Assembly (NCBI RefSeq): GCF_900638585.1
Contig: NZ_LR134523.1
Span: forward strand, 708,001-772,000
DNA: 64,000 nucleotides
DNA from: Aedoeadaptatus ivorii
GTDB lineage: Bacteria; Bacillota; Clostridia; Tissierellales; Peptoniphilaceae
Direction: 5' to 3'
Both the position numbers and the translations under genes were made by a program. This document shows, in pieces, positions 1 to 64,000 of this stretch (positions are counted from its first letter, which is position 1; each line of letters opens with the position of its first letter). The notes under the pieces were generated by a model that searched no databases, had not been told where the DNA came from, and worked only from the letters and a program-made list of their open reading frames with translations.

Positions 1-699
1 GGGCTCTGTCTTTTTTGTAAAGACCGCATCCACCGCCGCGACGATTTTTTCTCGAATCCGGGCCGAAGGGAGGATCTCCAAACTTTCGGCGACGCCGGTG
101 CAGTAGTTTACGACGTGGCAGATGTTCGCATAATACATCCCCATCTCCTTGGCGAGCACCACTTCGGGCACATTTGTCATACCCACCACGTCTCCGCCGA
201 TGGAAGCGTAGAATCGAATTTCCGCCCGGCTTTCAAAGCGCGGCCCCTCGGTGGTGACATAGATGCCGCGGGGCAACTTTTCTCCATAGGCTTCCTCGAA
301 GAGGCGATTGAGTTCTTCGTCGTAGGGCGCATCCATGGCGATGTGTTTCGCCACCGTCTCCGTGCCGTCGTAGAAGGTTGAAGGCCGGGTCTTGGTAAAG
401 TCCAAAAAATCGTCCGTCAGCACGACGTCGTTGGGGGCATATTTCTTCTTCAAACTGCCGACGGCGCTGATCCCGTAGACTTCGGTGACGCCGATTTCGT
501 GAAGCGCCCAGATATTCGCCTTATAGGGGACGACATGGGGCGGGATATTGTGACCGGTGCCGTGGCGCGAGACAAAAACATAGGGTTTGTCTTCGGGATA
601 CATTAACTTCGCCTCGCCGTAGGGCGTGGTCATAATTTCTTCTCTTGCGGGAGAAAACGGCGCTTCAAATCCCGTTCCTCCGATAATTCCATAGTGCAT
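1..699 (-). CDS. MTAP-family nucleoside phosphorylase (probably 6-oxopurine or methylthioinosine type), 3' end cut by window
   Basis: This gene reads leftward out of the window; 233 N-terminal codons are present and the C-terminus is missing. It matches the trimeric purine nucleoside/methylthioadenosine phosphorylase family: GIIGGTG near the start (phosphate loop), SRHG at 44-47 followed by PPH, a GPRFESRAE block at 152-160 and MTNVPE at 174-179. These enzymes split a purine (deoxy/methylthio)nucleoside with phosphate to free base and sugar-1-phosphate. Adenine-specific MTAPs carry two aspartates in a TDYD motif. Here the aligned segment reads VNYC (N198, C200), which suggests a hypoxanthine/guanine or methylthioinosine substrate. 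The ATG is preceded by a GAGG Shine-Dalgarno. It is divergent from an MtnA-like gene, whose enzyme family uses the sugar phosphate this enzyme would release. The family call is firm; the exact substrate is inferred. Confidence 0.85.
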   Translation of the reverse strand, partial: MHYGIIGGTGFEAPFSPAREEIMTTPYGEAKLMYPEDKPYVFVSRHGTGHNIPPHVVPYKANIWALHEIGVTEVYGISAVGSLKKKYAPNDVVLTDDFLDFTKTRPSTFYDGTETVAKHIAMDAPYDEELNRLFEEAYGEKLPRGIYVTTEGPRFESRAEIRFYASIGGDVVGMTNVPEVVLAKEMGMYYANICHVVNYCTGVAESLEILPSARIREKIVAAVDAVFTKKTEP

Positions 700-735
700 G
701 ATAACCTCGTTTCCTTTTCCTGAATATGTTACTAT

Positions 736-741
736 TATAAT
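736..741 (+). promoter_or_regulatory. -10 box of the MtnA-like operon
   Basis: A perfect TATAAT lies 18 bp before the ATG of the MtnA-like gene in the 59-bp divergent gap. No convincing -35 is visible. A purine-rich AGAGGGGG Shine-Dalgarno follows at 746-753. Confidence 0.5.
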
Positions 742-758
742 ATATAGAGGGGGTTATT

Positions 759-1817
759 ATGCAATTTGACCAAGATTTGGCATATATGTTACAGGCGGAT
801 CACGTCGCCCGGTACGAACAGGGCTGTGTCTATATATTGGACCGAAGAATTTATCCGATCCGCGTAGAATATGTGGCGTGCCGCGACCATATCGAAGTGC
901 GCGACGCCCTCAGAAATATGGTGACCCAATCCGCCGGGCCCTATACGGCGGCGGCAATGGGGATGGCGCTTGCGGCGTACGAATCCCGTACTTTGCGGGG
1001 CGAAGAGCGTCTTTCCTATTTGCGGGAGGCGGCGTATACCATTTCCAACGCCCGTCCCACCACCGCCAATCGCATGGCGCAGGTGACCCAAGGGGCCCTC
1101 GCCATCGCCGAGGCGGCGATCGACGATCCCGATTTGGATCTAAAGATTCGTGACTACGGCATTCGATCCATGAAACAGCGCTACGACGCCATTCATACGG
1201 TGGCGAAGCATTTTATGGAGGTGATGCCGGATACGGGTACGGTGATGACCCAGTGCTTCGGCGAGACGATTATCGGCATGTTGGCGCGCGAGATTCGAAA
1301 GCGCGGAAAGGACATCTCGTTTGTCTGCCCCGAAACTCGCCCCTTTTTGCAGGGTGCGCGGTTTACCGCTTCGGTGCTTCAGGACATGGGCATCGACGTT
1401 ACGGTCATTACCGACAATATGGTCTGCGCCTATATGGAAAATGTCGGCGTCGATATCTTCACCTCGGCCGCCGATTCCATCTGTATGGACGGCAGCATCG
1501 TAAACAAGGTGGGCACCCACCAGATCGCCATCGTGGCAAAGCGCTTCGGCGTGCCCTATTATGCGACGGGCATTCCCGATATGGACATTGAAAATGCCGA
1601 TGCGGTGACGATCGAGATGCGCGATCCCGAAGAGAGCCTAAGCTGCCACGGCATAAAGCATACGCTCGACGGGGTAAAGGGATGGTACCCGGCTTTTGAC
1701 ATCACGCCGCCGGAGGCAGTAACGGGCATCGTCACCGATTTGGGCATCTACGCCCCCGAAGATCTACAGCGCTATAAGGAAAGAAAGGGAGAGGGCGATT
1801 TTTATTTCGCCGTGTAG
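759..1817 (+). CDS. MtnA-like sugar-1-phosphate isomerase (eIF2B/MtnA family)
   Basis: The 352-residue protein belongs to the eIF-2B alpha/MtnA/ribose-1,5-bisphosphate isomerase family. The best match is to methylthioribose-1-phosphate isomerase, which converts an aldose-1-phosphate to the 1-phosphoketose in methionine salvage or the DHAP shunt. Visible family signatures are ETRPFLQGAR (192-201), the ITDN block (217-220), and SAAD...NKVGT (236-253). The expected catalytic pair is present as C166 (MTQCFG) and D239. The N-terminal RGAP motif found in typical MtnA is not recognisable; the equivalent stretch reads QSAGPY. It is divergent from an MTAP-family phosphorylase, a logical partner. No aldolase or MTR kinase is nearby, so whether the substrate is methylthioribose-1-P, 5-deoxyribose-1-P or ribose-1-P is open. 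Confidence 0.8.
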   Translation: MQFDQDLAYMLQADHVARYEQGCVYILDRRIYPIRVEYVACRDHIEVRDALRNMVTQSAGPYTAAAMGMALAAYESRTLRGEERLSYLREAAYTISNARPTTANRMAQVTQGALAIAEAAIDDPDLDLKIRDYGIRSMKQRYDAIHTVAKHFMEVMPDTGTVMTQCFGETIIGMLAREIRKRGKDISFVCPETRPFLQGARFTASVLQDMGIDVTVITDNMVCAYMENVGVDIFTSAADSICMDGSIVNKVGTHQIAIVAKRFGVPYYATGIPDMDIENADAVTIEMRDPEESLSCHGIKHTLDGVKGWYPAFDITPPEAVTGIVTDLGIYAPEDLQRYKERKGEGDFYFAV

Positions 1818-1820
1818 AGA

Positions 1821-2390
1821 ATGAAAGATACACAGTTAGAAGAGAAGATCGAATTTATATATACGCTGGAACGGATGAAAAACGTCTATCGCCGCACGAA
1901 ACTCTTGCACGAGGCGCGCTACGAAAACGACGCGGAACACAGCTTTCACATCGCCGCCATGGCGCACATTTTGCGCGACTTTGCGCCGGAAGACGTGGAT
2001 TTTGAGCGCGTGCTCCTATTGCTCCTATACCACGATGTGGTGGAGATCGAGGCGGGAGACACCTTCGCCTACGATGCCGAGGGCAACAAGTCGAAATTGG
2101 AGCGGGAAATTCGCGCGGCGGACAGCCTATTCGGCATCTTGCCGGAGGCGTCGGCGCGCAAGACGCGGGCGCTTTGGGACGAATTCGAAGCCCAAGAGAC
2201 GCCCGAGTCCCATTTCGCCTTGGCGATGGACCGCATGCAGCCGATCCTTTTAAATGTCGCCACCGGCGGAAATTCCTGGAACGAACACGCCGTCAAGATG
2301 GAAGATGTACTCGTTCGCATGGAGCCCATTAAGCGGTATCCGGCGCTGTACGACTATATGTACGAGAAGGTATCCGCATTTTTCGAATAA
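1821..2390 (+). CDS. HD-domain 5'-nucleotidase-like protein (YfbR/HD_3 family)
   Basis: The 189-residue protein carries the metal-binding HD signature of the YfbR-like hydrolases: NDAEHSFHIA near residue 37, then YHDVVEIEAGDTFAYD near residue 70. E. coli YfbR dephosphorylates 5'-deoxyribonucleoside monophosphates, and a nucleotidase role fits the neighbouring nucleoside phosphorylase and sugar-phosphate isomerase. It starts 3 nt after the previous stop without a strong Shine-Dalgarno, so translation is probably coupled. Its length is normal for the family. Substrate specificity cannot be read from the sequence. Confidence 0.8.
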   Translation: MKDTQLEEKIEFIYTLERMKNVYRRTKLLHEARYENDAEHSFHIAAMAHILRDFAPEDVDFERVLLLLLYHDVVEIEAGDTFAYDAEGNKSKLEREIRAADSLFGILPEASARKTRALWDEFEAQETPESHFALAMDRMQPILLNVATGGNSWNEHAVKMEDVLVRMEPIKRYPALYDYMYEKVSAFFE

Positions 2391-2402
2391 AGGGGGTAGA
2401 AT

Positions 2403-3107
2403 ATGACCAAAATTTTGTTGGTGGAGGACGAGACCTCTATCCGCAAATTTATTAAAATCAATTTGGAACGGGAAGACTATACGGTCTTCGAAGCGGCAAG
2501 CGGCGAAGACGGCTTAGAGATTGCAGAGCAAGAAAAGCCCGATATCGTGCTCTTGGATATTATGCTTCCGGGGATCGACGGCTTTGAGGTCTGCGACCGG
2601 CTCCGCAAATCCTTTCCCAATCTGGGAATCATTATGTTGACCGCAAAAGCAGAGGACTACGACAAGATCATGGGCCTGCAAAGCGGCACCGACGACTATT
2701 TGACCAAGCCCTTTAACCCCACCGAGCTTACGCTCCGCATAAAGAGCTTGGAACGCCGCCTTATCGGCGATGCCGTCGACGAAAAGGAAGAGCGCTTTAT
2801 CGAAAGCGGAATCTTTCGCGTCGACGTCTACGGACATAAATTTTATCGCGACAAGACGGAAATCGAGCTCACGCCGACGGAACACGAAATCGTAAAGCTC
2901 TTTATGAACAATGTAAATCGTGCCTTAAGCCGCGACGAAATCTTAAATGCGGTGTGGGGCGAGGAATTTTTGGGCGACAGCAAAATCGTCGATGTGAACA
3001 TCCGCCGCCTCCGCTCAAAAATCGAAGACGATGCGGCACACCCACGCTATATCGAGACCGTCTGGGGGGTCGGTTACCGCTGGAAGAGTTTTGAAGAGGA
3101 GCAATGA
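2403..3107 (+). CDS. OmpR/PhoB-family response regulator
   Basis: The 234-residue protein has a receiver domain (1-120) with the acidic pocket VEDE, phospho-acceptor D52 (LLDIMLPG) and the conserved lysine in LTKPFNP. A winged-helix DNA-binding domain (about 135-230) ends in the typical VWGVGYRW motif. It is a DNA-binding transcriptional regulator phosphorylated by the kinase encoded immediately downstream; the two genes overlap by 4 bp (ATGA). An AAGGGGG Shine-Dalgarno precedes the ATG. Target genes are not evident, but the following lipoprotein and membrane protein genes are in the same apparent operon. It resembles the PhoB/VicR type, without enough evidence to name it. Confidence 0.95.
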   Translation: MTKILLVEDETSIRKFIKINLEREDYTVFEAASGEDGLEIAEQEKPDIVLLDIMLPGIDGFEVCDRLRKSFPNLGIIMLTAKAEDYDKIMGLQSGTDDYLTKPFNPTELTLRIKSLERRLIGDAVDEKEERFIESGIFRVDVYGHKFYRDKTEIELTPTEHEIVKLFMNNVNRALSRDEILNAVWGEEFLGDSKIVDVNIRRLRSKIEDDAAHPRYIETVWGVGYRWKSFEEEQ

Positions 3108-4510
3108 AACATTCCATTCGAAAGACCATGACGCGAAATTTCGTGCTCTTGGTGCTCCTTACGGTCACGCTGTTGGATTTGGCGTTGATATTTGGATTTC
3201 GCCAGTACACCTATAACGGATTAAAATATTTTTTGGATCAACAACTCAACAGCTCGATGTATACCTATTCGAAATATTTCAAAAATATGACCCCCGAAAA
3301 GTTGATCGAGCGGGACTATGAAATGTTGTTCAATCAATTTGAAGGCCAGGTGCAATTGGTCGATGCAGACGGCGGGCTAATATATGACTCCATCGGCGGG
3401 ATCAACGACCCCGTACGGGAATACACCGACGTGCAGACGGCGCAAAAGGGGAAGAAGGGTGTGCGCATCGGCAAAGTCCCCTTCTCCGACACCTCGGTGA
3501 TGTCCGTCTCCCGCCCGCTCGTTTCCGATGACGGGAAGGTACTCGGCGTCTTGCGCTTTACCTCTTCCTTGGGACCGGCGCAGCGATCCGTCTTAAAGCT
3601 CAGCCGCTACCTTTTGCTCTTGACCGCCATCGTCGCGGCGATCGCGACCTTGATCAGCCGCCTGCTCGCCAAGACCATTACTCAACCCATCGAAGAAATC
3701 CAGTCCATCGCCATTCAACTCGCAGACGGACAGTATAAAAAGCGGATCGAGATCGATCGGGACGACGAATTGGGGCGCTTGGCGCGCTCGATCAATACCC
3801 TGGCGGCGGAGATTCTGCGAAAGGAGCAGGTCAAAAACGACTTTATCTCCTCTATATCCCACGAGCTGCGTACGCCCCTGACTTCGATCAAAGGCTGGGC
3901 GGCGATCCTTGAAGACGCGGAAAAGACCGACGAGGTCGTACTAAAAGAAGGGCTCGAAATCATCGAGGGGGAGGCGGATCGGCTGTCGAAAATGGTCGAA
4001 GAGCTCCTGGATTTTTCGCGCTATATTTCCGGTCGCATTACGCTTAAAAAAGACCAATTCGACATCACCTCCACCTGTACCGAAGTGCTTCGGCAGATGA
4101 AGCCCCGGGCGGTCAACGAAGAGATTCGCCTGATGGATGAGATCAACGACGAAGTCGTCGTCGTAACCGGCGACGAGGACCGATTGCGTCAGGTGCTGAT
4201 CAATCTGATCGACAATGCGATCAAATTTACAGAGGCCGGCGGTTGGGTCGTGCTCGAGGCGCGCAAAAACTTTCCGTATTATGAGATGCTCGTCTCGGAC
4301 AACGGCGTCGGCATGGACGAAGAGGAATTAAAGCTCGCCAAAGAGAAGTTCTACAAGGGCAAACACTCCAATTCCCATTCCGGCTTGGGCCTTTCCATCG
4401 CCGAAGAAATTATCAAACTCCACGACGGAGAAATCCGCATCACGTCGGAAAAAGGGACGGGAACCACCATACGCGTACGCATTCCCCTGGAAAAAGAGGT
4501 GCAAGGATGA
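3104..4510 (+). CDS. Membrane-bound sensor histidine kinase (HAMP-HisKA-HATPase)
   Basis: The 468-residue kinase has TM1 (about 13-32), an extracytoplasmic sensor of about 135 residues, TM2 (about 168-188), a HAMP linker, a HisKA domain with phospho-acceptor H253 in SISHELRTPL, and a HATPase domain with N-box NLIDNAIKF, G1 DNGVGMD and G2 SGLGLSI. It autophosphorylates in response to an envelope signal and passes phosphate to the regulator encoded upstream, with which it overlaps by 4 bp. Its own stop overlaps the next ATG by 4 bp. The sensor resembles the double-Cache/PDC layout of many Firmicutes kinases, but I cannot name the ligand. Confidence 0.95.
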   Translation: MKHSIRKTMTRNFVLLVLLTVTLLDLALIFGFRQYTYNGLKYFLDQQLNSSMYTYSKYFKNMTPEKLIERDYEMLFNQFEGQVQLVDADGGLIYDSIGGINDPVREYTDVQTAQKGKKGVRIGKVPFSDTSVMSVSRPLVSDDGKVLGVLRFTSSLGPAQRSVLKLSRYLLLLTAIVAAIATLISRLLAKTITQPIEEIQSIAIQLADGQYKKRIEIDRDDELGRLARSINTLAAEILRKEQVKNDFISSISHELRTPLTSIKGWAAILEDAEKTDEVVLKEGLEIIEGEADRLSKMVEELLDFSRYISGRITLKKDQFDITSTCTEVLRQMKPRAVNEEIRLMDEINDEVVVVTGDEDRLRQVLINLIDNAIKFTEAGGWVVLEARKNFPYYEMLVSDNGVGMDEEELKLAKEKFYKGKHSNSHSGLGLSIAEEIIKLHDGEIRITSEKGTGTTIRVRIPLEKEVQG

Positions 4511-5040
4511 AGAAATTCTGGGTATTCCTATTGTTGTTTCTCGTCGCCTGCAGCCCCGCCAAAGAAGAGAATTACCAGACCATAGAAAAACCCGAAATGA
4601 ATCGCGCGCCGCTGCAGGGCCGCTGGATCGTCACCAATGTCCAGTATTTGGCGGATGACTCCAAAGATCCGGCCGCCATTGTCGGCTCGGACGCGTTTTT
4701 TTCCTCGAATGTCGCGTTGTTTCACGATCAAAGGACCGACTATCCGAGCTATACGGTGCGAAAAGGCAGCACTGACTATTTTATGAAATTGCGATATAAT
4801 ATGACGAAAGAACAGGTGGGGATCACCGCCGAAAAACTGTTCGTCATCGACGTATACGACGGGGAAACGCTCTTGTTCACCGTATTTCGGGAAAAAGAAG
4901 ACATAGCCTATATCGACCTGTACGGCAATTTGATGCAGCTGGTAAAGACCAAAAAGGGCTTGGACGATCGACAGGTCGAGGATCTGCTGGACGGCGCCGT
5001 GCCAGAGAAGAAATACTATTCCAGCAATCCCGGCAAGTAG
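4507..5040 (+). CDS. Putative lipoprotein of the two-component operon
   Basis: The 177-residue protein begins with a short signal peptide ending in a lipobox (LVAC, cysteine about residue 15), followed by a mature domain rich in charged and aromatic residues. It should be lipid-anchored on the outer face of the membrane. It starts inside the stop codon of the kinase gene (ATGA overlap), so it is co-translated with it and could modulate the sensor or be part of its regulon. I recognise no domain family. Its dependence on the kinase is inference from gene order only. Confidence 0.7.
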   Translation: MKKFWVFLLLFLVACSPAKEENYQTIEKPEMNRAPLQGRWIVTNVQYLADDSKDPAAIVGSDAFFSSNVALFHDQRTDYPSYTVRKGSTDYFMKLRYNMTKEQVGITAEKLFVIDVYDGETLLFTVFREKEDIAYIDLYGNLMQLVKTKKGLDDRQVEDLLDGAVPEKKYYSSNPGK

Positions 5041-5049
5041 GAGGAAGCA

Positions 5050-5403
5050 ATGGTACAAAAAATTTCAAACAGCTTAAACGGAAACCTGCAGTATATCGGC
5101 ATACTCTTGATCGCCGTCGTCGTGGCGTTGATCATTACCTTTATCATGAATATGATGGGAAAACGCATGAAATTCCTGCGCTACATTCCCGGTCTCGTGC
5201 TGGTCTTTGTCGGCATGTTTTCTCTGATCATGGTCCTGAATCGACTGTTTGAGCGCGCGAGTTTAAACAATATTTTTATCTCTTTGGTTTGCATCACCGC
5301 AGGCATTTGCTCGCTTCTGTGCGCCCTGTGCATCGGCATCTACAACAAAGATCGCTATCCCGCACCGCGTCCGCAAGACGAGCGCCGACGAAGAGAATCC
5401 TAA
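5050..5403 (+). CDS. Small three-helix membrane protein
   Basis: The 117-residue protein has three hydrophobic segments (about 15-36, 44-64 and 73-94) and a short basic C-terminal tail rich in arginine. A TAGGAGGAAGC Shine-Dalgarno region precedes the ATG. It is the last gene of the two-component operon and is followed by a strong bidirectional terminator. I do not recognise a family; a role as a membrane partner of the sensor or lipoprotein is only suggested by position. Confidence 0.65.
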   Translation: MVQKISNSLNGNLQYIGILLIAVVVALIITFIMNMMGKRMKFLRYIPGLVLVFVGMFSLIMVLNRLFERASLNNIFISLVCITAGICSLLCALCIGIYNKDRYPAPRPQDERRRRES

Positions 5404-5414
5404 TCCATACAATA

Positions 5415-5456
5415 AAAAACGGCTATACACCGCACGATGCGGGTATAGCCGTTTTT
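5415..5456. terminator. Bidirectional intrinsic terminator
   Basis: A 14-bp perfect stem (5415-5428 with 5443-5456) contains an inner 5-bp helix (5430-5434 with 5438-5442) and carries A-tracts on the left and T-tracts on the right. It serves the plus-strand two-component operon and the converging ychF gene. Confidence 0.9.
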
Positions 5457-5460
5457 GTAT

Positions 5461-6546
5461 TTACACATTGAACTTAAAATTGACGACGTCGCCGTCTTGG
5501 ATTACATAGTCCTTGCCTTCGCTGCGGATCAGTCCCTTGTCGCGCGCTTTGGCGACGGACCCCGCTTCGACGAGGTCTTCATAGGCGATGGTGTCGGCCT
5601 TTATAAAGCCGCGCTGTATGTCGCTGTGGATTTTTCCGGCAGCCTCCGGGGCCTTAGAACCCGCCTTGACGGTCCAGGCGCGGGATTCCATTTCGCCGGT
5701 GGTCAAAAAGCTGATCAGCCCCAGTAGGCTATAGGAAGCCTTGACGAGTCGATCGAGTCCGGAGTCGCGAAGCCCCAGCGCCTTGAGAAATTCCGGTTTG
5801 CTTTCCTCGTCCAAAGCCGCGATTTCCTCCTCGATGGCCGCGGAGATGACAATGGTTTCGTCTCCTTCGGCGTCGGCATACGCGCGCACCGAATCGACAT
5901 AGCGATTGCCGTCTGCCACGTCTTCTTCGGAGACATTGGCGGCGTAGATAACGGGTTTCATGGTCAGTAAGCTGAACGAGGACAAGAGCTTTCGCTCGTC
6001 TTCGGTATAGTCCAAAGATCTCGCCGGTTTCTCTGCGTGTAATGCGTCGAGGATGCGTTCGATCAGCTCTTTTTCCGGCAGGAGGCTCTTATCGCCTTTT
6101 AACTGTTTTTTGACTTTCTCCAGGCGTTTTTCCAGCACTTCGAGGTCCGAGAAGATCAGCTCCAATGTGATCGTCTCGATGTCTCGAAGGGGATCGATAC
6201 CGCCGTCTACGTGGATGATGTTTGAATCTTCGAAGCAGCGGACGACGTGGATCAATGCGTCGACTTCTCGGATATGAGAAAGAAACTGGTTGCCGAGACC
6301 CTCGCCCTTGCTCGCGCCCTTGACGAGTCCCGCGATATCGGCGAATTCGATGGTGGCATAGACGATGCGCTCAGAATGGCTCATTTCGCTCAGTACGCTG
6401 AGGCGCGGGTCCTTGACCGTGACCATGCCCACATTGGGCTCGATGGTGGCGAAGGGATAATTGGCGGCTTCGGCACCGGCCTGTGTAATGGCGTTAAATA
6501 ATGTGGACTTGCCGACATTGGGCAGTCCGATAATTCCTAATTTCAT
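5461..6546 (-). CDS. ychF: Redox-regulated ATPase/GTPase YchF (Obg family)
   Basis: The 361-residue P-loop protein starts with GLPNVGKSTLFNAIT (G1) and the family-typical ANYPFATIEPN segment, and ends with a TGS domain containing the YVIQDGDVV stretch. YchF/OLA1 proteins bind ATP and associate with the ribosome; they affect translation initiation and stress responses. Length and start agree with the family. A GGGGAGA Shine-Dalgarno lies before the ATG, and an extended -10 promoter is visible at 6575-6583. It is a single-gene unit ending at the bidirectional terminator. Confidence 0.96.
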   Translation of the reverse strand: MKLGIIGLPNVGKSTLFNAITQAGAEAANYPFATIEPNVGMVTVKDPRLSVLSEMSHSERIVYATIEFADIAGLVKGASKGEGLGNQFLSHIREVDALIHVVRCFEDSNIIHVDGGIDPLRDIETITLELIFSDLEVLEKRLEKVKKQLKGDKSLLPEKELIERILDALHAEKPARSLDYTEDERKLLSSFSLLTMKPVIYAANVSEEDVADGNRYVDSVRAYADAEGDETIVISAAIEEEIAALDEESKPEFLKALGLRDSGLDRLVKASYSLLGLISFLTTGEMESRAWTVKAGSKAPEAAGKIHSDIQRGFIKADTIAYEDLVEAGSVAKARDKGLIRSEGKDYVIQDGDVVNFKFNV

Positions 6547-6574
6547 AAACTCTCCCCTTTACGATTTCCCGGCT

Positions 6575-6583
6575 ATTATATCA
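6575..6583 (-). promoter_or_regulatory. Extended -10 promoter of ychF
   Basis: The minus strand reads TGATATAAT, a perfect -10 with the TGn extension, about 30 bp upstream of the ychF start. The -35 position is poor, as expected for extended -10 promoters. Confidence 0.6.
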
Positions 6584-6612
6584 TAGTTTTACGGGGCGTT
6601 TTCGTCCATAGA

Positions 6613-6641
6613 TTCCATTTTATCAGGCGATCATGTATAAT
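6613..6641 (+). promoter_or_regulatory. Promoter of the ABC transporter operon
   Basis: TATAAT at 6636-6641 is preceded at 17 bp by a weak TTCCAT. A GCGAGGTGA Shine-Dalgarno follows and the ABC ATPase ATG is at 6665. The gap of 118 bp also holds the divergent ychF promoter. Confidence 0.55.
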
Positions 6642-6664
6642 GGTAAAGTAAAGCGAGGTGAATC

Positions 6665-7957
6665 ATGAGTGCTATAGTAGTGCGGGAACTCTCTAAAAAA
6701 TATCGAAAAAATGTAGTTTTAGACGGTGTAAATTTAGAGGTTTTCGACGGAGAAATTTTTTCTTTAATGGGCTTAAAAGATTCCGGTAAGACCACTTTGG
6801 CTCGGATTCTCTTTAAGTTCTTAAAACCGACCGCGGGCAGCGTATCCATTTTTGACATGGACGCCCAAAAAGAAGATCGGTCCGTAAAAGAATTTACGGG
6901 ATATGTACCGGAAGATGTTTGGATTTACGATAACCTGAAGCCGATGGCGATTTTTAAGACCACCTTGGGTTTTCACGGTTTAAAAAATACCGACGAGATT
7001 CAATCGTTAATGGATTATTTCGAATTGGACAATCGGCATAAATTCGTCGACTTGACGGATTCTCAGCGCAAACGCGTTGCCATTATCAACGCTCTGATTC
7101 CGAAACCGAAGCTGATCGTGATCGACGATCCGACCAAGGACCTCAGTCCGCCGATGATCGAGAAATTGTTTACTCATCTGAAGCGACTGCAGCAAGCGGA
7201 AGGCCTTTCGGTCTTGTTGCTTACCGACAATCTTTCCGTAGGGCAGCGCTACGGCGACCGTGGCGCCTATCTTGCCGACGGCAGGATCGTGGGCATGGAG
7301 TACTTAAAGGAAAAGTATACCAACGACAAGGTGCTCCGCATTTTCGACGAAGTGATTTCTGTACGCGCCTTTGAAGAGATCGGCGCGCGCTTAATCCGCG
7401 ACGAAGCGGGGAATGTAGAGTTCTTCTACGACGGCTATTTGCCGACTTTGACGACGGTGCTGCACCAAGAAAAGGTAAAAAATTATATCTTGGAAGACGC
7501 CCTGCTCGAAAACAAGATCGACGCTTTCGAATCGGGCTATGACGGCACGAGCGCATCCTATGCGCCGGATACGACGGTCACCTTCGACCGGGCCAATGTC
7601 GCCGGCGTTTCGACAGAAGGGGAAGAGGATACGATCCTCGCCTACGATAAGGACGAGCTCGAGATCGCCGAACGCGGCGACGATGCGATCACCGCACCGT
7701 ACGCCCCGGCAGCGCCGAGGGATGCGCTCGATCCGGCCGAAGAGGTGACGCCTATCGAAACGCAATCCGACGAGCCGATCGCGCTCCAAAAGACGCCGGA
7801 CGAAGGCACTTTGCCGGCGCCGGAGGAAGGCGAGGCGGCGGACGGCGCCATCGAAGTCGAAGCGCCCGAGGATACGGAAAAGATCCGTCCCGCCGACGAT
7901 TACGGCAGGATCAATCCGTCCAAGTACAATTTTGACATCGGAAAGGAGGAAGAATAA
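6665..7957 (+). CDS. ABC transporter ATP-binding protein with degenerate catalytic motifs and an acidic C-terminal extension
   Basis: The N-terminal 220 residues are an ABC-2-type ATPase domain. Walker A is intact (GLKDSGKTT, 36-44). The other motifs are eroded: the signature is LTDSQ (130-134) instead of LSGGQ, Walker B ends IDD with D155 where the catalytic glutamate belongs, the D-loop is LSP instead of LDP, and the H-switch histidine position reads TDN (187-189). Residues about 220-285 form an extra folded region. About 290-430 is a low-complexity tail rich in Glu, Asp, Ala and Pro. The gene overlaps the start of an ABC-2 permease by one base, so together they form a transporter of unknown substrate. 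ATP binding looks possible; hydrolysis may be slow or absent. Confidence 0.88.
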   Translation: MSAIVVRELSKKYRKNVVLDGVNLEVFDGEIFSLMGLKDSGKTTLARILFKFLKPTAGSVSIFDMDAQKEDRSVKEFTGYVPEDVWIYDNLKPMAIFKTTLGFHGLKNTDEIQSLMDYFELDNRHKFVDLTDSQRKRVAIINALIPKPKLIVIDDPTKDLSPPMIEKLFTHLKRLQQAEGLSVLLLTDNLSVGQRYGDRGAYLADGRIVGMEYLKEKYTNDKVLRIFDEVISVRAFEEIGARLIRDEAGNVEFFYDGYLPTLTTVLHQEKVKNYILEDALLENKIDAFESGYDGTSASYAPDTTVTFDRANVAGVSTEGEEDTILAYDKDELEIAERGDDAITAPYAPAAPRDALDPAEEVTPIETQSDEPIALQKTPDEGTLPAPEEGEAADGAIEVEAPEDTEKIRPADDYGRINPSKYNFDIGKEEE

Positions 7958-8769
7958 TGGTATTCGGTCTTGAGTTAAAGAGCAATCGCGCTAAGGCCAT
8001 TTCCTGGTTCTTCGTTCTGGGGATTTTAGCCGTATTGATGCTGGCATTTTTCCCGCTCCTGCAGGATGACAATATGCTTTCGTTGGCGAACGGATTCCGC
8101 GAAGGATTTTCCGAACGCTTTCGCATGGTTTTGGGCATGGGTTACGATGTGCAGTTCGATAAATTTACGGAGTATCTGCCCTTTATGTTCCAATACCTGG
8201 GCATTCTCTTTGCCATTTTTGGCGTACAGTTGGGTGCGAGAAGCCTTTCTAAGGAGCAGAGCGCAGGTACCATCGAATATCTCTACGCCAATCCCGTCTC
8301 CCGTATGGAGATTTACAGCGGAAAGTTCAGCGCCGATTTGTTGCTTTACGGTCTGGTGCTCGTCGCGGTTCTCGCGGTGAGCTTTGTGGCCGCCTATCTG
8401 TTCGGCATTCACGACCTGCGCGCCTTGGCATTGGTGCTTTTGCAGATCTTTATCTGTCTGCTGTTGTTGGGTTTTATATTTTTGAGCCTGGGATTTTTCT
8501 ATTCCGCCCTGTCTTCTCGCTCCTCGCACGCGGAAGGCGGCTCTCTTCTCTTGATCATACTGCTGTTTATCGTATGGGCGGTATTGATCGCATTGGGCAG
8601 TGGCGCCGCGACCATCGCGGGCTATTTTCCCTTTACCGTGTTCAATCCCCTGGCCATGGCCACCGGGGCGGGCTTTCAGTGGTTGGGCATCGCCATCGAC
8701 CTCGTTCTCGCCGTGATTTTGTGGCTTTTGGGCAGTGTCGTATATACCCGTAAGGAATTAAAATTTTAG
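7957..8769 (+). CDS. ABC-2 type transporter permease subunit
   Basis: The 270-residue protein has about six membrane helices (near 20-40, 70-90, 120-145, 155-180, 195-220 and 240-260), the usual arrangement for ABC-2 permeases. A QSAGTIEYLYANPVSR segment after helix two matches the coupling-helix region of this family, which includes exporters of drugs, lantibiotics and lipids. It is translated from an ATG overlapping the final base of the ATPase gene stop and is followed by a terminator. Substrate unknown; only one permease gene is present, so a homodimer is likely. Confidence 0.88.
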   Translation: MVFGLELKSNRAKAISWFFVLGILAVLMLAFFPLLQDDNMLSLANGFREGFSERFRMVLGMGYDVQFDKFTEYLPFMFQYLGILFAIFGVQLGARSLSKEQSAGTIEYLYANPVSRMEIYSGKFSADLLLYGLVLVAVLAVSFVAAYLFGIHDLRALALVLLQIFICLLLLGFIFLSLGFFYSALSSRSSHAEGGSLLLIILLFIVWAVLIALGSGAATIAGYFPFTVFNPLAMATGAGFQWLGIAIDLVLAVILWLLGSVVYTRKELKF

Positions 8770-8773
8770 GATC

Positions 8774-8801
8774 GAGCGACTCTAGCAGTCGCTCATTTTT
8801 T
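8774..8801 (+). terminator. Intrinsic terminator after the ABC operon
   Basis: An 8-bp stem (8774-8781 with 8787-8794), 5-nt loop and following run of six T close the ABC operon. The next gene starts 11 bp later, so it depends on read-through or on a promoter not recognised here. Confidence 0.8.
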
Positions 8802-8811
8802 CGAGGAGAAT

Positions 8812-9648
8812 ATGATTCGATTAATTGCTTTGGATTTCGACGGAACTGTGGCGGGCAGGGGCCAAAAATTTGACGCCACCATGGAAAACTACATCCGAAG
8901 ATGGTTGCAACAGGGCATCGGCACGGTAATTTGCAGCGGCAGACCGTATCGTTCCCTAAAGCGGGAACTCGAGCCCTTACAGCTGAACATTCCCATCATC
9001 TCCAATAACGGCAATCTGATTCGCTATAAGGATTCCGAGGAGACGGTTTATAAACACGTATTCCCGAGGGCGCTCGCGAAGACCGTGATCGAAGAGATGG
9101 AGAAAGTGAACATCCATCCCATCCTTCACGTGGACCGCTACGACGACGGCTACGATCTCGTAACCCTGCACGATATGACCGAACGGGAATCCATCTATGT
9201 CCAGATGTACGAAAATCTATATCGCAGAATGGAACCGGAGGAGGCGGCGAAAGAAGATATCCTCGCCATTGCGGGCTTTACTACCCCCGCGGATTACTAT
9301 CGTCTGATTGAAGTCGATGCCATCAAAAATAGCGGCCTGATCAGCCATCTCCTAAAGAGTTACGATCCCAAACTGTCGCTGTTTGAGTGCATCGGCATCA
9401 GCACCAATAAGTGGCGGGGTCTGTCTTCGTATGCGATTTATTCGGGCCTTACGCCGCAAAATATCCTCGCCGTCGGAGACGACACCAACGATATTGCCAT
9501 GATTGAAGGGGCGGCCATCGGCATTGCCATGGATTCCGCACCCGATGCGGTCAAAGAGGCGGCCAATATGGTCTGCGATATACCGCCGGAAGAATACGGC
9601 GCATTTCGAAAAGTGGACGAAGTCCTTAGAAACAGGAGTCTATTATGA
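8812..9648 (+). CDS. HAD-superfamily Cof-like phosphatase
   Basis: The 278-residue protein has HAD motif I (LDFDGT, nucleophile about D8), motif II (ICSGRP, about 40), a large C2-type cap domain, and motif IV (VGDDTNDIAMI, about 222). This is the Cof/YkrA/YidA type, cytosolic phosphatases acting on sugar phosphates, flavin mononucleotide or related metabolites. A GAGGAG Shine-Dalgarno precedes the ATG, and the stop overlaps rbgA by 4 bp. The substrate cannot be deduced. Confidence 0.92.
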   Translation: MIRLIALDFDGTVAGRGQKFDATMENYIRRWLQQGIGTVICSGRPYRSLKRELEPLQLNIPIISNNGNLIRYKDSEETVYKHVFPRALAKTVIEEMEKVNIHPILHVDRYDDGYDLVTLHDMTERESIYVQMYENLYRRMEPEEAAKEDILAIAGFTTPADYYRLIEVDAIKNSGLISHLLKSYDPKLSLFECIGISTNKWRGLSSYAIYSGLTPQNILAVGDDTNDIAMIEGAAIGIAMDSAPDAVKEAANMVCDIPPEEYGAFRKVDEVLRNRSLL

Positions 9649-10508
9649 ATATAAATTGGTATCCGGGCCATATGAAAAAGACCATCGAGTCCCTAAAGAA
9701 AATGAAGTCTATGGTCGATACCGCCGTGGTCTTACTGGATGCCCGCATTCCCGAGAGCAGCTACAATCCGCTCTTGGGTGAAATTCTCGGCGACTTGCCA
9801 ACGGTCTATCTCTTAAATAAGTCGGACTTGGCGAATCCCTCGGCCACAGAGGCCTGGATTCGCCAAATCCGTTCGGAGGAAGGAAAGTGGGCGCTCGCCT
9901 GGACCGCGTCCAAAAAGCCCGCAATTGCCGATCTGACGGCGGCGCTGGAAAAGAGCGTATCCAAAATGCGCGCCAAGGAAGCGGCGAAGGGCATGCAAAA
10001 ACGCAAAATCAAAGTGATGGTCACCGGCATTCCCAATGTGGGAAAATCCACCTTTATCAATCAAATCGCCGGCAAAAAATCCGCCGCCATCGGGAATCGT
10101 CCGGGCATCACCAAGAGCAATCAGTGGATTCGCCACAACCCGAATTTCGATATGTTGGATACCCCGGGGGTCTTATGGCCCAAATTGGATCCGCCCATAC
10201 GCGGTCGGCATCTTGCCTTTACCGGCTCCATCAAAGAAGAGATCGTCGATACCGAGACGCTCGCCTTTGAACTGGTTAAAGAGGCGGTGGCGTCGTTTCC
10301 GGAACACTTGCGCGGCCGCTATGGGCTTTCTGAGGATCTTAGCGATCCCGTGGAGATTATGGACGCGGTGGGAAAGAAGCGCGGCGCCCTCTTGCGGGGC
10401 GGCTTGATCGATTATACAAAGGTCTCCCGGATTCTATTGGACGAGTTCCGCAACGGCGTCTGGGGACGAATCACACTGGAGCATGGCGATGACCGGTCTA
10501 GCTTATGA
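9645..10508 (+). CDS. rbgA: Ribosome biogenesis GTPase RbgA (YlqF)
   Basis: The 287-residue circularly permuted GTPase shows the family start INWYPGHMKKT, then G4 (LNKSDL, near 59), G1 (GIPNVGKST, about 128) and G3 (DTPG, about 171), the permuted order that defines YlqF/RbgA. It matures the 50S subunit, helping late proteins such as L16 join. It overlaps the phosphatase gene by 4 bp and rnhB by about 20 bp; rbgA-rnhB adjacency is conserved in Firmicutes. Confidence 0.96.
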   Translation: MNINWYPGHMKKTIESLKKMKSMVDTAVVLLDARIPESSYNPLLGEILGDLPTVYLLNKSDLANPSATEAWIRQIRSEEGKWALAWTASKKPAIADLTAALEKSVSKMRAKEAAKGMQKRKIKVMVTGIPNVGKSTFINQIAGKKSAAIGNRPGITKSNQWIRHNPNFDMLDTPGVLWPKLDPPIRGRHLAFTGSIKEEIVDTETLAFELVKEAVASFPEHLRGRYGLSEDLSDPVEIMDAVGKKRGALLRGGLIDYTKVSRILLDEFRNGVWGRITLEHGDDRSSL

Positions 10509-11100
10509 TCTCAGCCGCCTCGAAGAAGGCTACGACTATATCGCGGGGGTAGACGAGGTCGGGCGCGGTTGTCTATTCGGCGATGTGGTGGCCGCCTGTG
10601 TCGTTATGCCGGCGGATGCTGCGATCGAAGGGATATCGGATTCCAAGAAGCTGTCTCCGAAGCGGCGCGCCGCACTGGAAGCAGAGATCCTTTCCGCGAA
10701 TATCGCCTACGGCATCGGAAGGGAGAACGCGGATACCATCGATGCGATCAATATCAAACAGGCGACGCGACGCGCCATGAAAGAAGCGGTGGAAAATATG
10801 CTCGATGTCTTGGGGCGCGATCAGAAGGTCTTGTTTCTCGTCGACGCCGAGACCATCGACATGCCCTATCCGCAGACGGCGCTGATTCGCGGCGACAGTC
10901 TTTCCTATGCCGTCGCCGCGGCGTCGATCCTCGCCAAAGAATATCGAGATCGCCTATGCCTCGACTGGGATGCGAGTTTTCCCGGCTACGGCATTAAAAA
11001 ACACAAGGGCTACGGGACAAAGTTCCACAGAGAGGCGATTCTATCGATGGGGCCGTCTGCGCTGCACCGAAAGAGCTTCTTAAAAAAATTGCTAAAATAG
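10489..11100 (+). CDS. rnhB: Ribonuclease HII
   Basis: The protein of about 203 residues has GVDEVGRG (metal-binding Asp-Glu near residue 20), ISDSKKLSP, a central aspartate in LVDAE and the conserved SYAVAAASILAKEYRD and GYGTKFHREAI blocks. It removes RNA from RNA-DNA hybrids and misincorporated ribonucleotides. I chose the ATG at 10489 because GGAG at 10478-10481 is 7 nt away; the ATG at 10483 is too close to that site. The gene overlaps the 3' end of rbgA and is followed by a terminator. Confidence 0.95.
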   Translation: MTGLAYDLSRLEEGYDYIAGVDEVGRGCLFGDVVAACVVMPADAAIEGISDSKKLSPKRRAALEAEILSANIAYGIGRENADTIDAINIKQATRRAMKEAVENMLDVLGRDQKVLFLVDAETIDMPYPQTALIRGDSLSYAVAAASILAKEYRDRLCLDWDASFPGYGIKKHKGYGTKFHREAILSMGPSALHRKSFLKKLLK

Positions 11101-11122
11101 AGAGCACGGCTCTCTATTTTTA
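11098..11122 (+). terminator. Intrinsic terminator after rnhB
   Basis: An 8-bp stem begins within the rnhB stop codon (11098-11105 with 11109-11116), with a 3-nt loop and a T-rich tail. Confidence 0.82.
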
Positions 11123-11155
11123 TGGGAATCGTTCGATTTTTCCGCCCGCGCTTTA

Positions 11156-11164
11156 TGGTATAAT
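11156..11164 (+). promoter_or_regulatory. Extended -10 promoter of the asp23-nusB-xse operon
   Basis: TGGTATAAT combines a perfect -10 with the TGn extension, 20 bp before the ATG of the Asp23 gene. AGGAGG at 11173-11178 is its Shine-Dalgarno. This is the only promoter I see ahead of the long gene run to 27 kb. Confidence 0.6.
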
Positions 11165-11183
11165 GATGCAATAGGAGGCAAAT

Positions 11184-11558
11184 ATGGTAGAAAAATATTT
11201 TGTTGACCCGGCGGGAAGCACCAATGTGAAGATCGCCGAGGATGTCATTACGAGGATTGCACAAGAGGCGGCCACCCGCGTCGACGGCGTATACAACAGC
11301 TTTACATCGACACGGGAAAATATCGGAGATCTTCTGAGCGGCAGAACCGTGGGCAAGACGAAAGTATTTGCCGATGAAGAGAAAAGCGCAGTGGATATTT
11401 CGATCGTCGTAGAATACGGAAAGAATGTCGTAGAAATCGCCGAAGAAGTACAGGATGCCGTTAAAGAAAGCCTGGAAAATATGACCGATCTGGATATTAC
11501 GGCGGTCAATGTGCACGTACACGGCGTACGCATACGCCAAGAAGGAGAAACCGTCTGA
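11184..11558 (+). CDS. Asp23/Gls24 family envelope stress response protein
   Basis: The 124-residue protein matches the Asp23/Gls24 (DUF322) family: an N-terminal VDPAGSTNVKIAEDVI segment, a central VVEYGKNVVEIAEEVQ helix region, and a C-terminal DLDITAVNVHVHGVRI strand. Relatives sit at the membrane or bind fatty-acid kinase partners and respond to envelope stress. It is the first gene of the nusB operon, a position common in Clostridia. A second family member is at 51710. Confidence 0.9.
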   Translation: MVEKYFVDPAGSTNVKIAEDVITRIAQEAATRVDGVYNSFTSTRENIGDLLSGRTVGKTKVFADEEKSAVDISIVVEYGKNVVEIAEEVQDAVKESLENMTDLDITAVNVHVHGVRIRQEGETV

Positions 11559-12064
11559 TGGCCGGTAACTTCACCGTCAGCAGAAGACTTGTGCGAATCG
11601 GTTTGGTACAGATATTCTTTGCCATGGAAAACCGGGGAGAATTTTCCGCCGACGTGGCGGAATATTTTTTCGCCGTGGAACGAGACGAAGAAGAAGCGGA
11701 TCTCTTGTATTCCCTCTTGTTTTCAGAAAAAGCACAGCGCCTGCGCGATAAGAGCACGACGCTACCTTTTAACGAAGACGAAGTCGAATATATGCGCGAG
11801 GCGGTGGCGATCTATCTCGACCACAAGGACGAAATCGACGGGCGCATTGCCGAAAATCTCAGGGAATGGACGCTGTCCAGATTGGCGACGGTGGATCTTT
11901 CGATTTTGCGCGTCGCGGTATTCGAGATCCTCTACCAAGATGATATCGACCCGGCGATCTCGATCAACGAAGCCGTAAACATCGCAAAAATTTACAGCAC
12001 CGAAGACAGCGCCCGATTTATCAACGGGATCTTGGGCTCCGTGGTACGAGAAGGCAAAGCATGA
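11558..12064 (+). CDS. nusB: Transcription antitermination factor NusB
   Basis: The 168-residue helical protein has the NusB signature: RRLVRIGLVQIFFAME at the start, then REWTLSRLATVDLSILRVAVFEI and INEAVNIAKIYSTEDSARFINGILGSV at the C-terminus. It binds boxA RNA with S10 (NusE) to permit antitermination and correct assembly of rRNA transcripts. The start overlaps the Asp23 stop by one base and the stop overlaps xseA by 4 bp, so it is tightly coupled. Confidence 0.95.
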   Translation: MAGNFTVSRRLVRIGLVQIFFAMENRGEFSADVAEYFFAVERDEEEADLLYSLLFSEKAQRLRDKSTTLPFNEDEVEYMREAVAIYLDHKDEIDGRIAENLREWTLSRLATVDLSILRVAVFEILYQDDIDPAISINEAVNIAKIYSTEDSARFINGILGSVVREGKA

Positions 12065-13392
12065 AACCCATCGGAGTCGGCGAACTGTTGGAGTACACCA
12101 AAAAACTCTACCAATCGGATTATATCCTCCGAAAGGTATGTGTGCGGGGAGAAGTGGCAGAGGTAACGACGGCGCATAGCGGCCATGTGTATTTCACCAT
12201 AAAAGACCGCGACGCGCGCCTCAACTGTGTCCTTTTTCGAGACGATGCCGAACGGCTTTCTTCTCCCTTACAGACCGGATTCGATATCGAGGTGATCGGC
12301 AGGCTGGACATCTACGCGCCGGCAGGTCGATTGCAGTTTTTGGCGAAAGAGATCGAATTTTCGGGCGAGGGTGCGCTCTATAAATTGTTTTTACAACGTC
12401 GAGACCTTCTCGAGAGAGAAGGTCTATTTGATATGGATAAAAAGAAGCCGCTTCCCGAAAACATTCGGACCGTCGGCGTCGTCACGAGCACTGCCGGCGC
12501 AGCACAGCACGATTTTTTGGAGGTGGCGCGCAAGCGAAACCCCGCCGTTTCCGTCCTCCTTTCCCCGACACGCGTACAGGGAAAAGACGCCGGCGCGGAA
12601 ATCGCCGCGGCGTTTTTGCGGCTCGACCAAAGGGATGATGTCGACGTTATCGTCCTTACGCGGGGCGGCGGTTCGATGGAAGATTTGTTCTGCTTTAACG
12701 ACGAAGCGCTGATTCGCACCCTGGCACAGCGCGTGCACCCGGTGGTCTCGGCGGTGGGACACGAGGTAGACACGACACTCAGCGATTTTGTGGCAGATCT
12801 TCGGGCTGCGACGCCCACCCATGCCGCCGAGCTGATCGTAGAGGATCGGGATCTGATTCTTCAGCGGGCGCGGGCATATCTTTTGCGCATAGAGCGCCTG
12901 GCGGAGGGACGCATAGACCGAATGCGCGCGGAATCCGACGCTCTGCGCCACCGTCTGGAGCATATTGTCTCGCCCGCCGCCGTAGAAAACAAAAAGCTGC
13001 ATATCGCGCGGCTGAAAGAGCGCATGACCGGCGAAGTGGCGTATGCGCTGGGTTTACGGCGCGAGGGCTTAAAAAACCTGAGACGCTCGCTGGATCCCCG
13101 TCGAATGGACCGCTACATAGCCGAAGAGCGAGGAGGCTTCTCGGCACATAGAAAGGCGCTGTCTGTCGCGCTCCGAAGCAGCTGCCTGCGAGAACGCAAG
13201 CATCTCGACCTGATGCAGACGCGGATCGGCGTCTTGGGCAGACAGAGGACCGGTCCGCGGGTGTATGTCGGCGGACGGGTGGCGGATTCGGCGGCGCAAC
13301 TACGTCTCGGAGATCGCTTGACGATCGCGTTTAGAGACGGATCGGTCGCGGCGGAGATAACGGAAATCGAAAGGAATGACGATGAACTATAA
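12061..13392 (+). CDS. xseA: Exodeoxyribonuclease VII large subunit
   Basis: The 443-residue protein has an N-terminal OB fold (about 5-100: KVCVRGEVAEV, HVYFTIKDRDARL), the catalytic ExoVII domain (VVTSTAGAAQHDF, VIVLTRGGGSMEDL, VVSAVGHEVDTTLSDFVADLRA) and a long coiled-coil C-terminal half with a final S4-like strand. With XseB it degrades single-stranded DNA from both ends. It overlaps nusB (4 bp) and xseB (17 bp). Confidence 0.96.
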   Translation: MKPIGVGELLEYTKKLYQSDYILRKVCVRGEVAEVTTAHSGHVYFTIKDRDARLNCVLFRDDAERLSSPLQTGFDIEVIGRLDIYAPAGRLQFLAKEIEFSGEGALYKLFLQRRDLLEREGLFDMDKKKPLPENIRTVGVVTSTAGAAQHDFLEVARKRNPAVSVLLSPTRVQGKDAGAEIAAAFLRLDQRDDVDVIVLTRGGGSMEDLFCFNDEALIRTLAQRVHPVVSAVGHEVDTTLSDFVADLRAATPTHAAELIVEDRDLILQRARAYLLRIERLAEGRIDRMRAESDALRHRLEHIVSPAAVENKKLHIARLKERMTGEVAYALGLRREGLKNLRRSLDPRRMDRYIAEERGGFSAHRKALSVALRSSCLRERKHLDLMQTRIGVLGRQRTGPRVYVGGRVADSAAQLRLGDRLTIAFRDGSVAAEITEIERNDDEL

Positions 13393-13588
13393 AGAAAAAT
13401 CGGATCGCCTGGCAACCATCGTAGAGACCATGGAAAACGAGGACCTCAGTTTGGAGGAAATGGTGCAGCTCTATGAGGAAGGGATAGCCCTATACCGCGC
13501 GCTGGACGAAGAGCTATCGAAACTGGAACAAAAGGTACGGATTCTGACCGAAGACGGACTCGAAGAAAAGGGGGAGGCGCTAGAATGA
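13376..13588 (+). CDS. xseB: Exodeoxyribonuclease VII small subunit
   Basis: The 70-residue two-helix protein has the family pattern: RLATIVETMENEDLSLEEMVQLYEEGI. It wraps around the XseA coiled coil in a high-copy complex. It overlaps xseA by 17 bp and ispA by 4 bp, so production is coupled to both. Confidence 0.93.
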   Translation: MTMNYKEKSDRLATIVETMENEDLSLEEMVQLYEEGIALYRALDEELSKLEQKVRILTEDGLEEKGEALE

Positions 13589-14361
13589 ATTTCGACGAAC
13601 GGCTGAAGTCCTATTACGCTTCGCTTCCGATTGCGGGCGAAGAATTGAAAGAGGCGATGCTATACTCCCTCTTCGGAGGCGGCAAGCGCGTGCGGCCGAT
13701 GCTCTTTTTTACGGTGCTCGAGGATTTGGGATATATCGGCGCGGCCGATTTTTATTTTGCCGCCGCCATGGAATCGATCCACACCTATAGCCTGATCCAC
13801 GACGATTTGCCCGCCATGGACGACGACGATTTTCGGCGGGGACGCCCGTCCAACCACCGGCAGTTTTCCGAGGCGATCGCGATTTTGGCGGGGGACGGCC
13901 TTTTGAACCAGGCGGCGGAACTCGCAGCCGAGGGCGCTTCGATCGAACCGCGGGGCGGCCTTCTGGCCATGCGGTATCTGTTTCGCGCAGCTGGCACCAC
14001 GGGGATGGTGGACGGGCAAATTCTGGATATACGCATCGGCGCGTCTTCCGGCGACGAATTGATCTACCGCAAAAAAACCGGCGCGCTTCTGGGCGCCTGC
14101 TTTGCCATGGCGGGTGCCTTGGCCGAGCGCGAGGAGGCGTTTTGCGATAGGCTGTTTCACGTGGGAGAGACCTTGGGGCTCAGCTATCAATTTCAAGACG
14201 ATCTCTTCGATTTGGAAGAAGACGGCGTAGAGGCGGATCGGTCCTATTTTACGGAAAAAGCGGAGCGATACACCGCCGATTGTTTAGAGACCTTGCGCAC
14301 ATTGGGCGCGTTTGCCCGAACGGAGGCGCTGATCGAGAAGATCTTGAATCGCAAGAGGTGA
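13585..14361 (+). CDS. ispA: Polyprenyl (farnesyl) diphosphate synthase, short form
   Basis: The enzyme condenses isopentenyl and allylic diphosphates to geranyl/farnesyl diphosphate. It has GGKRVRP (about 32-38), the first Asp-rich motif in HDDLPAMDDDD (about 72), GDGLLNQA, and the second Asp-rich motif FQDDLFDLEED (about 202). At 258 residues it is shorter than the usual 290. The missing part lies just after the second Asp-rich motif, where typical IspA has a loop with GK and KSTYP residues that contact the diphosphate. It sits in the conserved xseB-ispA-tlyA order, but dxs, normally next, is absent. Confidence 0.9.
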   Translation: MNFDERLKSYYASLPIAGEELKEAMLYSLFGGGKRVRPMLFFTVLEDLGYIGAADFYFAAAMESIHTYSLIHDDLPAMDDDDFRRGRPSNHRQFSEAIAILAGDGLLNQAAELAAEGASIEPRGGLLAMRYLFRAAGTTGMVDGQILDIRIGASSGDELIYRKKTGALLGACFAMAGALAEREEAFCDRLFHVGETLGLSYQFQDDLFDLEEDGVEADRSYFTEKAERYTADCLETLRTLGAFARTEALIEKILNRKR

Positions 14362-14365
14362 GAAT

Positions 14366-15160
14366 ATGAAAGAGCGAGCGGACGTACTCCTGCACAACAA
14401 AAACCTCGCGCCTTCCCGGGAAAAGGCGAAGAAAATGATTATGGCCGGCGAAGTCTTTATCGGAACGGAGCGCATCGAAAAGCCGGGCCAGATGATCGAT
14501 GTATCGGAAGAGATTCGGGTGAAGGGCCACAGCTTAAAATACGTATCGCGCGGCGGCTTCAAGCTCGAAAAGATCATACAGATGCATCGCATCGATTTGA
14601 ACGGAAAGGTGTGCATGGACATCGGCTCCTCGACCGGCGGCTTTACCGATTGCATGTTGCAAAACGGGGCAAAAAAGGTCTATGCGGTGGACGTGGGTTA
14701 TAATCAGCTGGACTATCAACTGCGCACCGACCCGCGGGTCGTGGTGATGGAACGCACCAATATCCGCCATTTGCCGAAAGAAGCCGTTCCCGATGCCGTC
14801 GATTTTGTGAGCATCGACGTGTCTTTTATCTCGTTGGAACTGGTTTTGCCGCGTGCCGTGCTTTTCTTAAAAGAAGATGCCAAAATCGCCGCCTTGATCA
14901 AGCCGCAATTCGAGGCGGGGAAGGAAAAGGTCGGAAAAGGCGGCATTGTTACCGATCCGAAAGTACATCGCGAGGTATTGGAAAAAATCGTTCAATTGGT
15001 TTCTGACTGTGGTATGTATATAGAGAGTCTGACCCATTCACCGATTCAGGGTTCGTCGGGCAATACGGAGTTTTTAATGCTCCTATCCGCCGATCCGCGC
15101 GCCGAGACGGCGGCAGATATCGATTCGGTGATACGTGCATCTCGGGAGGAATTTCGCTGA
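14366..15160 (+). CDS. tlyA: TlyA-family rRNA 2'-O-methyltransferase
   Basis: The 264-residue protein has an N-terminal S4 RNA-binding domain (about 5-65) and a FtsJ/RrmJ-type methyltransferase domain with SAM motif DIGSSTGGFTDCML (about 92) and VDFVSIDVSFISL. TlyA enzymes methylate cytidines of 16S and/or 23S rRNA; the short Firmicutes homologue is also called YqxC. In this group the original name 'hemolysin' is misleading. The gene sits between ispA and recN. The stop overlaps the recN ATG by one base. Confidence 0.93.
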   Translation: MKERADVLLHNKNLAPSREKAKKMIMAGEVFIGTERIEKPGQMIDVSEEIRVKGHSLKYVSRGGFKLEKIIQMHRIDLNGKVCMDIGSSTGGFTDCMLQNGAKKVYAVDVGYNQLDYQLRTDPRVVVMERTNIRHLPKEAVPDAVDFVSIDVSFISLELVLPRAVLFLKEDAKIAALIKPQFEAGKEKVGKGGIVTDPKVHREVLEKIVQLVSDCGMYIESLTHSPIQGSSGNTEFLMLLSADPRAETAADIDSVIRASREEFR

Positions 15161-16827
15161 TGTTTCTGCGTCTTCAGATCGACAATTTTGCCATTATCGA
15201 ACATTCCCGCATCGAATTTCAAGAAGGATTTTCGGTTCTTACCGGCGAGACGGGGGCGGGAAAGTCGATTATTATGGATGCCGTCGGCCTATTGCTCGGC
15301 GGCCGGGCACAAAAGCATATGATTCGAACGGGTGCCGATTCGGCTTCGATTCAGGGCGTTTTTTTTACGAAAAACGAGAAGGCGCTGAATTTTTTGCGTG
15401 CCTCGCATATTCCCTTCGAAGACGTCATTATCGTCGAGCGTACCCTTTACGAAGATCGCCCTTCGATCTCGGAGATCAACGGGAAAGTCGTCACCAATGC
15501 GGTCCTTCGGGAATTCGGTGCGACCATCGCCTTCTCTTCCTTTCAGGGCGAGACGGGACTACTGTTTAAGCCGCGCTACCAACTGGAAGTCCTGGACAAG
15601 TTCTGCGGCGGCGAGCAGGCCCGGGACCTGCGCCTTTTATCGGAGGTCTTGGCGAAGTTCAAAACGCTCGAAACATCGCTCAAGGAGGGAGAGAAGGACC
15701 CCGCGACGCTCGCACGCGAGAAAGATCTCTTGCGCTATCAAATCACCGAGATCTCGGATCTCGCTCTCGAAGAGAACGAAGACGAGGAATTGGAAGCGGA
15801 ATTTCGCGCGCAGAGCAATAGTTCTTTGATCGCAGATTCTTTTGCCGAAATGCGCGCCTTGGCCTATGAAGACGGCGGCATTCGCGATCTGATGGATCGC
15901 TTTGGCGCAGGGCTGGAACGCGTGCGGGAATACGACGAGCGCTATGGCGACCTGCAAGGGGAATTCGACGATATCCGCTACGGCTTTCAGGACATCGCCG
16001 CCCGCGTCCGGGACGCCGAAGGCCAAGCGGAAGAGGATCCCGAGCGTCTGGAAGAACTCAGAAATCGGCTCGACGAGATCAACCGCGCCAAGCGCAAATA
16101 CGGCAACTCCATCGAAGAGATATTCGCCTTTCTGGCACAGAGCAAAAAACGCATGCAAGAGCTCGACGCCTACGACGAATTGCGAGAAAATAGGATGAAA
16201 GAAGCCGAAGCCCTAAAAGAGGAAGCGGTAAAAATTTCGAAACAACTCCGCGCACGACGCTTAAAGATGGCAAAAGTGGTGGAGGCGCGGATGGAAGAAG
16301 AAATGGCCGATCTCGATATTCGCGGGGCAAAATTTCGGATCGATTTTTTCGAGACAGAGCTCTCGACTACGGGTCTGGACGGCATACGGTTTATGGCCGC
16401 CACCAACGAAGGCGAGTCCATGGAGCCGCTGGCGGATATCGCATCCGGCGGCGAAATGAGTCGGATTTTGTTGGCTTTTGTGGGTATTTTTACGGATATG
16501 GACGAAAGGGAAATCTTGATACTCGACGAGATCGACACCGGCATGAGCGGTAAGACCGCAAAAGTCGTGTCGAAAAAGATGGCCGAATTGGCGAAGAAAC
16601 GACAGCTTATCGTCGTCAGTCACTTACCGCAGGTCGTGGCCGGTGCGGACAATCAATACCGCATCCGAAAAATTACAGAAGACGGCCGGACGGTTTCGGT
16701 CGTAGAGAGCTTGGATTATAAAGAACGCATTGGCGCCCTGGCGATGATGATCAGCGGCGAAGATACGATGCAGACTAGAGAAACGGCCCGCGAAATGATG
16801 GAAGCCCGTATAAAGGAGGAGCAATGA
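15160..16827 (+). CDS. recN: DNA repair protein RecN
   Basis: The 555-residue SMC-like ATPase has Walker A TGETGAGKSI (about 30), long coiled coils (about 160-360), the ABC-type signature IASGGEMSRILLAF (about 427) and Walker B ILILDEIDTGMSG (about 450). It acts in double-strand-break repair. In spore-forming Firmicutes recN is followed by spoIVB-spo0A; here it overlaps a Nudix gene by 4 bp instead. Confidence 0.97.
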   Translation: MFLRLQIDNFAIIEHSRIEFQEGFSVLTGETGAGKSIIMDAVGLLLGGRAQKHMIRTGADSASIQGVFFTKNEKALNFLRASHIPFEDVIIVERTLYEDRPSISEINGKVVTNAVLREFGATIAFSSFQGETGLLFKPRYQLEVLDKFCGGEQARDLRLLSEVLAKFKTLETSLKEGEKDPATLAREKDLLRYQITEISDLALEENEDEELEAEFRAQSNSSLIADSFAEMRALAYEDGGIRDLMDRFGAGLERVREYDERYGDLQGEFDDIRYGFQDIAARVRDAEGQAEEDPERLEELRNRLDEINRAKRKYGNSIEEIFAFLAQSKKRMQELDAYDELRENRMKEAEALKEEAVKISKQLRARRLKMAKVVEARMEEEMADLDIRGAKFRIDFFETELSTTGLDGIRFMAATNEGESMEPLADIASGGEMSRILLAFVGIFTDMDEREILILDEIDTGMSGKTAKVVSKKMAELAKKRQLIVVSHLPQVVAGADNQYRIRKITEDGRTVSVVESLDYKERIGALAMMISGEDTMQTRETAREMMEARIKEEQ

Positions 16828-17375
16828 TTTCCGAAGAACGAGTCATACGGACAGAAAAAATTTACGAAGGCAAAGTCGTAACCCTTCGGTGCAGTACGGT
16901 AGAATTGGAAGGGCAGCGTTACGGCAAGCGCGAGATCGTAGAGCACGCCGGCGGCGCCTGTATGGTGGCGCTCTGCGAAGACGAAAAGATCCCCTTCGTA
17001 AAACAGTACCGGATCGCCGTAAAAAAAGAATTGCTGGAATTGCCCGCGGGCTTGATCGGTCACAACGAAAACCCTATGGACGCGGCGATTCGCGAGCTTT
17101 CGGAAGAGACGGGCTTAATCGCCGACTCTGCGGAGTTTTTGCTGGAGGCCTACACCTCTCCCGGATTTACCAATGAAAAGATCCACATTTTTTACTGTGA
17201 AAATCCGAAGCAAGGTGAAATGCACCTAGACGAGACCGAAGACCTGGAAGTGGTATATCTGGATCTCGACGAAGCCATGCGAAAAATCAAATTGGGAGAG
17301 ATTATAGACGCAAAAACCGTGATCGGCATCTGTTTTGTAAAGGAAATGAGAGAAAAACATGCAAAAAACGATTGA
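16824..17375 (+). CDS. Nudix hydrolase, ADP-ribose pyrophosphatase type (NudF-like)
   Basis: The 183-residue protein has a complete Nudix box (Gx5Ex7REUxEExGU) starting at the glycine of ELPAGLIG, near residue 75, and the SPGFTNEKIHIF segment typical of ADP-ribose pyrophosphatases. It hydrolyses nucleoside diphosphate derivatives such as ADP-ribose. It overlaps recN (4 bp) and punA (17 bp). The same nudF-punA/deoD-pdp order occurs in Bacillus and Clostridia. Confidence 0.92.
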   Translation: MISEERVIRTEKIYEGKVVTLRCSTVELEGQRYGKREIVEHAGGACMVALCEDEKIPFVKQYRIAVKKELLELPAGLIGHNENPMDAAIRELSEETGLIADSAEFLLEAYTSPGFTNEKIHIFYCENPKQGEMHLDETEDLEVVYLDLDEAMRKIKLGEIIDAKTVIGICFVKEMREKHAKND

Positions 17376-18156
17376 ATATATCCGTTCGAAAACCGACACA
17401 AACCCGCAGATCGGGATAATTTTGGGAAGCGGTTTGGGGGATTTCGCCGATACGCTCGAGGATGCGGTCCGCATTCCCTATGGCGAGATTTCGGGCTTTA
17501 CGGAATCGACGGTACAAGGGCATTCGGGCGAGTTGATTTTCGGCACCCTCTGTGGAAAAGAGATCGTCGCCATGAAAGGGCGCATTCACTTTTATGAGGG
17601 CGTCGATATCAAAGAGGTGGTGTTTCCCACCAAGATCCTATGCGAGCTCGGCGTGGAGGCGCTGATCGTTACCAATGCCGCCGGCGGGGTCAACGAAGAC
17701 TTTTCCCCCGGCGACTTGATGATTATACGCGATCACATCAATTTTAACGGAATGAATCCGTTGATCGGCCCCAATGACGGCAAGGGCGAGCGCTTCCCCG
17801 ATATGTCCTGCGCCTACGATACAAAACTTGCGGATTTGGTTGATACCATCGCGACGCGCGAAGGCATCGCCCATCAAAACGGGGTGTATCTCTATATGAC
17901 CGGACCCAGTTACGAGACGCCGGCGGAAGTCCGCATGGCGCGCTTACTCGGCGCCGACGCCGTGGGCATGAGCACGGTGCCGGAAGTGATTATCGCCCGG
18001 CACAGAGGCGTACGGGTAATGGGGATTTCCTGCATCACCAATATGGCGGCGGGTATTTTGGATCAACCCTTGGAGCACGAAGAGGTGATCGAGGTATCTG
18101 CCCGGGTCGCAGACGATTTTAAGAAATTGGTAACCATGGCGATCGAGGAGTTATAA
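17359..18156 (+). CDS. punA: Purine-nucleoside phosphorylase (trimeric, PunA type)
   Basis: The 265-residue enzyme shows ILGSGLGDF (phosphate loop, about 21), GHSGEL, KGRIHFYEG, VTNAAGGVN, the GPSYETPAE base-site loop and the SCITNMAAGI motif whose asparagine recognises 6-oxopurines. It phosphorolyses (deoxy)inosine and (deoxy)guanosine. It forms a nucleoside catabolism pair with pdp, which starts at the next base after its stop. No deoB (phosphopentomutase) is present here, although it often accompanies these genes. Confidence 0.95.
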   Translation: MQKTIEYIRSKTDTNPQIGIILGSGLGDFADTLEDAVRIPYGEISGFTESTVQGHSGELIFGTLCGKEIVAMKGRIHFYEGVDIKEVVFPTKILCELGVEALIVTNAAGGVNEDFSPGDLMIIRDHINFNGMNPLIGPNDGKGERFPDMSCAYDTKLADLVDTIATREGIAHQNGVYLYMTGPSYETPAEVRMARLLGADAVGMSTVPEVIIARHRGVRVMGISCITNMAAGILDQPLEHEEVIEVSARVADDFKKLVTMAIEEL

Positions 18157-19467
18157 ATGAGTATATTGGATGTAATTGAAAAGAAAAAACACGGCGTGCG
18201 CCTTACCGACGAAGAGATTCGAAAGACGATCGAAGACTATGTAGACGGCGCGGTCAAAGACTATCAGATGAGCGCGCTTTTGATGGCGATCTACTTTCAG
18301 GGAATGGACCGCCGCGAGACGTTTTCGCTGACCCGTTCCATGATCGACTCCGGCGATACGGTGGATCTAAACGCGATCGAAGGCCCCGTACTCGACAAGC
18401 ACTCCACCGGCGGGGTAGGGGATACGACGACGTTGATTATCGGCCCGCTCCTTTCCGCCTACGGCCTGCCCTTCGGCAAGATGAGCGGCAGGGGGCTCGG
18501 CCATACCGGCGGGACGTTGGATAAGCTCGAGGCCATTCCCGGGTTTTCGGTGAATCTTTCCGTCGAAGGCATTATCGAAGCCACCAACACAGCGGGCATC
18601 GCCGTGGCAGGGCAGACGGCGAATATCACCCCGGCGGACAAGAAGCTCTATGCCCTGCGCGATGCGACGGGCACGGTCGATGCAATCCCTCTTATCGCAT
18701 CGAGCATTATGAGTAAGAAGCTCGCGATCCTCGGTGACTGCCTGCTTTTGGACGTCAAGGTTGGCGACGGCGCCTTTATGAAGGACGAAAAAGAGGCGCA
18801 TGCCCTCGCCGATGTACTCGTAGATATCGGCGAGAACTTCGGCCGAAAGACCATCGCCGTACTCACGCGCATGGAAGAGCCCTTGGGCCGTGCCGTAGGA
18901 AACGGCATCGAAATCCGAGAAGCCATAGAGACCTTGCGGGGCGAAGGGCCAGAAGATCTAACAGAGCTTTGCCTGCATCTCGCCACCAAACTGATTCTCC
19001 TCGCCGAAGGCGGAGAAGAGGCGAAGATCCGTGCACGGCTCGAAAGCCTGCTGCACGACGGCACGGCGCTTCAAAAATTCCGCGATTTCGTGGAAAATCA
19101 GGGAGGCGACGGCCGCGTGGTCGAAGATTTTTCGATCTTGCCCCGGGCCCAAGAAACGCTCGAGGTGGTATCGGACCGTGCGGGGTATATTCAGGCGCTT
19201 CCGGCCTCGGAAATCGGGATCCTCTCCCGGGATTTGGGCGCAGGCAGAATCACCATGGAAGATGCGCTGGATCTCGGAAGCGGCATATATCTTACGAAGA
19301 AGGTCGGCGATGCCGTACGAGAAGGCGATGTGCTCGCCGTCTTATACGGAAAGCCGGGCGTCGATATGAAGGCCATCGAACAGAGGTATTTGAAGACGGT
19401 GCGGATCGGCGAGGAGAAGTCGAAAGCGCTGCCTTTGATTATCGACGAGGTCGTATATGGACATTAG
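18157..19467 (+). CDS. pdp: Pyrimidine-nucleoside phosphorylase
   Basis: The 436-residue protein shows the thymidine/pyrimidine phosphorylase signature: SALLMAIYFQGM (about 40), DKHSTGGVGDTT (phosphate site, about 82), SGRGLGHTGGTLDKLE (about 110) and the C-terminal PYNP domain ending at VVYGH. It converts uridine, thymidine and related nucleosides to base plus (deoxy)ribose-1-phosphate. It is directly behind punA. The stop lies inside the following protease gene (11-bp overlap). Confidence 0.96.
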   Translation: MSILDVIEKKKHGVRLTDEEIRKTIEDYVDGAVKDYQMSALLMAIYFQGMDRRETFSLTRSMIDSGDTVDLNAIEGPVLDKHSTGGVGDTTTLIIGPLLSAYGLPFGKMSGRGLGHTGGTLDKLEAIPGFSVNLSVEGIIEATNTAGIAVAGQTANITPADKKLYALRDATGTVDAIPLIASSIMSKKLAILGDCLLLDVKVGDGAFMKDEKEAHALADVLVDIGENFGRKTIAVLTRMEEPLGRAVGNGIEIREAIETLRGEGPEDLTELCLHLATKLILLAEGGEEAKIRARLESLLHDGTALQKFRDFVENQGGDGRVVEDFSILPRAQETLEVVSDRAGYIQALPASEIGILSRDLGAGRITMEDALDLGSGIYLTKKVGDAVREGDVLAVLYGKPGVDMKAIEQRYLKTVRIGEEKSKALPLIIDEVVYGH

Positions 19468-20077
19468 TGTTTGGATTTGGTCGATTCCCGCCCTCGTCAT
19501 CGCCATCGTCGGCCACGAGGTGGGACACGGGTATGTGTCTTATCTCTTGGGAGATGAGACGGCAAAACGCGACGGCCGGTTGAGTCTGAACCCGCTCGAT
19601 CACATCGACCCCATGGGCCTATTGTTTATGATCGTGTTTCGCTTCGGCTGGGCAAAGGCGGTCCCCATCAATCCTTCCCGATACAAAAACCGCAGACAGG
19701 GCATGATCCTGGTCTCTTTGGCGGGGGTCGGCGTAAACTTTGTCTTTGCCTTGATCAGTGCCGTATTTTTGTGGTGGACGTCCCGTGCGGGGTATGCGAT
19801 CAGCAATTTCTTCTTCCATTCCCTGTGGTACAACACCATGCTCGGCGTATTCAATCTGGTGCCCCTCCCGCCCCTAGACGGATCCAAAGTTTTGGCGTCG
19901 CTTTTGCCGCGGGATATGGAATACGCCTTTTACCGCTACGAGCGATACTTCTATATTTTGCTCTTTGTCGGGGTCATCACTGGCGTGATCTCTCGCGTCA
20001 TCGGGCCCATTATTTACGCCTTAATGGATGTATTTCTCCGCTTCGGGGAGAGTATCGGCAGTGTCTTTTTGTATTGA
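19457..20077 (+). CDS. Site-2 protease family (M50) membrane metalloprotease
   Basis: The 206-residue polytopic protein has the zinc motif HEVGH near residue 16-20 inside the first helix and a second metal-ligand motif in NLVPLPPLDG (about 133-142), with about five to six helices. This is the short YwhC-like branch without a PDZ domain. Its substrate is unknown. It overlaps pdp by 11 bp and contains the start of scpA, so all are co-transcribed. Confidence 0.9.
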   Translation: MDISVWIWSIPALVIAIVGHEVGHGYVSYLLGDETAKRDGRLSLNPLDHIDPMGLLFMIVFRFGWAKAVPINPSRYKNRRQGMILVSLAGVGVNFVFALISAVFLWWTSRAGYAISNFFFHSLWYNTMLGVFNLVPLPPLDGSKVLASLLPRDMEYAFYRYERYFYILLFVGVITGVISRVIGPIIYALMDVFLRFGESIGSVFLY

Positions 20078-20798
20078 GTACGGCTCCTTTTCGGGGCCCA
20101 TGGAAGTTTTGATCGAGCTGATTCGTAATCGCGAGATGAACATTTATGACATTCAAATCCATATTCTGGTCGACGATTTTATGGCGTATATCGACGGCAT
20201 GGACGGCTTGGATATGGAGTCGGTCGCCGATTTTCTCGCCATGGCTAGCTATTTGCTTGCGATCAAAAGTCGCATGCTCCTTCCCAAGCGCGTCGCCCCG
20301 AACGAAGCGGAAGAGGAGGAAGAAGACCCGAGAAAAGAGCTGGCGGAGAGGATCGTGGAGTATCAGAAGGTAAAGGCACAGGCGGAAGTGCTCGGGCGAA
20401 TGGCGGAGGCGGAAAGCGGTGCGATATACCGTAAGCAGGCGGACTTTTCGCGCTTCGATTCCAAGAATCTCTTAAAGGACGAAAGCAGCGACAAGCTGAT
20501 GGTCGCGTATCGAGAAGTGATGCGCCGATTTCGGGTGCACGAACGCGCCCAAAACGCCCTGGAGAAGATTCCGGCGGCGGAGTATAGCTTTCGCCAGGCG
20601 CGCCATAAGATCGCCGAAGCGTTCCGAAAGTGGCAAGAACCGCGATTTTTCGATATGGTAGAAGATGCACAGTCGAGGATCGAAGTGGTGACAATTTTTC
20701 TGACGATGTTAGAATTGATCAAAAACCAAAAGATCGTATGCACGCAGGCGGGTCGCGACATTATTCTTATGCGAAAGGAGACAGAACATGCATCCTAA
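20061..20798 (+). CDS. scpA: Segregation and condensation protein A
   Basis: ScpA is the kleisin of the SMC-ScpAB condensin that organises and segregates chromosomes. The family N-terminus (tyrosine, then FSGPMEVLIELI and MNIYDIQIHILVDDF) is seen here, as is the helical middle and a winged-helix C-terminus. I chose the GTG at 20061: GGGGAG at 20045-20050 is correctly spaced, and the family's conserved start follows at once. Earlier in-frame ATGs would add foreign sequence. It overlaps the protease gene by 17 bp and scpB by 11 bp. Confidence 0.93.
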   Translation: MSFCIEYGSFSGPMEVLIELIRNREMNIYDIQIHILVDDFMAYIDGMDGLDMESVADFLAMASYLLAIKSRMLLPKRVAPNEAEEEEEDPRKELAERIVEYQKVKAQAEVLGRMAEAESGAIYRKQADFSRFDSKNLLKDESSDKLMVAYREVMRRFRVHERAQNALEKIPAAEYSFRQARHKIAEAFRKWQEPRFFDMVEDAQSRIEVVTIFLTMLELIKNQKIVCTQAGRDIILMRKETEHAS

Positions 20799-21315
20799 GG
20801 CGAGACTGGAGGCCTTGCTGTTCGCCTGGGGCGATCCTCTGACCGAAGGCGAGATGGCCGATGCGCTTTCTTTAAGAAAAGAGGAAGTTCGGTCCCTTCT
20901 CGGCGAATACGCGCGAGAGTTGGAAGCAGAAGAAAGCGGACTGCGTCTGGTTCGTACCGAAAATAGCTACCAGCTCTCCACAAAGCCGCAACTGTTTTCG
21001 GAGATCTCCGATTACGCGCAAAAGACGCGAGAAAAACACCTCACCAATGCGGCGCTCGAGACGCTTTCGATCGTCGCCTATCGCCAACCCGTCTTAAAGG
21101 CTGAGATCGAGGAGATTCGCGGCGTTCGCTGCGATCAGGTGCTGAAGAACTTGCAGGAGGCGGATCTGGTGCGGATACTGGGAAAGCGAGAGATCGTCGG
21201 CAGGCCCAATGTGTACGGCACCACCGAGTTTTTTCTGAAAAAATTCGGCCTCGAGAGTTTGGAAGATCTGCCGAAAGAAGGCACAGAAGAACAGAATTTC
21301 CTGGGGGAAGTATGA
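20788..21315 (+). CDS. scpB: Segregation and condensation protein B
   Basis: The 175-residue protein has two winged-helix domains. The characteristic ALETLSIVAYRQPVLKAEIEEIRG segment is in the second (from about residue 88), followed by GRPNVYGTTEFFLKKFGL. It binds ScpA in the SMC complex. In Bacillus the next genes are dacB-spmA-spmB; here rluB follows with a 4-bp overlap. Confidence 0.95.
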   Translation: MHPKARLEALLFAWGDPLTEGEMADALSLRKEEVRSLLGEYARELEAEESGLRLVRTENSYQLSTKPQLFSEISDYAQKTREKHLTNAALETLSIVAYRQPVLKAEIEEIRGVRCDQVLKNLQEADLVRILGKREIVGRPNVYGTTEFFLKKFGLESLEDLPKEGTEEQNFLGEV

Positions 21316-22022
21316 GATTACAGAAGTTTATGGCCTATGCCGGCGTGGACAGTCGCAGAAATTGCGAGGAAATCATCGCGGCGGGCAGGGTCAGCGTCAA
21401 CGGAACGATTGTCGACACCCAAGGCCACCAAGTGGAGCCGGGCGATATTGTGCGGATAGACGGAAAGCGCATATTTTTGCCGAGTGCCCATACCTATGTG
21501 CTGCTCAACAAACCCCGCGGTGTGGTTTCGACCGTTAAGGACAACAAAGGAAGAAAGACCGTATTGGATATTGTAGAAGGATTCGGCAATGCGCGTTTGT
21601 ATCCCGTCGGCCGCTTAGACATGGACTCCTCGGGATTGTTGCTCTTAACCGACGACGGCACCTTGACCCAGCGTCTTTTGCACCCGAAATACGGCATCAA
21701 AAAGACCTATTTGGTTACCGTGCGGGGAAAGATCGACGAAAAGACGGCGCATACCCTTTCTGCGGGCGTTACGCTTTCCGACGGACCGACCGCGCCGGCA
21801 GAATTCGTCATTTTGGAAGATCGTGGCGAAAAGACGCGGCTGAAGGTCACCATCTCCGAGGGAAGAAACCGCCAAATTCGCCGCATGTTTGAAGCGGTGG
21901 GTGCGGAAGTCGTCACCCTGGAGCGCACAGAATTCGGGCCCTTGCGTTTGGGGCGCTTGGGCAAGGGAGAATACCGGCCCTTAAAGCGGCATGAAGTGGA
22001 GAAGCTGAAAGCATGGCGCTAG
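21312..22022 (+). CDS. rluB: 23S rRNA pseudouridine synthase RluB-type
   Basis: The 236-residue protein has an N-terminal S4 domain (RLQKFMAYAGVDSRR) and a RsuA/RluB catalytic domain with catalytic aspartate in PVGRLDMDSSGLLLL (about 97) and the GRNRQIRRM motif (about 185). It modifies uridine in the large-subunit rRNA near the peptidyl transferase centre. RluB, RluE and RsuA are related; the position after scpB favours RluB. Confidence 0.92.
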   Translation: MRLQKFMAYAGVDSRRNCEEIIAAGRVSVNGTIVDTQGHQVEPGDIVRIDGKRIFLPSAHTYVLLNKPRGVVSTVKDNKGRKTVLDIVEGFGNARLYPVGRLDMDSSGLLLLTDDGTLTQRLLHPKYGIKKTYLVTVRGKIDEKTAHTLSAGVTLSDGPTAPAEFVILEDRGEKTRLKVTISEGRNRQIRRMFEAVGAEVVTLERTEFGPLRLGRLGKGEYRPLKRHEVEKLKAWR

Positions 22023-22570
22023 TTCCTTCGGGCGCGGTGGCGTGGTCCCATTTTTTTCTCGAGACGTTTTTGCGACCCGAGCATATTGTGGCGGACCTTA
22101 CCGCCGGAAACGGAAAAGATACCGTCTTTTGCGCGGCGCGGGCAAAAAAAGTCTTCGCCTTCGACATCCAAGAGCAGGCGCTCGAGAAAACCGCCGACAG
22201 ATTGGAGAAGGCGGGGATTTTGAATGCGGAATTGATCTTGGATTCTCACGCGCAGATCGAGGCGCATTTGCAGATCGAAGATATCGATGTATTTGTCATG
22301 AATTTGGGGTATCTGCCTGGCGGCGACAAGGCGATCACCACGATGTGGAAAAGCACGAAGCGCGCCCTATCCGTCGTGACGAAAAAGATGAAGCCGAAGG
22401 CCATCATCAGTCTTTGCGTATACCCCGGACACGAAGAGGGGAAGAGAGAATACGAGGGAACCTACGCGTTTTTGCGCGGTCTTTCCCAACAGAAATTTCA
22501 CATCAGCTGCGTGGGCTTTCCCAATCAGGCAAACGACCCGCCGCAGTGGATTTTGATCGAGAGGTATTAA
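22013..22570 (+). CDS. mnmM: tRNA (mnm5s2U34)-methyltransferase MnmM (YtqB family)
   Basis: The 185-residue Rossmann methyltransferase has SAM motif I DLTAGNGKDT (about 29) and the family-specific VMNLGYLPGGDKAITT (about 94). YtqB/MnmM adds the methyl group to nm5s2U at the wobble position of tRNAs in Gram-positive bacteria. It overlaps rluB by 10 bp and ends in a TAATGTG arrangement whose GTG begins the next gene. Confidence 0.9.
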   Translation: MALVPSGAVAWSHFFLETFLRPEHIVADLTAGNGKDTVFCAARAKKVFAFDIQEQALEKTADRLEKAGILNAELILDSHAQIEAHLQIEDIDVFVMNLGYLPGGDKAITTMWKSTKRALSVVTKKMKPKAIISLCVYPGHEEGKREYEGTYAFLRGLSQQKFHISCVGFPNQANDPPQWILIERY

Positions 22571-22571
22571 T

Positions 22572-23783
22572 GTGATCGTCGTCGTAGGAGCGGGTCCCGC
22601 TGGGATGATGGCCGCCATCGCCGCATCGGGCCGTGAACCGGTGCTCTTATTGGATCGAAATGAGAAGGTAGGAAAGAAGCTGTTTATTACGGGGAAAGGC
22701 CGTTGCAATCTGTGCAACGACTGTGCGGATGCGCTATTTTTTGAGCGATTGCACAGAAACGCGTCTTTTATGTATTCGTCGTATTACGGCTTTTCTACAT
22801 ATGCGCTACAGAGTTTTTTTACCGAAAGAAAGGTGCCGCTTAAAGTGGAAAGGGGCGAACGCGTTTTTCCCGTATCCGACAAATCGTCGGATATCATTCG
22901 CTGTCTAGAGCGGGAAATAGAGAAGCGCTCGGTGGAAGTACGGCTCCACTGTGCCGTCACAGATATACAGCCCGACGGCCCAAAATTTATCGTTCAGACC
23001 GAGCAAGGCGCAATCTCTGCCGATAAAGTGATCCTCGCCACCGGCGGCATGACCTATCCCAAGACGGGGTCCAGAGGCGACGGCTACGAATTTGCAAAAA
23101 AGCTCGGCCACAGTGTGATCGCCCCGTTGCCGGGCCTGGTGGGCCTGCGAACCGAACATGCCGATCGCGAATCGCTCACGGGTTTGTCGCTAAAAAACGT
23201 GCGGCTTTATGCCGAGGCGGAGGGGCGTATATTTGAAGAATTCGGGGAAATGCTGTTTACCCATTACGGCATCAGCGGGCCGATTGTCCTAAGCCTCTCG
23301 TCCAAAATCAACCGGTTGCCTGGGGTGCGTCTGTATTTTGATCTGAAACCGTCGCTTTCCGAGCAGACTTTAGATGCGCGCATACTCCGAGAGATCGCGG
23401 GGGCACCGAATAAGGAGGCGGCGACGCTCCTTGCCACCATGCTGCCCAAGGCGCTGGTGGATCCGATGCTTGCACATACCGGTATCGATCGCCACTTACC
23501 GTCGCATCAAATTACAAGAGAAATGCGCGCGCGGATCCTCCATTTCTTGAAGGCATATCCACTGGAATACCGCGGCCTATTCGATGCCGATACGGGGATC
23601 GTGACCACCGGGGGCGTAGAGGTACGGGAGGTCGATCCGTCGACAATGGAATCCAAACGCCACCGGGGATTGTATTTTGCCGGCGAGTTGTTGGATGTCG
23701 ACGGCCCCACCGGCGGGTACAATCTACAGATCGCGTTTTCGACGGGCCATCTCGCGGGAACGAGCGCAGCACAGGAGGTATAA
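22572..23783 (+). CDS. NAD(P)/FAD-dependent oxidoreductase, HI0933/BaiN family
   Basis: The 403-residue flavoprotein begins with VVVGAGPAGMMAA (dinucleotide site), then GKKLFITGKGRCNLCN, ATGGMTYPKTGSRGDG (about 157) and a C-terminal FAGELLDVDGPTGGYNLQIAFSTG that completes the FAD site. HI0933/BaiN-like proteins are flavoproteins of poorly defined function; BaiN was linked to bile-acid metabolism but most relatives are not. The start is GTG at 22572, as the nearby ATG (22570) is out of frame and runs straight into TGA. Confidence 0.9.
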   Translation: MIVVVGAGPAGMMAAIAASGREPVLLLDRNEKVGKKLFITGKGRCNLCNDCADALFFERLHRNASFMYSSYYGFSTYALQSFFTERKVPLKVERGERVFPVSDKSSDIIRCLEREIEKRSVEVRLHCAVTDIQPDGPKFIVQTEQGAISADKVILATGGMTYPKTGSRGDGYEFAKKLGHSVIAPLPGLVGLRTEHADRESLTGLSLKNVRLYAEAEGRIFEEFGEMLFTHYGISGPIVLSLSSKINRLPGVRLYFDLKPSLSEQTLDARILREIAGAPNKEAATLLATMLPKALVDPMLAHTGIDRHLPSHQITREMRARILHFLKAYPLEYRGLFDADTGIVTTGGVEVREVDPSTMESKRHRGLYFAGELLDVDGPTGGYNLQIAFSTGHLAGTSAAQEV

Positions 23784-24440
23784 ATGAAGATCAACATTGC
23801 CATAGACGGACCTTCGGGCGCGGGCAAAAGCGCCATCGCCAAGGCGCTGGCGGCGCGCCTGGGCTACGAATATATCGACACCGGATCGCTCTACCGCTCC
23901 ATCGCCTATATCGCCGATCGGGCGCATACGACGGAGGATATCGAGGCACTGATCCAAGTCCTTGAGGAACACGAAATCGACTACCGCGCGGGAAGCGCGT
24001 ACGTCGACGGACGCGCCGTCGGCGATGAGATTCGAACCGAGCGCATCTCATCGCTTACCTCCACGCTGTCGAAAGAGCCGGAAGTGCGCGCGTATCTGTT
24101 GGCGCTGCAGCGCCGTTTGGCGAATCGCGGCGGTACGGTTATGGAAGGCAGGGATATCGGAACGGTCGTGCTTCCGGATGCCGAACTCAAGTTCTTTTTG
24201 ACGGCGACCGAAGAAGAACGCGCAAGACGCAGGTATCTGCAGCGCAAGGAATCGGGGGAATCGGTTTCTATGGAAAAAATTCGCGCGGACCTGCACAACA
24301 GAGATCTTCAAGATTCGGCGCGCGCCGTGGCGCCCTTGGTACAGGCGGAGGATGCGATTCTCGTCGATTCCACTTCGCTTTCGCCCGAAGAGGTCGTAGA
24401 GCGAATGGCGACCTATGCGGAGGATGCGGATGTTTTATAA
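23784..24440 (+). CDS. cmk: Cytidylate kinase
   Basis: The 218-residue P-loop kinase shows AIDGPSGAGKSAIAK (about 6-20), YIDTGSLYRSIAY, the GRDIGTVVLPDA segment (about 121) and the RRYLQRK lid. It phosphorylates CMP/dCMP to the diphosphates. The following cmk-plsC-ispH-rpsA order is classical for Clostridia. The final codons overlap plsC. Confidence 0.96.
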   Translation: MKINIAIDGPSGAGKSAIAKALAARLGYEYIDTGSLYRSIAYIADRAHTTEDIEALIQVLEEHEIDYRAGSAYVDGRAVGDEIRTERISSLTSTLSKEPEVRAYLLALQRRLANRGGTVMEGRDIGTVVLPDAELKFFLTATEEERARRRYLQRKESGESVSMEKIRADLHNRDLQDSARAVAPLVQAEDAILVDSTSLSPEEVVERMATYAEDADVL

Positions 24441-25017
24441 TTTCGTCAAATACGTCGTCGGCTTTTTTTTAAAGCTGATCTACCCCTATCGTGTAGAAAA
24501 TTTTCCGAAACTGGAAGACGGAGCCTATATCGTCGTCGCGAACCATAAAAGCTATTTGGATCCCTTGATTCTATCGATCCTCTTTCCCCGGCAGATCCAT
24601 TGGATGGCAAAGAGGGAACTGTTCGACAATCCGATTTTAAGGGCCATCTTAAACGGCGTCGGCGCAATTCCCGTCGACAGAGAAAACAACGACGCCAAGA
24701 GCGTCATGCGCGCCATGCGCATACTCAAAGAGGGAAATGTGCTGGGGATCTTTCCGGAGGGGACACGGGTAAAAGAGGCGAATTACGGCGCCGGAAAGAA
24801 AGGAACCGTGCTATTGGCTTCCCGCACCGGAACGGAAATCCTGCCGATCTATATCCGGGATGCGTACAAGCCCTTTCGCCGGCAGGTCTTTGTATTTCGC
24901 GATCCCGTGGTTTTCGAAAAAAAGAAATTGACCGACGAAGAATACGAACGCATGGGACGTGCCTTGTTGCACACCATCTACGAAGGAGGAAGTTATATTG
25001 GAAATCTTGCTGAGTGA
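24430..25017 (+). CDS. plsC: 1-acyl-sn-glycerol-3-phosphate acyltransferase
   Basis: The protein of about 195 residues has an N-terminal hydrophobic helix, the HX4D motif in ANHKSYLDP (about 38), the WMAKRELF block, GAIPVDRE, and FPEGTR (about 110). It makes phosphatidic acid at the membrane. I chose ATG 24430 because GGAGG at 24419-24423 is 6 nt away; ATGs at 24415 and 24424 lie before or against that site. The gene overlaps cmk by 11 bp and ispH by 20 bp. Confidence 0.92.
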
Positions 25018-27070
25018 GTCTTACGGTTTTTGCGGCGGCGTAAAGCGCGCTGTAAATCTCGCCTTTGAGACCGCTCGGGAATACGAGAATGTAAAGATCT
25101 TGGGCGAGCTGGTTCACAATGCCGCCGTCAACGAAAAACTACGCGACGCAGGGGTCGAGGAGATCGACACCGAGCGCTTGCCCGAAAATGCGACGGTGAT
25201 CACCAGAAGCCACGGCATCCCGAAGGAACTGAAAGCGCAGCTCGTCGAAAGGGGAAACGAAGTGGTCGATACGACCTGTCCCTTTGTGGCGCGGATCTAC
25301 CGCATAGCGGAAGATATACAAGAGTCGTCGATTCCGGTGGTCTTGGTGGGCGATCCCAATCATCCCGAGATTCAGGGCATCGTAAGTTACGGCGAAGAGA
25401 TCTATGTCGTTACAAAGCCGGAAGAGGTGGATGCGCTGCCCCTCGAGGGAAAAAGTAAGATCGCGCTGATTTCTCAGACGACAAACCCCCGAAAAAACGT
25501 AGATATGGTGGAAGATCGCCTAAAAGGTGTTTTCACAGGCGAGATTTTAAGGTATAATACCATATGTGAAGCCACAAACGACCGCCAAAAGGCGTGTCGG
25601 AATTTGGCTAAAAATGTGGATTGTATGCTCGTTATAGGTGGTAAGAATAGTGCGAATACGATAAAGCTTGCAAAAATTGCGGCCGAACATTGTAAAAATG
25701 TCTATCACATTCAAACCATAAATCAACTCGATCTACGTCCATTTAAAAAATTTAATAAAATTGGTATTACCGCCGGGGCATCCACTCCGGATTCGGTAAT
25801 CAAGGAGGCTGTTAGTAGAATGGATAACTTTAGCAGGGATGAAATGAACAATGAAATGATGGAGGCCATCGAGAACTCCTTTACGCGCGTACGTCGCGGC
25901 GAGATCGTCGATGGAGAAGTCCTCTACGTAACCGACAACGAAGTCATGGTCAACATCGGTTACCGTGCGGACGGCATTATCTCCAGAGATGAATTGTCCA
26001 ACGATCCCAATGTGAAACCCGAAGAGCTCTTCCAACAAGGAGACGAAATTCAGGTTTATGTTATGAAAATGGACGATGGAGACGGTAATGTAGTTTTGTC
26101 CTATAAGCGTGTGGAAAACATGAAGGTATGGGACGAAATGGAAGAAAAATTCGAAAACGGTGAGATCGTTACGGCGCACGTTACCAACGTCGTCAAGGGC
26201 GGACTCACCTGCGAAGTCGACGGACTGAACGGTTTTATTCCCGCATCTCACGCATCGGTTCGCTTCCAAAGAGATCTCAGCAAGTATGTAGATCAGGATT
26301 TGGAATGCGAAATCATCGATTTCGACAAGGGCAGAAGAAAATTCGTCCTTTCCCGTAAAAACGTCGAAGCAAAGGAAATCGAAGAAAAGCGCAAGGAAGT
26401 TTACAGCACTTTGGAAGAAGGCGAATTTATCGAAGGTACCGTCCAAAGACTGACCAACTTCGGCGCATTCGTCGACGTCGGCGGCGTAGACGGTTTGATT
26501 CACATCTCCGAACTTTCCTGGAACCGCGTCAAGCACCCCAGCGACGTGGTCAGCCCCGGAGAAAAGGTAAAGGTTTTGGTCCTCAAGATCGACGAAGAGA
26601 AAAACCGCATTGCCTTGGGTCTGAAACAAACCACCAAAAAGCCCTGGGATGAGTTTATCGAAACCGTAAGCGTCGGCGACGACGTGAAGGGTACCGTCGT
26701 CAACATTCTCGACTTTGGCGCGTTCGTTCGACTCGAATCCGGCGTAGACGGTTTGCTGCACGTGTCTCAAATCTCCAGACAACACGTGGAAAAACCCTCC
26801 GACGTCTTGGAAATCGGACAAGAAATCGAAGTCCGCGTTACCGACATCAACTACGACGACAAGAAGATCTCCCTGTCTATGAAGGCATTGCAACCGGGTG
26901 GCGAAGACGAACCCGCAGGCGGCCAAAGACCCAAGAGAGATCAAAAGCCCCGTCGCAAAGACCGTCCGCAAGCGGAAAGTAAACCGGAAGAAGAAAACTT
27001 CTCCATGGCCATTGGAGATCTTATCAACTTCGACGAACTGGAAGCCTCGGAAGATCATAGCGAAGAATAA
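24998..27070 (+). CDS. ispH-rpsA: Fusion of HMBPP reductase IspH with S1 ribosomal protein
   Basis: The N-terminal 275 residues are IspH, the last enzyme of the MEP isoprenoid pathway, an iron-sulfur protein: [14 protein letters not shown] and [11 protein letters not shown] hold the three cluster cysteines, and TRSHG the catalytic histidine region. The rest contains four S1 RNA-binding repeats (first residues near 310, 395, 480 and 565) and a charged tail. Such IspH-S1 fusions occur in several Clostridia. The start is TTG 24998 with GGAGGA 7 nt upstream. The first ATG of the S1 part (25820) has its own Shine-Dalgarno. The first half continues the upstream operon; a terminator follows. Confidence 0.93.
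25530..25558 (+). promoter_or_regulatory. Candidate internal promoter inside ispH
   Basis: TTTTCA (25530-25535), a 17-bp spacer and a perfect TATAAT (25553-25558) lie in the IspH coding part, 262 bp before the internal ATG of the S1 domain. The sequence becomes visibly AT-richer from here to 25830. It could give an S1-only transcript; chance occurrence within coding DNA is possible. Confidence 0.4.
25802..25822 (+). promoter_or_regulatory. Internal Shine-Dalgarno and ATG at the IspH/S1 junction
   Basis: AAGGAGG (25802-25808) lies 11 nt before an in-frame ATG (25820-25822), and the following residues ([11 protein letters not shown]) look like the start of a stand-alone S1 protein. It would give a separate product of about 416 residues. 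The core is perfect but the spacing is a little long. Confidence 0.45.
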
Positions 27071-27082
27071 TCTGGAACTGAG

Positions 27083-27111
27083 TGCGCTTTCTGTAGAGAG
27101 CGCATTTTTTT
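27083..27111 (+). terminator. Intrinsic terminator after ispH-rpsA
   Basis: A 6-bp GC-rich stem (27083-27088 with 27099-27104) with a 10-nt loop is followed by seven T. It closes the gene run that began at 11.2 kb. Confidence 0.8.
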
Positions 27112-27122
27112 ATAGGTGAAAC

Positions 27123-27695
27123 ATGATTTCTGAAGCAATTACACTCGCCGTCGTAGGCGGATTGCTATTGGCTTGGCGGAATCGGACCTTCTTGTCGCCG
27201 CCGGGTTTTCGAAATCTCGCCGTAGCTGCGGCGGGGGCGCTGTTGTTTTTGCTTTCTCTGTACGTCTTGCCCGGGTGGGGAATCACTCGAGAGACCTTCG
27301 GGTTTTTGCACGCATTGAGCCTTTTTGTGATGGCGGCGGGCTTTTTCTGGGGCAAGCATATGGGCTATAAGATCGTTGGTACGGGATTTCTCTTAAACGG
27401 GCTGATCATCCTTTTAAACGGCCATATGCCCGTAGAGAGGACGGCACTGATCGCTGCGAACGACGAGCGCGCCTTGGGCCTTTTGGAGGCGAATAAGGTG
27501 CTTACCCACGCACTCGCGGACGGCGCTACGCGCCTTTCGTTCTTAGACGACCGCATTCCGTTTGCATCGCCGATCACATCGCCGCGGGTGATCAGCATCG
27601 GCGACATCTGCATTGCGATCGGCCTGTTTATTCTCGTGTCCTCGGCCGTGACCTACATTTTCAGGAGGCAACATCGCCATGAAATGGATCGCTGA
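27123..27695 (+). CDS. DUF5317-like membrane protein
   Basis: The 190-residue protein has about four to five hydrophobic segments (near 4-20, 28-48, 60-78, 82-100 and 160-180). Features recalled from the clostridial DUF5317 family are visible: LNGLIILLNGHMPV in the middle, LDDRIPFASP, then SIGDICIAIGLFIL in the last helix. Function unknown. It overlaps cdaA by 17 bp, so it is expressed with the c-di-AMP genes and may belong to the same envelope context. Confidence 0.7.
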   Translation: MISEAITLAVVGGLLLAWRNRTFLSPPGFRNLAVAAAGALLFLLSLYVLPGWGITRETFGFLHALSLFVMAAGFFWGKHMGYKIVGTGFLLNGLIILLNGHMPVERTALIAANDERALGLLEANKVLTHALADGATRLSFLDDRIPFASPITSPRVISIGDICIAIGLFILVSSAVTYIFRRQHRHEMDR

Positions 27696-28470
27696 ATCCT
27701 TTTCGATTTTACGAATTCAAGACATTATCGATATCGCCGTGGTGGCCATTATCGTCTATTGGCTCTTCAAGCTTCTCAGGGGCACGCGCGCGGAGCAGTT
27801 GAGTAAGGGGATTATCGTCCTCTTAATCCTCACAAAAGTAAGCGAAGTGCTCCAAATCTATACGATAAATTATCTGCTGAAAAATATGCTGACGCTGGGA
27901 TTTTTGGGCCTGTTTATCGTATTCCAGCCGGAATTGCGCCGCGGATTGGAATTTATCGGAAGAAGCAGTTCTATCCGCAAGGGGTTTTTGTTCACAACCA
28001 CTCGCGACCACTCATCGGTCGACGAGTTGGTGAGCGCCGTGGCTTCCCTTTCCAGGCAGAAGATCGGCGCGCTCTTGGTGATTGAACGGCAAACCGGGCT
28101 GAACGAAATCGTCGAGACCGGTACGCGCGTGTACGGAGAACTTACATCGGCGCTGTTGATCAATATTTTTATACCGAATACGCCGCTGCACGACGGAGCG
28201 GTGATTATTAAAGGGGATACCATCGTATCCGCCGCCTGTTTTTTGCCGCTTACCGAAGAAAAGGGGCTCAGCAAAGAACTGGGCACGCGGCACCGCGCCG
28301 CCATCGGCATCAGCGAAAAAAGCGACGCCTTCGCCATCGTCGTCAGCGAAGAGACGGGGTCGGTCTCGGTGGCCGAACACGGCACTTTGAGTCGGCATTT
28401 GGATATCGCCAATCTAGAGCAGCAGCTGAACAGTATCTATTATCCGAGCAAAACGGAAGTTGAGGAGTAG
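27679..28470 (+). CDS. cdaA: Membrane diadenylate cyclase CdaA
   Basis: The 263-residue protein has three N-terminal helices (about 15-35, 42-60 and 65-82) and a DisA_N cyclase domain with the diagnostic DGAVII (about 171) and RHRAAIG (about 203) motifs. It makes cyclic di-AMP, which controls potassium/osmolyte transport and cell-wall homeostasis. As usual it is followed by the YbbR-domain regulator cdaR; glmM, the expected third gene, is not here. Confidence 0.96.
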   Translation: MKWIAESFSILRIQDIIDIAVVAIIVYWLFKLLRGTRAEQLSKGIIVLLILTKVSEVLQIYTINYLLKNMLTLGFLGLFIVFQPELRRGLEFIGRSSSIRKGFLFTTTRDHSSVDELVSAVASLSRQKIGALLVIERQTGLNEIVETGTRVYGELTSALLINIFIPNTPLHDGAVIIKGDTIVSAACFLPLTEEKGLSKELGTRHRAAIGISEKSDAFAIVVSEETGSVSVAEHGTLSRHLDIANLEQQLNSIYYPSKTEVEE

Positions 28471-28472
28471 AT

Positions 28473-29668
28473 ATGCGCGAAAAATATCTGAATTTCATTA
28501 CGAAATACCGAGATACGCTGACCAAAGTTCTCTCTGTCGTCATCGCGATATTATTGTGGTACTACGTCATTACCGAGGTAGATCCCAAGATCACCAAGGA
28601 TTTTTCCGGCGTAGAGGTAGAGCTGCGCAATCAGTCGATTATGCGAGATGCCGGGCTGGAACTGTTGAAGGACGAAAAGTTTACCGTAGACGTACAGGTG
28701 ATCGGCAACCGTAGTGCCATCGTCGACCTGCAGGAAGGGGATATCTCCGCCTATGTGGATTTGGGCGAAGTGGCGCCGGGTTCCCAACGCCTGCCCATTC
28801 ATTTGCGCATCGCCGACGATACGGTCTCGGTAGAAAAGTCCAGTCCCAAGGCGATCAGCATCGCGGCCGACGAGATCATCTCGAAGGTGATGCCTGTCGA
28901 AATTACATCCACCGGCAAGCCCAAAGACGGCTATGTGCTGGAAAACATCACCGCCGGGCAAGAAGAGGTCAAGGTGAAGGGACCCAAGACCTATCTCGAT
29001 AAGGTGCGGTTTATTCGCGGGTACGTGCCCTTAAACGGAGCCACCGAGTCGGTGCTCGCATCGGTGGATTTGGTCGCATTGGACCAAAACCGGAACCCCA
29101 TACGGGGCCTGGAATTTGAACCCAAGAGCATTAGTTCCCAGGCGATCATTACCAAGGCGGTCACCGTGCCCATCGAAGTGCAGTACACCAATGCGGATGC
29201 GGCGGGATTTTCCGAAGAGCGGGCGATTCTTACGCCGCAGAACGTCACCATTTCCGGAGACGGCAATGTCATCGACAATGTCGGTTCAGTTCTTACCGAA
29301 CCGGTCGATGTCAAAGAGCTGATGAATGTATACACCATGCCCGTAAATCTCCGGCTCCCCGAGGGGGTTCGCTTGGTAAATCCCGACGAAACCACCTTGC
29401 TGCGCTATATGAAAAAGGAGAGTGCGACCAAGTCGCTGGATATCTCGACGAAAGACATCGCCGGCGAGAAGGATTCCGGTATATCGCCCGCCGACTTCCG
29501 CATTCCCGAGACGATCAAGGTGGAAATCTACGGCGAGAAGAACTTGCTAGAAGCCATCCGCGACGAAGACATTCTTCTTACCGTCGGTGAAAACGGCCGC
29601 ATTCGCGCCGAAGTTCCCAAAGACGTCGAAGTGATTAAGCTGACGCCGAAGCATGTACCTGCCGCCAC

Positions 29669-29672
<4 letters not shown>
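28473..29672 (+). CDS. cdaR: YbbR-domain protein CdaR, regulator of CdaA
   Basis: The 399-residue protein has one N-terminal membrane helix (about 16-34, VLSVVIAILLWYYV) followed by several YbbR repeats exposed outside the cell (segments KAVTVPIEVQ and EPVDVKELMN are examples). In Bacillus and Listeria CdaR binds CdaA and tunes c-di-AMP synthesis. It starts 2 nt after cdaA. The stop codon region overlaps the proposed guaB promoter. Confidence 0.92.
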
Positions 29673-31200
<1,528 letters not shown>

Positions 31201-31203
31201 GCA

Positions 31204-31234
31204 GAAGTCCGACTTCGGTCGGATTTCTTTTTTT
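31204..31234 (+). terminator. Intrinsic terminator after guaB
   Basis: A 10-bp stem (31204-31213 with 31218-31227) capped by a TTCG tetraloop is followed by seven T. Confidence 0.92.
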
Positions 31235-31258
31235 GCCGCGGCGACATTCTTTATCGTA

Positions 31259-31287
31259 TTGACTTGTAAATACGAGATTGATACCAT
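31259..31287 (+). promoter_or_regulatory. Promoter of purE-fhs-yerC
   Basis: TTGACT (31259-31264), 17-bp spacer, TACCAT (31282-31287), 25 bp ahead of the purE ATG. Confidence 0.6.
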
Positions 31288-31312
31288 GTTAAAGAGAAAA
31301 AAGGAGGACAAA

Positions 31313-31804
31313 ATGAGAGTTTCCATCGTAATGGGCAGTTATAGTGACAAGGAAGTGGCATTCGACGTGATCGAATTGCTGAAGGAATTCGAAATCGAAT
31401 ACGATGTCGTGGTCTACAGCGCACACAGAACGCCGCACGAAGTGGTAAATTATGTAAAAGACGCGGAAGAAAAGGGCGCGGAAGTGTTTATTTCCATCGC
31501 CGGAAAGGCCGCGCACCTGGGCGGCGTAATCGCATCGCATACCACCAAGCCGGTGATCGGGGTGCCGGTCAAGACCTCCATCGGCGGCGGCATCGATTCC
31601 CTCTTGTCTACCGTGCAAATGCCTTCGGGCGTGCCCGTGGCTTCGGTTGCGATCCAAGGGGGCAAGAATGCCGGCATTTTGGCTGCACAAATTCTTTCGG
31701 TGGGCGATCCCGCTATGACCGAACGATTGCTCCGCTACAAAGAAAAGCTACATGCGGACGTCGACGAAATGAACCGCAAATTAAAGGAGGACCTGCGTGG
31801 ATAA
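31313..31804 (+). CDS. purE: N5-carboxyaminoimidazole ribonucleotide mutase (class I PurE)
   Basis: The 163-residue protein has the class I PurE signatures MGSYSD (nucleotide/phosphate loop), SAHRTPH (catalytic His), GVPVKTSIGGGIDSLLS and QMPSGVPVAS. It moves the carboxyl group in purine ring synthesis. I chose ATG 31313 with AAGGAGGA upstream. It stands apart from any pur operon and is coupled (8-bp overlap) to fhs, which supplies formyl-tetrahydrofolate for purine synthesis. No purK is near. Confidence 0.95.
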   Translation: MRVSIVMGSYSDKEVAFDVIELLKEFEIEYDVVVYSAHRTPHEVVNYVKDAEEKGAEVFISIAGKAAHLGGVIASHTTKPVIGVPVKTSIGGGIDSLLSTVQMPSGVPVASVAIQGGKNAGILAAQILSVGDPAMTERLLRYKEKLHADVDEMNRKLKEDLRG

Positions 31805-33473
31805 AATGAAATCCGACGTAGAGATTGCAAAAGAAGCGCATCTTCGAAGAATCGAAGAAGTTGCCGATCGCCTCGGCATGACCGGGGACGATATCAAGCC
31901 ATACGGCCGGTATATGGCCAAAATCGAGCGCGCGTATCTTCGGAAATTGAAGGACCGTAAAAAGGGAAAATTGATCCTCGTGACGGCGATCAACCCGACG
32001 CCGGCGGGGGAAGGGAAGACGACGACGAATATCGGTCTTTCTATGGCCCTCGAAAAGCTGGGAAAATCCGCGATTTGTACGCTGAGAGAGCCGAGCCTCG
32101 GACCGGTTTTCGGTATTAAGGGCGGCGCCGCCGGCGGCGGATATGCGCAGGTGCTCCCCATGGAAGACATCAATCTCCATTTTACCGGGGATTTTCACGC
32201 CATCACGAGCGCCAACAATCTGATCAGCGCGGCCATCGACAACCACATCCATCAGGGAAATGCCCTGGGGATCGATCCGAAAAATATCACATTTAAGCGG
32301 GTACTCGATATGAACGACCGGGCACTGCGCCAAGTGATCGTCGCCATGGGACCGAAGAAAAACGGCGTGATGCGCGAAGACGGCTTCGACATCACCGTCG
32401 CATCGGAAATTATGGCGATCCTATGCCTCTCTCGCGATTTGAAGGACTTCGAAGAGCGCGTGGGCCGCATGATCGTCGCCTATAGCTTCGACGATCGACC
32501 GGTCTATGTAAAGGATCTGGAGGTAGAGGGAGCGGTCACCATGTTGATGAAAGACGCCCTCCTTCCCAACCTGGTGCAGACCATCGAAAATACGCCGGCG
32601 ATCATCCACGGCGGTCCCTTTGCCAATATCGCACACGGTTGCAACTCTATTATCGCCACCGACACCGCCCTTCGCCTCGCGGAATACACGGTGACAGAAT
32701 CGGGATTCGGGGCGGATTTGGGTGCCGAAAAATTCTTGGATATCGCGGCCCCCATGGGCGAATTCGACCCCGACTGCGTGGTCTTGGTCGCCACCGTTCG
32801 CGCGCTGAAATACAATGGCGATGTCCCCGCGAAGGATTTAGGGACAGAAAACCTCGATGCGCTGCGAAGGGGATTTCCCAATCTCAAGAGACATATCGAC
32901 AATATGAAGAAGTTCGGCATTCCGGTCGTCGTCGCCGTAAATCGATTCCCGACGGATACGGAGGCGGAAATCGCTTTATTGCGTGAAAGCATAGAAGAAT
33001 TGGGTATAGAAGTATCACTGTCGGAAGTATTTGAAAACGGCTCGGCCGGTGCTATGGATCTGGCAGAAAAAGTTGTGGCGCTATGCGACGCGCCTTCGGC
33101 GTACACGCCGTTATACGATCGATTCGGCTCTATCGAAAGCAAAATCGAGACGATTTCGAAGGAAATCTACGGAGCCGCAGAGGTCGTATATTCGCAGGAA
33201 GCGCGGAAAATGATCGAACGGATCGAGGCGCTGGGCAGAAAAGACTTGCCCATCTGCATGGCAAAGACGCCGGCGTCGTTTACCGACGACCCCGCCCAAT
33301 TGGGCGCGCCGAAAGGGTTTACGATTCATATTCGCGAGATTCGCATTTCCAACGGGGCCGATTTTATCGTCGCCTTGACCGGCGCGGTTATGACCATGCC
33401 GGGTCTGCCCAAGGTACCTGCAGCGAATCACATGCATATCGACGGTGAGGGGAATATCACCGGTCTGTCATAA
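31797..33473 (+). CDS. fhs: Formate-tetrahydrofolate ligase
   Basis: The 558-residue enzyme has TPAGEGKTTTNIGLSMAL (ATP loop, about 62) and the conserved EPSLGPVFGIKGGAAGGGY segment (about 98); length is normal. It makes 10-formyl-tetrahydrofolate from formate and ATP, for purine and fMet synthesis and, in acetogens, the Wood-Ljungdahl pathway. The start is GTG 31797 with AAAGGAGG 6 nt upstream; the later ATG 31806 is less well placed. No folD or other one-carbon gene is adjacent. Confidence 0.96.
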   Translation: MDKMKSDVEIAKEAHLRRIEEVADRLGMTGDDIKPYGRYMAKIERAYLRKLKDRKKGKLILVTAINPTPAGEGKTTTNIGLSMALEKLGKSAICTLREPSLGPVFGIKGGAAGGGYAQVLPMEDINLHFTGDFHAITSANNLISAAIDNHIHQGNALGIDPKNITFKRVLDMNDRALRQVIVAMGPKKNGVMREDGFDITVASEIMAILCLSRDLKDFEERVGRMIVAYSFDDRPVYVKDLEVEGAVTMLMKDALLPNLVQTIENTPAIIHGGPFANIAHGCNSIIATDTALRLAEYTVTESGFGADLGAEKFLDIAAPMGEFDPDCVVLVATVRALKYNGDVPAKDLGTENLDALRRGFPNLKRHIDNMKKFGIPVVVAVNRFPTDTEAEIALLRESIEELGIEVSLSEVFENGSAGAMDLAEKVVALCDAPSAYTPLYDRFGSIESKIETISKEIYGAAEVVYSQEARKMIERIEALGRKDLPICMAKTPASFTDDPAQLGAPKGFTIHIREIRISNGADFIVALTGAVMTMPGLPKVPAANHMHIDGEGNITGLS

Positions 33474-33482
33474 GGAGGTTGT

Positions 33483-33812
33483 ATGCGTTATTCTTCAAAA
33501 ATCGAAGACAAAAATATGGACGAATTGTTTGAAGCCATTTTAGCCCTGAAAAATAAAGAGGAGTGCTATCGTTTCTTCGAGGATATTTGTACGGTAAAAG
33601 AACTCAAAGCCATTTCTCAACGGCTTGAAGTGGTCAAGCTATTGGTCCAAGACCATACCTACCAAAAAATCGAGCAAGAGACCGGCGCATCTACCGCCAC
33701 CATCAGCCGCATCAACCGCGCCCTACATTACGGTGCGGACGGATATAATTTGATCCTAAAGCGTTTGGGCTACCTAAACGACAAGAAAAAAGGCGAATCG
33801 GAAGACAAATAG
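33483..33812 (+). CDS. YerC/TrpR-like DNA-binding protein
   Basis: The 109-residue protein belongs to the TrpR/YerC/YecD family: MDELFEAILALKNKEECYRF at the start, then KELKAISQRLEVVKLL and a helix-turn-helix (TGASTATISRINRAL, about 62-76). It is probably a small transcriptional repressor; the ligand is unknown. In Firmicutes YerC is not the tryptophan repressor. AAGGAGG precedes the ATG by a few bases. It ends the purE-fhs operon; a bidirectional terminator follows. Confidence 0.88.
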   Translation: MRYSSKIEDKNMDELFEAILALKNKEECYRFFEDICTVKELKAISQRLEVVKLLVQDHTYQKIEQETGASTATISRINRALHYGADGYNLILKRLGYLNDKKKGESEDK

Positions 33813-33839
33813 TCCGATTGCTTGCCAATATCCAAATAA

Positions 33840-33882
33840 AAAGACCCTCGTCGCCGAACTTACTTCGGTAGCGGGGGTCTTT
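33840..33882. terminator. Bidirectional terminator between yerC and rqcH
   Basis: An outer 8-bp stem (33840-33847 with 33875-33882) encloses a CCGAA/TTCGG hairpin, with A-rich and T-rich flanks on the two strands. Confidence 0.82.
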
Positions 33883-33898
33883 GTATGCTGGAAACGGT

Positions 33899-35662
33899 TT
33901 ATGCATCGGATGCAGGCATTCGAAGCGCTTCTACGGATTTTTTGTTCGGCGTAACCCGCACCGAAGAAAAGTCCGTATACAGCACCAATCCCGGTTGATT
34001 CGACGGATGCCGGCGGATATGGGCGCGGCGCGTATAATCCACCTCTACATTGGCGGAATGGCGACTGCGGCTATAATAGGCGGCGAGCATCGCACATTCG
34101 GCGATTGTCTCGGGGGATGGGTTCTCTCCCGGATCCCTTAGAATCACGTGGCTGCCCGGGCCCGATTTGACGTGGAACCATAAATCGCTTTTGGCGGCGA
34201 ATTTAAGCGTAAGCTCCTGATTTTGTCGATTGTTTCGGCCCACATAGACATCTTTTCCGTCGCCGGTGCGAAAGCGCAGGTAGCCGGGCTGTTTGGCGGC
34301 CTTTTTCTTCTTGTCGCGGTGGCCCTTGTACTTCTTCTTCAAAAAGTCTTCGCGGAACTCCTCCTGAATGCCGTCGACTTCTTCTACATTTTCCGCATCT
34401 TCTAAGTTGTAAAGCATAGAATCCAGATAGCGAATGGTGCTGCGATTTCTTTCGATTCGCGCGGTCAATGCCGCCTCGGCGTGTTTTAATTTGGCATAAC
34501 GCTTATAGTAGCGGGCGGCATTTTGGATAGCGTCTTTGGTCGGGTCCAGAGGAATGCGAAGGGGCGCCATATTGTCGTAAAAGTTTTCCAGTTCGACTTC
34601 CTGCAGCCCCCGTTCCACTTGCCAGGCATTAGATGAGAGCACGTCGGCATAGACCTTATACTTTTTCCGGTCTTTGGCGTCTCGAAGCTCGAATTCCATC
34701 TTTTCCTGCTTGTGGAGCGCCCGTTCCAAATGATTCTTGATCTGTCGGTTTAGATTCTGACTTTTTTGTCGCACGCGGTCTTCTTCGACGCGATCGGTAA
34801 ACGTCGTATCCAAAAGTTCCGAGGGGCTTTCGTAGAAGGTCTTTCTCTCTTCGGGATACTGGGTAAGGTTTACGACACTGTACGCGAGGACCTTAGTGCC
34901 GTCGGAGACGCTTTGGGGACTAAAATCTTTTGATTTGACTTCGGATACGATGCTGAAAAATGCACGTTTGAATGCATCGGGGTCTACATTTTTTACGGGC
35001 ACCTTTTCGGAAGTCCCCGCGCGATAGCAGATTTCTCTTGCGATTAAGGGCGAGATGCCGAGATAGTTGCGGATCAAGAAGTTTTTGGCAGACATCGCCT
35101 CTTCCCGCGCCCATTTTTCGGCAAAACCCATCGCATCTTCTGTGAGGGGATTGTCCCTGTCGATAATATTTTCGAGGGAATAGGGTTCTCCGGGCAGAAC
35201 TTGTCGCACCCGGCTGATATGGATGCCGATGCGTTTTATGGCATCGATCACATCACCATTTTCATTCAATAGAATGATATTGGAGTGGCGGCCCATCATC
35301 TCGATCATAAGAGTTTTTTCTACCGGATCGAAGAGTTCGTCGATGCCGCGGACCTTGATAGCCAATATACGGTCCATCTCGATTTGTGTAATCGATAGGA
35401 TGGTCGAAGATTCCAAATGCTTGCGCAGAAGCATACAAAAAGCAGGCGGCGTTTGGGGATTTTTGAATTTCTTTTTTGTGATGTAGGCACAGGGATTGTT
35501 GGCCGCTGCGGAAAGCAACAAGCTCCCGCGGTCTTTTCCCGCCCGCAAATTAAAAAGCAATACGTCTTTCTCGGGTTGGTATATTTTATCGATCTTGCCG
35601 CCGGCAAATCGCGTATTTAATTCTTCGGAAACGGCTGCGGTCATAATACCGTCATAACTCAA
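33899..35662 (-). CDS. rqcH: Ribosome quality-control protein RqcH (NFACT/Rqc2 homologue)
   Basis: The 587-residue protein has the NFACT-N domain (MSYDGIMTAAVSEELN and the MDRILAI segment, with the Asp-Arg pair needed for alanine tailing), a central coiled coil (about 290-430) and the NFACT-R domain (VYVGRNNRQNQELTLKFA, DLWFHVKSGPGSHVI). It binds stalled 50S subunits and recruits tRNA-Ala to tag the nascent chain. Old names such as fibronectin-binding protein refer to the same family. It is a single minus-strand gene. Confidence 0.95.
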   Translation of the reverse strand: MSYDGIMTAAVSEELNTRFAGGKIDKIYQPEKDVLLFNLRAGKDRGSLLLSAAANNPCAYITKKKFKNPQTPPAFCMLLRKHLESSTILSITQIEMDRILAIKVRGIDELFDPVEKTLMIEMMGRHSNIILLNENGDVIDAIKRIGIHISRVRQVLPGEPYSLENIIDRDNPLTEDAMGFAEKWAREEAMSAKNFLIRNYLGISPLIAREICYRAGTSEKVPVKNVDPDAFKRAFFSIVSEVKSKDFSPQSVSDGTKVLAYSVVNLTQYPEERKTFYESPSELLDTTFTDRVEEDRVRQKSQNLNRQIKNHLERALHKQEKMEFELRDAKDRKKYKVYADVLSSNAWQVERGLQEVELENFYDNMAPLRIPLDPTKDAIQNAARYYKRYAKLKHAEAALTARIERNRSTIRYLDSMLYNLEDAENVEEVDGIQEEFREDFLKKKYKGHRDKKKKAAKQPGYLRFRTGDGKDVYVGRNNRQNQELTLKFAAKSDLWFHVKSGPGSHVILRDPGENPSPETIAECAMLAAYYSRSRHSANVEVDYTRRAHIRRHPSNQPGLVLYTDFSSVRVTPNKKSVEALRMPASDA

Positions 35663-35688
35663 ACTGCATAACCTCCTTCGAGGAGCGA

Positions 35689-35718
35689 TTGTCGCCTCCC
35701 CGTTCTTTTATGTATAAT
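35689..35718 (+). promoter_or_regulatory. Promoter of the yicC-to-thiN gene run
   Basis: TTGTCG (35689-35694), 18-bp spacer, perfect TATAAT (35713-35718); GAGGAGG follows at 35724-35731. It is in the 74-bp gap divergent from rqcH. Confidence 0.6.
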
Positions 35719-35736
35719 ACCATAGAGGAGGCTTTT

Positions 35737-36600
35737 ATGAACAGTATGACTGGCTTCGGAACGGCGGAGGTACATGGCGATCGCGGTTCCGTTCGGGTTT
35801 CTATAAAATCCGTAAACCACAAGGGTTTGGACATTCGAATTCGGGGGCTGGGGGAGATCCCCGAGGCGGAAGCCGATATGAAAAACATCCTTCGGCGCCA
35901 TATCAAGCGCGGCCATGTGGAAGTGCAATACCGCTGTGAGAGAGTAGCCGGCGATGCATTGACATTCGACGAAGGGGCGTTTGAAGCCTATCGAAATCTC
36001 TTGCACAAGACCGGTGCCACGAAAGAAGGGGACGATGTCGACGTGTACTGGATCCTCGATAAGCCCGGTGTCGTACAGACGGAATTCGACGCGTCCGATA
36101 CGTTTTTAGAAAAAGAATTCGAGGAAGCGGCGGCGCTGGCGATCGCGGATCTGGTTTCGATGCGGCGAGCGGAAGGGGCGAATGTCTTTCGCGAAATAAA
36201 GGCCGATCTCGGAAGGCTAAAGGGCATCGTCGAGGAGATGGAGCGCGAGTCCGAAGCGGAAAAAGAGATTCGCCGGGTGGCGTTCGAAGAGCGCGTGCGG
36301 GCGTTTATGCGCGAATTCGAGGCCGATCCCGCGCGTTTTTCTACGGAACTTGCGCTCTTGTACGATAAGATGTCTGTCGAAGAAGAAATCACACGTCTAT
36401 ACTCTCATATCGATCAGTTTGATGATATAATGAATGGTAACGGTCCGGTGGGAAGAAAGCTGGACTTTCTTCTTCAGGAGATGCACAGAGAGGCGAACAC
36501 GATCAGTTCCAAGTCCAAAAGCGTGGCCGTCCTCCACGACATCGTCGAAGTCAAATCTTTGATCGAAGATATGAGAGAACAGATCGCCAATATAGAGTAG
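35737..36600 (+). CDS. YicC/YloC family endoribonuclease
   Basis: The 287-residue protein begins with the diagnostic MNSMTGFG and has the KSVNHKGLDIRIR segment, and ends with GRKLDFLLQEMHREANTISSKS and VEVKSLIEDMREQIANIE, the C-terminal metal-binding region. YicC proteins are endoribonucleases linked to stress and sRNA decay. I chose ATG 35737. In Bacillus remA sits between yicC and gmk; here gmk follows directly. Confidence 0.94.
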   Translation: MNSMTGFGTAEVHGDRGSVRVSIKSVNHKGLDIRIRGLGEIPEAEADMKNILRRHIKRGHVEVQYRCERVAGDALTFDEGAFEAYRNLLHKTGATKEGDDVDVYWILDKPGVVQTEFDASDTFLEKEFEEAAALAIADLVSMRRAEGANVFREIKADLGRLKGIVEEMERESEAEKEIRRVAFEERVRAFMREFEADPARFSTELALLYDKMSVEEEITRLYSHIDQFDDIMNGNGPVGRKLDFLLQEMHREANTISSKSKSVAVLHDIVEVKSLIEDMREQIANIE

Positions 36601-36620
36601 AGGAAAAAGGCTGGTGTTAC

Positions 36621-37238
36621 GTGTCTAAAGGTTTTTTATTGGTTTTATCGGGCCCTTCCGGAAGCGGAAAGGGAACGGTTAGCGAAGCGCTGATGAAACA
36701 AAATGACGAAGTCAAGTTTTCGACCTCGGTTACGACGAGAAAGCCGAGGCCTTCGGAAGTCGACGGAGAGAACTATTTTTTTAAGACCACCGAAGAATTT
36801 GAACAGATGGTGGAAAACGACGAATTGTTGGAATACGCTCATGTGCATACCAACTATTACGGAACGCCGAAGGAATTCGTGTTTGATGAAATCGAAAAAG
36901 GCGAGATCGTGCTCTTAGAAATCGACGTACAAGGCGCTTTGCAGATCAAGAAAAAATACCACGAAGCCGTATTTATTTTCCTGCTGCCGCCGACCATGGA
37001 TGAATTAAAACAGCGCATTATCGGACGCGGCACCGAAAGCGAACAGGACATAGAGACGAGATTTGCCAACGCATTTAAGGAACTGGATTTCGTCGGCGAA
37101 TACGACTTTTTCGTCGTCAACGACGAGGTGGACAGGGCCGTTTCGGATATCGAAAATATTATCGCGGCCGAGAAGCTGCGGGTAAAACGGTATGAAAATA
37201 TCAAAGAAGATATGGTAGAGAGGAGGGCGATACGATGA
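36621..37238 (+). CDS. gmk: Guanylate kinase
   Basis: The 205-residue kinase starts at a GTG (36621) and has Walker A SGPSGSGKGTV (about 9), SVTTRKPRP (GMP site), DGENYFF, and VLLEIDVQGALQIKKK. It converts GMP to GDP and shapes (p)ppGpp-sensitive guanylate supply. The stop overlaps rpoZ by 4 bp. Confidence 0.96.
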   Translation: MSKGFLLVLSGPSGSGKGTVSEALMKQNDEVKFSTSVTTRKPRPSEVDGENYFFKTTEEFEQMVENDELLEYAHVHTNYYGTPKEFVFDEIEKGEIVLLEIDVQGALQIKKKYHEAVFIFLLPPTMDELKQRIIGRGTESEQDIETRFANAFKELDFVGEYDFFVVNDEVDRAVSDIENIIAAEKLRVKRYENIKEDMVERRAIR

Positions 37239-37519
37239 ATATTCTATCTTTTGGAGAGATTTCTAAGATTACGACCAGTCGATACGCTTTGGCGAGTTTG
37301 GTCTCCAAGCGCGCCAGAGAAATCGTCGCGGGAGAGGACGCTTTGATCGATACGGAACTGGAAAACCCCGTATCCATCGCCATGCAGGAAGTGGCGGAAG
37401 GCGCCGTCGATTTTACGACGAAGGAACGATACGAAGAAATTCTCGAAGAAAAGCGGATTCGCCGCGAGGCGCTCGAAGCAGAAAAAAGCGAAGAGGAGGA
37501 GGAACTTGCTGCAGAATAA
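37235..37519 (+). CDS. rpoZ: RNA polymerase omega subunit
   Basis: The 94-residue protein has the omega core: ITTSRYALASLVSKRAREI, then NPVSIAMQEVAEGAVDF, and an acidic tail. It helps assemble and stabilise RNA polymerase. Its position between gmk and coaBC is conserved. It overlaps gmk by 4 bp and coaBC by 14 bp. Confidence 0.94.
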   Translation: MNILSFGEISKITTSRYALASLVSKRAREIVAGEDALIDTELENPVSIAMQEVAEGAVDFTTKERYEEILEEKRIRREALEAEKSEEEEELAAE

Positions 37520-38705
37520 ACGCATTCTCCTCGGCGTGTGCGGGGGGATCAGTGCGTATAAGTCGGTAGATTTGGTAAGCCGTCTTAAAAAAGCGGGCGC
37601 GGAGGTTCAGGTCGTTATGACCGAAGCCGCGACACATTTTGTGACCCCGCTGACCTTTCAAACTATGAGCAACAATGTGGTCCATGTGGAGATGTTCAAC
37701 CAGCTTTCCAATATGAATGTGGAACATATCTCTTTGGCGAAATGGGCCGATTGCATCGTTATCGCACCGGCCACTGCCAACACCATGGCGAAGCTCGCAT
37801 ACGGGATCGCGGACAATATGCTGAGTACCGTAGCGCTTGCGGCCCGCTCTCCGATTCTGTTGGCCCCCGCGATGAATACGGGTATGCTGCGTGCAGAAGC
37901 GACGCAGAAGTCGCTTGCCATTTTAAGTGCGCGAAGCGGCGTAGAAATCCTGCCCACCGGATCGGGCCTGTTGGCCTGTCAAGACGTGGGAGAGGGAAAG
38001 ATGGCAGAGCCGAAAGAGATCCTCAGCTATATTGACCGCGCCCTTACAAAAAAAACATTACAGGACGTAGAGATCACCATCACGGCGGGTCCGACTTTAG
38101 AGAGGATCGACCCGGTGCGCTTCGTCTCCAACCACAGTTCCGGAAAGATGGGCTACGCCCTGGCGAAGGCGGCGGCCGACCGCGGTGCAAAGGTCCATTT
38201 GATCAGCGGACCGTCACGGCTTGAGGCGCCTGTGGGCGTCGACTTTATCCCGGTCGAATCCACCGAAGAAATGTTTCGCGCCGTCGAGTCGCTATTTTCG
38301 CGCACGCGCGTGTTGATCAAAGCCGCGGCTCCATCGGATTTTAAGCCGGCGCACTATACCGAAGAGAAGATCAAAAAGCGGGAGAGCGGAGAAATGGCCA
38401 TCGCCTTACGTCCCAATCCTGACATCGCCAAGCATTTCGGCGCCATTAAAGGCGATCGGGTGATCGTGGGATTCGCCGCGGAAAGCCACAATATGCGCAC
38501 CTACGCCGAAAAGAAATTGAAGGAAAAGAATTTCAACTTTATCGTCGCCAATAACATCACCGAAAAGGATGCCGGTTTCCGCGCTGATACGAATCGGGTA
38601 GAAATATTTTTCTCCGACGGAAAGGCCGAATCGCTTCCGATTATGGACAAGAGCGCGTTGGCAGAGATTATACTGGATAAAGTGGAACAGGAACTGGAAA
38701 GCTAG
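37506..38705 (+). CDS. coaBC: Bifunctional phosphopantothenoylcysteine decarboxylase/synthetase
   Basis: The 399-residue protein has an N-terminal flavodoxin-like decarboxylase (CoaC; GVCGGISAYKSVDLVSRLKK, APAMNTGM, about 1-180) and a C-terminal CTP-dependent synthetase (CoaB; ITAGPTLERIDPVRFVSNHSSGKMGYA, about 190-395). Together they make 4'-phosphopantetheine for coenzyme A. The start is TTG 37506 just after AGGAGGA inside the rpoZ end. A terminator begins in its last codons. Confidence 0.95.
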   Translation: MLQNKRILLGVCGGISAYKSVDLVSRLKKAGAEVQVVMTEAATHFVTPLTFQTMSNNVVHVEMFNQLSNMNVEHISLAKWADCIVIAPATANTMAKLAYGIADNMLSTVALAARSPILLAPAMNTGMLRAEATQKSLAILSARSGVEILPTGSGLLACQDVGEGKMAEPKEILSYIDRALTKKTLQDVEITITAGPTLERIDPVRFVSNHSSGKMGYALAKAAADRGAKVHLISGPSRLEAPVGVDFIPVESTEEMFRAVESLFSRTRVLIKAAAPSDFKPAHYTEEKIKKRESGEMAIALRPNPDIAKHFGAIKGDRVIVGFAAESHNMRTYAEKKLKEKNFNFIVANNITEKDAGFRADTNRVEIFFSDGKAESLPIMDKSALAEIILDKVEQELES

Positions 38706-38722
38706 AGGGATCTAGCTTTTTT
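38698..38722 (+). terminator. Terminator after coaBC
   Basis: A 9-bp stem (38698-38706 with 38711-38719), GGGA loop and T run overlap the coaBC stop. priA starts 26 bp later, so this hairpin probably attenuates rather than blocks the operon. Confidence 0.75.
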
Positions 38723-38747
38723 GCATTGTTTGGAGTGTTTGGCTCGT

Positions 38748-41057
38748 ATGATTGTGCATGTGTATATAGAAAAATCGCTGCCCCAAATCGATCAGCTGTA
38801 TAGCTATCGCTGGGAACAAGACGGAAGCGATCCGATCGGTAAACGCGTGGTGGTGCCATTTGGACGGGGGAATCGACGCGAGGTGGCGGTGGTTCTGGCG
38901 GCTGAAGAAGGGACGGGGGAAGATTTAAAGGCGGTGATTTCCGTGCCGGATCACCGGTCGATTCTCTCCCGTCACGCCATAGAGTTAGGGCGTCGCATGC
39001 GGGAAGTATTTTTGACTTCTTATGTGCAGTCTTTTCAGCCCCTCTTGCCGAAATACGTGAGCGGCACCATAAAAGAGGCTCTGTATCTCGCCGAGGAAGA
39101 CGAGGCGCTCGCGTCCCTTTTCGGGGAAAAAGACGCGATATTCCTAGAGGATTTAAACGAAAAGGAGACGGCGGCAATCGATGCCGGTATTCGCCGGGGG
39201 ACGGTAAAACCCCGATTTGTCTCCACCGGTGCCGTTCAAAAAAGAAAGCGGCGCGTATTCGCGGCGGTGCGCACAGAAGCAGGCGATCTGCCGGAAAAAC
39301 AGCGCTGTGTCTACGAACTCTTACTGGCCGAAGGGCCCCTTAGTAAAAAGGTGGTCCGCGAAAAGACGGGATTTTCCGACAGTCCCCTTACGTCATTGCA
39401 AGAAAAGGGATTGGTGAAAGAGGAGAATGCTCCGCTGCCTCTCCCCGAAGAAGGACCGGTGCTCCGCGAAGAGCAGGCCCGGGCGATCGACGCCATTCGA
39501 TCGGCGCACGGCCAAAACCATCTATTGTTCGGCGAGACGGGAAGCGGTAAGACCGAGGTGTATATGCGCCTCTGTCAGGAGGCGATAAAGGACGGCAAAG
39601 ACGCGATCGTCATCGTGCCGGAAATCGGACTCGCTACCCAGACGGTACACCGATTTCGGGCGCGCTTTCCGGGAAAGGTGGAGGTGCTCCACTCGGGCTT
39701 AAGCGCCGGAGAGAAGGCGGCGGCTTGGCTGCGCATCCGCGAGCGTCCGGGTACCATCGTCGTGGGCGCGCGTTCGGCAATCTTTGCGCCGACAAACCAT
39801 CTTTCGTATATTTGTATCGACGAAGAACAGGAAGAGAGCTACGACTATCAAGAGGGGCTCCGGTACGACGTGCGGGAAGTGGCGGAGATTCGCGCCCGCA
39901 TCGACCATGCTAAGGTGATCTACGGCTCCGCCACCCCTTCGGTGAAGACCTATGCGCGAAAGGACAAAGACCTTACCGTGCATCGTTTGGTACAGACGGC
40001 CACCGGTTCGACGGCGCGGGCGCCGATTCGCGTGGTGGATATGCGGGAAGAATTGATGCGCGGCAATGTGGAGATCCTCTCCGGCGAAATGATGGTGGGC
40101 ATTGCGGATGCCCTTCAGCGCAAAAAACAGGCGATTCTTTTTATCAACCGCCGAGGGTATAGCCATTTTGTAAGTTGCAGGAGCTGCGGTTACGTATTGG
40201 AATGCGACGCTTGCGACATTGCCATGGTCTATCACAAAAATACCGATCGGCTGCACTGTCATTACTGTGGCCTGACCAAAATTTTACCCAAGACCTGCCC
40301 GGAATGCGGCAGCCCCTACCTTAAACAATTCGGGATCGGCACGGAGCACGTATCGGAGTGGATACGCAAAAAATTTCCGAAGGCGCGCGTTTTGCGCATG
40401 GACAAGGACACAATGGCGCAAAAGGGAAACTACGCCGCGGTCTACAAGAAGATGCAAGACAAGGAAGTCGATATCCTGGTGGGTACGCAGATGCTCGCCA
40501 AGGGATTCGACTTTCCCGACGTGGTCTTTGTCGGCGTCGTAGCGGCGGATCTCTCTTTGTATATTTCCGATTATCGGGCGCAGGAAAAGACCTTTCAGCT
40601 CTTGACGCAGGTGTCGGGCCGTGCCGGGAGGGGACAGGCGGCGGGAAAAGTCGTCATACAGACCTATAATCCGGACAATTACAGCATCGTCTTTTCGAAA
40701 GATCGGGCGTACGAGCGCTTCTTCCACCGGGAGATGCAAGCGCGCAAACAGTACGGCTATCCGCCCTATGTCCATTTGCTCCGCATCCATATACGCGGCA
40801 AAGGAGATCTGCGGCCGTATGGCGAGAATTGGAAGCGGACCCTCGAGGCGATCGGACGCCACAACCATTTGGATGCGATCGTATTGGATCCGGTGGAGCA
40901 GCCGCGGATCAAAAATCGCGAACACTTTACCGTTACGGCAAAGATCTATCCCGAGGACTACCGGGTCTATATGCAGGCTTTAAAACGGGTATTAAATCAT
41001 TATTATAGAAATATAGCAGAGAAAAATATCGCCGTCGGCATATCCATAGACGGCTGA
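38748..41057 (+). CDS. priA: Primosomal protein N' (replication restart helicase PriA)
   Basis: The 769-residue helicase has an N-terminal DNA-binding domain, Walker A FGETGSGKTE (about 265), a DEEQ box (about 360) where most PriA have DEEH, and a zinc-binding insertion with eight cysteines (CRSCG to CPECGSPY, about 480-525) followed by GRAGRG. It reloads the replisome at collapsed forks. I chose ATG 38748, as the family N-terminus (VHVYIEKSLPQIDQLYSY) follows at once; the Shine-Dalgarno (GGAG, 12 nt) is weak. Confidence 0.95.
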   Translation: MIVHVYIEKSLPQIDQLYSYRWEQDGSDPIGKRVVVPFGRGNRREVAVVLAAEEGTGEDLKAVISVPDHRSILSRHAIELGRRMREVFLTSYVQSFQPLLPKYVSGTIKEALYLAEEDEALASLFGEKDAIFLEDLNEKETAAIDAGIRRGTVKPRFVSTGAVQKRKRRVFAAVRTEAGDLPEKQRCVYELLLAEGPLSKKVVREKTGFSDSPLTSLQEKGLVKEENAPLPLPEEGPVLREEQARAIDAIRSAHGQNHLLFGETGSGKTEVYMRLCQEAIKDGKDAIVIVPEIGLATQTVHRFRARFPGKVEVLHSGLSAGEKAAAWLRIRERPGTIVVGARSAIFAPTNHLSYICIDEEQEESYDYQEGLRYDVREVAEIRARIDHAKVIYGSATPSVKTYARKDKDLTVHRLVQTATGSTARAPIRVVDMREELMRGNVEILSGEMMVGIADALQRKKQAILFINRRGYSHFVSCRSCGYVLECDACDIAMVYHKNTDRLHCHYCGLTKILPKTCPECGSPYLKQFGIGTEHVSEWIRKKFPKARVLRMDKDTMAQKGNYAAVYKKMQDKEVDILVGTQMLAKGFDFPDVVFVGVVAADLSLYISDYRAQEKTFQLLTQVSGRAGRGQAAGKVVIQTYNPDNYSIVFSKDRAYERFFHREMQARKQYGYPPYVHLLRIHIRGKGDLRPYGENWKRTLEAIGRHNHLDAIVLDPVEQPRIKNREHFTVTAKIYPEDYRVYMQALKRVLNHYYRNIAEKNIAVGISIDG

Positions 41058-41077
41058 AAAATACAGAAAGGAAATCT

Positions 41078-41566
41078 ATGGCGAAATTACAAATTCGAAC
41101 GGACGGAGATCCCATCCTTCGCAAAAAATCCCGCGCTGTCGAGCAATTTGACGATGCGCTCCACACATTGATCGAAGATATGTACGAGACCATGTATGCC
41201 ACCGAAGGGGTAGGACTGGCCGCAGTACAGATCGGAAAATTAAAGCGCCTACTTGTGATCGACGATTACGAAGGCCATAAGCTGGTCTTAATCAATCCCG
41301 AAGTCGTCGAAAAATCGGGCGCGGAATCGGGCATCGAAGCCTGTCTGAGCGTTCCCGAACGAGCGGGCGAGGTAGAGCGGGCGACCCATATCGTCGTTTC
41401 CTATAAAGACGCCCGGGGCGAAGCGCGCACCCTCGAGGCGGACGCCTTTCTTGCGCGGATCGTGCAACACGAGATGGACCATCTGGAGGGCATCTTGTTT
41501 ACCGATCGCGCCGAAGAAATGTACGTACTGGAGCCCAAGGAAGAGAAGAAAGCCGAGGCGAAGTAA
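41078..41566 (+). CDS. def: Peptide deformylase
   Basis: The 162-residue metalloenzyme has GVGLAAVQIG (motif 1, about 46), EACLSVPE (motif 2, about 88) and QHEMDHLEGILF (motif 3, HExxH, about 130). It removes formyl from new proteins. The usual motif 2 is EGCLS; the glycine is alanine here. The def-fmt pair is conserved; the stop overlaps fmt by one base. Confidence 0.95.
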   Translation: MAKLQIRTDGDPILRKKSRAVEQFDDALHTLIEDMYETMYATEGVGLAAVQIGKLKRLLVIDDYEGHKLVLINPEVVEKSGAESGIEACLSVPERAGEVERATHIVVSYKDARGEARTLEADAFLARIVQHEMDHLEGILFTDRAEEMYVLEPKEEKKAEAK

Positions 41567-42480
41567 TGCGCAGTGTATTCTTCGGGACGCCGGAGTTTTC
41601 CGTGCTGGCGCTTCGCGCCTTACATGCGGTTTCCGATGTTGTGATGGTTGTGACCCGAGAAGACAAACAGACCGGCCGCGGTAAAAAAGTGCGTCCTACG
41701 CCCGTCAAGGTAGAAGCGGGAAAATTGGGGATACCGGTATTCCAGCCGAAAAACAGTAACGACGAGGCGGCATTGGACGTATTACGAAGACAAGATGCCG
41801 ATCTCTTCGTCGTGGTGGCGTACGGACAGATTCTACACGCGGAACTTTTGGAGATTCCCAAAAAATATACCGTGAACATTCACAGTTCCTTGCTCCCCCG
41901 ATTCCGCGGCGCGGCACCGATGCAGTGGGCGATCCTCGAAGGGGACGCCGAGACGGGCGTCAGCCTGATGCAGATCGAGGAGGGATTGGATTCCGGGCCT
42001 GTTTGGGAGATGCGAAAGACCCCCGTCGACGGGAAGGACTTCGGCGACATTCACGACGAACTGGCGTCGCTCGGTGCCGAACTGTTGACGGATTTCGTCG
42101 AGGCAGTTCGTAAGGGGCCGGTAACGTTTTGCGAGCAGGAACACGAAAAGGCGACCTATGCCGAAAAAATCGACGATTGCGTGACACAGATCGACGTGTA
42201 TTGGGAGAGCGCCGAGGAGATCGAGCGCAAGGTGCGGGCATTTTCTCCGATGCCCGGTGCATATCTCGAATTTCGCGGCGAGCGGATTAAGATATTTGCC
42301 GCAGAAGTGCAGAGTGAGAATCTGGCCCCGGGTATCTTTAGGGCGGGCAAAAAGTTTCTGCGTCTGGGAACGCGCGAAGGGTCTCTACTCGTAAAGGAAA
42401 TTCAGCGTCCGGGTAAAAAACGCATGGACATTGTGTCGTTTCTCGCCGGTGTCTCTTTGCCCGAGAAGGGGGAAATCTGA
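41566..42480 (+). CDS. fmt: Methionyl-tRNA formyltransferase
   Basis: The 304-residue enzyme has FFGTPEFSVLALRAL at the start, the HSSLLPRFRGAAPMQWAI catalytic region (about 105), and a C-terminal domain with VRAFSPMPGAYL. It formylates initiator Met-tRNA with 10-formyl-tetrahydrofolate; def, encoded upstream, removes the formyl group later. Its stop overlaps the next gene by one base. Confidence 0.96.
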   Translation: MRSVFFGTPEFSVLALRALHAVSDVVMVVTREDKQTGRGKKVRPTPVKVEAGKLGIPVFQPKNSNDEAALDVLRRQDADLFVVVAYGQILHAELLEIPKKYTVNIHSSLLPRFRGAAPMQWAILEGDAETGVSLMQIEEGLDSGPVWEMRKTPVDGKDFGDIHDELASLGAELLTDFVEAVRKGPVTFCEQEHEKATYAEKIDDCVTQIDVYWESAEEIERKVRAFSPMPGAYLEFRGERIKIFAAEVQSENLAPGIFRAGKKFLRLGTREGSLLVKEIQRPGKKRMDIVSFLAGVSLPEKGEI

Positions 42481-43166
42481 TGATGGGACTTTACTATTGG
42501 GACATGAAGTATTGGCTATATATCCTGCCAGGCCTTTTGCTCGCCATGTATGCCCAGGGAAAGATTCGCGAAAATTTCGAACACTATTCCAAGGTCTATA
42601 ATCGCCACCAATTGACGGGGCGTAGCCTTGCGGAGCGCATTCTGAAAAAATATGGCATGTACGATGTGAAAATCGAGCGGATCCGCGGAAATCTCACCGA
42701 CCACTACGATCCGTCCGCCATGACCCTGCGGCTCAGCGAAGACGTATACGATTCGACTTCGATCGCCGCTTTGGGGATCGCCGCCCACGAAGTGGGACAT
42801 GCCATCCAGCACGAAGAATCCTATGGTCCGCTCCGCTTTCGAAACGCATTGGTGCCCTTGGCGGGATTGGGTTCCAATCTGTCGTACTTTTTGATATTTA
42901 TCGGCCTGATGTTTTACGGGCCCCTTCTAAGACTTGGGATCGCACTTTTTGCGATTACGGTGCTCTTTCAGCTGCTCACCTTGCCGGTGGAATACGACGC
43001 GAGCCATCGCGCCAAAGTCCTCTTGCGAGACGGCGTGCTGGATGCGTCGGAGATGGTCGGCGTCGAAAAGATCCTATCCGCCGCGGCGCTCACCTATGTC
43101 GCGAGCCTACTCACGGCGGCGGGCACCTTGCTGCGCCTACTTTCTTTGGGAAGGAGAAATGACTGA
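42480..43166 (+). CDS. YugP-type zinc metallopeptidase, membrane-bound
   Basis: The 228-residue protein has an N-terminal hydrophobic segment, the zinc motif HEVGHAIQH (about 102), and two to three further helices; a DASHRAKVLL segment near 175 carries the family's third ligand region. It is YugP-like; the substrate is unknown. ATG at 42480 and 42483 are equally possible. Position between fmt and rsmB is common in Clostridia. Confidence 0.88.
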   Translation: MMGLYYWDMKYWLYILPGLLLAMYAQGKIRENFEHYSKVYNRHQLTGRSLAERILKKYGMYDVKIERIRGNLTDHYDPSAMTLRLSEDVYDSTSIAALGIAAHEVGHAIQHEESYGPLRFRNALVPLAGLGSNLSYFLIFIGLMFYGPLLRLGIALFAITVLFQLLTLPVEYDASHRAKVLLRDGVLDASEMVGVEKILSAAALTYVASLLTAAGTLLRLLSLGRRND

Positions 43167-44419
43167 TGGCGGGCCCAAGATTGCGGGCGGCCTTTGCACT
43201 GGAAAAGATCTACGACGGCATCTACATCAAAGATGCGTTGCAATTCGACGGCCTTTCGCCAAAGGACGCCAGATTGATGGAGCAGATTGTATACGGCTGT
43301 GTACGACACCGTAGCTATCTCGATTCTATCGTCAATCGTTATGTGCGAAATCACAAGCGCCTCGAGACCATGATCCGCTATATTCTGCAGATCGGCCTCT
43401 ATCAAATTCGCTTTCTGGACCGCGTGCCGGCCCATGCCGCCGTCGACGAAGCGGTGCGATCGGCGAAAAAAATCGCCAATGTCGGCGCCGCCGGTTTGGT
43501 AAACGGCGTGCTACGCGCGATTTTACGAGAAAAAGAGAAGGCATTTCGCATCGTAGAGAAGGATCCCGTGCGTCGCCTTTCGATTCAATATAGTTTTCCC
43601 GAGGAATGGGTGCGCCATTTTCAGCCGATCCTAAAAGAAGAGACGGAAGCATTTTTCCGCGCGCTTTCCAAGCCGGCGCCGCTTACCGTGCGCCCGGTGG
43701 GAATCGACCGAGATACACTGGCCCATATGCTGGAAGCGGTGGGATATTCTTCCAAGCCGTCTCCGGCATCGGATATCGCCCTCGATATCGCCGATCCCTG
43801 GGGACTTTTTTCCGGCGACGCTTTTCGAAGCGGCGCCTTCTATGTGCAAGATGCGGCATCGATGCACGTGGTGGAGCTGTTTACGCCCGATCGCGACGCC
43901 CGCGCATTGGATCTCTGTGCCGCCCCCGGCGGAAAGAGCTTTCAAATGGCGGAAATCTTCGCTTCGGTAGACGCATTTGACGTATCGCCTGCGCGTCTTG
44001 CGATTATGAATGAAAATATAGAGCGCCTACAGATTCAAAATGTGCACACACAAGTCAATAACGCCTTAAAACCCGTGAGGGATACAAGCTACGACCGCAT
44101 TCTTTTGGACGCGCCCTGTTCCGGATTCGGCCTGATTCGTCGAAAACCCGAGATCAAGTGGCGCGTTCGCACGGAAGATCTTAAAGATTTGGCAAGGGTA
44201 CAGCGAAAAATGCTTGAAAATGCCTATGGCGCACTTTCTCGCGGCGGCGAACTCGTGTATAGTACTTGCACGGTTACCTTAGAAGAAAATGAAGGGGTGC
44301 TGCAATCCTTCTTATCGGATCATCCCGAGTGTACGCTCAAGGGCGGCGGAGAGCGATTCTGGCCCCATAAGCGGCATACGGACGGTTTTTCGATGGCCTG
44401 TATCGTCAGAAAGGAATGA
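43166..44419 (+). CDS. rsmB: 16S rRNA (cytosine-967-C5)-methyltransferase RsmB
   Basis: The 417-residue protein has a NusB-like N-terminal domain (about 1-130) and a methyltransferase domain with CAAPGGKSFQMAE (about 252) and the catalytic DAPCSGFG (about 315), with a second cysteine in STCTV. It methylates C967 of 16S rRNA. It overlaps the metallopeptidase stop by one base and rlmN by 4 bp. Confidence 0.95.
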   Translation: MAGPRLRAAFALEKIYDGIYIKDALQFDGLSPKDARLMEQIVYGCVRHRSYLDSIVNRYVRNHKRLETMIRYILQIGLYQIRFLDRVPAHAAVDEAVRSAKKIANVGAAGLVNGVLRAILREKEKAFRIVEKDPVRRLSIQYSFPEEWVRHFQPILKEETEAFFRALSKPAPLTVRPVGIDRDTLAHMLEAVGYSSKPSPASDIALDIADPWGLFSGDAFRSGAFYVQDAASMHVVELFTPDRDARALDLCAAPGGKSFQMAEIFASVDAFDVSPARLAIMNENIERLQIQNVHTQVNNALKPVRDTSYDRILLDAPCSGFGLIRRKPEIKWRVRTEDLKDLARVQRKMLENAYGALSRGGELVYSTCTVTLEENEGVLQSFLSDHPECTLKGGGERFWPHKRHTDGFSMACIVRKE

Positions 44420-45447
44420 ATATGCACTGGACAGAGATGTATCCCGAAGAGTTAAAAGAATGTATGGCGGAAGCGGGAGAGAAACCCTTTCGCGGGGTGC
44501 AGCTCTTTGAAGGGCACCACGGAAAGCGAAAAGCGCTTGAAGAGATGAGTAATATCCCCGATCGCCTGGCAAAGAAATTGGGCGATGCGCCCTATGCGGT
44601 GCGCATCGTGAAGCGATTGGCTTCCAAACTCGATGAGACGAAGAAGTATTTGTATCGACTGCACGACGGCGAGATCGTAGAGGGGGTGTTGATGCGCTAT
44701 CATCACGGCTATAGCCTCTGCGTATCCTCTCAAGTCGGCTGCAAGATGGGTTGTCGCTTTTGTGTTTCCACCCGCGGCGGCCTGATCCGCAATCTACGGC
44801 CCTATGAAATGCTCGATCAGGTGTATGCGGTAGAAGCGCGGGAGGGAATTTCGATTTCCAATGTTATTCTGATGGGAAGCGGCGAACCCCTCGACAATTA
44901 CGATCACGTCCTCCGATTTTTGCGCCTTCTGCACGATCCGAAGGGGAAGAATATGAGTTATCGCAATATGACCATATCCACCTCCGGCGTCGTGGAGGGA
45001 ATCGATCGATTGGCCGAAGAAGATATTCCCGTCAATCTCGCCGTGAGTTTGCACGAGACCGATCAATCGGCGCGGAAAAAGATTATGCCGATCGCCGCGC
45101 GGTACCCCCTGGAAGAACTGATGCGCGCACTGCGTCGGTACGCCGATCGAACGGGGCAGCGTATCACCTTTGAATATACATTGATTCGGGGAAAAAATGA
45201 CGGCGAACGCAATATTCGCGAGATGCAGTCGCTCCTTCGGGGCCTGCCGGCACATATCAATTTGATTCCTTTGAATCCCACGGACCATTATGACGAAAGT
45301 CGACCGGCGCGCGAGGAGATCCTCCGGTTTCAAAGGGAGTTGTCGCAAAAAGGCTTATCGTGTACAATACGAAGAGAATTAGGCAGTGATATTCAGGCGA
45401 GTTGCGGACAACTGAAAGCCGGATGCGAGGCCGAAGAGACAAGGTGA
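44416..45447 (+). CDS. rlmN: 23S rRNA (adenine-2503-C2)/tRNA methyltransferase RlmN
   Basis: The 343-residue radical-SAM protein has the CKMGCRFC cluster (Cx3Cx2C, about 110-117), LMGSGEPLDNYD, and the C-terminal cysteine in SCGQL that acts as methyl carrier. It makes m2A2503 in 23S rRNA and m2A37 in tRNA. The cysteines needed are all present. The start overlaps rsmB by 4 bp. Confidence 0.96.
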   Translation: MNMHWTEMYPEELKECMAEAGEKPFRGVQLFEGHHGKRKALEEMSNIPDRLAKKLGDAPYAVRIVKRLASKLDETKKYLYRLHDGEIVEGVLMRYHHGYSLCVSSQVGCKMGCRFCVSTRGGLIRNLRPYEMLDQVYAVEAREGISISNVILMGSGEPLDNYDHVLRFLRLLHDPKGKNMSYRNMTISTSGVVEGIDRLAEEDIPVNLAVSLHETDQSARKKIMPIAARYPLEELMRALRRYADRTGQRITFEYTLIRGKNDGERNIREMQSLLRGLPAHINLIPLNPTDHYDESRPAREEILRFQRELSQKGLSCTIRRELGSDIQASCGQLKAGCEAEETR

Positions 45448-45451
45448 TTAT

Positions 45452-46156
45452 ATGAAAATATCTGCGTATACCGATATCGGTGGCAGAGAGAATAACGAAG
45501 ACAGCTATTATATCGATCCCCGGCACCGTTTCGCCATTTTGGCAGACGGGATGGGCGGACATGCCGCCGGAGAGACGGCGAGTTCCATCGCGGTAAGCAC
45601 GCTCCGCAAGATGCTGTCGGTACCCATAGAGAACGAAAAACAGCTGATCGACCTCCTAAACCGCGGGGTGCAGGAGGCGAATCGAGAGATTTTTCGTCAG
45701 TCGGAGGAGAATTTCAAACTGCGGGGCATGGGAACGACCTTAAGTCTGGTCTACATCCTGGGCAAGAAGCTGTATTATGTCAATGTCGGCGATTCCCGCA
45801 TTTACGGCTATCGGGAGGCGTTGTTTCAAATCTCAAAGGACGACAGTTTCGTCAACTATCTTTTGGAAATGGGCGACATTTCCGAAGAAGAAGCGCGCGT
45901 CCACCCGAAGAAAAACGTATTGACCAAGGCATTGGGAACGGCGAAGGGGATCGACTTCGAGATTCGAACCCTGCCCCTGGATATGTCCTATATCATTCTG
46001 TGCTCCGACGGCCTGTCGGATGTTGCGGATATCGAAGAGATCGAGAAGACCCTGTTGGCAGACAAGAAAGACGTGGCAAAGAGACTCGTACGATTGGCAT
46101 TGGACGCCGGCGGCAAGGACAATATTACCGTGATCGTCTTTGATAAGAGTAGGTGA
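45452..46156 (+). CDS. prpC: PP2C-type Ser/Thr phosphatase (PrpC/Stp)
   Basis: The 234-residue phosphatase has the metal-binding motifs DIGGRENNEDSYY (about 8), LADGMGGHAAGE (about 32), NVGDSRIY (about 112) and CSDGLSDV (about 189), with GGKDNITVIV at the end. It dephosphorylates targets of the PrkC kinase encoded next, as in other Firmicutes. It starts 4 nt after rlmN. Confidence 0.95.
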   Translation: MKISAYTDIGGRENNEDSYYIDPRHRFAILADGMGGHAAGETASSIAVSTLRKMLSVPIENEKQLIDLLNRGVQEANREIFRQSEENFKLRGMGTTLSLVYILGKKLYYVNVGDSRIYGYREALFQISKDDSFVNYLLEMGDISEEEARVHPKKNVLTKALGTAKGIDFEIRTLPLDMSYIILCSDGLSDVADIEEIEKTLLADKKDVAKRLVRLALDAGGKDNITVIVFDKSR

Positions 46157-46160
46157 GGAT

Positions 46161-48137
46161 ATGCGAGGAATGATTTTAGCGGATCGGTACGAATGTCTCG
46201 ACAAGATCGGCAGCGGAGGCATGGGCGATGTCTATAAAGCCCACGATCGACGGCTGGACCGTATCGTCGCTATAAAAGTTTTAAAAAGTGAATACAACGA
46301 GGACGACAATTTTATCCGCAAGTTCAGAAGGGAATCTTTGGCGGCCGCGAGTATCTCGCATCCCAATATCGTAAGCATTTACGACGTCGGAATGGAGACC
46401 ATCGACGGCGACGACGTGTATTATATCGTCATGGAATATATCGACGGCAAGACCCTAAAAGAACTGGTGCGGGAAGAAGGAATGCTTCCGCAGAACCAGG
46501 CGCTGAATTACCTGATCCAGATCGCCGAAGCGCTAAAAATCGCGCATAGCAAAAACATCATCCACCGGGACATCAAGTCCCAAAACATTATGGTGACCCG
46601 GGACAATCGGGTAAAAGTCACGGATTTCGGCATCGCGCGCATGGCGGGCAATGCCACAGTAACCGTAACCAATGCGGTGATGGGAAGCGTCCACTATTTT
46701 TCCCCCGAACAGGCACGGGGCCAAAAGGTCGATGCCCGAAGCGACATTTATTCCATGGGGATCGTCCTCTTTGAGATGTTGACGGGCGATGTGCCTTTCG
46801 ATTCCGAAAATCCCATCACCGTCGCATTGATGCATGTGCAGAACAAGATCCCCCTTCCCTCGGAGCGCAACCCCCGCGTCAGTGCGGAGGTCGATCAGGT
46901 ATTCGCCCATATGACCGAGAAGAAGCCTTCCGACCGATACGACAACGTCGGTTTGATCATAGAAGATGTAAAGGCAATCCTTTTGGGCAAGGTGTACGGC
47001 AGCTCTCGTCCCGTAGAACCGACGCGGACCACCGTAGTGATTCCTCCCGAGCGGCAGAAAGCGCCGGGAAATACGGCGCCGATCCAAGCCGCAGAAAACG
47101 AAGAGCAAAACGCTGCGAAAAAGCCGAAAAAGAAGCAGTCCAATCCCGTCGCCATGGTGGCGGGTGTATTGCTCGCCCTCTTATTGCTGTTTGGCGTGGC
47201 ATTTGGCGGCAGTAAGATCAAAGACATTCTGACGACCAATCAGGAAATGAGTGCGGTCGAAATGGTGGATTTGATCGGAAAAGACGTATCCGAAGCGAAG
47301 GACTTCGCGGCTTCAAACGATTTGGATTTGGGCATCGAAGAAAAAGAATCCGACGAGGGATTAAAACCCGGTACGATTCTCGCGCAATCGGTAGAGGCCG
47401 GTCAAGTTCTCAAAAAAGGCGACCGTTTCTCGGTAACCATCGCCAAGGACATCGAAAAAATCGTCGTGCCCGATTTAGAGAATATGACCATTTCCGAGGC
47501 ACAATCCGCCCTCAGGAATTTGGGGCTCAAGCTTGTCGTCGACAAGACCGAGTACAATGACCAGGTTCCCTCGGAGCGAATTATTCGCCAAAAACCCGAC
47601 GCCGAAACGGAAATCGAAAAGAACGCCTCCGTACACGTGGTGATCAGCAAGGGACAGGATGCGAAAATGACCGTCGTTCCCAATCTGAAAGGCGTCACCT
47701 TGGATAAGGCGAAGGCGCTGCTTGCGGAACAGGGTTTGAAGCTCGGCAATGTGGAAGAGCGCGAAGACATTACCGTCGGACCCGGCGAGGTCGTATGGCA
47801 GCAATACAACAGCGGCAATCAAATTCCCGCCGGTTCCCGCGTGGATATTATCTTAAGCAAACGACCCGAACCCGAGGAGCCGGAAGAAGAGCCGACAGAA
47901 GACGACAATTCCGGCGAAAACACCGGCGTAACGGAAAAGACGCTTTCGGCGCAGGTGCCCGCAGACGGAAACACCCACAAAATCGAAGTGATCATTCACT
48001 CGAAGGGCACAGACCGCGTCATTCAGAAGGAAGAAGTAATGGGAGGCTCGTCTATCTCGTATCCGGTAAAGGGCGCGACCGGCGATCGGGCCTCGATCCG
48101 CATCGACGGTTCTACCGTGCAGACGGTTAACTTTTAG
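46161..48137 (+). CDS. prkC: PASTA-domain Ser/Thr kinase PrkC
   Basis: The protein of about 658 residues has a kinase domain (about 8-265; GSGGMGDVY glycine loop, HRDIKSQN catalytic loop, DFG, SPEQARGQKVDARSDIYS), a lysine-rich juxtamembrane region, one helix (about 330-355) and three PASTA repeats (about 365-560). It senses peptidoglycan fragments outside the cell. After an acidic linker it ends with about 65 residues of beta-rich sequence not of PASTA type. ATG 46161 is preferred (GGTGAGG upstream). The phosphatase gene is adjacent and rsgA starts within its stop. Confidence 0.95.
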   Translation: MRGMILADRYECLDKIGSGGMGDVYKAHDRRLDRIVAIKVLKSEYNEDDNFIRKFRRESLAAASISHPNIVSIYDVGMETIDGDDVYYIVMEYIDGKTLKELVREEGMLPQNQALNYLIQIAEALKIAHSKNIIHRDIKSQNIMVTRDNRVKVTDFGIARMAGNATVTVTNAVMGSVHYFSPEQARGQKVDARSDIYSMGIVLFEMLTGDVPFDSENPITVALMHVQNKIPLPSERNPRVSAEVDQVFAHMTEKKPSDRYDNVGLIIEDVKAILLGKVYGSSRPVEPTRTTVVIPPERQKAPGNTAPIQAAENEEQNAAKKPKKKQSNPVAMVAGVLLALLLLFGVAFGGSKIKDILTTNQEMSAVEMVDLIGKDVSEAKDFAASNDLDLGIEEKESDEGLKPGTILAQSVEAGQVLKKGDRFSVTIAKDIEKIVVPDLENMTISEAQSALRNLGLKLVVDKTEYNDQVPSERIIRQKPDAETEIEKNASVHVVISKGQDAKMTVVPNLKGVTLDKAKALLAEQGLKLGNVEEREDITVGPGEVVWQQYNSGNQIPAGSRVDIILSKRPEPEEPEEEPTEDDNSGENTGVTEKTLSAQVPADGNTHKIEVIIHSKGTDRVIQKEEVMGGSSISYPVKGATGDRASIRIDGSTVQTVNF

Positions 48138-49021
48138 TGACTATGCGGGGTAGAATTACAAAACTCCTCGGCGGTTTCTATTATGTCTACGCCGAGGACC
48201 ACAATACCTACGAGACGCGCGCCAGGGGCATTTTTCGCCACCGCAATATGAAGCCGGTGGTGGGGGATTTCGTGACCCTGACTTTGGACGAGGGGGATCG
48301 CTTAAACTCGGTAGAAGAAATCCTTCCGCGCAAAAACGTCGTACTGCGACCGCCGGTGGCGAATGTCGATCAGATGTTGGTCTTTATCCCGGTGGCGAGC
48401 CCAAAGTACAATTTGTATTTGGTCGATAAATTGATCGCCTACTATGAATACAAGGAGATCGAGATTTACCCGGTCGTCTCAAAATTCGATTTGGATCCGG
48501 AGGAGGCGCGCCGCGTCGCCGCGATCTATGAACAAAGCGGCTACCGGGTGTTTCTCCTCTCGGAAGATGCGGAAGCCTCCGTTCAGGCCCTCGAGAGCGT
48601 GCTGCACCACAAGACGACCGCCTTGAGCGGGGTTTCGGGTGCGGGAAAATCGACATTTTTGAATCGCACGTTGGGTCTCGATCTCGAGACGAGCGCGGTG
48701 AGCGATAAAAACAGTCGGGGACGCCATACGACGCGACACACAGAAATTTTCGCCGGCGAGGAAGGGATGTACCTCTTCGATACTCCGGGTTTTTCCAGTA
48801 TAGAACTCTCGGAGATCCCGTCGGAAGAATTGGCGGATGCCTTTCGCGAATTCCGCGACGTTATGGGGCAATGCAAGTTTCAAAACTGCGTTCATATCAA
48901 CGAGCCCGGTTGCGCGGTCAAAGCTGCTGTCGAGGCGAAGAAAATCCCCGAATCCCGCTACGAAAACTATGTAAAGATTTATGAAGAACTATCGGAAAAG
49001 GAGAACACAAAATGGCGTTAG
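48137..49021 (+). CDS. rsgA: Ribosome small-subunit GTPase RsgA
   Basis: The 294-residue circularly permuted GTPase has an OB fold (about 1-70), G4 VSKFDLD, G1 GVSGAGKSTFLN (about 165), G3 DTPGFSS and a zinc motif CKFQNCVHINEPGC (about 250). It checks 30S maturation and may be phosphorylated by PrkC in Firmicutes. The start is GTG 48137 overlapping the prkC stop, or ATG 48143; no clear Shine-Dalgarno, so coupling is likely. Confidence 0.95.
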   Translation: MTMRGRITKLLGGFYYVYAEDHNTYETRARGIFRHRNMKPVVGDFVTLTLDEGDRLNSVEEILPRKNVVLRPPVANVDQMLVFIPVASPKYNLYLVDKLIAYYEYKEIEIYPVVSKFDLDPEEARRVAAIYEQSGYRVFLLSEDAEASVQALESVLHHKTTALSGVSGAGKSTFLNRTLGLDLETSAVSDKNSRGRHTTRHTEIFAGEEGMYLFDTPGFSSIELSEIPSEELADAFREFRDVMGQCKFQNCVHINEPGCAVKAAVEAKKIPESRYENYVKIYEELSEKENTKWR

Positions 49022-49653
49022 TGGCACCGTCGATTCTATCGGCCGACTTCTCCGCCTTGGGAGAAGCCATCGATTTTTTGGACAAAGAGGCCGTTGACTA
49101 TATCCATATCGACGTAATGGACGGATTGTATGTACCGAACCTCACCTTCGGGCCGCCGGTGATTCGCTCGATTCGCAGTCGCACCGAAATCCCCTTCGAT
49201 GTACATCTGATGATCGATCGGCCGGAACATTCTGTGGATCAATACATCGCAGCGGGCGCGGACCGAATTACTTTCCATACCGATGCGACCATCCATAGCC
49301 ACCGTCTCGTGTATGCGATCAAAGAAGCCGGTGTGCGGGCGGGCATCAGCCTGAACCCGGGACAGAGCCCCGAGAGCATTCGGTATCTCTTGGACGACTT
49401 GGACCTGATTCTCGTGATGAGCGTAAATCCGGGTTTCGGCGGCCAAAAGTTTATCGAATCTTCGGTGGAAAAGGTGCGTGAAATCCGCAAAATGCTCCGG
49501 GGAAGAGATGTAGAAATTATGGTCGACGGCGGGGTCAACGAACATACCGGAAAGCGCCTCGTCGAGGCGGGGGCGCGCAGCTTGGTAGCGGGTTCGTATA
49601 TTTTCGGACACGAGGACCCGTCTTCGGCGATACGAGCGCTTCGATCGTTATGA
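49012..49653 (+). CDS. rpe: Ribulose-phosphate 3-epimerase
   Basis: The 213-residue TIM barrel has APSILSADFSALGEAI, IHIDVMDGLYVPNLTFG (catalytic Asp and metal ligands, about 35), MSVNPGFGGQKFIESS (about 140) and DGGVNEHT. It interconverts ribulose-5-P and xylulose-5-P. It overlaps rsgA by 10 bp and thiN by 4 bp; rsgA-rpe-thiN is conserved. Confidence 0.96.
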   Translation: MALVAPSILSADFSALGEAIDFLDKEAVDYIHIDVMDGLYVPNLTFGPPVIRSIRSRTEIPFDVHLMIDRPEHSVDQYIAAGADRITFHTDATIHSHRLVYAIKEAGVRAGISLNPGQSPESIRYLLDDLDLILVMSVNPGFGGQKFIESSVEKVREIRKMLRGRDVEIMVDGGVNEHTGKRLVEAGARSLVAGSYIFGHEDPSSAIRALRSL

Positions 49654-50282
49654 AGCGGGGACTGATCATCACCGGGGGCACGCCGCCTTCTAAGGAACTT
49701 TTGGAAAGAGAAATCGAAGCGGCCGACGGCATCATCTGTGCCGATCACGGTTTCGACGCATTGGGCGCGATCCCGGAGAAACTTTTGCTCGTCGTGGGCG
49801 ATTTTGACAGTGCGGTTCGCACGCAAGAGATCCAAAGACCGGAGATTCCCGCGGAGATCCTCTCGCCGATGAAGGATGAAACGGACACCGAGATGGCGCT
49901 TTTGCGCATGCTCGAATACAAGCCCGAGGAAATTCGCATCCTCGGCGGCACCGGCTCGAGAATCGATCACAGCCTGGCGACGATTTTTTCTCTAGAGGCC
50001 TATGTAGATGGAGAAACGCGGATTCTCCTCGTGGACGATTCCAATCGCCTCGAGATTTTGGGCGAGGGGCGCTATACTTTTTCGAAGGACGGCTATACCT
50101 ATATCAGCCTCTTGCCGCTTACGGATTCCGCCATCGTCTCGACGGAAGGCATGAAATATGAAATTTCTGCCCTGTCCCTGATGCGCAAGCGTACGCGTGG
50201 CGTAAGCAACGAGATCCTAGACAATACCGGTACGATCACCATTCACAAAGGGCACGTGGTCGTGGTCCAATCCTCGGATTGA
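49650..50282 (+). CDS. thiN: Thiamine pyrophosphokinase
   Basis: The 210-residue protein has DGIICADHGFDAL (about 30), VVGDFDSA (about 49), KDETDTEMAL (about 74) and GGTGSRIDHSLAT (about 98), the motifs of ThiN. It makes the cofactor thiamine diphosphate from thiamine. It ends the gene run from yicC. In Bacillus the next gene is spoVM; none is seen here. Confidence 0.93.
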   Translation: MKRGLIITGGTPPSKELLEREIEAADGIICADHGFDALGAIPEKLLLVVGDFDSAVRTQEIQRPEIPAEILSPMKDETDTEMALLRMLEYKPEEIRILGGTGSRIDHSLATIFSLEAYVDGETRILLVDDSNRLEILGEGRYTFSKDGYTYISLLPLTDSAIVSTEGMKYEISALSLMRKRTRGVSNEILDNTGTITIHKGHVVVVQSSD

Positions 50283-50313
50283 ACAAACGATGCTTGCCTA
50301 CATACGCGCAATA

Positions 50314-50352
50314 AAAAACAGAACCGACATAGCTTTTGTCGGTTCTGTTTTT
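50314..50352. terminator. Bidirectional terminator after thiN and the hydroxyacid dehydrogenase gene
   Basis: A 16-bp perfect stem (50314-50329 with 50337-50352), 7-nt loop, with A/T tracts at both ends. It separates converging transcription units. Confidence 0.93.
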
Positions 50353-50365
50353 GTTTGCTGTCGGA

Positions 50366-51313
50366 TCAGTTGACTTGGTTTCTGGGTTTTTCGCCGCGCA
50401 TAAAATCTTCGAGATTGTCCACACAGGCGTTTCCCATTTCGAGTCTCGCTTCGACGGTGGCATTTCCCAAATGCGGGGCGAGGGTAACATTGTCCATGTC
50501 GAGTAAGGCTTCGGTGACCTTCGGTTCGAATTCATAGACATCCAAGGCGGCGCCGGCGATTTCGCCCTTTTCGAGTGCATCGGCCAAGGCCGCTTCGTCG
50601 ATCAACGGTCCCCTTGCGGCATTGATAAAGACGGCGGTCTTTTTCATGGCGGCAAAGGCATCCGCATCAAAGCGGTGCTTCAATTCAGGGGCGAAGGCGG
50701 AATGGAGACTGATATAATCGGATTCGGCGAGGAGGGCGTCAAAATCTACATATCGCGCGCCCAATTGCTCGATATCGTCCTTTCGATGGCGGGAGTGATA
50801 GATGACGTCCATTTCAAAAGCCAAGGCGCGTTTGGCCAGGTTTTTGCCGATATTGCCCATGCCGAAAATTCCCAACGTCTTACCGCGGAGTTCGCGTCCC
50901 AAGAAATAGGTGGGCCTCCAACCGCGGAAGCCGCCAGACTTCAAATCTTTTTCCGCTTCGAGCAGTCGACGAGATTGCGCGAGCATCAGCAAAAAGGTCA
51001 GCTCCGCCGTAGACACGGCAGAGGAGGGAGCGGGGGCATTGCAGACGACGATGCCTTTTTCTTTGGCGTAGTCGATGTCGATATTGTCAAAGCCCGCGCC
51101 GTAATTCAAGATGATCTTAAGATCCGAAGCGCGATCCATGATTTCGGCGTCGATTTTATCGGAAAGGGGACAGATCAACGCTTCTTTGCCCGAAAGCCTT
51201 TCGATGATCTCTTCTTTTGTCAAGGGAATGTCGCTATCGTGATAGCTGTAGTCGTAGCCTTTTAGGCGTTCGAGCACCGATTCGGGAATGCGACTTGCAA
51301 TATACAATTTCAT
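50366..51313 (-). CDS. D-2-hydroxyacid dehydrogenase (NAD-binding)
   Basis: The 315-residue enzyme has a catalytic domain split around a Rossmann domain with GIFGMGNIGKNLA (about 147), the active-site arginine in INAARGPLIDE (about 230) and histidine in APHLGNAT (about 280). It reduces 2-ketoacids such as glyoxylate, hydroxypyruvate or 2-ketoisocaproate. The Shine-Dalgarno is GGAGGAG. Substrate not defined. It sits at the place of spoVM between thiN and rpmB, on the opposite strand. Confidence 0.92.
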   Translation of the reverse strand: MKLYIASRIPESVLERLKGYDYSYHDSDIPLTKEEIIERLSGKEALICPLSDKIDAEIMDRASDLKIILNYGAGFDNIDIDYAKEKGIVVCNAPAPSSAVSTAELTFLLMLAQSRRLLEAEKDLKSGGFRGWRPTYFLGRELRGKTLGIFGMGNIGKNLAKRALAFEMDVIYHSRHRKDDIEQLGARYVDFDALLAESDYISLHSAFAPELKHRFDADAFAAMKKTAVFINAARGPLIDEAALADALEKGEIAGAALDVYEFEPKVTEALLDMDNVTLAPHLGNATVEARLEMGNACVDNLEDFMRGEKPRNQVN

Positions 51314-51341
51314 AGACTCCTCCTTTTGCCAAATTCAATAC

Positions 51342-51368
51342 AAAAAAAGCCGATTCATCGAATCGACT
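51342..51368 (-). terminator. Intrinsic terminator after rpmB
   Basis: On the minus strand a 9-bp stem (51360-51368 with 51348-51356, one G-U pair) with a 3-nt loop ends in a U run (51342-51347). It lies 7 bp past the rpmB stop and just before the dehydrogenase gene. Confidence 0.85.
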
Positions 51369-51374
51369 TATTTC

Positions 51375-51566
51375 TTACAGGGCCCGTTGGACCTTACCGG
51401 AACGCAAACAGCGCGTGCATACATAAATTCGTTTGTTGGATCCGTTTACTTTTGCCAAGACTCTCTGTAAATTCGGAGACCAAGTTCTGTTTCCCCTTCT
51501 GTGGGAGAAGGAAATAGAATTCCCATATTGCTTTTGTTTTCCGCAAACTTCACATCTTTTAGACAT
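51375..51566 (-). CDS. rpmB: 50S ribosomal protein L28
   Basis: The 63-residue protein has SKRCEVCGK at the start and IYVCTRCLRSGKV near the end, two CxxC pairs forming the zinc ribbon of the Zn-containing L28 type. A GGAGGAGG Shine-Dalgarno, a strong promoter and a terminator make it a single-gene unit. The divergent arrangement with yloU is typical of Firmicutes. Confidence 0.96.
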   Translation of the reverse strand: MSKRCEVCGKQKQYGNSISFSHRRGNRTWSPNLQRVLAKVNGSNKRIYVCTRCLRSGKVQRAL

Positions 51567-51601
51567 TTTTACACCTCCTCCGACGCTTTACAATACGAGA
51601 T

Positions 51602-51630
51602 ATTTTACCATAGGAAAAATAAAATTGCAA
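51602..51630 (-). promoter_or_regulatory. Promoter of rpmB
   Basis: The minus strand reads TTGCAA (51625-51630), 17 bp, TAAAAT (51602-51607). It matches both hexamers well and fits a ribosomal protein gene. Confidence 0.75.
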
Positions 51631-51663
51631 TTCGGGCATCTATGTTTTTCCCGCTATCAAGTA

Positions 51664-51672
51664 TGATATAAT
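51664..51672 (+). promoter_or_regulatory. Extended -10 promoter of yloU-yloV
   Basis: TGATATAAT (perfect -10 with TGn) lies 37 bp ahead of the yloU ATG; no good -35. Confidence 0.6.
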
Positions 51673-51709
51673 GGTGGAAATTCCGATCATCGGAAAGGAG
51701 GCATATAGA

Positions 51710-52063
51710 ATGCAAGTAACGATTCCGACGAATAAAGGAAATATTACGATCGACAATCAAGTGATCGCCACCATCGCCGGCATCTCCGCCATGGAAAGCT
51801 ACGGCATCGTGGGCATGGCGTCGAAGAATGCGGCAGACGGCATCTTTCAATTGTTGAAATTTGAAAACCTGACGAAGGGAATTTCCGTAAATTCGGAGAA
51901 CGAGCGGATACGGATACAACTTCACGTAATCATAGAGTTCGGCATTCGTATTTCTACTGTGGGACAGAACGTCATCGACCGGGTGCGATTCAATGTAGAA
52001 TCTCTGACGGGTCTCGAAGTAGAGGATATCGAGGTCTTGGTCGAAGGCATTCGGATGGACTAG
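51710..52063 (+). CDS. Asp23/Gls24 family protein YloU
   Basis: The 117-residue protein has NKGNITIDNQVIATIAGISAMES... at the start (split over 8-27), a VIIEFGIRISTVGQNVIDRVR helix and a final LEVEDIEVLVEGIRMD strand, the Asp23/Gls24 pattern. It is next to the DAK-type protein YloV/FakA, a link seen across Firmicutes. I chose ATG 51710 with GGAAAGGAGG upstream. It differs clearly from the first Asp23 protein at 11184. Confidence 0.92.
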   Translation: MQVTIPTNKGNITIDNQVIATIAGISAMESYGIVGMASKNAADGIFQLLKFENLTKGISVNSENERIRIQLHVIIEFGIRISTVGQNVIDRVRFNVESLTGLEVEDIEVLVEGIRMD

Positions 52064-52072
52064 AGGTAGCAA

Positions 52073-53710
52073 ATGGAGCATATATCTGCGAAAGCATTTC
52101 GTGAAGCGCTGATCAGTGCTTCCAATTTTTTAGAGCAAAACAAAACGACGGTCAACGACTTAAACGTGTTTCCCGTTCCCGACGGCGATACCGGTACCAA
52201 TATGTCGATGACCATAAAGAGCGCCGTTCGGCAGGTGGAATCCTCAGAAGCCGAGGACGTCGCCGGATTGGCATCGGAAATGAGCCGCGGGGCGCTTATG
52301 GGCGCGCGGGGAAATAGCGGGGTCATTCTTTCCCAGCTGTTCCGCGGATTCGCCGAAGGGCTGAAGGACAAAGAGGTCCTAAATATTCAAAACTTGGCGG
52401 TCGCCCTGAAGAAGGCATCGGAAATGACATATCTTGCGGTAATGAAGCCCACCGAAGGCACGATACTTACCGTAGGGAGAGAAAGCGCGGACTTTGCCAT
52501 AAAAAATGCGAAGAAGTATTCCGATCTGATCGAATTCGCCGAAGCCGTTCTCTCGCGCGCGAAAGAATCTTTGGCGAATACGCCGAATCTATTGCCCGTC
52601 TTAAAAGAAGCCGGCGTCGTCGATGCCGGGGGACAGGGCCTGGTGACGATTATGGAAGGCGCGCTTTTGTCCTTAAAGGGTATGCCCGTCACGGGAGAGG
52701 CGGTGCACGATGCGGTGGTGGAAAAGGCGGAACGCAAACGCATTTCTACCGACGACATTCAATTCGGCTACTGTACGGAATTTATCGTAAATACCGAAGA
52801 GGACCACGTGGAGGATCTCAAGGCGAAGCTCATCGAACGGGGCGACAGCCTTTTGGTCGTGGGCGACGATAAGATGATCAAGGTCCACGTGCATACCAAC
52901 GATCCCGGTCTCGCCCTGCAAAGCGGATTGGAATACGGGTTCTTGAAAGACATAAAGATCGACAATATGCGCATACAGCACTCCGAACGCCTATTTAGCG
53001 AAACGCAGGTACAAAAGGTGCAGCAAGAAGAGAAGGCCGCGCCCGTCGAAGAAAAATCGGACGGTTTTGTCGCGATTTGCGCGGGAAAAGGCCTAGAATC
53101 CATCTTTAAGGAAGCCGGCGCGGACTATATCGTAACCGGCGGACAGACGATGAACCCCAGTACGGAAGATATACTGGCGGGGATTGAGAAGGTTTCGGCA
53201 AAACGCGTATTCGTACTTCCCAACAACGGCAATATCTTTATGGCGGCGAAGGCGGCGGCCGAGATCTCCAAAAAAGAAGTCGTCGTACTGGAGACCCGTA
53301 CCATCCCCGAGGGGATCAATGCTTGCATTCACTTCCTGCCCGATGCCTCTTTAGAAGAGAATTTAGAGAATATGAATGCCGCCATCGACGATGTCCGCTC
53401 CGCCCAGATCACCTATGCGGTGCGGGATACGGAAATGAACGGCATCGAAATCCATAAGGACGACATCATCGGCATTTCCGATAAAAAAATCCTCGCCAGA
53501 GGCGAAACGGTACACGACACCACCCTCGCCGTATTGGAAGAAATGATCGACGACGATACATCGTATGTCTCCCTCTACGCCGGAGAAGACGTGGATGCAT
53601 CGGCGACGGAGGCCATGGAAGAGGCCATTTCTTCGGCGCATCCCGATCTGGATTTTGAAATCCTTCGCGGCGACCAGCCGATCTACTACTACTTGATTTC
53701 TGTCGAATAA
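52073..53710 (+). CDS. DAK2-domain protein YloV (fatty-acid kinase FakA-like)
   Basis: The 545-residue protein has an N-terminal DAK2 (DhaL) domain with LNVFPVPDGDTGTNM (about 28; metal/ATP binding) and GARGNSGVILSQLFRGFAEG, a central linker domain with VVGDDKMIKVHVHTNDPG (about 262), and a DegV-like C-terminal part. FakA phosphorylates fatty acids bound to FakB and feeds phospholipid synthesis. It pairs with yloU. Expression is ended by a GAAA-loop terminator. Confidence 0.93.
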   Translation: MEHISAKAFREALISASNFLEQNKTTVNDLNVFPVPDGDTGTNMSMTIKSAVRQVESSEAEDVAGLASEMSRGALMGARGNSGVILSQLFRGFAEGLKDKEVLNIQNLAVALKKASEMTYLAVMKPTEGTILTVGRESADFAIKNAKKYSDLIEFAEAVLSRAKESLANTPNLLPVLKEAGVVDAGGQGLVTIMEGALLSLKGMPVTGEAVHDAVVEKAERKRISTDDIQFGYCTEFIVNTEEDHVEDLKAKLIERGDSLLVVGDDKMIKVHVHTNDPGLALQSGLEYGFLKDIKIDNMRIQHSERLFSETQVQKVQQEEKAAPVEEKSDGFVAICAGKGLESIFKEAGADYIVTGGQTMNPSTEDILAGIEKVSAKRVFVLPNNGNIFMAAKAAAEISKKEVVVLETRTIPEGINACIHFLPDASLEENLENMNAAIDDVRSAQITYAVRDTEMNGIEIHKDDIIGISDKKILARGETVHDTTLAVLEEMIDDDTSYVSLYAGEDVDASATEAMEEAISSAHPDLDFEILRGDQPIYYYLISVE

Positions 53711-53712
53711 AC

Positions 53713-53735
53713 AGCAGGCGAAAGCCTGCTTTTTC
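53713..53735 (+). terminator. Intrinsic terminator after yloV
   Basis: A 7-bp GC-rich stem (53713-53719 with 53724-53730), GAAA tetraloop and T run. recG starts 14 bp later, so read-through or an unseen promoter is needed. Confidence 0.85.
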
Positions 53736-53748
53736 ATTGGAGGAATCT

Positions 53749-55779
53749 ATGGAACTCTACGACCCCATTGAGAAGATTCGGGGGATTGGCAAAAAAACCG
53801 CCGAACGGCTCCATGCGCTCGGCAAAAAAACCGCCGAAGACCTGCTATATACCATGCCTACGCGCTACGAAGACGGCAGTCGATTGCATTCTCTAAATAA
53901 GCCGGATTTTTCAGAGAAACAGACTTATCGAGTTCGGGTCATTGAAAAATCGCCCGTGCGCTATATGAAAAAAGGCCTGAAAATGCAGACGTTCACCGTC
54001 GAAGACGGCGGCAGAGAAGCAGATCTGACCCTTTTTAATATGCCCTTTATGGACAAAAAATTGCAAATCGGCGGGGAGTACTATATCTTCGGAAAGCCGA
54101 AACTGTTTCAGAATCGCCTGCAGTTTTCTGCCGTTAAACTCTTTAATGCGGCTGAACGGGAGGAGGCGCTCTCCATCGTGCCGATCTATCCCCTCGGTGC
54201 GGGGATTGGGCAGAAGGCGATGGGAAGATTTATTGAAGAAGCGCTCGAAAATACGGCGGTGCCGCCGGTGGTGCCCGATTATTTGCGCAAGCGTTACGGG
54301 ATTTTGTCAGAGGGGGATGCCCTCCAAGCCGTGCATCGGCCCCGGAGAATCGAGGATGCGATGCTGGGACGGCAATCCCTGGTGTTTTCCGAATTTCTTT
54401 TGTTCCAGGCGGCCTTGGGAAGATTTCACGAGGAGAGATCCGAAGCGGGTTTTTCGATGGAACACGAGGATCTCGCGGAGAGGCTGCTCACCTCCTTGCC
54501 CTTTTCTCTAACTGACGACCAGGCGGCGGCGTGGGCGGATATTCGCCGCGATATGGCGAGCGCCGAGCGGATGGAGCGTTTGATTCAGGGAGATGTGGGG
54601 AGCGGAAAGACGGTACTCGCATTTCTGGCCATGGCGGTGGCGGTGGCATCCGGCTACCAGGCGATGATGATGGCGCCGACGGAGATCCTCGCCGCCCAAC
54701 ATTATCGACAGGCACAGGAATTATTTTTTCCCTTAGGGGTAAAGACCGAACTATTGACGGGATCTATGAAGGCGAAAGAGAAGCGCGATGTTCTCGAAAA
54801 CTTTTCCGTCGGAAATTGCGATATCTTAATCGGCACCCATGCGCTGTTTCAAGAAGATGTAAAAAACGACCGACTGGGCCTTACGATCACCGACGAACAG
54901 CATCGATTCGGCGTGCTCCAACGAGAAAAGCTACAGGAAAAGGTCTCGGCCAGCGACCGATTGATTATGACGGCGACGCCGATTCCCAGAAGTCTCGGGA
55001 TCGTGATGTACGGCAGCGGAAAGATCTCGTCTATTCGCACCATGCCGGCGGGCAGAAAGCCCATAGAAACCGCCGTCGTGGGAGGACAAGACCTCGAGAG
55101 CGCTTATGGATTTATGGAATCTTTTTTGAAGAGCGGCCAGCAAATCTATGTGGTATGCCCGCTGATTGAGGGAGACGACAAGAATCCTCTGCACGATGCA
55201 CAGAGCGTTTACCAATACTTTTCTCGGGAGCGGTTTTCAAATTATGGCGTACGCTGTCTCCACGGGCGCCTATCTGCGGAAGAAAAAAATGCGATTATGC
55301 AGGACTTCCAGGAAAACCGCGTGCAGATCTTGATTTCGACGACGGTAATCGAAGTGGGCGTCAATGTGCCTAATGCCAACCTCCTTTTCGTATTCGATGC
55401 CGATCGCTTCGGCCTCTCCACCTTGCATCAGCTCCGGGGAAGGGTGGGCCGCGGCGATCAAAAGGCCTACTGTATTTTGCACTCCGACAGCGACAAACCG
55501 GCGGCGCGGCAACGACTGCAAATCCTCGTTCGCTCGACAGACGGGTTTTATATCGCAGAAGAAGACCTTAAAATGCGCGGCGGCGGCGATTTTTTCGGCA
55601 CACAGCAGTCGGGGGCTATCCATTTCCGCATCGGCGATTTGATCGAGGATATGGACATTATGCGCTATGCGAAAATTGAAGCCGATGCGATTCTTTCGGG
55701 CGGGCATTTGAATCCGAGGGAACAGGCGGATCTGTATCGTGCGGTCATCGCCTACGAAAACCGCATCCGCGGGATCTAG
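53749..55779 (+). CDS. recG: ATP-dependent DNA helicase RecG
   Basis: The 676-residue helicase has an OB wedge domain (about 50-150), Walker A GDVGSGKTVLA (about 284), DEQHRFGVLQR (about 383), TATPIPRSL (about 410), and VIEVGVNVPNA with QLRGRVGRG. It rewinds stalled forks and processes Holliday junctions. I chose ATG 53749 with GGAGG 5 nt upstream; ATG 53737 lies before that site. recG-yloV linkage is classical. Confidence 0.96.
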   Translation: MELYDPIEKIRGIGKKTAERLHALGKKTAEDLLYTMPTRYEDGSRLHSLNKPDFSEKQTYRVRVIEKSPVRYMKKGLKMQTFTVEDGGREADLTLFNMPFMDKKLQIGGEYYIFGKPKLFQNRLQFSAVKLFNAAEREEALSIVPIYPLGAGIGQKAMGRFIEEALENTAVPPVVPDYLRKRYGILSEGDALQAVHRPRRIEDAMLGRQSLVFSEFLLFQAALGRFHEERSEAGFSMEHEDLAERLLTSLPFSLTDDQAAAWADIRRDMASAERMERLIQGDVGSGKTVLAFLAMAVAVASGYQAMMMAPTEILAAQHYRQAQELFFPLGVKTELLTGSMKAKEKRDVLENFSVGNCDILIGTHALFQEDVKNDRLGLTITDEQHRFGVLQREKLQEKVSASDRLIMTATPIPRSLGIVMYGSGKISSIRTMPAGRKPIETAVVGGQDLESAYGFMESFLKSGQQIYVVCPLIEGDDKNPLHDAQSVYQYFSRERFSNYGVRCLHGRLSAEEKNAIMQDFQENRVQILISTTVIEVGVNVPNANLLFVFDADRFGLSTLHQLRGRVGRGDQKAYCILHSDSDKPAARQRLQILVRSTDGFYIAEEDLKMRGGGDFFGTQQSGAIHFRIGDLIEDMDIMRYAKIEADAILSGGHLNPREQADLYRAVIAYENRIRGI

Positions 55780-55783
55780 AGAA

Positions 55784-55812
55784 TTGTCAGGAAAACGGAG
55801 CTATGCTACACT
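55784..55812 (+). promoter_or_regulatory. Promoter of rsmD-coaD
   Basis: TTGTCA (55784-55789), 17-bp spacer ending TGC, TACACT (55807-55812), so it also has the extended -10 TGn. It lies in the 48-bp gap after recG. AGGGGGAG follows as the Shine-Dalgarno. Confidence 0.7.
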
Positions 55813-55827
55813 TTAGGGGGAGAAATT

Positions 55828-56382
55828 ATGCGGATAATAGCGGGGGAAAAGCGCGGTAGAAAACTCAAGACCCCAAAGGGCGATCGCATTCGTCCGACCG
55901 AAGACCGCATTAAAGAGAGTATATTCAATGTCCTCTTTGGTCCTTTTTCGGATGTAAATGCGCTGGATCTTTTTGCCGGCACCGGCGGAATCGGAATCGA
56001 ATTTCTGAGCCGCGGCGCAGCTATGGTATGGTTCTGCGACAAGCATCCGGACAGTTTGCGACTTATTCGTGAAAATTTGAACCTTACGGGGTATAATAGC
56101 AAGAGCAGAGTGTTCGAAGGATCTTACGAGCAATGCCTTTCGGAAGCAGCAGATCGCGGCATGCGATTCGATTACATATATCTCGACCCGCCCTATGCGG
56201 AACGAGCGTATTATTCGGAGGCAATTCGAGCGGTCGTAGCGTCCGACCTACTGAAAGAGCAAGGCCGCTTGATTCTCGAAGCGCCTCGGGAGTACGAATT
56301 CGAAGACGTCACAGGCCTTCGGCTCGCTCGCTTAAAGAAGTACGGAAATAAGAAAATATGGATCTACGAAAGTTGTGATTAG
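55828..56382 (+). CDS. rsmD: 16S rRNA (guanine-966-N2)-methyltransferase RsmD
   Basis: The 184-residue enzyme has MRIIAGEKRGRKLKTPKG, the RPTEDRIKESIFNVL helix, DLFAGTGGIGIEFLSRGA (SAM site, about 47) and catalytic DPPYAE (about 118). It methylates G966 of 16S rRNA. The rsmD-coaD pair is conserved; coaD follows after 3 nt. Confidence 0.95.
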   Translation: MRIIAGEKRGRKLKTPKGDRIRPTEDRIKESIFNVLFGPFSDVNALDLFAGTGGIGIEFLSRGAAMVWFCDKHPDSLRLIRENLNLTGYNSKSRVFEGSYEQCLSEAADRGMRFDYIYLDPPYAERAYYSEAIRAVVASDLLKEQGRLILEAPREYEFEDVTGLRLARLKKYGNKKIWIYESCD

Positions 56383-56385
56383 GAT

Positions 56386-56865
56386 TTGAAAGTCATTTAT
56401 GCCGGCAGTTTTGACCCCGTGACCCACGGTCATCTGGATATTATCTTTCGCGCCAGAAAGATTTTCGGCGAGGTCATCGTAGCCGTCTTAAACAATAAAA
56501 ACAAGGCGGGACTTTTTTCGACGGAAGAAAGACTCCACTTGTTACGGGAAGTTTTAAAGGACGAGAAGGGGATCGAGGTCGACAGTTTCGAAGGATTATT
56601 GGTGGATTATGCCCAGGAAAAAGGCATCTCTACCGTCGTCCGCGGACTCCGGTCCAATACCGACTACGAAAGCGAGTATATGCTCGCCATGGCCAATAAG
56701 AATTATGGCACGGGTCTGGAGACGGTCTTTTTGCTTTCCGACCAGAATCAGTTGTTTGTCAGTTCGTCTCTCGCCAAAGAGGTCGCGATGTTCGACGGAG
56801 ACACCTCTCTGTTCGTTCCCGCCGTGGTAGGAGAAGCGATGAAGAAGAAAATGAGAGGAAGGTAG
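56386..56865 (+). CDS. coaD: Phosphopantetheine adenylyltransferase
   Basis: The 159-residue enzyme has AGSFDPVTHGHLDI (nucleotidyltransferase TxGH, about 6-19), VVRGLRSNTDYESEY (about 86) and FVSSSLAKEVAMF. It joins ATP and phosphopantetheine on the way to coenzyme A, the step after CoaBC. The start is TTG 56386, with only a weak AGGA, so it is probably translationally coupled to rsmD. In Bacillus ylbJ follows; here it is a coiled-coil gene. Confidence 0.95.
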   Translation: MKVIYAGSFDPVTHGHLDIIFRARKIFGEVIVAVLNNKNKAGLFSTEERLHLLREVLKDEKGIEVDSFEGLLVDYAQEKGISTVVRGLRSNTDYESEYMLAMANKNYGTGLETVFLLSDQNQLFVSSSLAKEVAMFDGDTSLFVPAVVGEAMKKKMRGR

Positions 56866-56867
56866 TA

Positions 56868-57308
56868 ATGGACGTTATTCGATTAATTGAAGATTTAAGA
56901 GATCTTCTGGAAGTCAGCAGCACCATTCCCCTTACGGGAAAGACCATGGTGGACAAGGACGAGATCAACCATATCTTGGACCAGATTCAATCGCAAATTC
57001 CCCAAGATATTTCCGAGGCGAAAAACATCAAAGAACGCAAGGATGAGATCTTTGAAGAAGCCAATCTGCACGCCAAGCAAATCGTACAGGCGGCCCATGT
57101 AGAAGCGCAAAAGCTGGTCGACGAAGACGAGATCACCGTGACCGCACAAAATCAGGCGAGAGAAATCATGCGCCGCGCCGAAGAAGAGAGCGAACAGATG
57201 CGTATCTCGGCCAAGCGCTATGTAGACGGTCTATTGGAACAGACCCAGGTGCAACTTTCCGATATGATCAAACTCATCAATGAAAACCGCAAAGAATTAG
57301 GAGAATAG
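56868..57308 (+). CDS. Coiled-coil protein of unknown function (DivIVA/AtpF-like)
   Basis: The 146-residue protein is nearly all helical. Residues about 30-140 are charged, with heptads (ILDQIQSQI, ADIIKQ-like spacing, AREIMRRAEEESEQMR) as in ATP synthase b-type or DivIVA-type proteins. No signal or membrane segment is seen. It starts 2 nt after coaD, is followed by a terminator and lies in the place of ylbJ. Similar short coiled-coil proteins often sit after coaD in Clostridia. I cannot assign a function. Confidence 0.7.
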   Translation: MDVIRLIEDLRDLLEVSSTIPLTGKTMVDKDEINHILDQIQSQIPQDISEAKNIKERKDEIFEEANLHAKQIVQAAHVEAQKLVDEDEITVTAQNQAREIMRRAEEESEQMRISAKRYVDGLLEQTQVQLSDMIKLINENRKELGE

Positions 57309-57315
57309 CCCCTAT

Positions 57316-57348
57316 AAAAAAGACTCGGAGACCATCCGAGTCATTTTT
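57316..57348. terminator. Bidirectional terminator shared with tmcAL
   Basis: An 8-bp stem (57322-57329 with 57335-57342) with 5-nt loop, A6 on the left and T6 on the right. The stop codon of tmcAL on the minus strand lies inside it. Confidence 0.9.
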
Positions 57349-58489
57349 TGTATGTCGTGATCACGGGGTGGCGTAGATAATCCTCGCCCATTTGCGCCTT
57401 TGTAAGGACCGACCAGAGATCGGTGGCCTTCGATTCCCAAACGAGTTGTAAAGATTCGTCGGGATCCCCATCGTGCAATTGTTTGAAGTTTGTAAGGAGG
57501 CGACATTCTCCGTTTTTCGCAAAAGAGAGGATCTCTCTGCCCCGCTCGTTAAAGCCGAGAACCTGAAGGCTTCGACTGTTTTGGACGCTTGTCTGCGTCT
57601 CCTTTTTGGAGATGTCGAGATAGGCGGATAGAAGCAGGCGGGCAATGCGCCATTTGGAGTATCTGCGGGTGGAGGCGCGCTCTAAAAAGCGAAATGCATT
57701 CGTTTCCGTCCGCAGAAGACGAACAATACGGTGTTCGATCCCCGCTTCATAGCCGTCATAAGGGGAAAAATCGAAGTCGGCGCCGAAATGCGCGCGGTAG
57801 AGCAAATACAGGCCGGAAAATAGCGCGGCTTCGTCAAATTGCGGCGGCGTGGCCGCACAGTATTTTGTCGCGCGCGCGGGATCTGTGCCGAAGATGCGGC
57901 GAATTTCGCTCGCATGCATTGTAGGAAATGCGCCGTCTTCTTTTCGGGGGATCGGTATCAGTGATATGGGCAGATTCTGATCGGCGATGGCCCTATAATA
58001 ACCGAAGGCGAGGAGGGCATTGCCCTGAAAAAGATGTCGCCATGCGGTATTTTTCTCTTCCAGCGCCATGCGATACGCCGTGGCATAGGAAGCGCCGTCA
58101 TTCAGGGACGATTTGAGCCGGTCCCGAAAGTCCTTTGTTTTCGTATAGAGGCGAATGGCCTCGAAGGTGCGCGTATCGCCCCATTCCGTGCCGCAACAAA
58201 TACTTCGAATGCCCGGCACATGGGCCAAGGCGGAGACGGCGCCATAGGAAAACATCTCTCCATGGGCTATCGCCGTTTGCACGGGATGGGTGAGAACCAG
58301 ATCGCCGCCGTTTTGGAGAATGTCCTTTGCCCGCGTAAATTTGTCCGTCACCACGGGCATGCCCCGTTGGGTAAATGCGCCGCTTAAGAGGACCACCACG
58401 CCGTCTGCGCGCTGTCTTGCTTCTTGTAAAATCTGCAAATGCCCGTAATGCAACGGGTTCATTTCCGCTACGACGGCGGCATAGTTCAT
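57341..58489 (-). CDS. tmcAL: tRNA(Met) cytidine acetate ligase TmcAL (YlbM)
   Basis: The 382-residue protein has VVAEMNPLHYGHL (nucleotidyltransferase HxGH, about 6), GAFTQRGMPVVTDKFTRAKDIL (about 36) and TEWGD. TmcAL uses acetate and ATP to make ac4C34 in elongator tRNA-Met. It is slightly short for the family and divergent from ackA, which handles acetyl phosphate. The stop codon lies in the terminator. Confidence 0.92.
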   Translation of the reverse strand: MNYAAVVAEMNPLHYGHLQILQEARQRADGVVVLLSGAFTQRGMPVVTDKFTRAKDILQNGGDLVLTHPVQTAIAHGEMFSYGAVSALAHVPGIRSICCGTEWGDTRTFEAIRLYTKTKDFRDRLKSSLNDGASYATAYRMALEEKNTAWRHLFQGNALLAFGYYRAIADQNLPISLIPIPRKEDGAFPTMHASEIRRIFGTDPARATKYCAATPPQFDEAALFSGLYLLYRAHFGADFDFSPYDGYEAGIEHRIVRLLRTETNAFRFLERASTRRYSKWRIARLLLSAYLDISKKETQTSVQNSRSLQVLGFNERGREILSFAKNGECRLLTNFKQLHDGDPDESLQLVWESKATDLWSVLTKAQMGEDYLRHPVITTYKK

Positions 58490-58531
58490 GGTATCCGATC
58501 CTTTCGTTTATTTCGCCATTTGTCCCTTATA

Positions 58532-58540
58532 TGATATAAT
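58532..58540 (+). promoter_or_regulatory. Extended -10 promoter of ackA
   Basis: TGATATAAT lies 38 bp ahead of the ackA ATG in the 89-bp gap divergent from tmcAL. The -35 is poor. Confidence 0.6.
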
Positions 58541-58578
58541 AACGGAGGTAAATTTTCTAATTCATGAGGAGGAAATGT

Positions 58579-59769
58579 ATGAATATTTTAGTCATCAACT
58601 GTGGGAGCTCTTCGCTGAAATATCAACTGATCGATATGAAAGACGAAAAAGTCCTCGCCAAGGGATTGGCCGAACGCATCGGCATCGAAGGCGGCAGAGT
58701 GAAATACGAAGCGGAAGGACACGACGAGGTGGTTATCGAAGAAACCCTCGCAGACCACAAAGCGGCCTTGAAGATCGTATTGGATTCTTTGAAACACGAA
58801 GAATACGGCGCCGTTAAGAGTCTCGATGAAATCGACGCAGTCGGCCACAGAGTGGTACACGGCGGCGAAGACTTTGCGGAATCCGTTGTTATCGACGAAA
58901 AGGTGATGAAGGTCGTAAACGACAATGTGGAAATCGCCCCCCTTCACAATCCGCCGAACATCATCGGGATCGAAGCTTGCCGCGAAATCATGGGCGATGT
59001 CCCCATGGTCGCCGTATTCGACACCGCCTTCCACCAAACCATTCCCGCGGTCAACTATATCTACGCCTTGCCTTATGAATACTACGAAAAATATAAGGTT
59101 CGCAGATTCGGGTTCCACGGCACCAGCCACCAATATATCACCGAAAGAGCCGCAAAAATGCTGGGAAAAGATTTGGACGATGTCAATCTGATCACCTGCC
59201 ATTTGGGCAACGGATCCAGCATCAGTGCCGTAATCGGAGGAAAATGCTACGATACCTCTATGGGATTTACGCCGCTTGAAGGCCTTGCAATGGGTACCCG
59301 CACCGGCGATATGGACCCCGCCATCGTACCCTTTATTATGGAAAAAGAAAAATTGACGCCCGACGAAATGTCTTCCGTTATGAACAAGAAGAGCGGCGTT
59401 TTGGGCATCAGCGGCGTCAGCAGCGACTTCCGCGACTTGGAAGAAGCCGCAGAAGAAGGCAACGATCGCGCGCAACTCGCGTTGGATATTTTTGAAAACC
59501 GCGTGCGCAAATACATCGGCGCATATCTCACCGAAATGGACCACTGCGACGGCATTATCTTCACCGCAGGCGTCGGCGAAAACTCCATTACCACCCGAGA
59601 AAGAGTCGCCGCCGGCTTGAAGAGCCTCGGCATCAAGCTCGATGCGGAAAAGAACGATATGCGCGGCAAGGAAGCCATCGTGAGTGCACAAGACTCTTCG
59701 ATTCCCTTGCTCGTCATTCCCACCAACGAAGAATTGATGATCGCTATGGAGACCGCGCGCTTGGTATAA
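58579..59769 (+). CDS. ackA: Acetate kinase
   Basis: The 396-residue enzyme has ILVINCGSSSLKYQLID (phosphate-1), GHRVVHGGE (about 85), RRFGFHGTSHQYI (about 175), HLGNGSS (about 203) and TRTGDMDP (about 235). It makes ATP from acetyl phosphate, a mark of fermentative metabolism. Codon use (AGA/CGT, CAA) points to high expression. I chose ATG 58579 with GAGGAGG upstream. pta is not adjacent. Confidence 0.97.
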   Translation: MNILVINCGSSSLKYQLIDMKDEKVLAKGLAERIGIEGGRVKYEAEGHDEVVIEETLADHKAALKIVLDSLKHEEYGAVKSLDEIDAVGHRVVHGGEDFAESVVIDEKVMKVVNDNVEIAPLHNPPNIIGIEACREIMGDVPMVAVFDTAFHQTIPAVNYIYALPYEYYEKYKVRRFGFHGTSHQYITERAAKMLGKDLDDVNLITCHLGNGSSISAVIGGKCYDTSMGFTPLEGLAMGTRTGDMDPAIVPFIMEKEKLTPDEMSSVMNKKSGVLGISGVSSDFRDLEEAAEEGNDRAQLALDIFENRVRKYIGAYLTEMDHCDGIIFTAGVGENSITTRERVAAGLKSLGIKLDAEKNDMRGKEAIVSAQDSSIPLLVIPTNEELMIAMETARLV

Positions 59770-59774
59770 GCCTC

Positions 59775-59804
59775 TTGACAGAAAAGCCGGATTTAGAATA
59801 TAAT
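59775..59804 (+). promoter_or_regulatory. Consensus promoter of yceD-rpmF
   Basis: TTGACA (59775-59780), 18-bp spacer, TATAAT (59799-59804): both hexamers match the sigma-70/SigA consensus. It is the best promoter in the window and drives a ribosomal protein gene. Confidence 0.85.
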
Positions 59805-59833
59805 AATTTGCAGCAGTTTTAGAGGTGATAGCT

Positions 59834-60340
59834 TTGCGTACCGATATTTCTGAATTTTTACGGGGCAGTGAGGTTCACAAGCATCTTGTCGGCAGTCTTC
59901 AAAAAGAAGACAGCCCTTTGAAAGTCGACGGTCTGTCTTTGATGGATCCCATCGAATACGAGATGGACATCTACAAAGTCGATCGGGACTTGGAGGTCGA
60001 TGTGGAAGTGCGATACACCTTAGACCAACGGTGTGATCGCTGTCTGCAACCGGCAAGGCGAGAGATACGAAGTGAATCCCACGTGGTTGTGACGGCAAAT
60101 GTCACAGAAGAGGACGAAGACGACGACGTACTCGTCGTGGAATCTTTGGAAGAATTCCCCCTTGAAGAGTTGGTATTTTCACAAGTCATTACCTCGGTAC
60201 CGACGAAAATTCTTTGCAAAGACGATTGCAAAGGCCTGTGTCCGGTCTGTGGTGTAGATTTGAACAAGCATCCCGATCACGAGCACGAGCAGCCCGAGAT
60301 CAACCCGTTCGAATCGCTAAAAAATCTATTTGAAAAGTAA
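59834..60340 (+). CDS. YceD/DUF177 family protein
   Basis: The 168-residue protein has the DUF177 features: an N-terminal ISEFLRGSE, LDQRCDRCLQPARREI (CxxC, about 58), a central acidic stretch, and CKDDCKGLCPVCGVDLN (cysteines, about 135), probably zinc-binding. In plants and bacteria the family is needed for 23S rRNA accumulation and its gene is coupled to rpmF. I chose TTG 59834 after GAGGTGAT, as the family N-terminus begins there. Confidence 0.88.
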   Translation: MRTDISEFLRGSEVHKHLVGSLQKEDSPLKVDGLSLMDPIEYEMDIYKVDRDLEVDVEVRYTLDQRCDRCLQPARREIRSESHVVVTANVTEEDEDDDVLVVESLEEFPLEELVFSQVITSVPTKILCKDDCKGLCPVCGVDLNKHPDHEHEQPEINPFESLKNLFEK

Positions 60341-60358
60341 GATAGGGAGGTGTAAACA

Positions 60359-60547
60359 ATGGCAGTACCCAAGAGAAAAACTTCGAAACAGAGAAAAAAC
60401 AAGAGACGTGCATCTTCTTATCGTCTGAATAAAACGACTGTCGTGGAGTGTCCGAATTGTCATGAAATCAAAATGCCCCACCGCATTTGTCCGTCCTGCG
60501 GACATTACGACGGCAAAGAAGTCATGGCCGCAAGCGAAGAAGCGTAA
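60359..60547 (+). CDS. rpmF: 50S ribosomal protein L32
   Basis: The 62-residue basic protein has [26 protein letters not shown] and CPSCGHYDG, the CxxC pairs of the zinc-type L32. The Shine-Dalgarno is GGGAGGTG. It follows yceD after 18 nt. plsX/fab genes that often follow rpmF are absent; a terminator is next. Confidence 0.97.
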
Positions 60548-60559
60548 ATGTTCGCAATT

Positions 60560-60589
60560 AAAAAGGCCGCCGGTATCGGCGGTCTTTTT
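60560..60589. terminator. Bidirectional terminator after rpmF
   Basis: A 13-bp stem (60560-60572 with 60577-60589, one G-U pair) with a 4-nt loop has A5 and T6 ends, serving rpmF and the converging aminopeptidase gene. Confidence 0.9.
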
Positions 60590-60596
60590 TGATTGC

Positions 60597-61856
60597 TTAG
60601 ATCGTCTTATTTGCAATTTCTTCAAATTCAGCGGCCCAATTCCCCTTCTTGAAAATCGGGAGAACCGTTCCTGCGCGATCGATGCCGTCGATATCCATAT
60701 CTTCGGCACCGACCATAAAGTCCACGTGGACGAGGCTATCGTTGGCGCCGCGTTCGGCGAGCGCTTCTTTCGACAGTTCTTCTCCGCCCTTTAGGCATGT
60801 GGGGTAGGCTCTTCCCAAGGCGAGGTGGCAGGAGGCGTTTTCGTCGTAGAGGGTATTGAAAAATAAGTGGTTGCGATTGGAGATGGGGCTGTCATACGGC
60901 ACCAGGGCGACCTCGCCCAAGCGCGCAGCACCTTCGTCGGTCTCTAACAAATGTTTTAAGACGTCTTTACCGATTTCGGCATCGAAGTCGACGACTTTTC
61001 CATCTTCAAAACGCAGCCAAAATTTATCGATGGTATTGCCGTTATATTGTAGGGGCATTGAGGCATAGACCACGCCATTGGCCGTATCCTTATGGGGAAG
61101 GGTGAATACTTCTTCGGTGGGTATATTGGCGACGAAGGGCTTGCCCGCGGGCGTCTTGGAGCCGCCACCCGCCCATAGATGGCCTTCGGGCAGTCCAATC
61201 TCAAAATCCGTCCCATTTGACGAACGGTACCGCAGCGTCTTCAACTCGAGCGCGGTAAGAGCTCTCGCTTTTTGATTGACCGTCTCCATATGTGTCTTCC
61301 AGTTTTCGATCGCATCGCCGTTTACGCGCGCGGTTTCAAAGATCGCCTCCCACAGTTGTGAAACGGCTGCGGCATTCTCCGCATCGGGAAAGACCTTCTT
61401 TGCCCAGGCGCGGGTGGGAACGCCCGCCACCGTCCAGGGGTTTCTATCCGCCATCATGGCTTCGGAATAAAAGGCCATGGCCTGCATGCGATGCTTGGTC
61501 GCTTCTTGCAGTCGCTTCCCGTCGATTTGCTTTAAGAGCTCCGGATCGGAACCGGTAAAGGACAAAAACGCGGCGCCTTTGTCCAGGTAATACCGGAACA
61601 TATCGCGCTCGTATTCGGGTACGGTGTTCAACACCTCGTCGGGAGCATGGGTGTAGCGCAGGAGAACCAGATCGTCATCGGACCAGATGACGTGCACGCT
61701 GGGAGCGCCGAGTTCGTAAGCGCATTTTGCGCAGGCCACCGCAAGATCTCGCCCTTCGATGGGAGAGCGGATTACGAGCAGTTGTCCTTTTTCGAGTCCG
61801 ACGCCGACGCGCACGAGTAGGCGCGCATAATCGTTTAATTTTTCGGTAAAGTTCAT
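60597..61856 (-). CDS. M29-family aminopeptidase
   Basis: The 419-residue protein matches thermophilic aminopeptidase (AmpS/PepS, M29): an N-terminal YARLLVRVGVGLEKGQLL, the LPEGHLW strand (about 225), FVANIPTEEVFTLP (about 248; metal Glu), NTLYDENASCHLALG (about 335; metal Glu, His) and a final HVDFMVGAEDM (metal His, Asp). It trims amino acids from peptides in the cytosol. It is a single gene with an extended -10 promoter. Confidence 0.93.
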   Translation of the reverse strand: MNFTEKLNDYARLLVRVGVGLEKGQLLVIRSPIEGRDLAVACAKCAYELGAPSVHVIWSDDDLVLLRYTHAPDEVLNTVPEYERDMFRYYLDKGAAFLSFTGSDPELLKQIDGKRLQEATKHRMQAMAFYSEAMMADRNPWTVAGVPTRAWAKKVFPDAENAAAVSQLWEAIFETARVNGDAIENWKTHMETVNQKARALTALELKTLRYRSSNGTDFEIGLPEGHLWAGGGSKTPAGKPFVANIPTEEVFTLPHKDTANGVVYASMPLQYNGNTIDKFWLRFEDGKVVDFDAEIGKDVLKHLLETDEGAARLGEVALVPYDSPISNRNHLFFNTLYDENASCHLALGRAYPTCLKGGEELSKEALAERGANDSLVHVDFMVGAEDMDIDGIDRAGTVLPIFKKGNWAAEFEEIANKTI

Positions 61857-61886
61857 ATTGCCTCCTTAATATTGAGATATGATTTC

Positions 61887-61895
61887 AGTATATCA
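61887..61895 (-). promoter_or_regulatory. Extended -10 promoter of the M29 aminopeptidase gene
   Basis: The minus strand reads TGATATACT about 30 bp before the start codon; the Shine-Dalgarno is AAGGAGG. Confidence 0.55.
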
Positions 61896-61915
61896 CAGAT
61901 ACCCTTTAAGGATGC

Positions 61916-61944
61916 TTGCGCCACATAATGTGCCGTGTTATAAT
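61916..61944 (+). promoter_or_regulatory. Promoter of rpsB-tsf-pyrH
   Basis: TTGCGC (61916-61921), 17-bp spacer ending TGT, TATAAT (61939-61944), so it carries an extended -10. A 90-nt leader follows. Confidence 0.7.
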
Positions 61945-61950
61945 ATATCG

Positions 61951-62043
61951 GTACAAATACGCACACTTTATGCGAACGCGGCCGTTGCCTTCGGGTCGTC
62001 GCGCTCATCAAGTAAAGTGGAGGAATAACAAATTGGAGGAAAC
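61951..62043 (+). promoter_or_regulatory. Structured rpsB leader, candidate S2 autoregulatory element
   Basis: A 7-bp helix can form between 61964-61970 and 62013-62019, reaching the first G of an upstream GGAGG (62019-62023). It encloses a GC-rich segment with a CC-TTCG-GG hairpin (61988-61995). Two Shine-Dalgarno sequences (62019-62023 and 62035-62039) precede the ATG. Autoregulation by S2 is known in other bacteria; that this leader does it is inference. Confidence 0.4.
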
Positions 62044-62841
62044 ATGTCTGTAATTTCTATGAAGAGCCTGCTGGAAGCGGGCGTACACTTCGGCCATCAA
62101 ACCAGAAGATGGAATCCCAAGATGAAGAAATACATCTTCACCGAAAGAAACGGGATCTACATCATCGACCTGCAAAAAACCGTTCGTAAAGTCGAAGAAG
62201 CTTACGATTTCGTAAGAGAAGTTGCACAAAACGGCGGTCAAATTCTGTTTGTAGGTACCAAAAAGCAAGCCCAAGACGCGATCGAAAAAGAAGCGAAAAA
62301 ATGCGGCATGCACTACATCAACCAAAGATGGTTGGGCGGTCTGTTGACCAACTACCAAACCATCAACAAGAGAATCCAACGCTTAAAAGAGTTGGAAGAG
62401 ATGGAAACCGACGGTCGTTTCGACGTCCTGCCGAAGAAAGAAGTCATCGGCTTGCGTCACGACAGAGAACGTCTCGAGAAGTTCCTCGGCGGCATTAAAA
62501 ACATGAACGGTCTTCCCGATGTGATGTACGTCGTAGACCCGAAAAAAGAAAACATTGCCGTGCAGGAAGCACAAAAATTGGGTATTCCTATCGTAGGTAT
62601 CCTCGATACCAACTGCGATCCCGACGAACTGGACTATCCGATTCCCGGTAACGACGACGCCATTCGCGCCGTTAAGCTGATTACCGAGACGATTTCCAAC
62701 GCCGTCATCGAAGGAAGACAAGGCGCACAAGAAGAAGCAGAAGAAGTACAAGTGGAAGACATGCAGTCTGAAGACGAATCTGTCGAAGAAACTGAAAATC
62801 AAAATACAGATAGTGCGGCTGAAACAGAAGAACAAGAATAA
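62044..62841 (+). CDS. rpsB: 30S ribosomal protein S2
   Basis: The 265-residue protein begins [19 protein letters not shown] and has [27 protein letters not shown] (about 86) and [21 protein letters not shown] (about 172), with an acidic C-terminal tail of about 45 residues. It is a core 30S protein. Codon use (AGA/CGT, CAA) indicates strong expression. tsf follows after an attenuator-like hairpin. Confidence 0.97.
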
Positions 62842-62849
62842 GTTGATTT

Positions 62850-62886
62850 ATAAGAGTTCTAAAGGCCTTTAGGACTCTTATTTTTA
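62850..62886 (+). terminator. Attenuator-like hairpin between rpsB and tsf
   Basis: A long hairpin (62850-62865 with 62866-62881, one G-U pair, tight AGGCCT centre) is followed by TTTTTA. It should reduce transcription into tsf-pyrH, as seen in other bacteria with intergenic rpsB-tsf terminators. Confidence 0.75.
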
Positions 62887-62914
62887 TGAATAGGATCATT
62901 GAAAGGGGTACAAG

Positions 62915-63559
62915 ATGGAAATCACAGCAAAAATGGTGAAAGAACTCAGAGAAAAAACCGGCGCAGGCATGATGGACTGTAAAAAAGCGCTCCAAGAAGC
63001 CGAAGGCGATATGGATCGTGCCGTCGATATTCTCAGAGAACAAGGACTCAGCAAGGTCGCTAAAAAGGCGAGCAGAATCGCAGCTGAAGGCATCGTCGAC
63101 AGCTACATTCACAACAACCGCATCGGCGTATTGATCGAAGTCAACTCCGAAACCGACTTTGTCGCTAAGAACGAAGACTTTAAAAATTTCGTGAAGGATA
63201 TGGCTATGCAAGTGGCCGCAGCGAACCCCAAATACGTCACCCGCGACGAAGTGCCGGCAGAAGAAGTAGAACACGAAAAATCCATCTTGAAGGAACAAGC
63301 ACTGAACGAAGGCAAGCCCGAACACATCGTCGAAAAGATGGTAGAAGGCCGCCTGGAAAAATTCTATGAAGAGATCGTCCTCTTGGATCAACCCTTTATC
63401 AAAGACGGCGATCAAACCGTCAACGATCTGCTGAGTGCATTGACCGCAAAGATCGGCGAAAAGATCAGCATCCGTCGCTTTGTCCGCTATGAGGTGGGCG
63501 AAGGCATGGAAAAACGCGAAGAAGACTTTGCAGAAGAAGTCGCAAAGCAAATGAAATAA
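62915..63559 (+). CDS. tsf: Translation elongation factor Ts (short form)
   Basis: The 214-residue protein has the UBA-like start [24 protein letters not shown], then [15 protein letters not shown] (about 72) and ends after [17 protein letters not shown]. It regenerates EF-Tu-GTP. The short length (a shortened core and coiled coil compared with E. coli) is usual for many Firmicutes and cyanobacteria. pyrH follows after 9 nt. Confidence 0.96.

Positions 63560-64000
<441 letters not shown>

Follow-up and report, generated by a model that had tools for sequence, protein, structure and literature searches.

The window analysed here is a stretch of 64,000 nucleotides from Aedoeadaptatus ivorii (G000:C1:708001-772000), taken from a single-contig genome of 1.59 Mb. 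On its forward strand, an open reading frame at 24959-27070 encodes IspH followed by S1 in one frame (Table 1). The fusion likely starts at a TTG at 24998, placed inside the end of an upstream plsC-like ORF (overlap 24998-25017), and from there comprises 690 amino acids (77.4 kDa). The LYTB match in this ORF is the only one in the genome, which therefore has no second ispH. S1-domain matches number ten, four of them in the fusion ORF; the other six are single and found in six separate places. With a LYTB domain and four S1 domains within one ORF, and no other multi-domain rpsA in the genome, the gene belongs to the IspH-RPS1 fusions.

Table 1. Features of the ispH-S1 locus (positions in the window)
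Feature	Position	Strand	Basis
AAGGAGG, Shine-Dalgarno of the likely IspH/fusion start, 8 nt 5' of TTG 24998	24983..24989	+	read directly
IspH-coding part of the fusion ORF	24998..25819	+	ORF list; Pfam LYTB residues 3-275, counted from TTG 24998; sole LYTB match in genome
-35-like TTTTCA, weakly conserved	25530..25535	+	read directly; consensus scan; relatives vary
Likely -10 box TATAAT, spelling Tyr-Asn within Y-N-T-I-C	25553..25558	+	identical in 17/17 family members; synonymous peak 25478-25567
Putative 5' leader of S1 mRNA, about 255 nt, inside ispH codons	25565..25819	+	synonymous conservation raised over much of the leader
Conserved RNA hairpin, 7 + 6 pairs, 6-nt loop, 3-nt bulge	25766..25800	+	pairing in 95.9% of cells; synonymous third positions with compensatory changes
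Internal Shine-Dalgarno AAGGAGG (codons Lys-Glu-Ala)	25802..25808	+	GGAGG in 178/181 fused genes vs 22.9 expected; 77/79 in second set
Internal start codon ATG of S1 (predicted)	25820..25822	+	ATG/TTG/GTG in 178/181 fused genes; all 9 Leu codons there TTG
Nested in-frame S1 gene of 416 aa with four S1 domains (coordinates include the stop)	25820..27070	+	Pfam S1, 4 stretches; ribosomal-protein-like codon usage
Terminator-like hairpin with T run, just 3' of the S1 stop	27080..27107	+	consensus scan

The original prediction held that a second gene is nested in this frame, with a promoter (TTTTCA-N17-TATAAT) inside the IspH part and, further on, an AAGGAGG followed after 11 nt by an in-frame ATG. 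Both motifs are present as described, the promoter-like site at 25530-25558 with its 17-nt spacer, and the AAGGAGG and ATG at the positions listed in Table 1. The start was also said to lie exactly at the IspH-S1 junction. Here the coordinates are right, but the ATG still codes for residue 275, the last residue matched by the Pfam IspH model, so that the S1 start is located inside the IspH coding sequence and not after it. The protein predicted from this ATG has 416 amino acids and a mass of 47.1 kDa.

In one genome alone, a ribosome binding site and start codon of this kind could be chance; the comparison with relatives shows otherwise. A search with the fusion protein gave a match in all 61 genomes (the own genome and 60 relatives), and PF02401 searches found ispH in 133 of 148 genomes of the class and in 146 of 149 of the phylum. 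The loci used were 60 that came with the search results, plus 100 additional stretches selected from all matches, among which non-fused forms were deliberately included. After removal of two duplicates, the 218 ispH loci were reduced to 216, namely 181 fused (window included), 14 split, and 21 without adjoining S1, to which three loci with S1 only were added. A second set was taken from named genomes (Clostridium, Anaerostipes, Ruminococcus, Desulfosporosinus, and others); its best 80 loci comprised 79 fused genes and one that is not fused (L250). The window belongs to a family clade of 17 members (L001-L017, window included), with a gene GC of 31-51%.

GGAGG was found 11 nt before the start column in 178 of the 181 non-redundant fused genes, and the spacing is 11 nt in all 178. 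When the genes were recoded synonymously according to their individual codon usage (2000 simulations), 22.9 genes were expected and 39 was the maximum, by which a reading of the site as chance or coding constraint was rejected. Genes under 35% GC carry the motif in 52 of 52 cases (expected 2.1), and elsewhere in the same fused genes it occurs in 42 of 755 [KE]E[VAG] tripeptides. The column itself holds a start codon in 178 of the 181 genes (ATG 163, TTG 9, GTG 6), and the remaining three (L162, L207, L208) have an ATG one codon earlier. When the residue at this column is Leu, it is always encoded by TTG (9/9, expected 1.8). Both features are at their exact place in 175 of the 181 fused genes. 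The exceptions for the Shine-Dalgarno are L214 and L215, with GAGGGGG in place of GGAGG, and L209, in which GGAGG and ATG are placed further on. In the second set (best 80 loci), both features are present in 77 of the 79 fused genes; five of these 79 repeat junctions of the first set, leaving 72 of 74 as new support. Shifted sites were seen in L284 (GGAGG, with an in-frame ATG 10 codons further on) and L241 (GGTGAGGG, with an in-frame ATG nine codons further on), and the signal is absent from the non-fused L250. The relatives thus keep the predicted AAGGAGG and ATG, and their conservation exceeds what coding needs. From these comparisons, we consider an internal ribosome binding site close to certain, while its spacing counts against it, being 11 nt where the IspH start of this gene has 8 nt.

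The relatives in which the two genes are not fused paint a similar picture. GGAGG is missing from 20 of the 21 ispH genes without adjoining S1; L153 has it and L157 has a start-type codon at the column (TTG). The two features never occur together in these genes, and the column residue is Leu or Ile, never Met. Nine of the 14 split loci (L067, L068, L077, L091, L133, L191, L192, L198, L205) carry S1 in another frame, with its start, as inferred by eye, directly 3' of a GGAGG lying inside ispH (GTG in L191 and L192, ATG in the other seven). Because S1 is in a different frame, the site in these nine loci must start S1 by itself. In the other split loci, S1 lies downstream with no overlap (L061, L123, L126, L189) or on the opposite strand (L193). 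A fused locus (L209, in G305) and an overlapping one (L205, in G339) were found in the same genus with the same ribosome binding site, sharing the stretch CAGGAGGAATGG(G)ACATGAGTGAA. One extra G brings L209 into the fused frame, next to nearby substitutions, with a sequencing error being possible in these draft genomes.

Three relatives from the window's family (G009, G018, and G036, loci L062, L063, and L064) have kept S1 and have no LYTB match, and may lack the MEP pathway. All three have the homologous ATG as the earliest start codon of their S1 ORF. The sequence in G018 reads stop codon, then GAGGTCGTCAACAGA-ATG, and GAGGTCGTCAACAGA resembles what is left of an IspH tail; this genome is 91% complete and in 130 contigs, which makes the absence of ispH there less sure. 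G042 and G058 have kept ispH, and the rpsA model gives only short, single-domain-sized matches in them (positions 3-345 in the same search of the fused G069). Their ispH genes have GAAGAT or GAAAAT at the Shine-Dalgarno place and CTA or TTA at the start column. The same signal thus appears to accompany S1 in split and S1-only relatives, and to be absent where S1 is absent.

Codon usage changes within the ORF. The codon adaptation index (CAI) is 0.488 in the IspH part versus 0.749 in the S1 part. The reference consisted of 25 ribosomal-protein genes from this genome (mean 0.726), and 54 ORFs of the window have a median of 0.558. The IspH part is therefore ordinary, and the S1 part is at the level of ribosomal proteins. 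If only the fusion were made, both halves would be translated equally; the step therefore speaks for additional translation of S1. It is also consistent with the premise of the original prediction, that S1 is needed in large amount. Among 178 fused genes, 125 have a larger proportion of C-ending codons for Phe, Tyr, Ile, and Asn in their S1 part; with a single sequence taken from each 60% cluster, the count is 69 of 101 (p 3e-6). In the other 53 of the 178, the share of these optimal codons is not higher, which counts against such a step, and part of it could be inherited from the pre-fusion state. Together, the conservation of the site, the split, S1-only, and ispH-only relatives, and the codon adaptation support the predicted separate start at 25820 of an S1 of about 416 residues.

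The stretch immediately 5' of the internal Shine-Dalgarno, ending one base before it, can pair as a hairpin of 7 + 6 bp. Among the 17 family members (13 distinct rows), slid versions of the hairpin give 13.6-43.8% paired cells, versus 95.9% at the actual place. Cells changed on both sides number 10 against 3.7 in shuffles, and the covariation score of 0.187 (0.085 in shuffles) was reached by none of 500. Three pairs have a two-sided change, and 84 of 500 shuffles attain as many. Changes counted on a quick S1-part tree that has five open forks are five for the Ala third position, four for its Pro partner, and five for their joint state. When all fused genes are considered, two hairpin pairs rank first and second among third-position pairs (z 8.3 and 5.7), and in ispH-only genes 7 of 18 are complementary versus 5.2. 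Outside the clade, the results are positive with one sequence per 60% cluster (43/99 vs 25.3 and 52/99 vs 30.3) and in the named set of the best 80 loci (38/74 vs 21.2 and 35/74 vs 21.5). In 88 disjoint nearest pairs outside the clade, however, the hairpin pairs are not among the eight best of 190 codon pairs, and in sister pairs with both sides changed, wobble allowed, pairing was kept in 5 and broken in 14 for codons 5-10, and in 7 and 17 for codons 6-9. Since these tests are mixed, we claim a conserved RNA structure upstream of the ribosome binding site for the 17-member clade, and regard it as suggestive outside. Rfam gave no match up to an E of 1 in 24700-27300, and so points to no known leader family. 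An autoregulation of S1 through this leader is speculative. A pairing of CUCC with the Shine-Dalgarno, proposed by eye, was dropped, as the CUCC is not kept in all relatives.

Of the predicted internal promoter, the -10 box withstood the comparison, with TATAAT identical in all 17 family members despite their range of GC, whereas the -35 place is variable (TTTTCA, TTTCCT, TTTCAT, TTTGCA, TTTTAA or TTTCAA) and the consensus score is not significant. The 25530-25558 site scores best in 15 of the 17 members, with p 0.08-0.63 against synonymous shuffles. No clade member reaches p <=0.05 (17 genes, mean z 0.98), compared with 9% of the 164 other fused genes (mean z 0.61), and the mean z of the 21 ispH-only genes is -0.25. 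The claim of a promoter therefore rests on conservation. Synonymous constraint in the 17 members has two peaks, one at the promoter (excess identity over the codon-usage expectation +0.40 and +0.38 in 25508-25567) and one at the ribosome binding site (+0.36 to +0.55 in 25718-25837), with +0.06 to +0.24 between them and -0.06 to +0.25 elsewhere. The eight genomes of the genus all agree at 11 of the 12 conserved degenerate codons in 25538-25582, versus 0 of 10 in a comparison stretch at 25268-25312; a few windows of the S1 part also reach about 0.7 in this comparison. Outside the clade, the excess in 99 pairs at 60-80% identity is likewise raised, at codons -138 to -90 (a maximum of +0.17, and a dip within) and at codons -30 to +6 (+0.19 to +0.36). 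The 69 ispH-only pairs have scattered raised bins up to +0.22, without a peak of that height at the ribosome binding site. An internal promoter is likely on this conservation. It could also be that translation alone starts internally, on the long operon mRNA, and that TATAAT merely spells codons of Y-N-T-I-C. The variable -35, the scores of the single genes, and the number of promoter-like sites in 23000-29000 (two, against 4.5 expected in shuffles) would fit with this, but not the synonymous codons near the -10, far above expectation in the clade, nor the raised stretch upstream of the ribosome binding site outside it. We thus regard a start without a promoter as unlikely.

We propose, with high confidence, that the locus harbors two genes in one reading frame, and that the 3' third of ispH would serve as promoter, leader, and ribosome binding site of a stand-alone S1 besides the fusion. 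Very probably, the gene yields two proteins, not one. On long operon transcripts, translation from TTG 24998 would give the IspH-S1 fusion. The promoter inside ispH would give a shorter mRNA, for which we infer a start near 25565 from the position of the -10 box. The strong Shine-Dalgarno, behind a hairpin with a possible regulatory role, would then direct ribosomes to ATG 25820. This would yield free S1 of 47 kDa with four domains, more abundantly than the fusion, and the terminator-like hairpin would follow after S1.

Other readings of the site differ in how well they account for these results. The GGAGG could be a pause site, which helps IspH to fold before S1 is translated and makes no separate S1, as its location at a domain junction within an open frame would allow. 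A pause needs no start codon, though, and yet one follows 11 nt on in nearly all fused genes. Moreover, S1 can only be started separately in the nine split loci, three S1-only relatives start there, and codon usage steps up at the site, which leaves this explanation very improbable. Hardly any weight can be given to a coincidence of coding, by which Lys-Glu-Ala and Met of the IspH C-terminal helix happen to spell a Shine-Dalgarno and an ATG. These residues are indeed within the conserved IspH end, and for one genome taken alone a coincidence is possible, but the codon choice refutes it for the ribosome binding site across relatives, and the ispH-only genes never combine the two features.

A doubtful but more serious option is that S1 comes almost only from the internal start, and that the fusion is a functionless minor by-product of overlapping genes fallen into one frame. 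Fused and overlapping forms are, besides substitutions, one inserted base apart in one genus. In addition, when the 181 fused genes are aligned, the codon of IspH residue 1 is ATG in 69, TTG in 65, and GTG in 16, the rest having no start codon; TTG or GTG thus stand in 81 of the 150 genes with a start-type codon at this residue, which suggests weak IspH starts. Against a mere by-product, the fused frame was read in the ORFs of 53 of the 61 genomes of the window's order, and hence was retained over long times, and in fused genomes IspH is readable only as part of the fusion. We would put forward only tentatively, as a rather improbable extension, that the 3' third of ispH has a dual use as enzyme code and as promoter and structured leader of S1, through which S1 or the ribosome tunes S1 synthesis. 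The fusion would then be mainly a consequence of an ancient overlap with a shared ribosome binding site, with small indels switching it back and forth between the fused and the overlapping form.

Two proteins from one frame, as preferred here, have precedents. The bacterial genes infB (forms of IF2) and cheA have two in-frame starts, and an internal ribosome binding site gives the shorter C-terminal form. The proposed S1 would likewise be a shorter C-terminal form from an internal site in the same frame. It differs from infB and cheA in that the internal product would be an entire second protein, preceded by a promoter-like region of its own, and in that relatives have the arrangement again in the form of separate, overlapping genes. 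The leader of rpsA in E. coli is a ribosomal-protein mRNA leader. As in such leaders, a structured stretch adjoins the ribosome binding site of a gene for a ribosomal-type protein, but the candidate leader is embedded in an enzyme's coding sequence and has no Rfam match. A list of 20 ribosomal-protein leader candidates has been published (PMC7247131), with no mention of rpsA or ispH in its text.

IspH-RPS1 fusions are known as 'Rosetta stone' proteins, with 447 sequences described by Rao et al. 2015 (PMC4746011). The enzyme of C. thermocellum is active there, and removal of the S1 repeats hardly alters its IspH activity. Our gene resembles these fusions, as described in that text, in having IspH and then four S1 domains in one ORF, in a single ispH, and in the occurrence in mostly anaerobic Firmicutes. 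In this source, the fusion has so far been regarded as a single protein that exemplifies a functional link between joined domains, unlike the conserved second start found here; its main text has no mention of a start codon, 'Shine' or 'internal'. By title and abstract, in a search with subscription journals mostly outside its scope, we found no report of an internal S1 start in ispH-rpsA genes. If free S1 is made in most carriers, a stand-alone S1 would have been hidden by the one-ORF reading. The argument for a physical link between IspH and S1 would weaken, and translation studies in Clostridia would have to count a second product. The locus would also be a clear case of strong selection at the nucleotide level (promoter, leader hairpin, and ribosome binding site) within an enzyme coding sequence.

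Some further observations concern the composition and layout of the locus. An AT-rich patch at 25540-25820 coincides with the promoter and leader region: the GC is 0.35-0.41 in 150-base windows of 25500-25849, whereas most of the ispH part upstream lies at about 0.52-0.59 and the S1 part at 0.41-0.57. The linker from the IspH end to the first S1 domain is longer in two fused relatives (L060 and L066). Opposite S1, the minus strand has an open frame of 441 amino acids (25733-27058), which is perhaps a by-product of the S1 codon bias.
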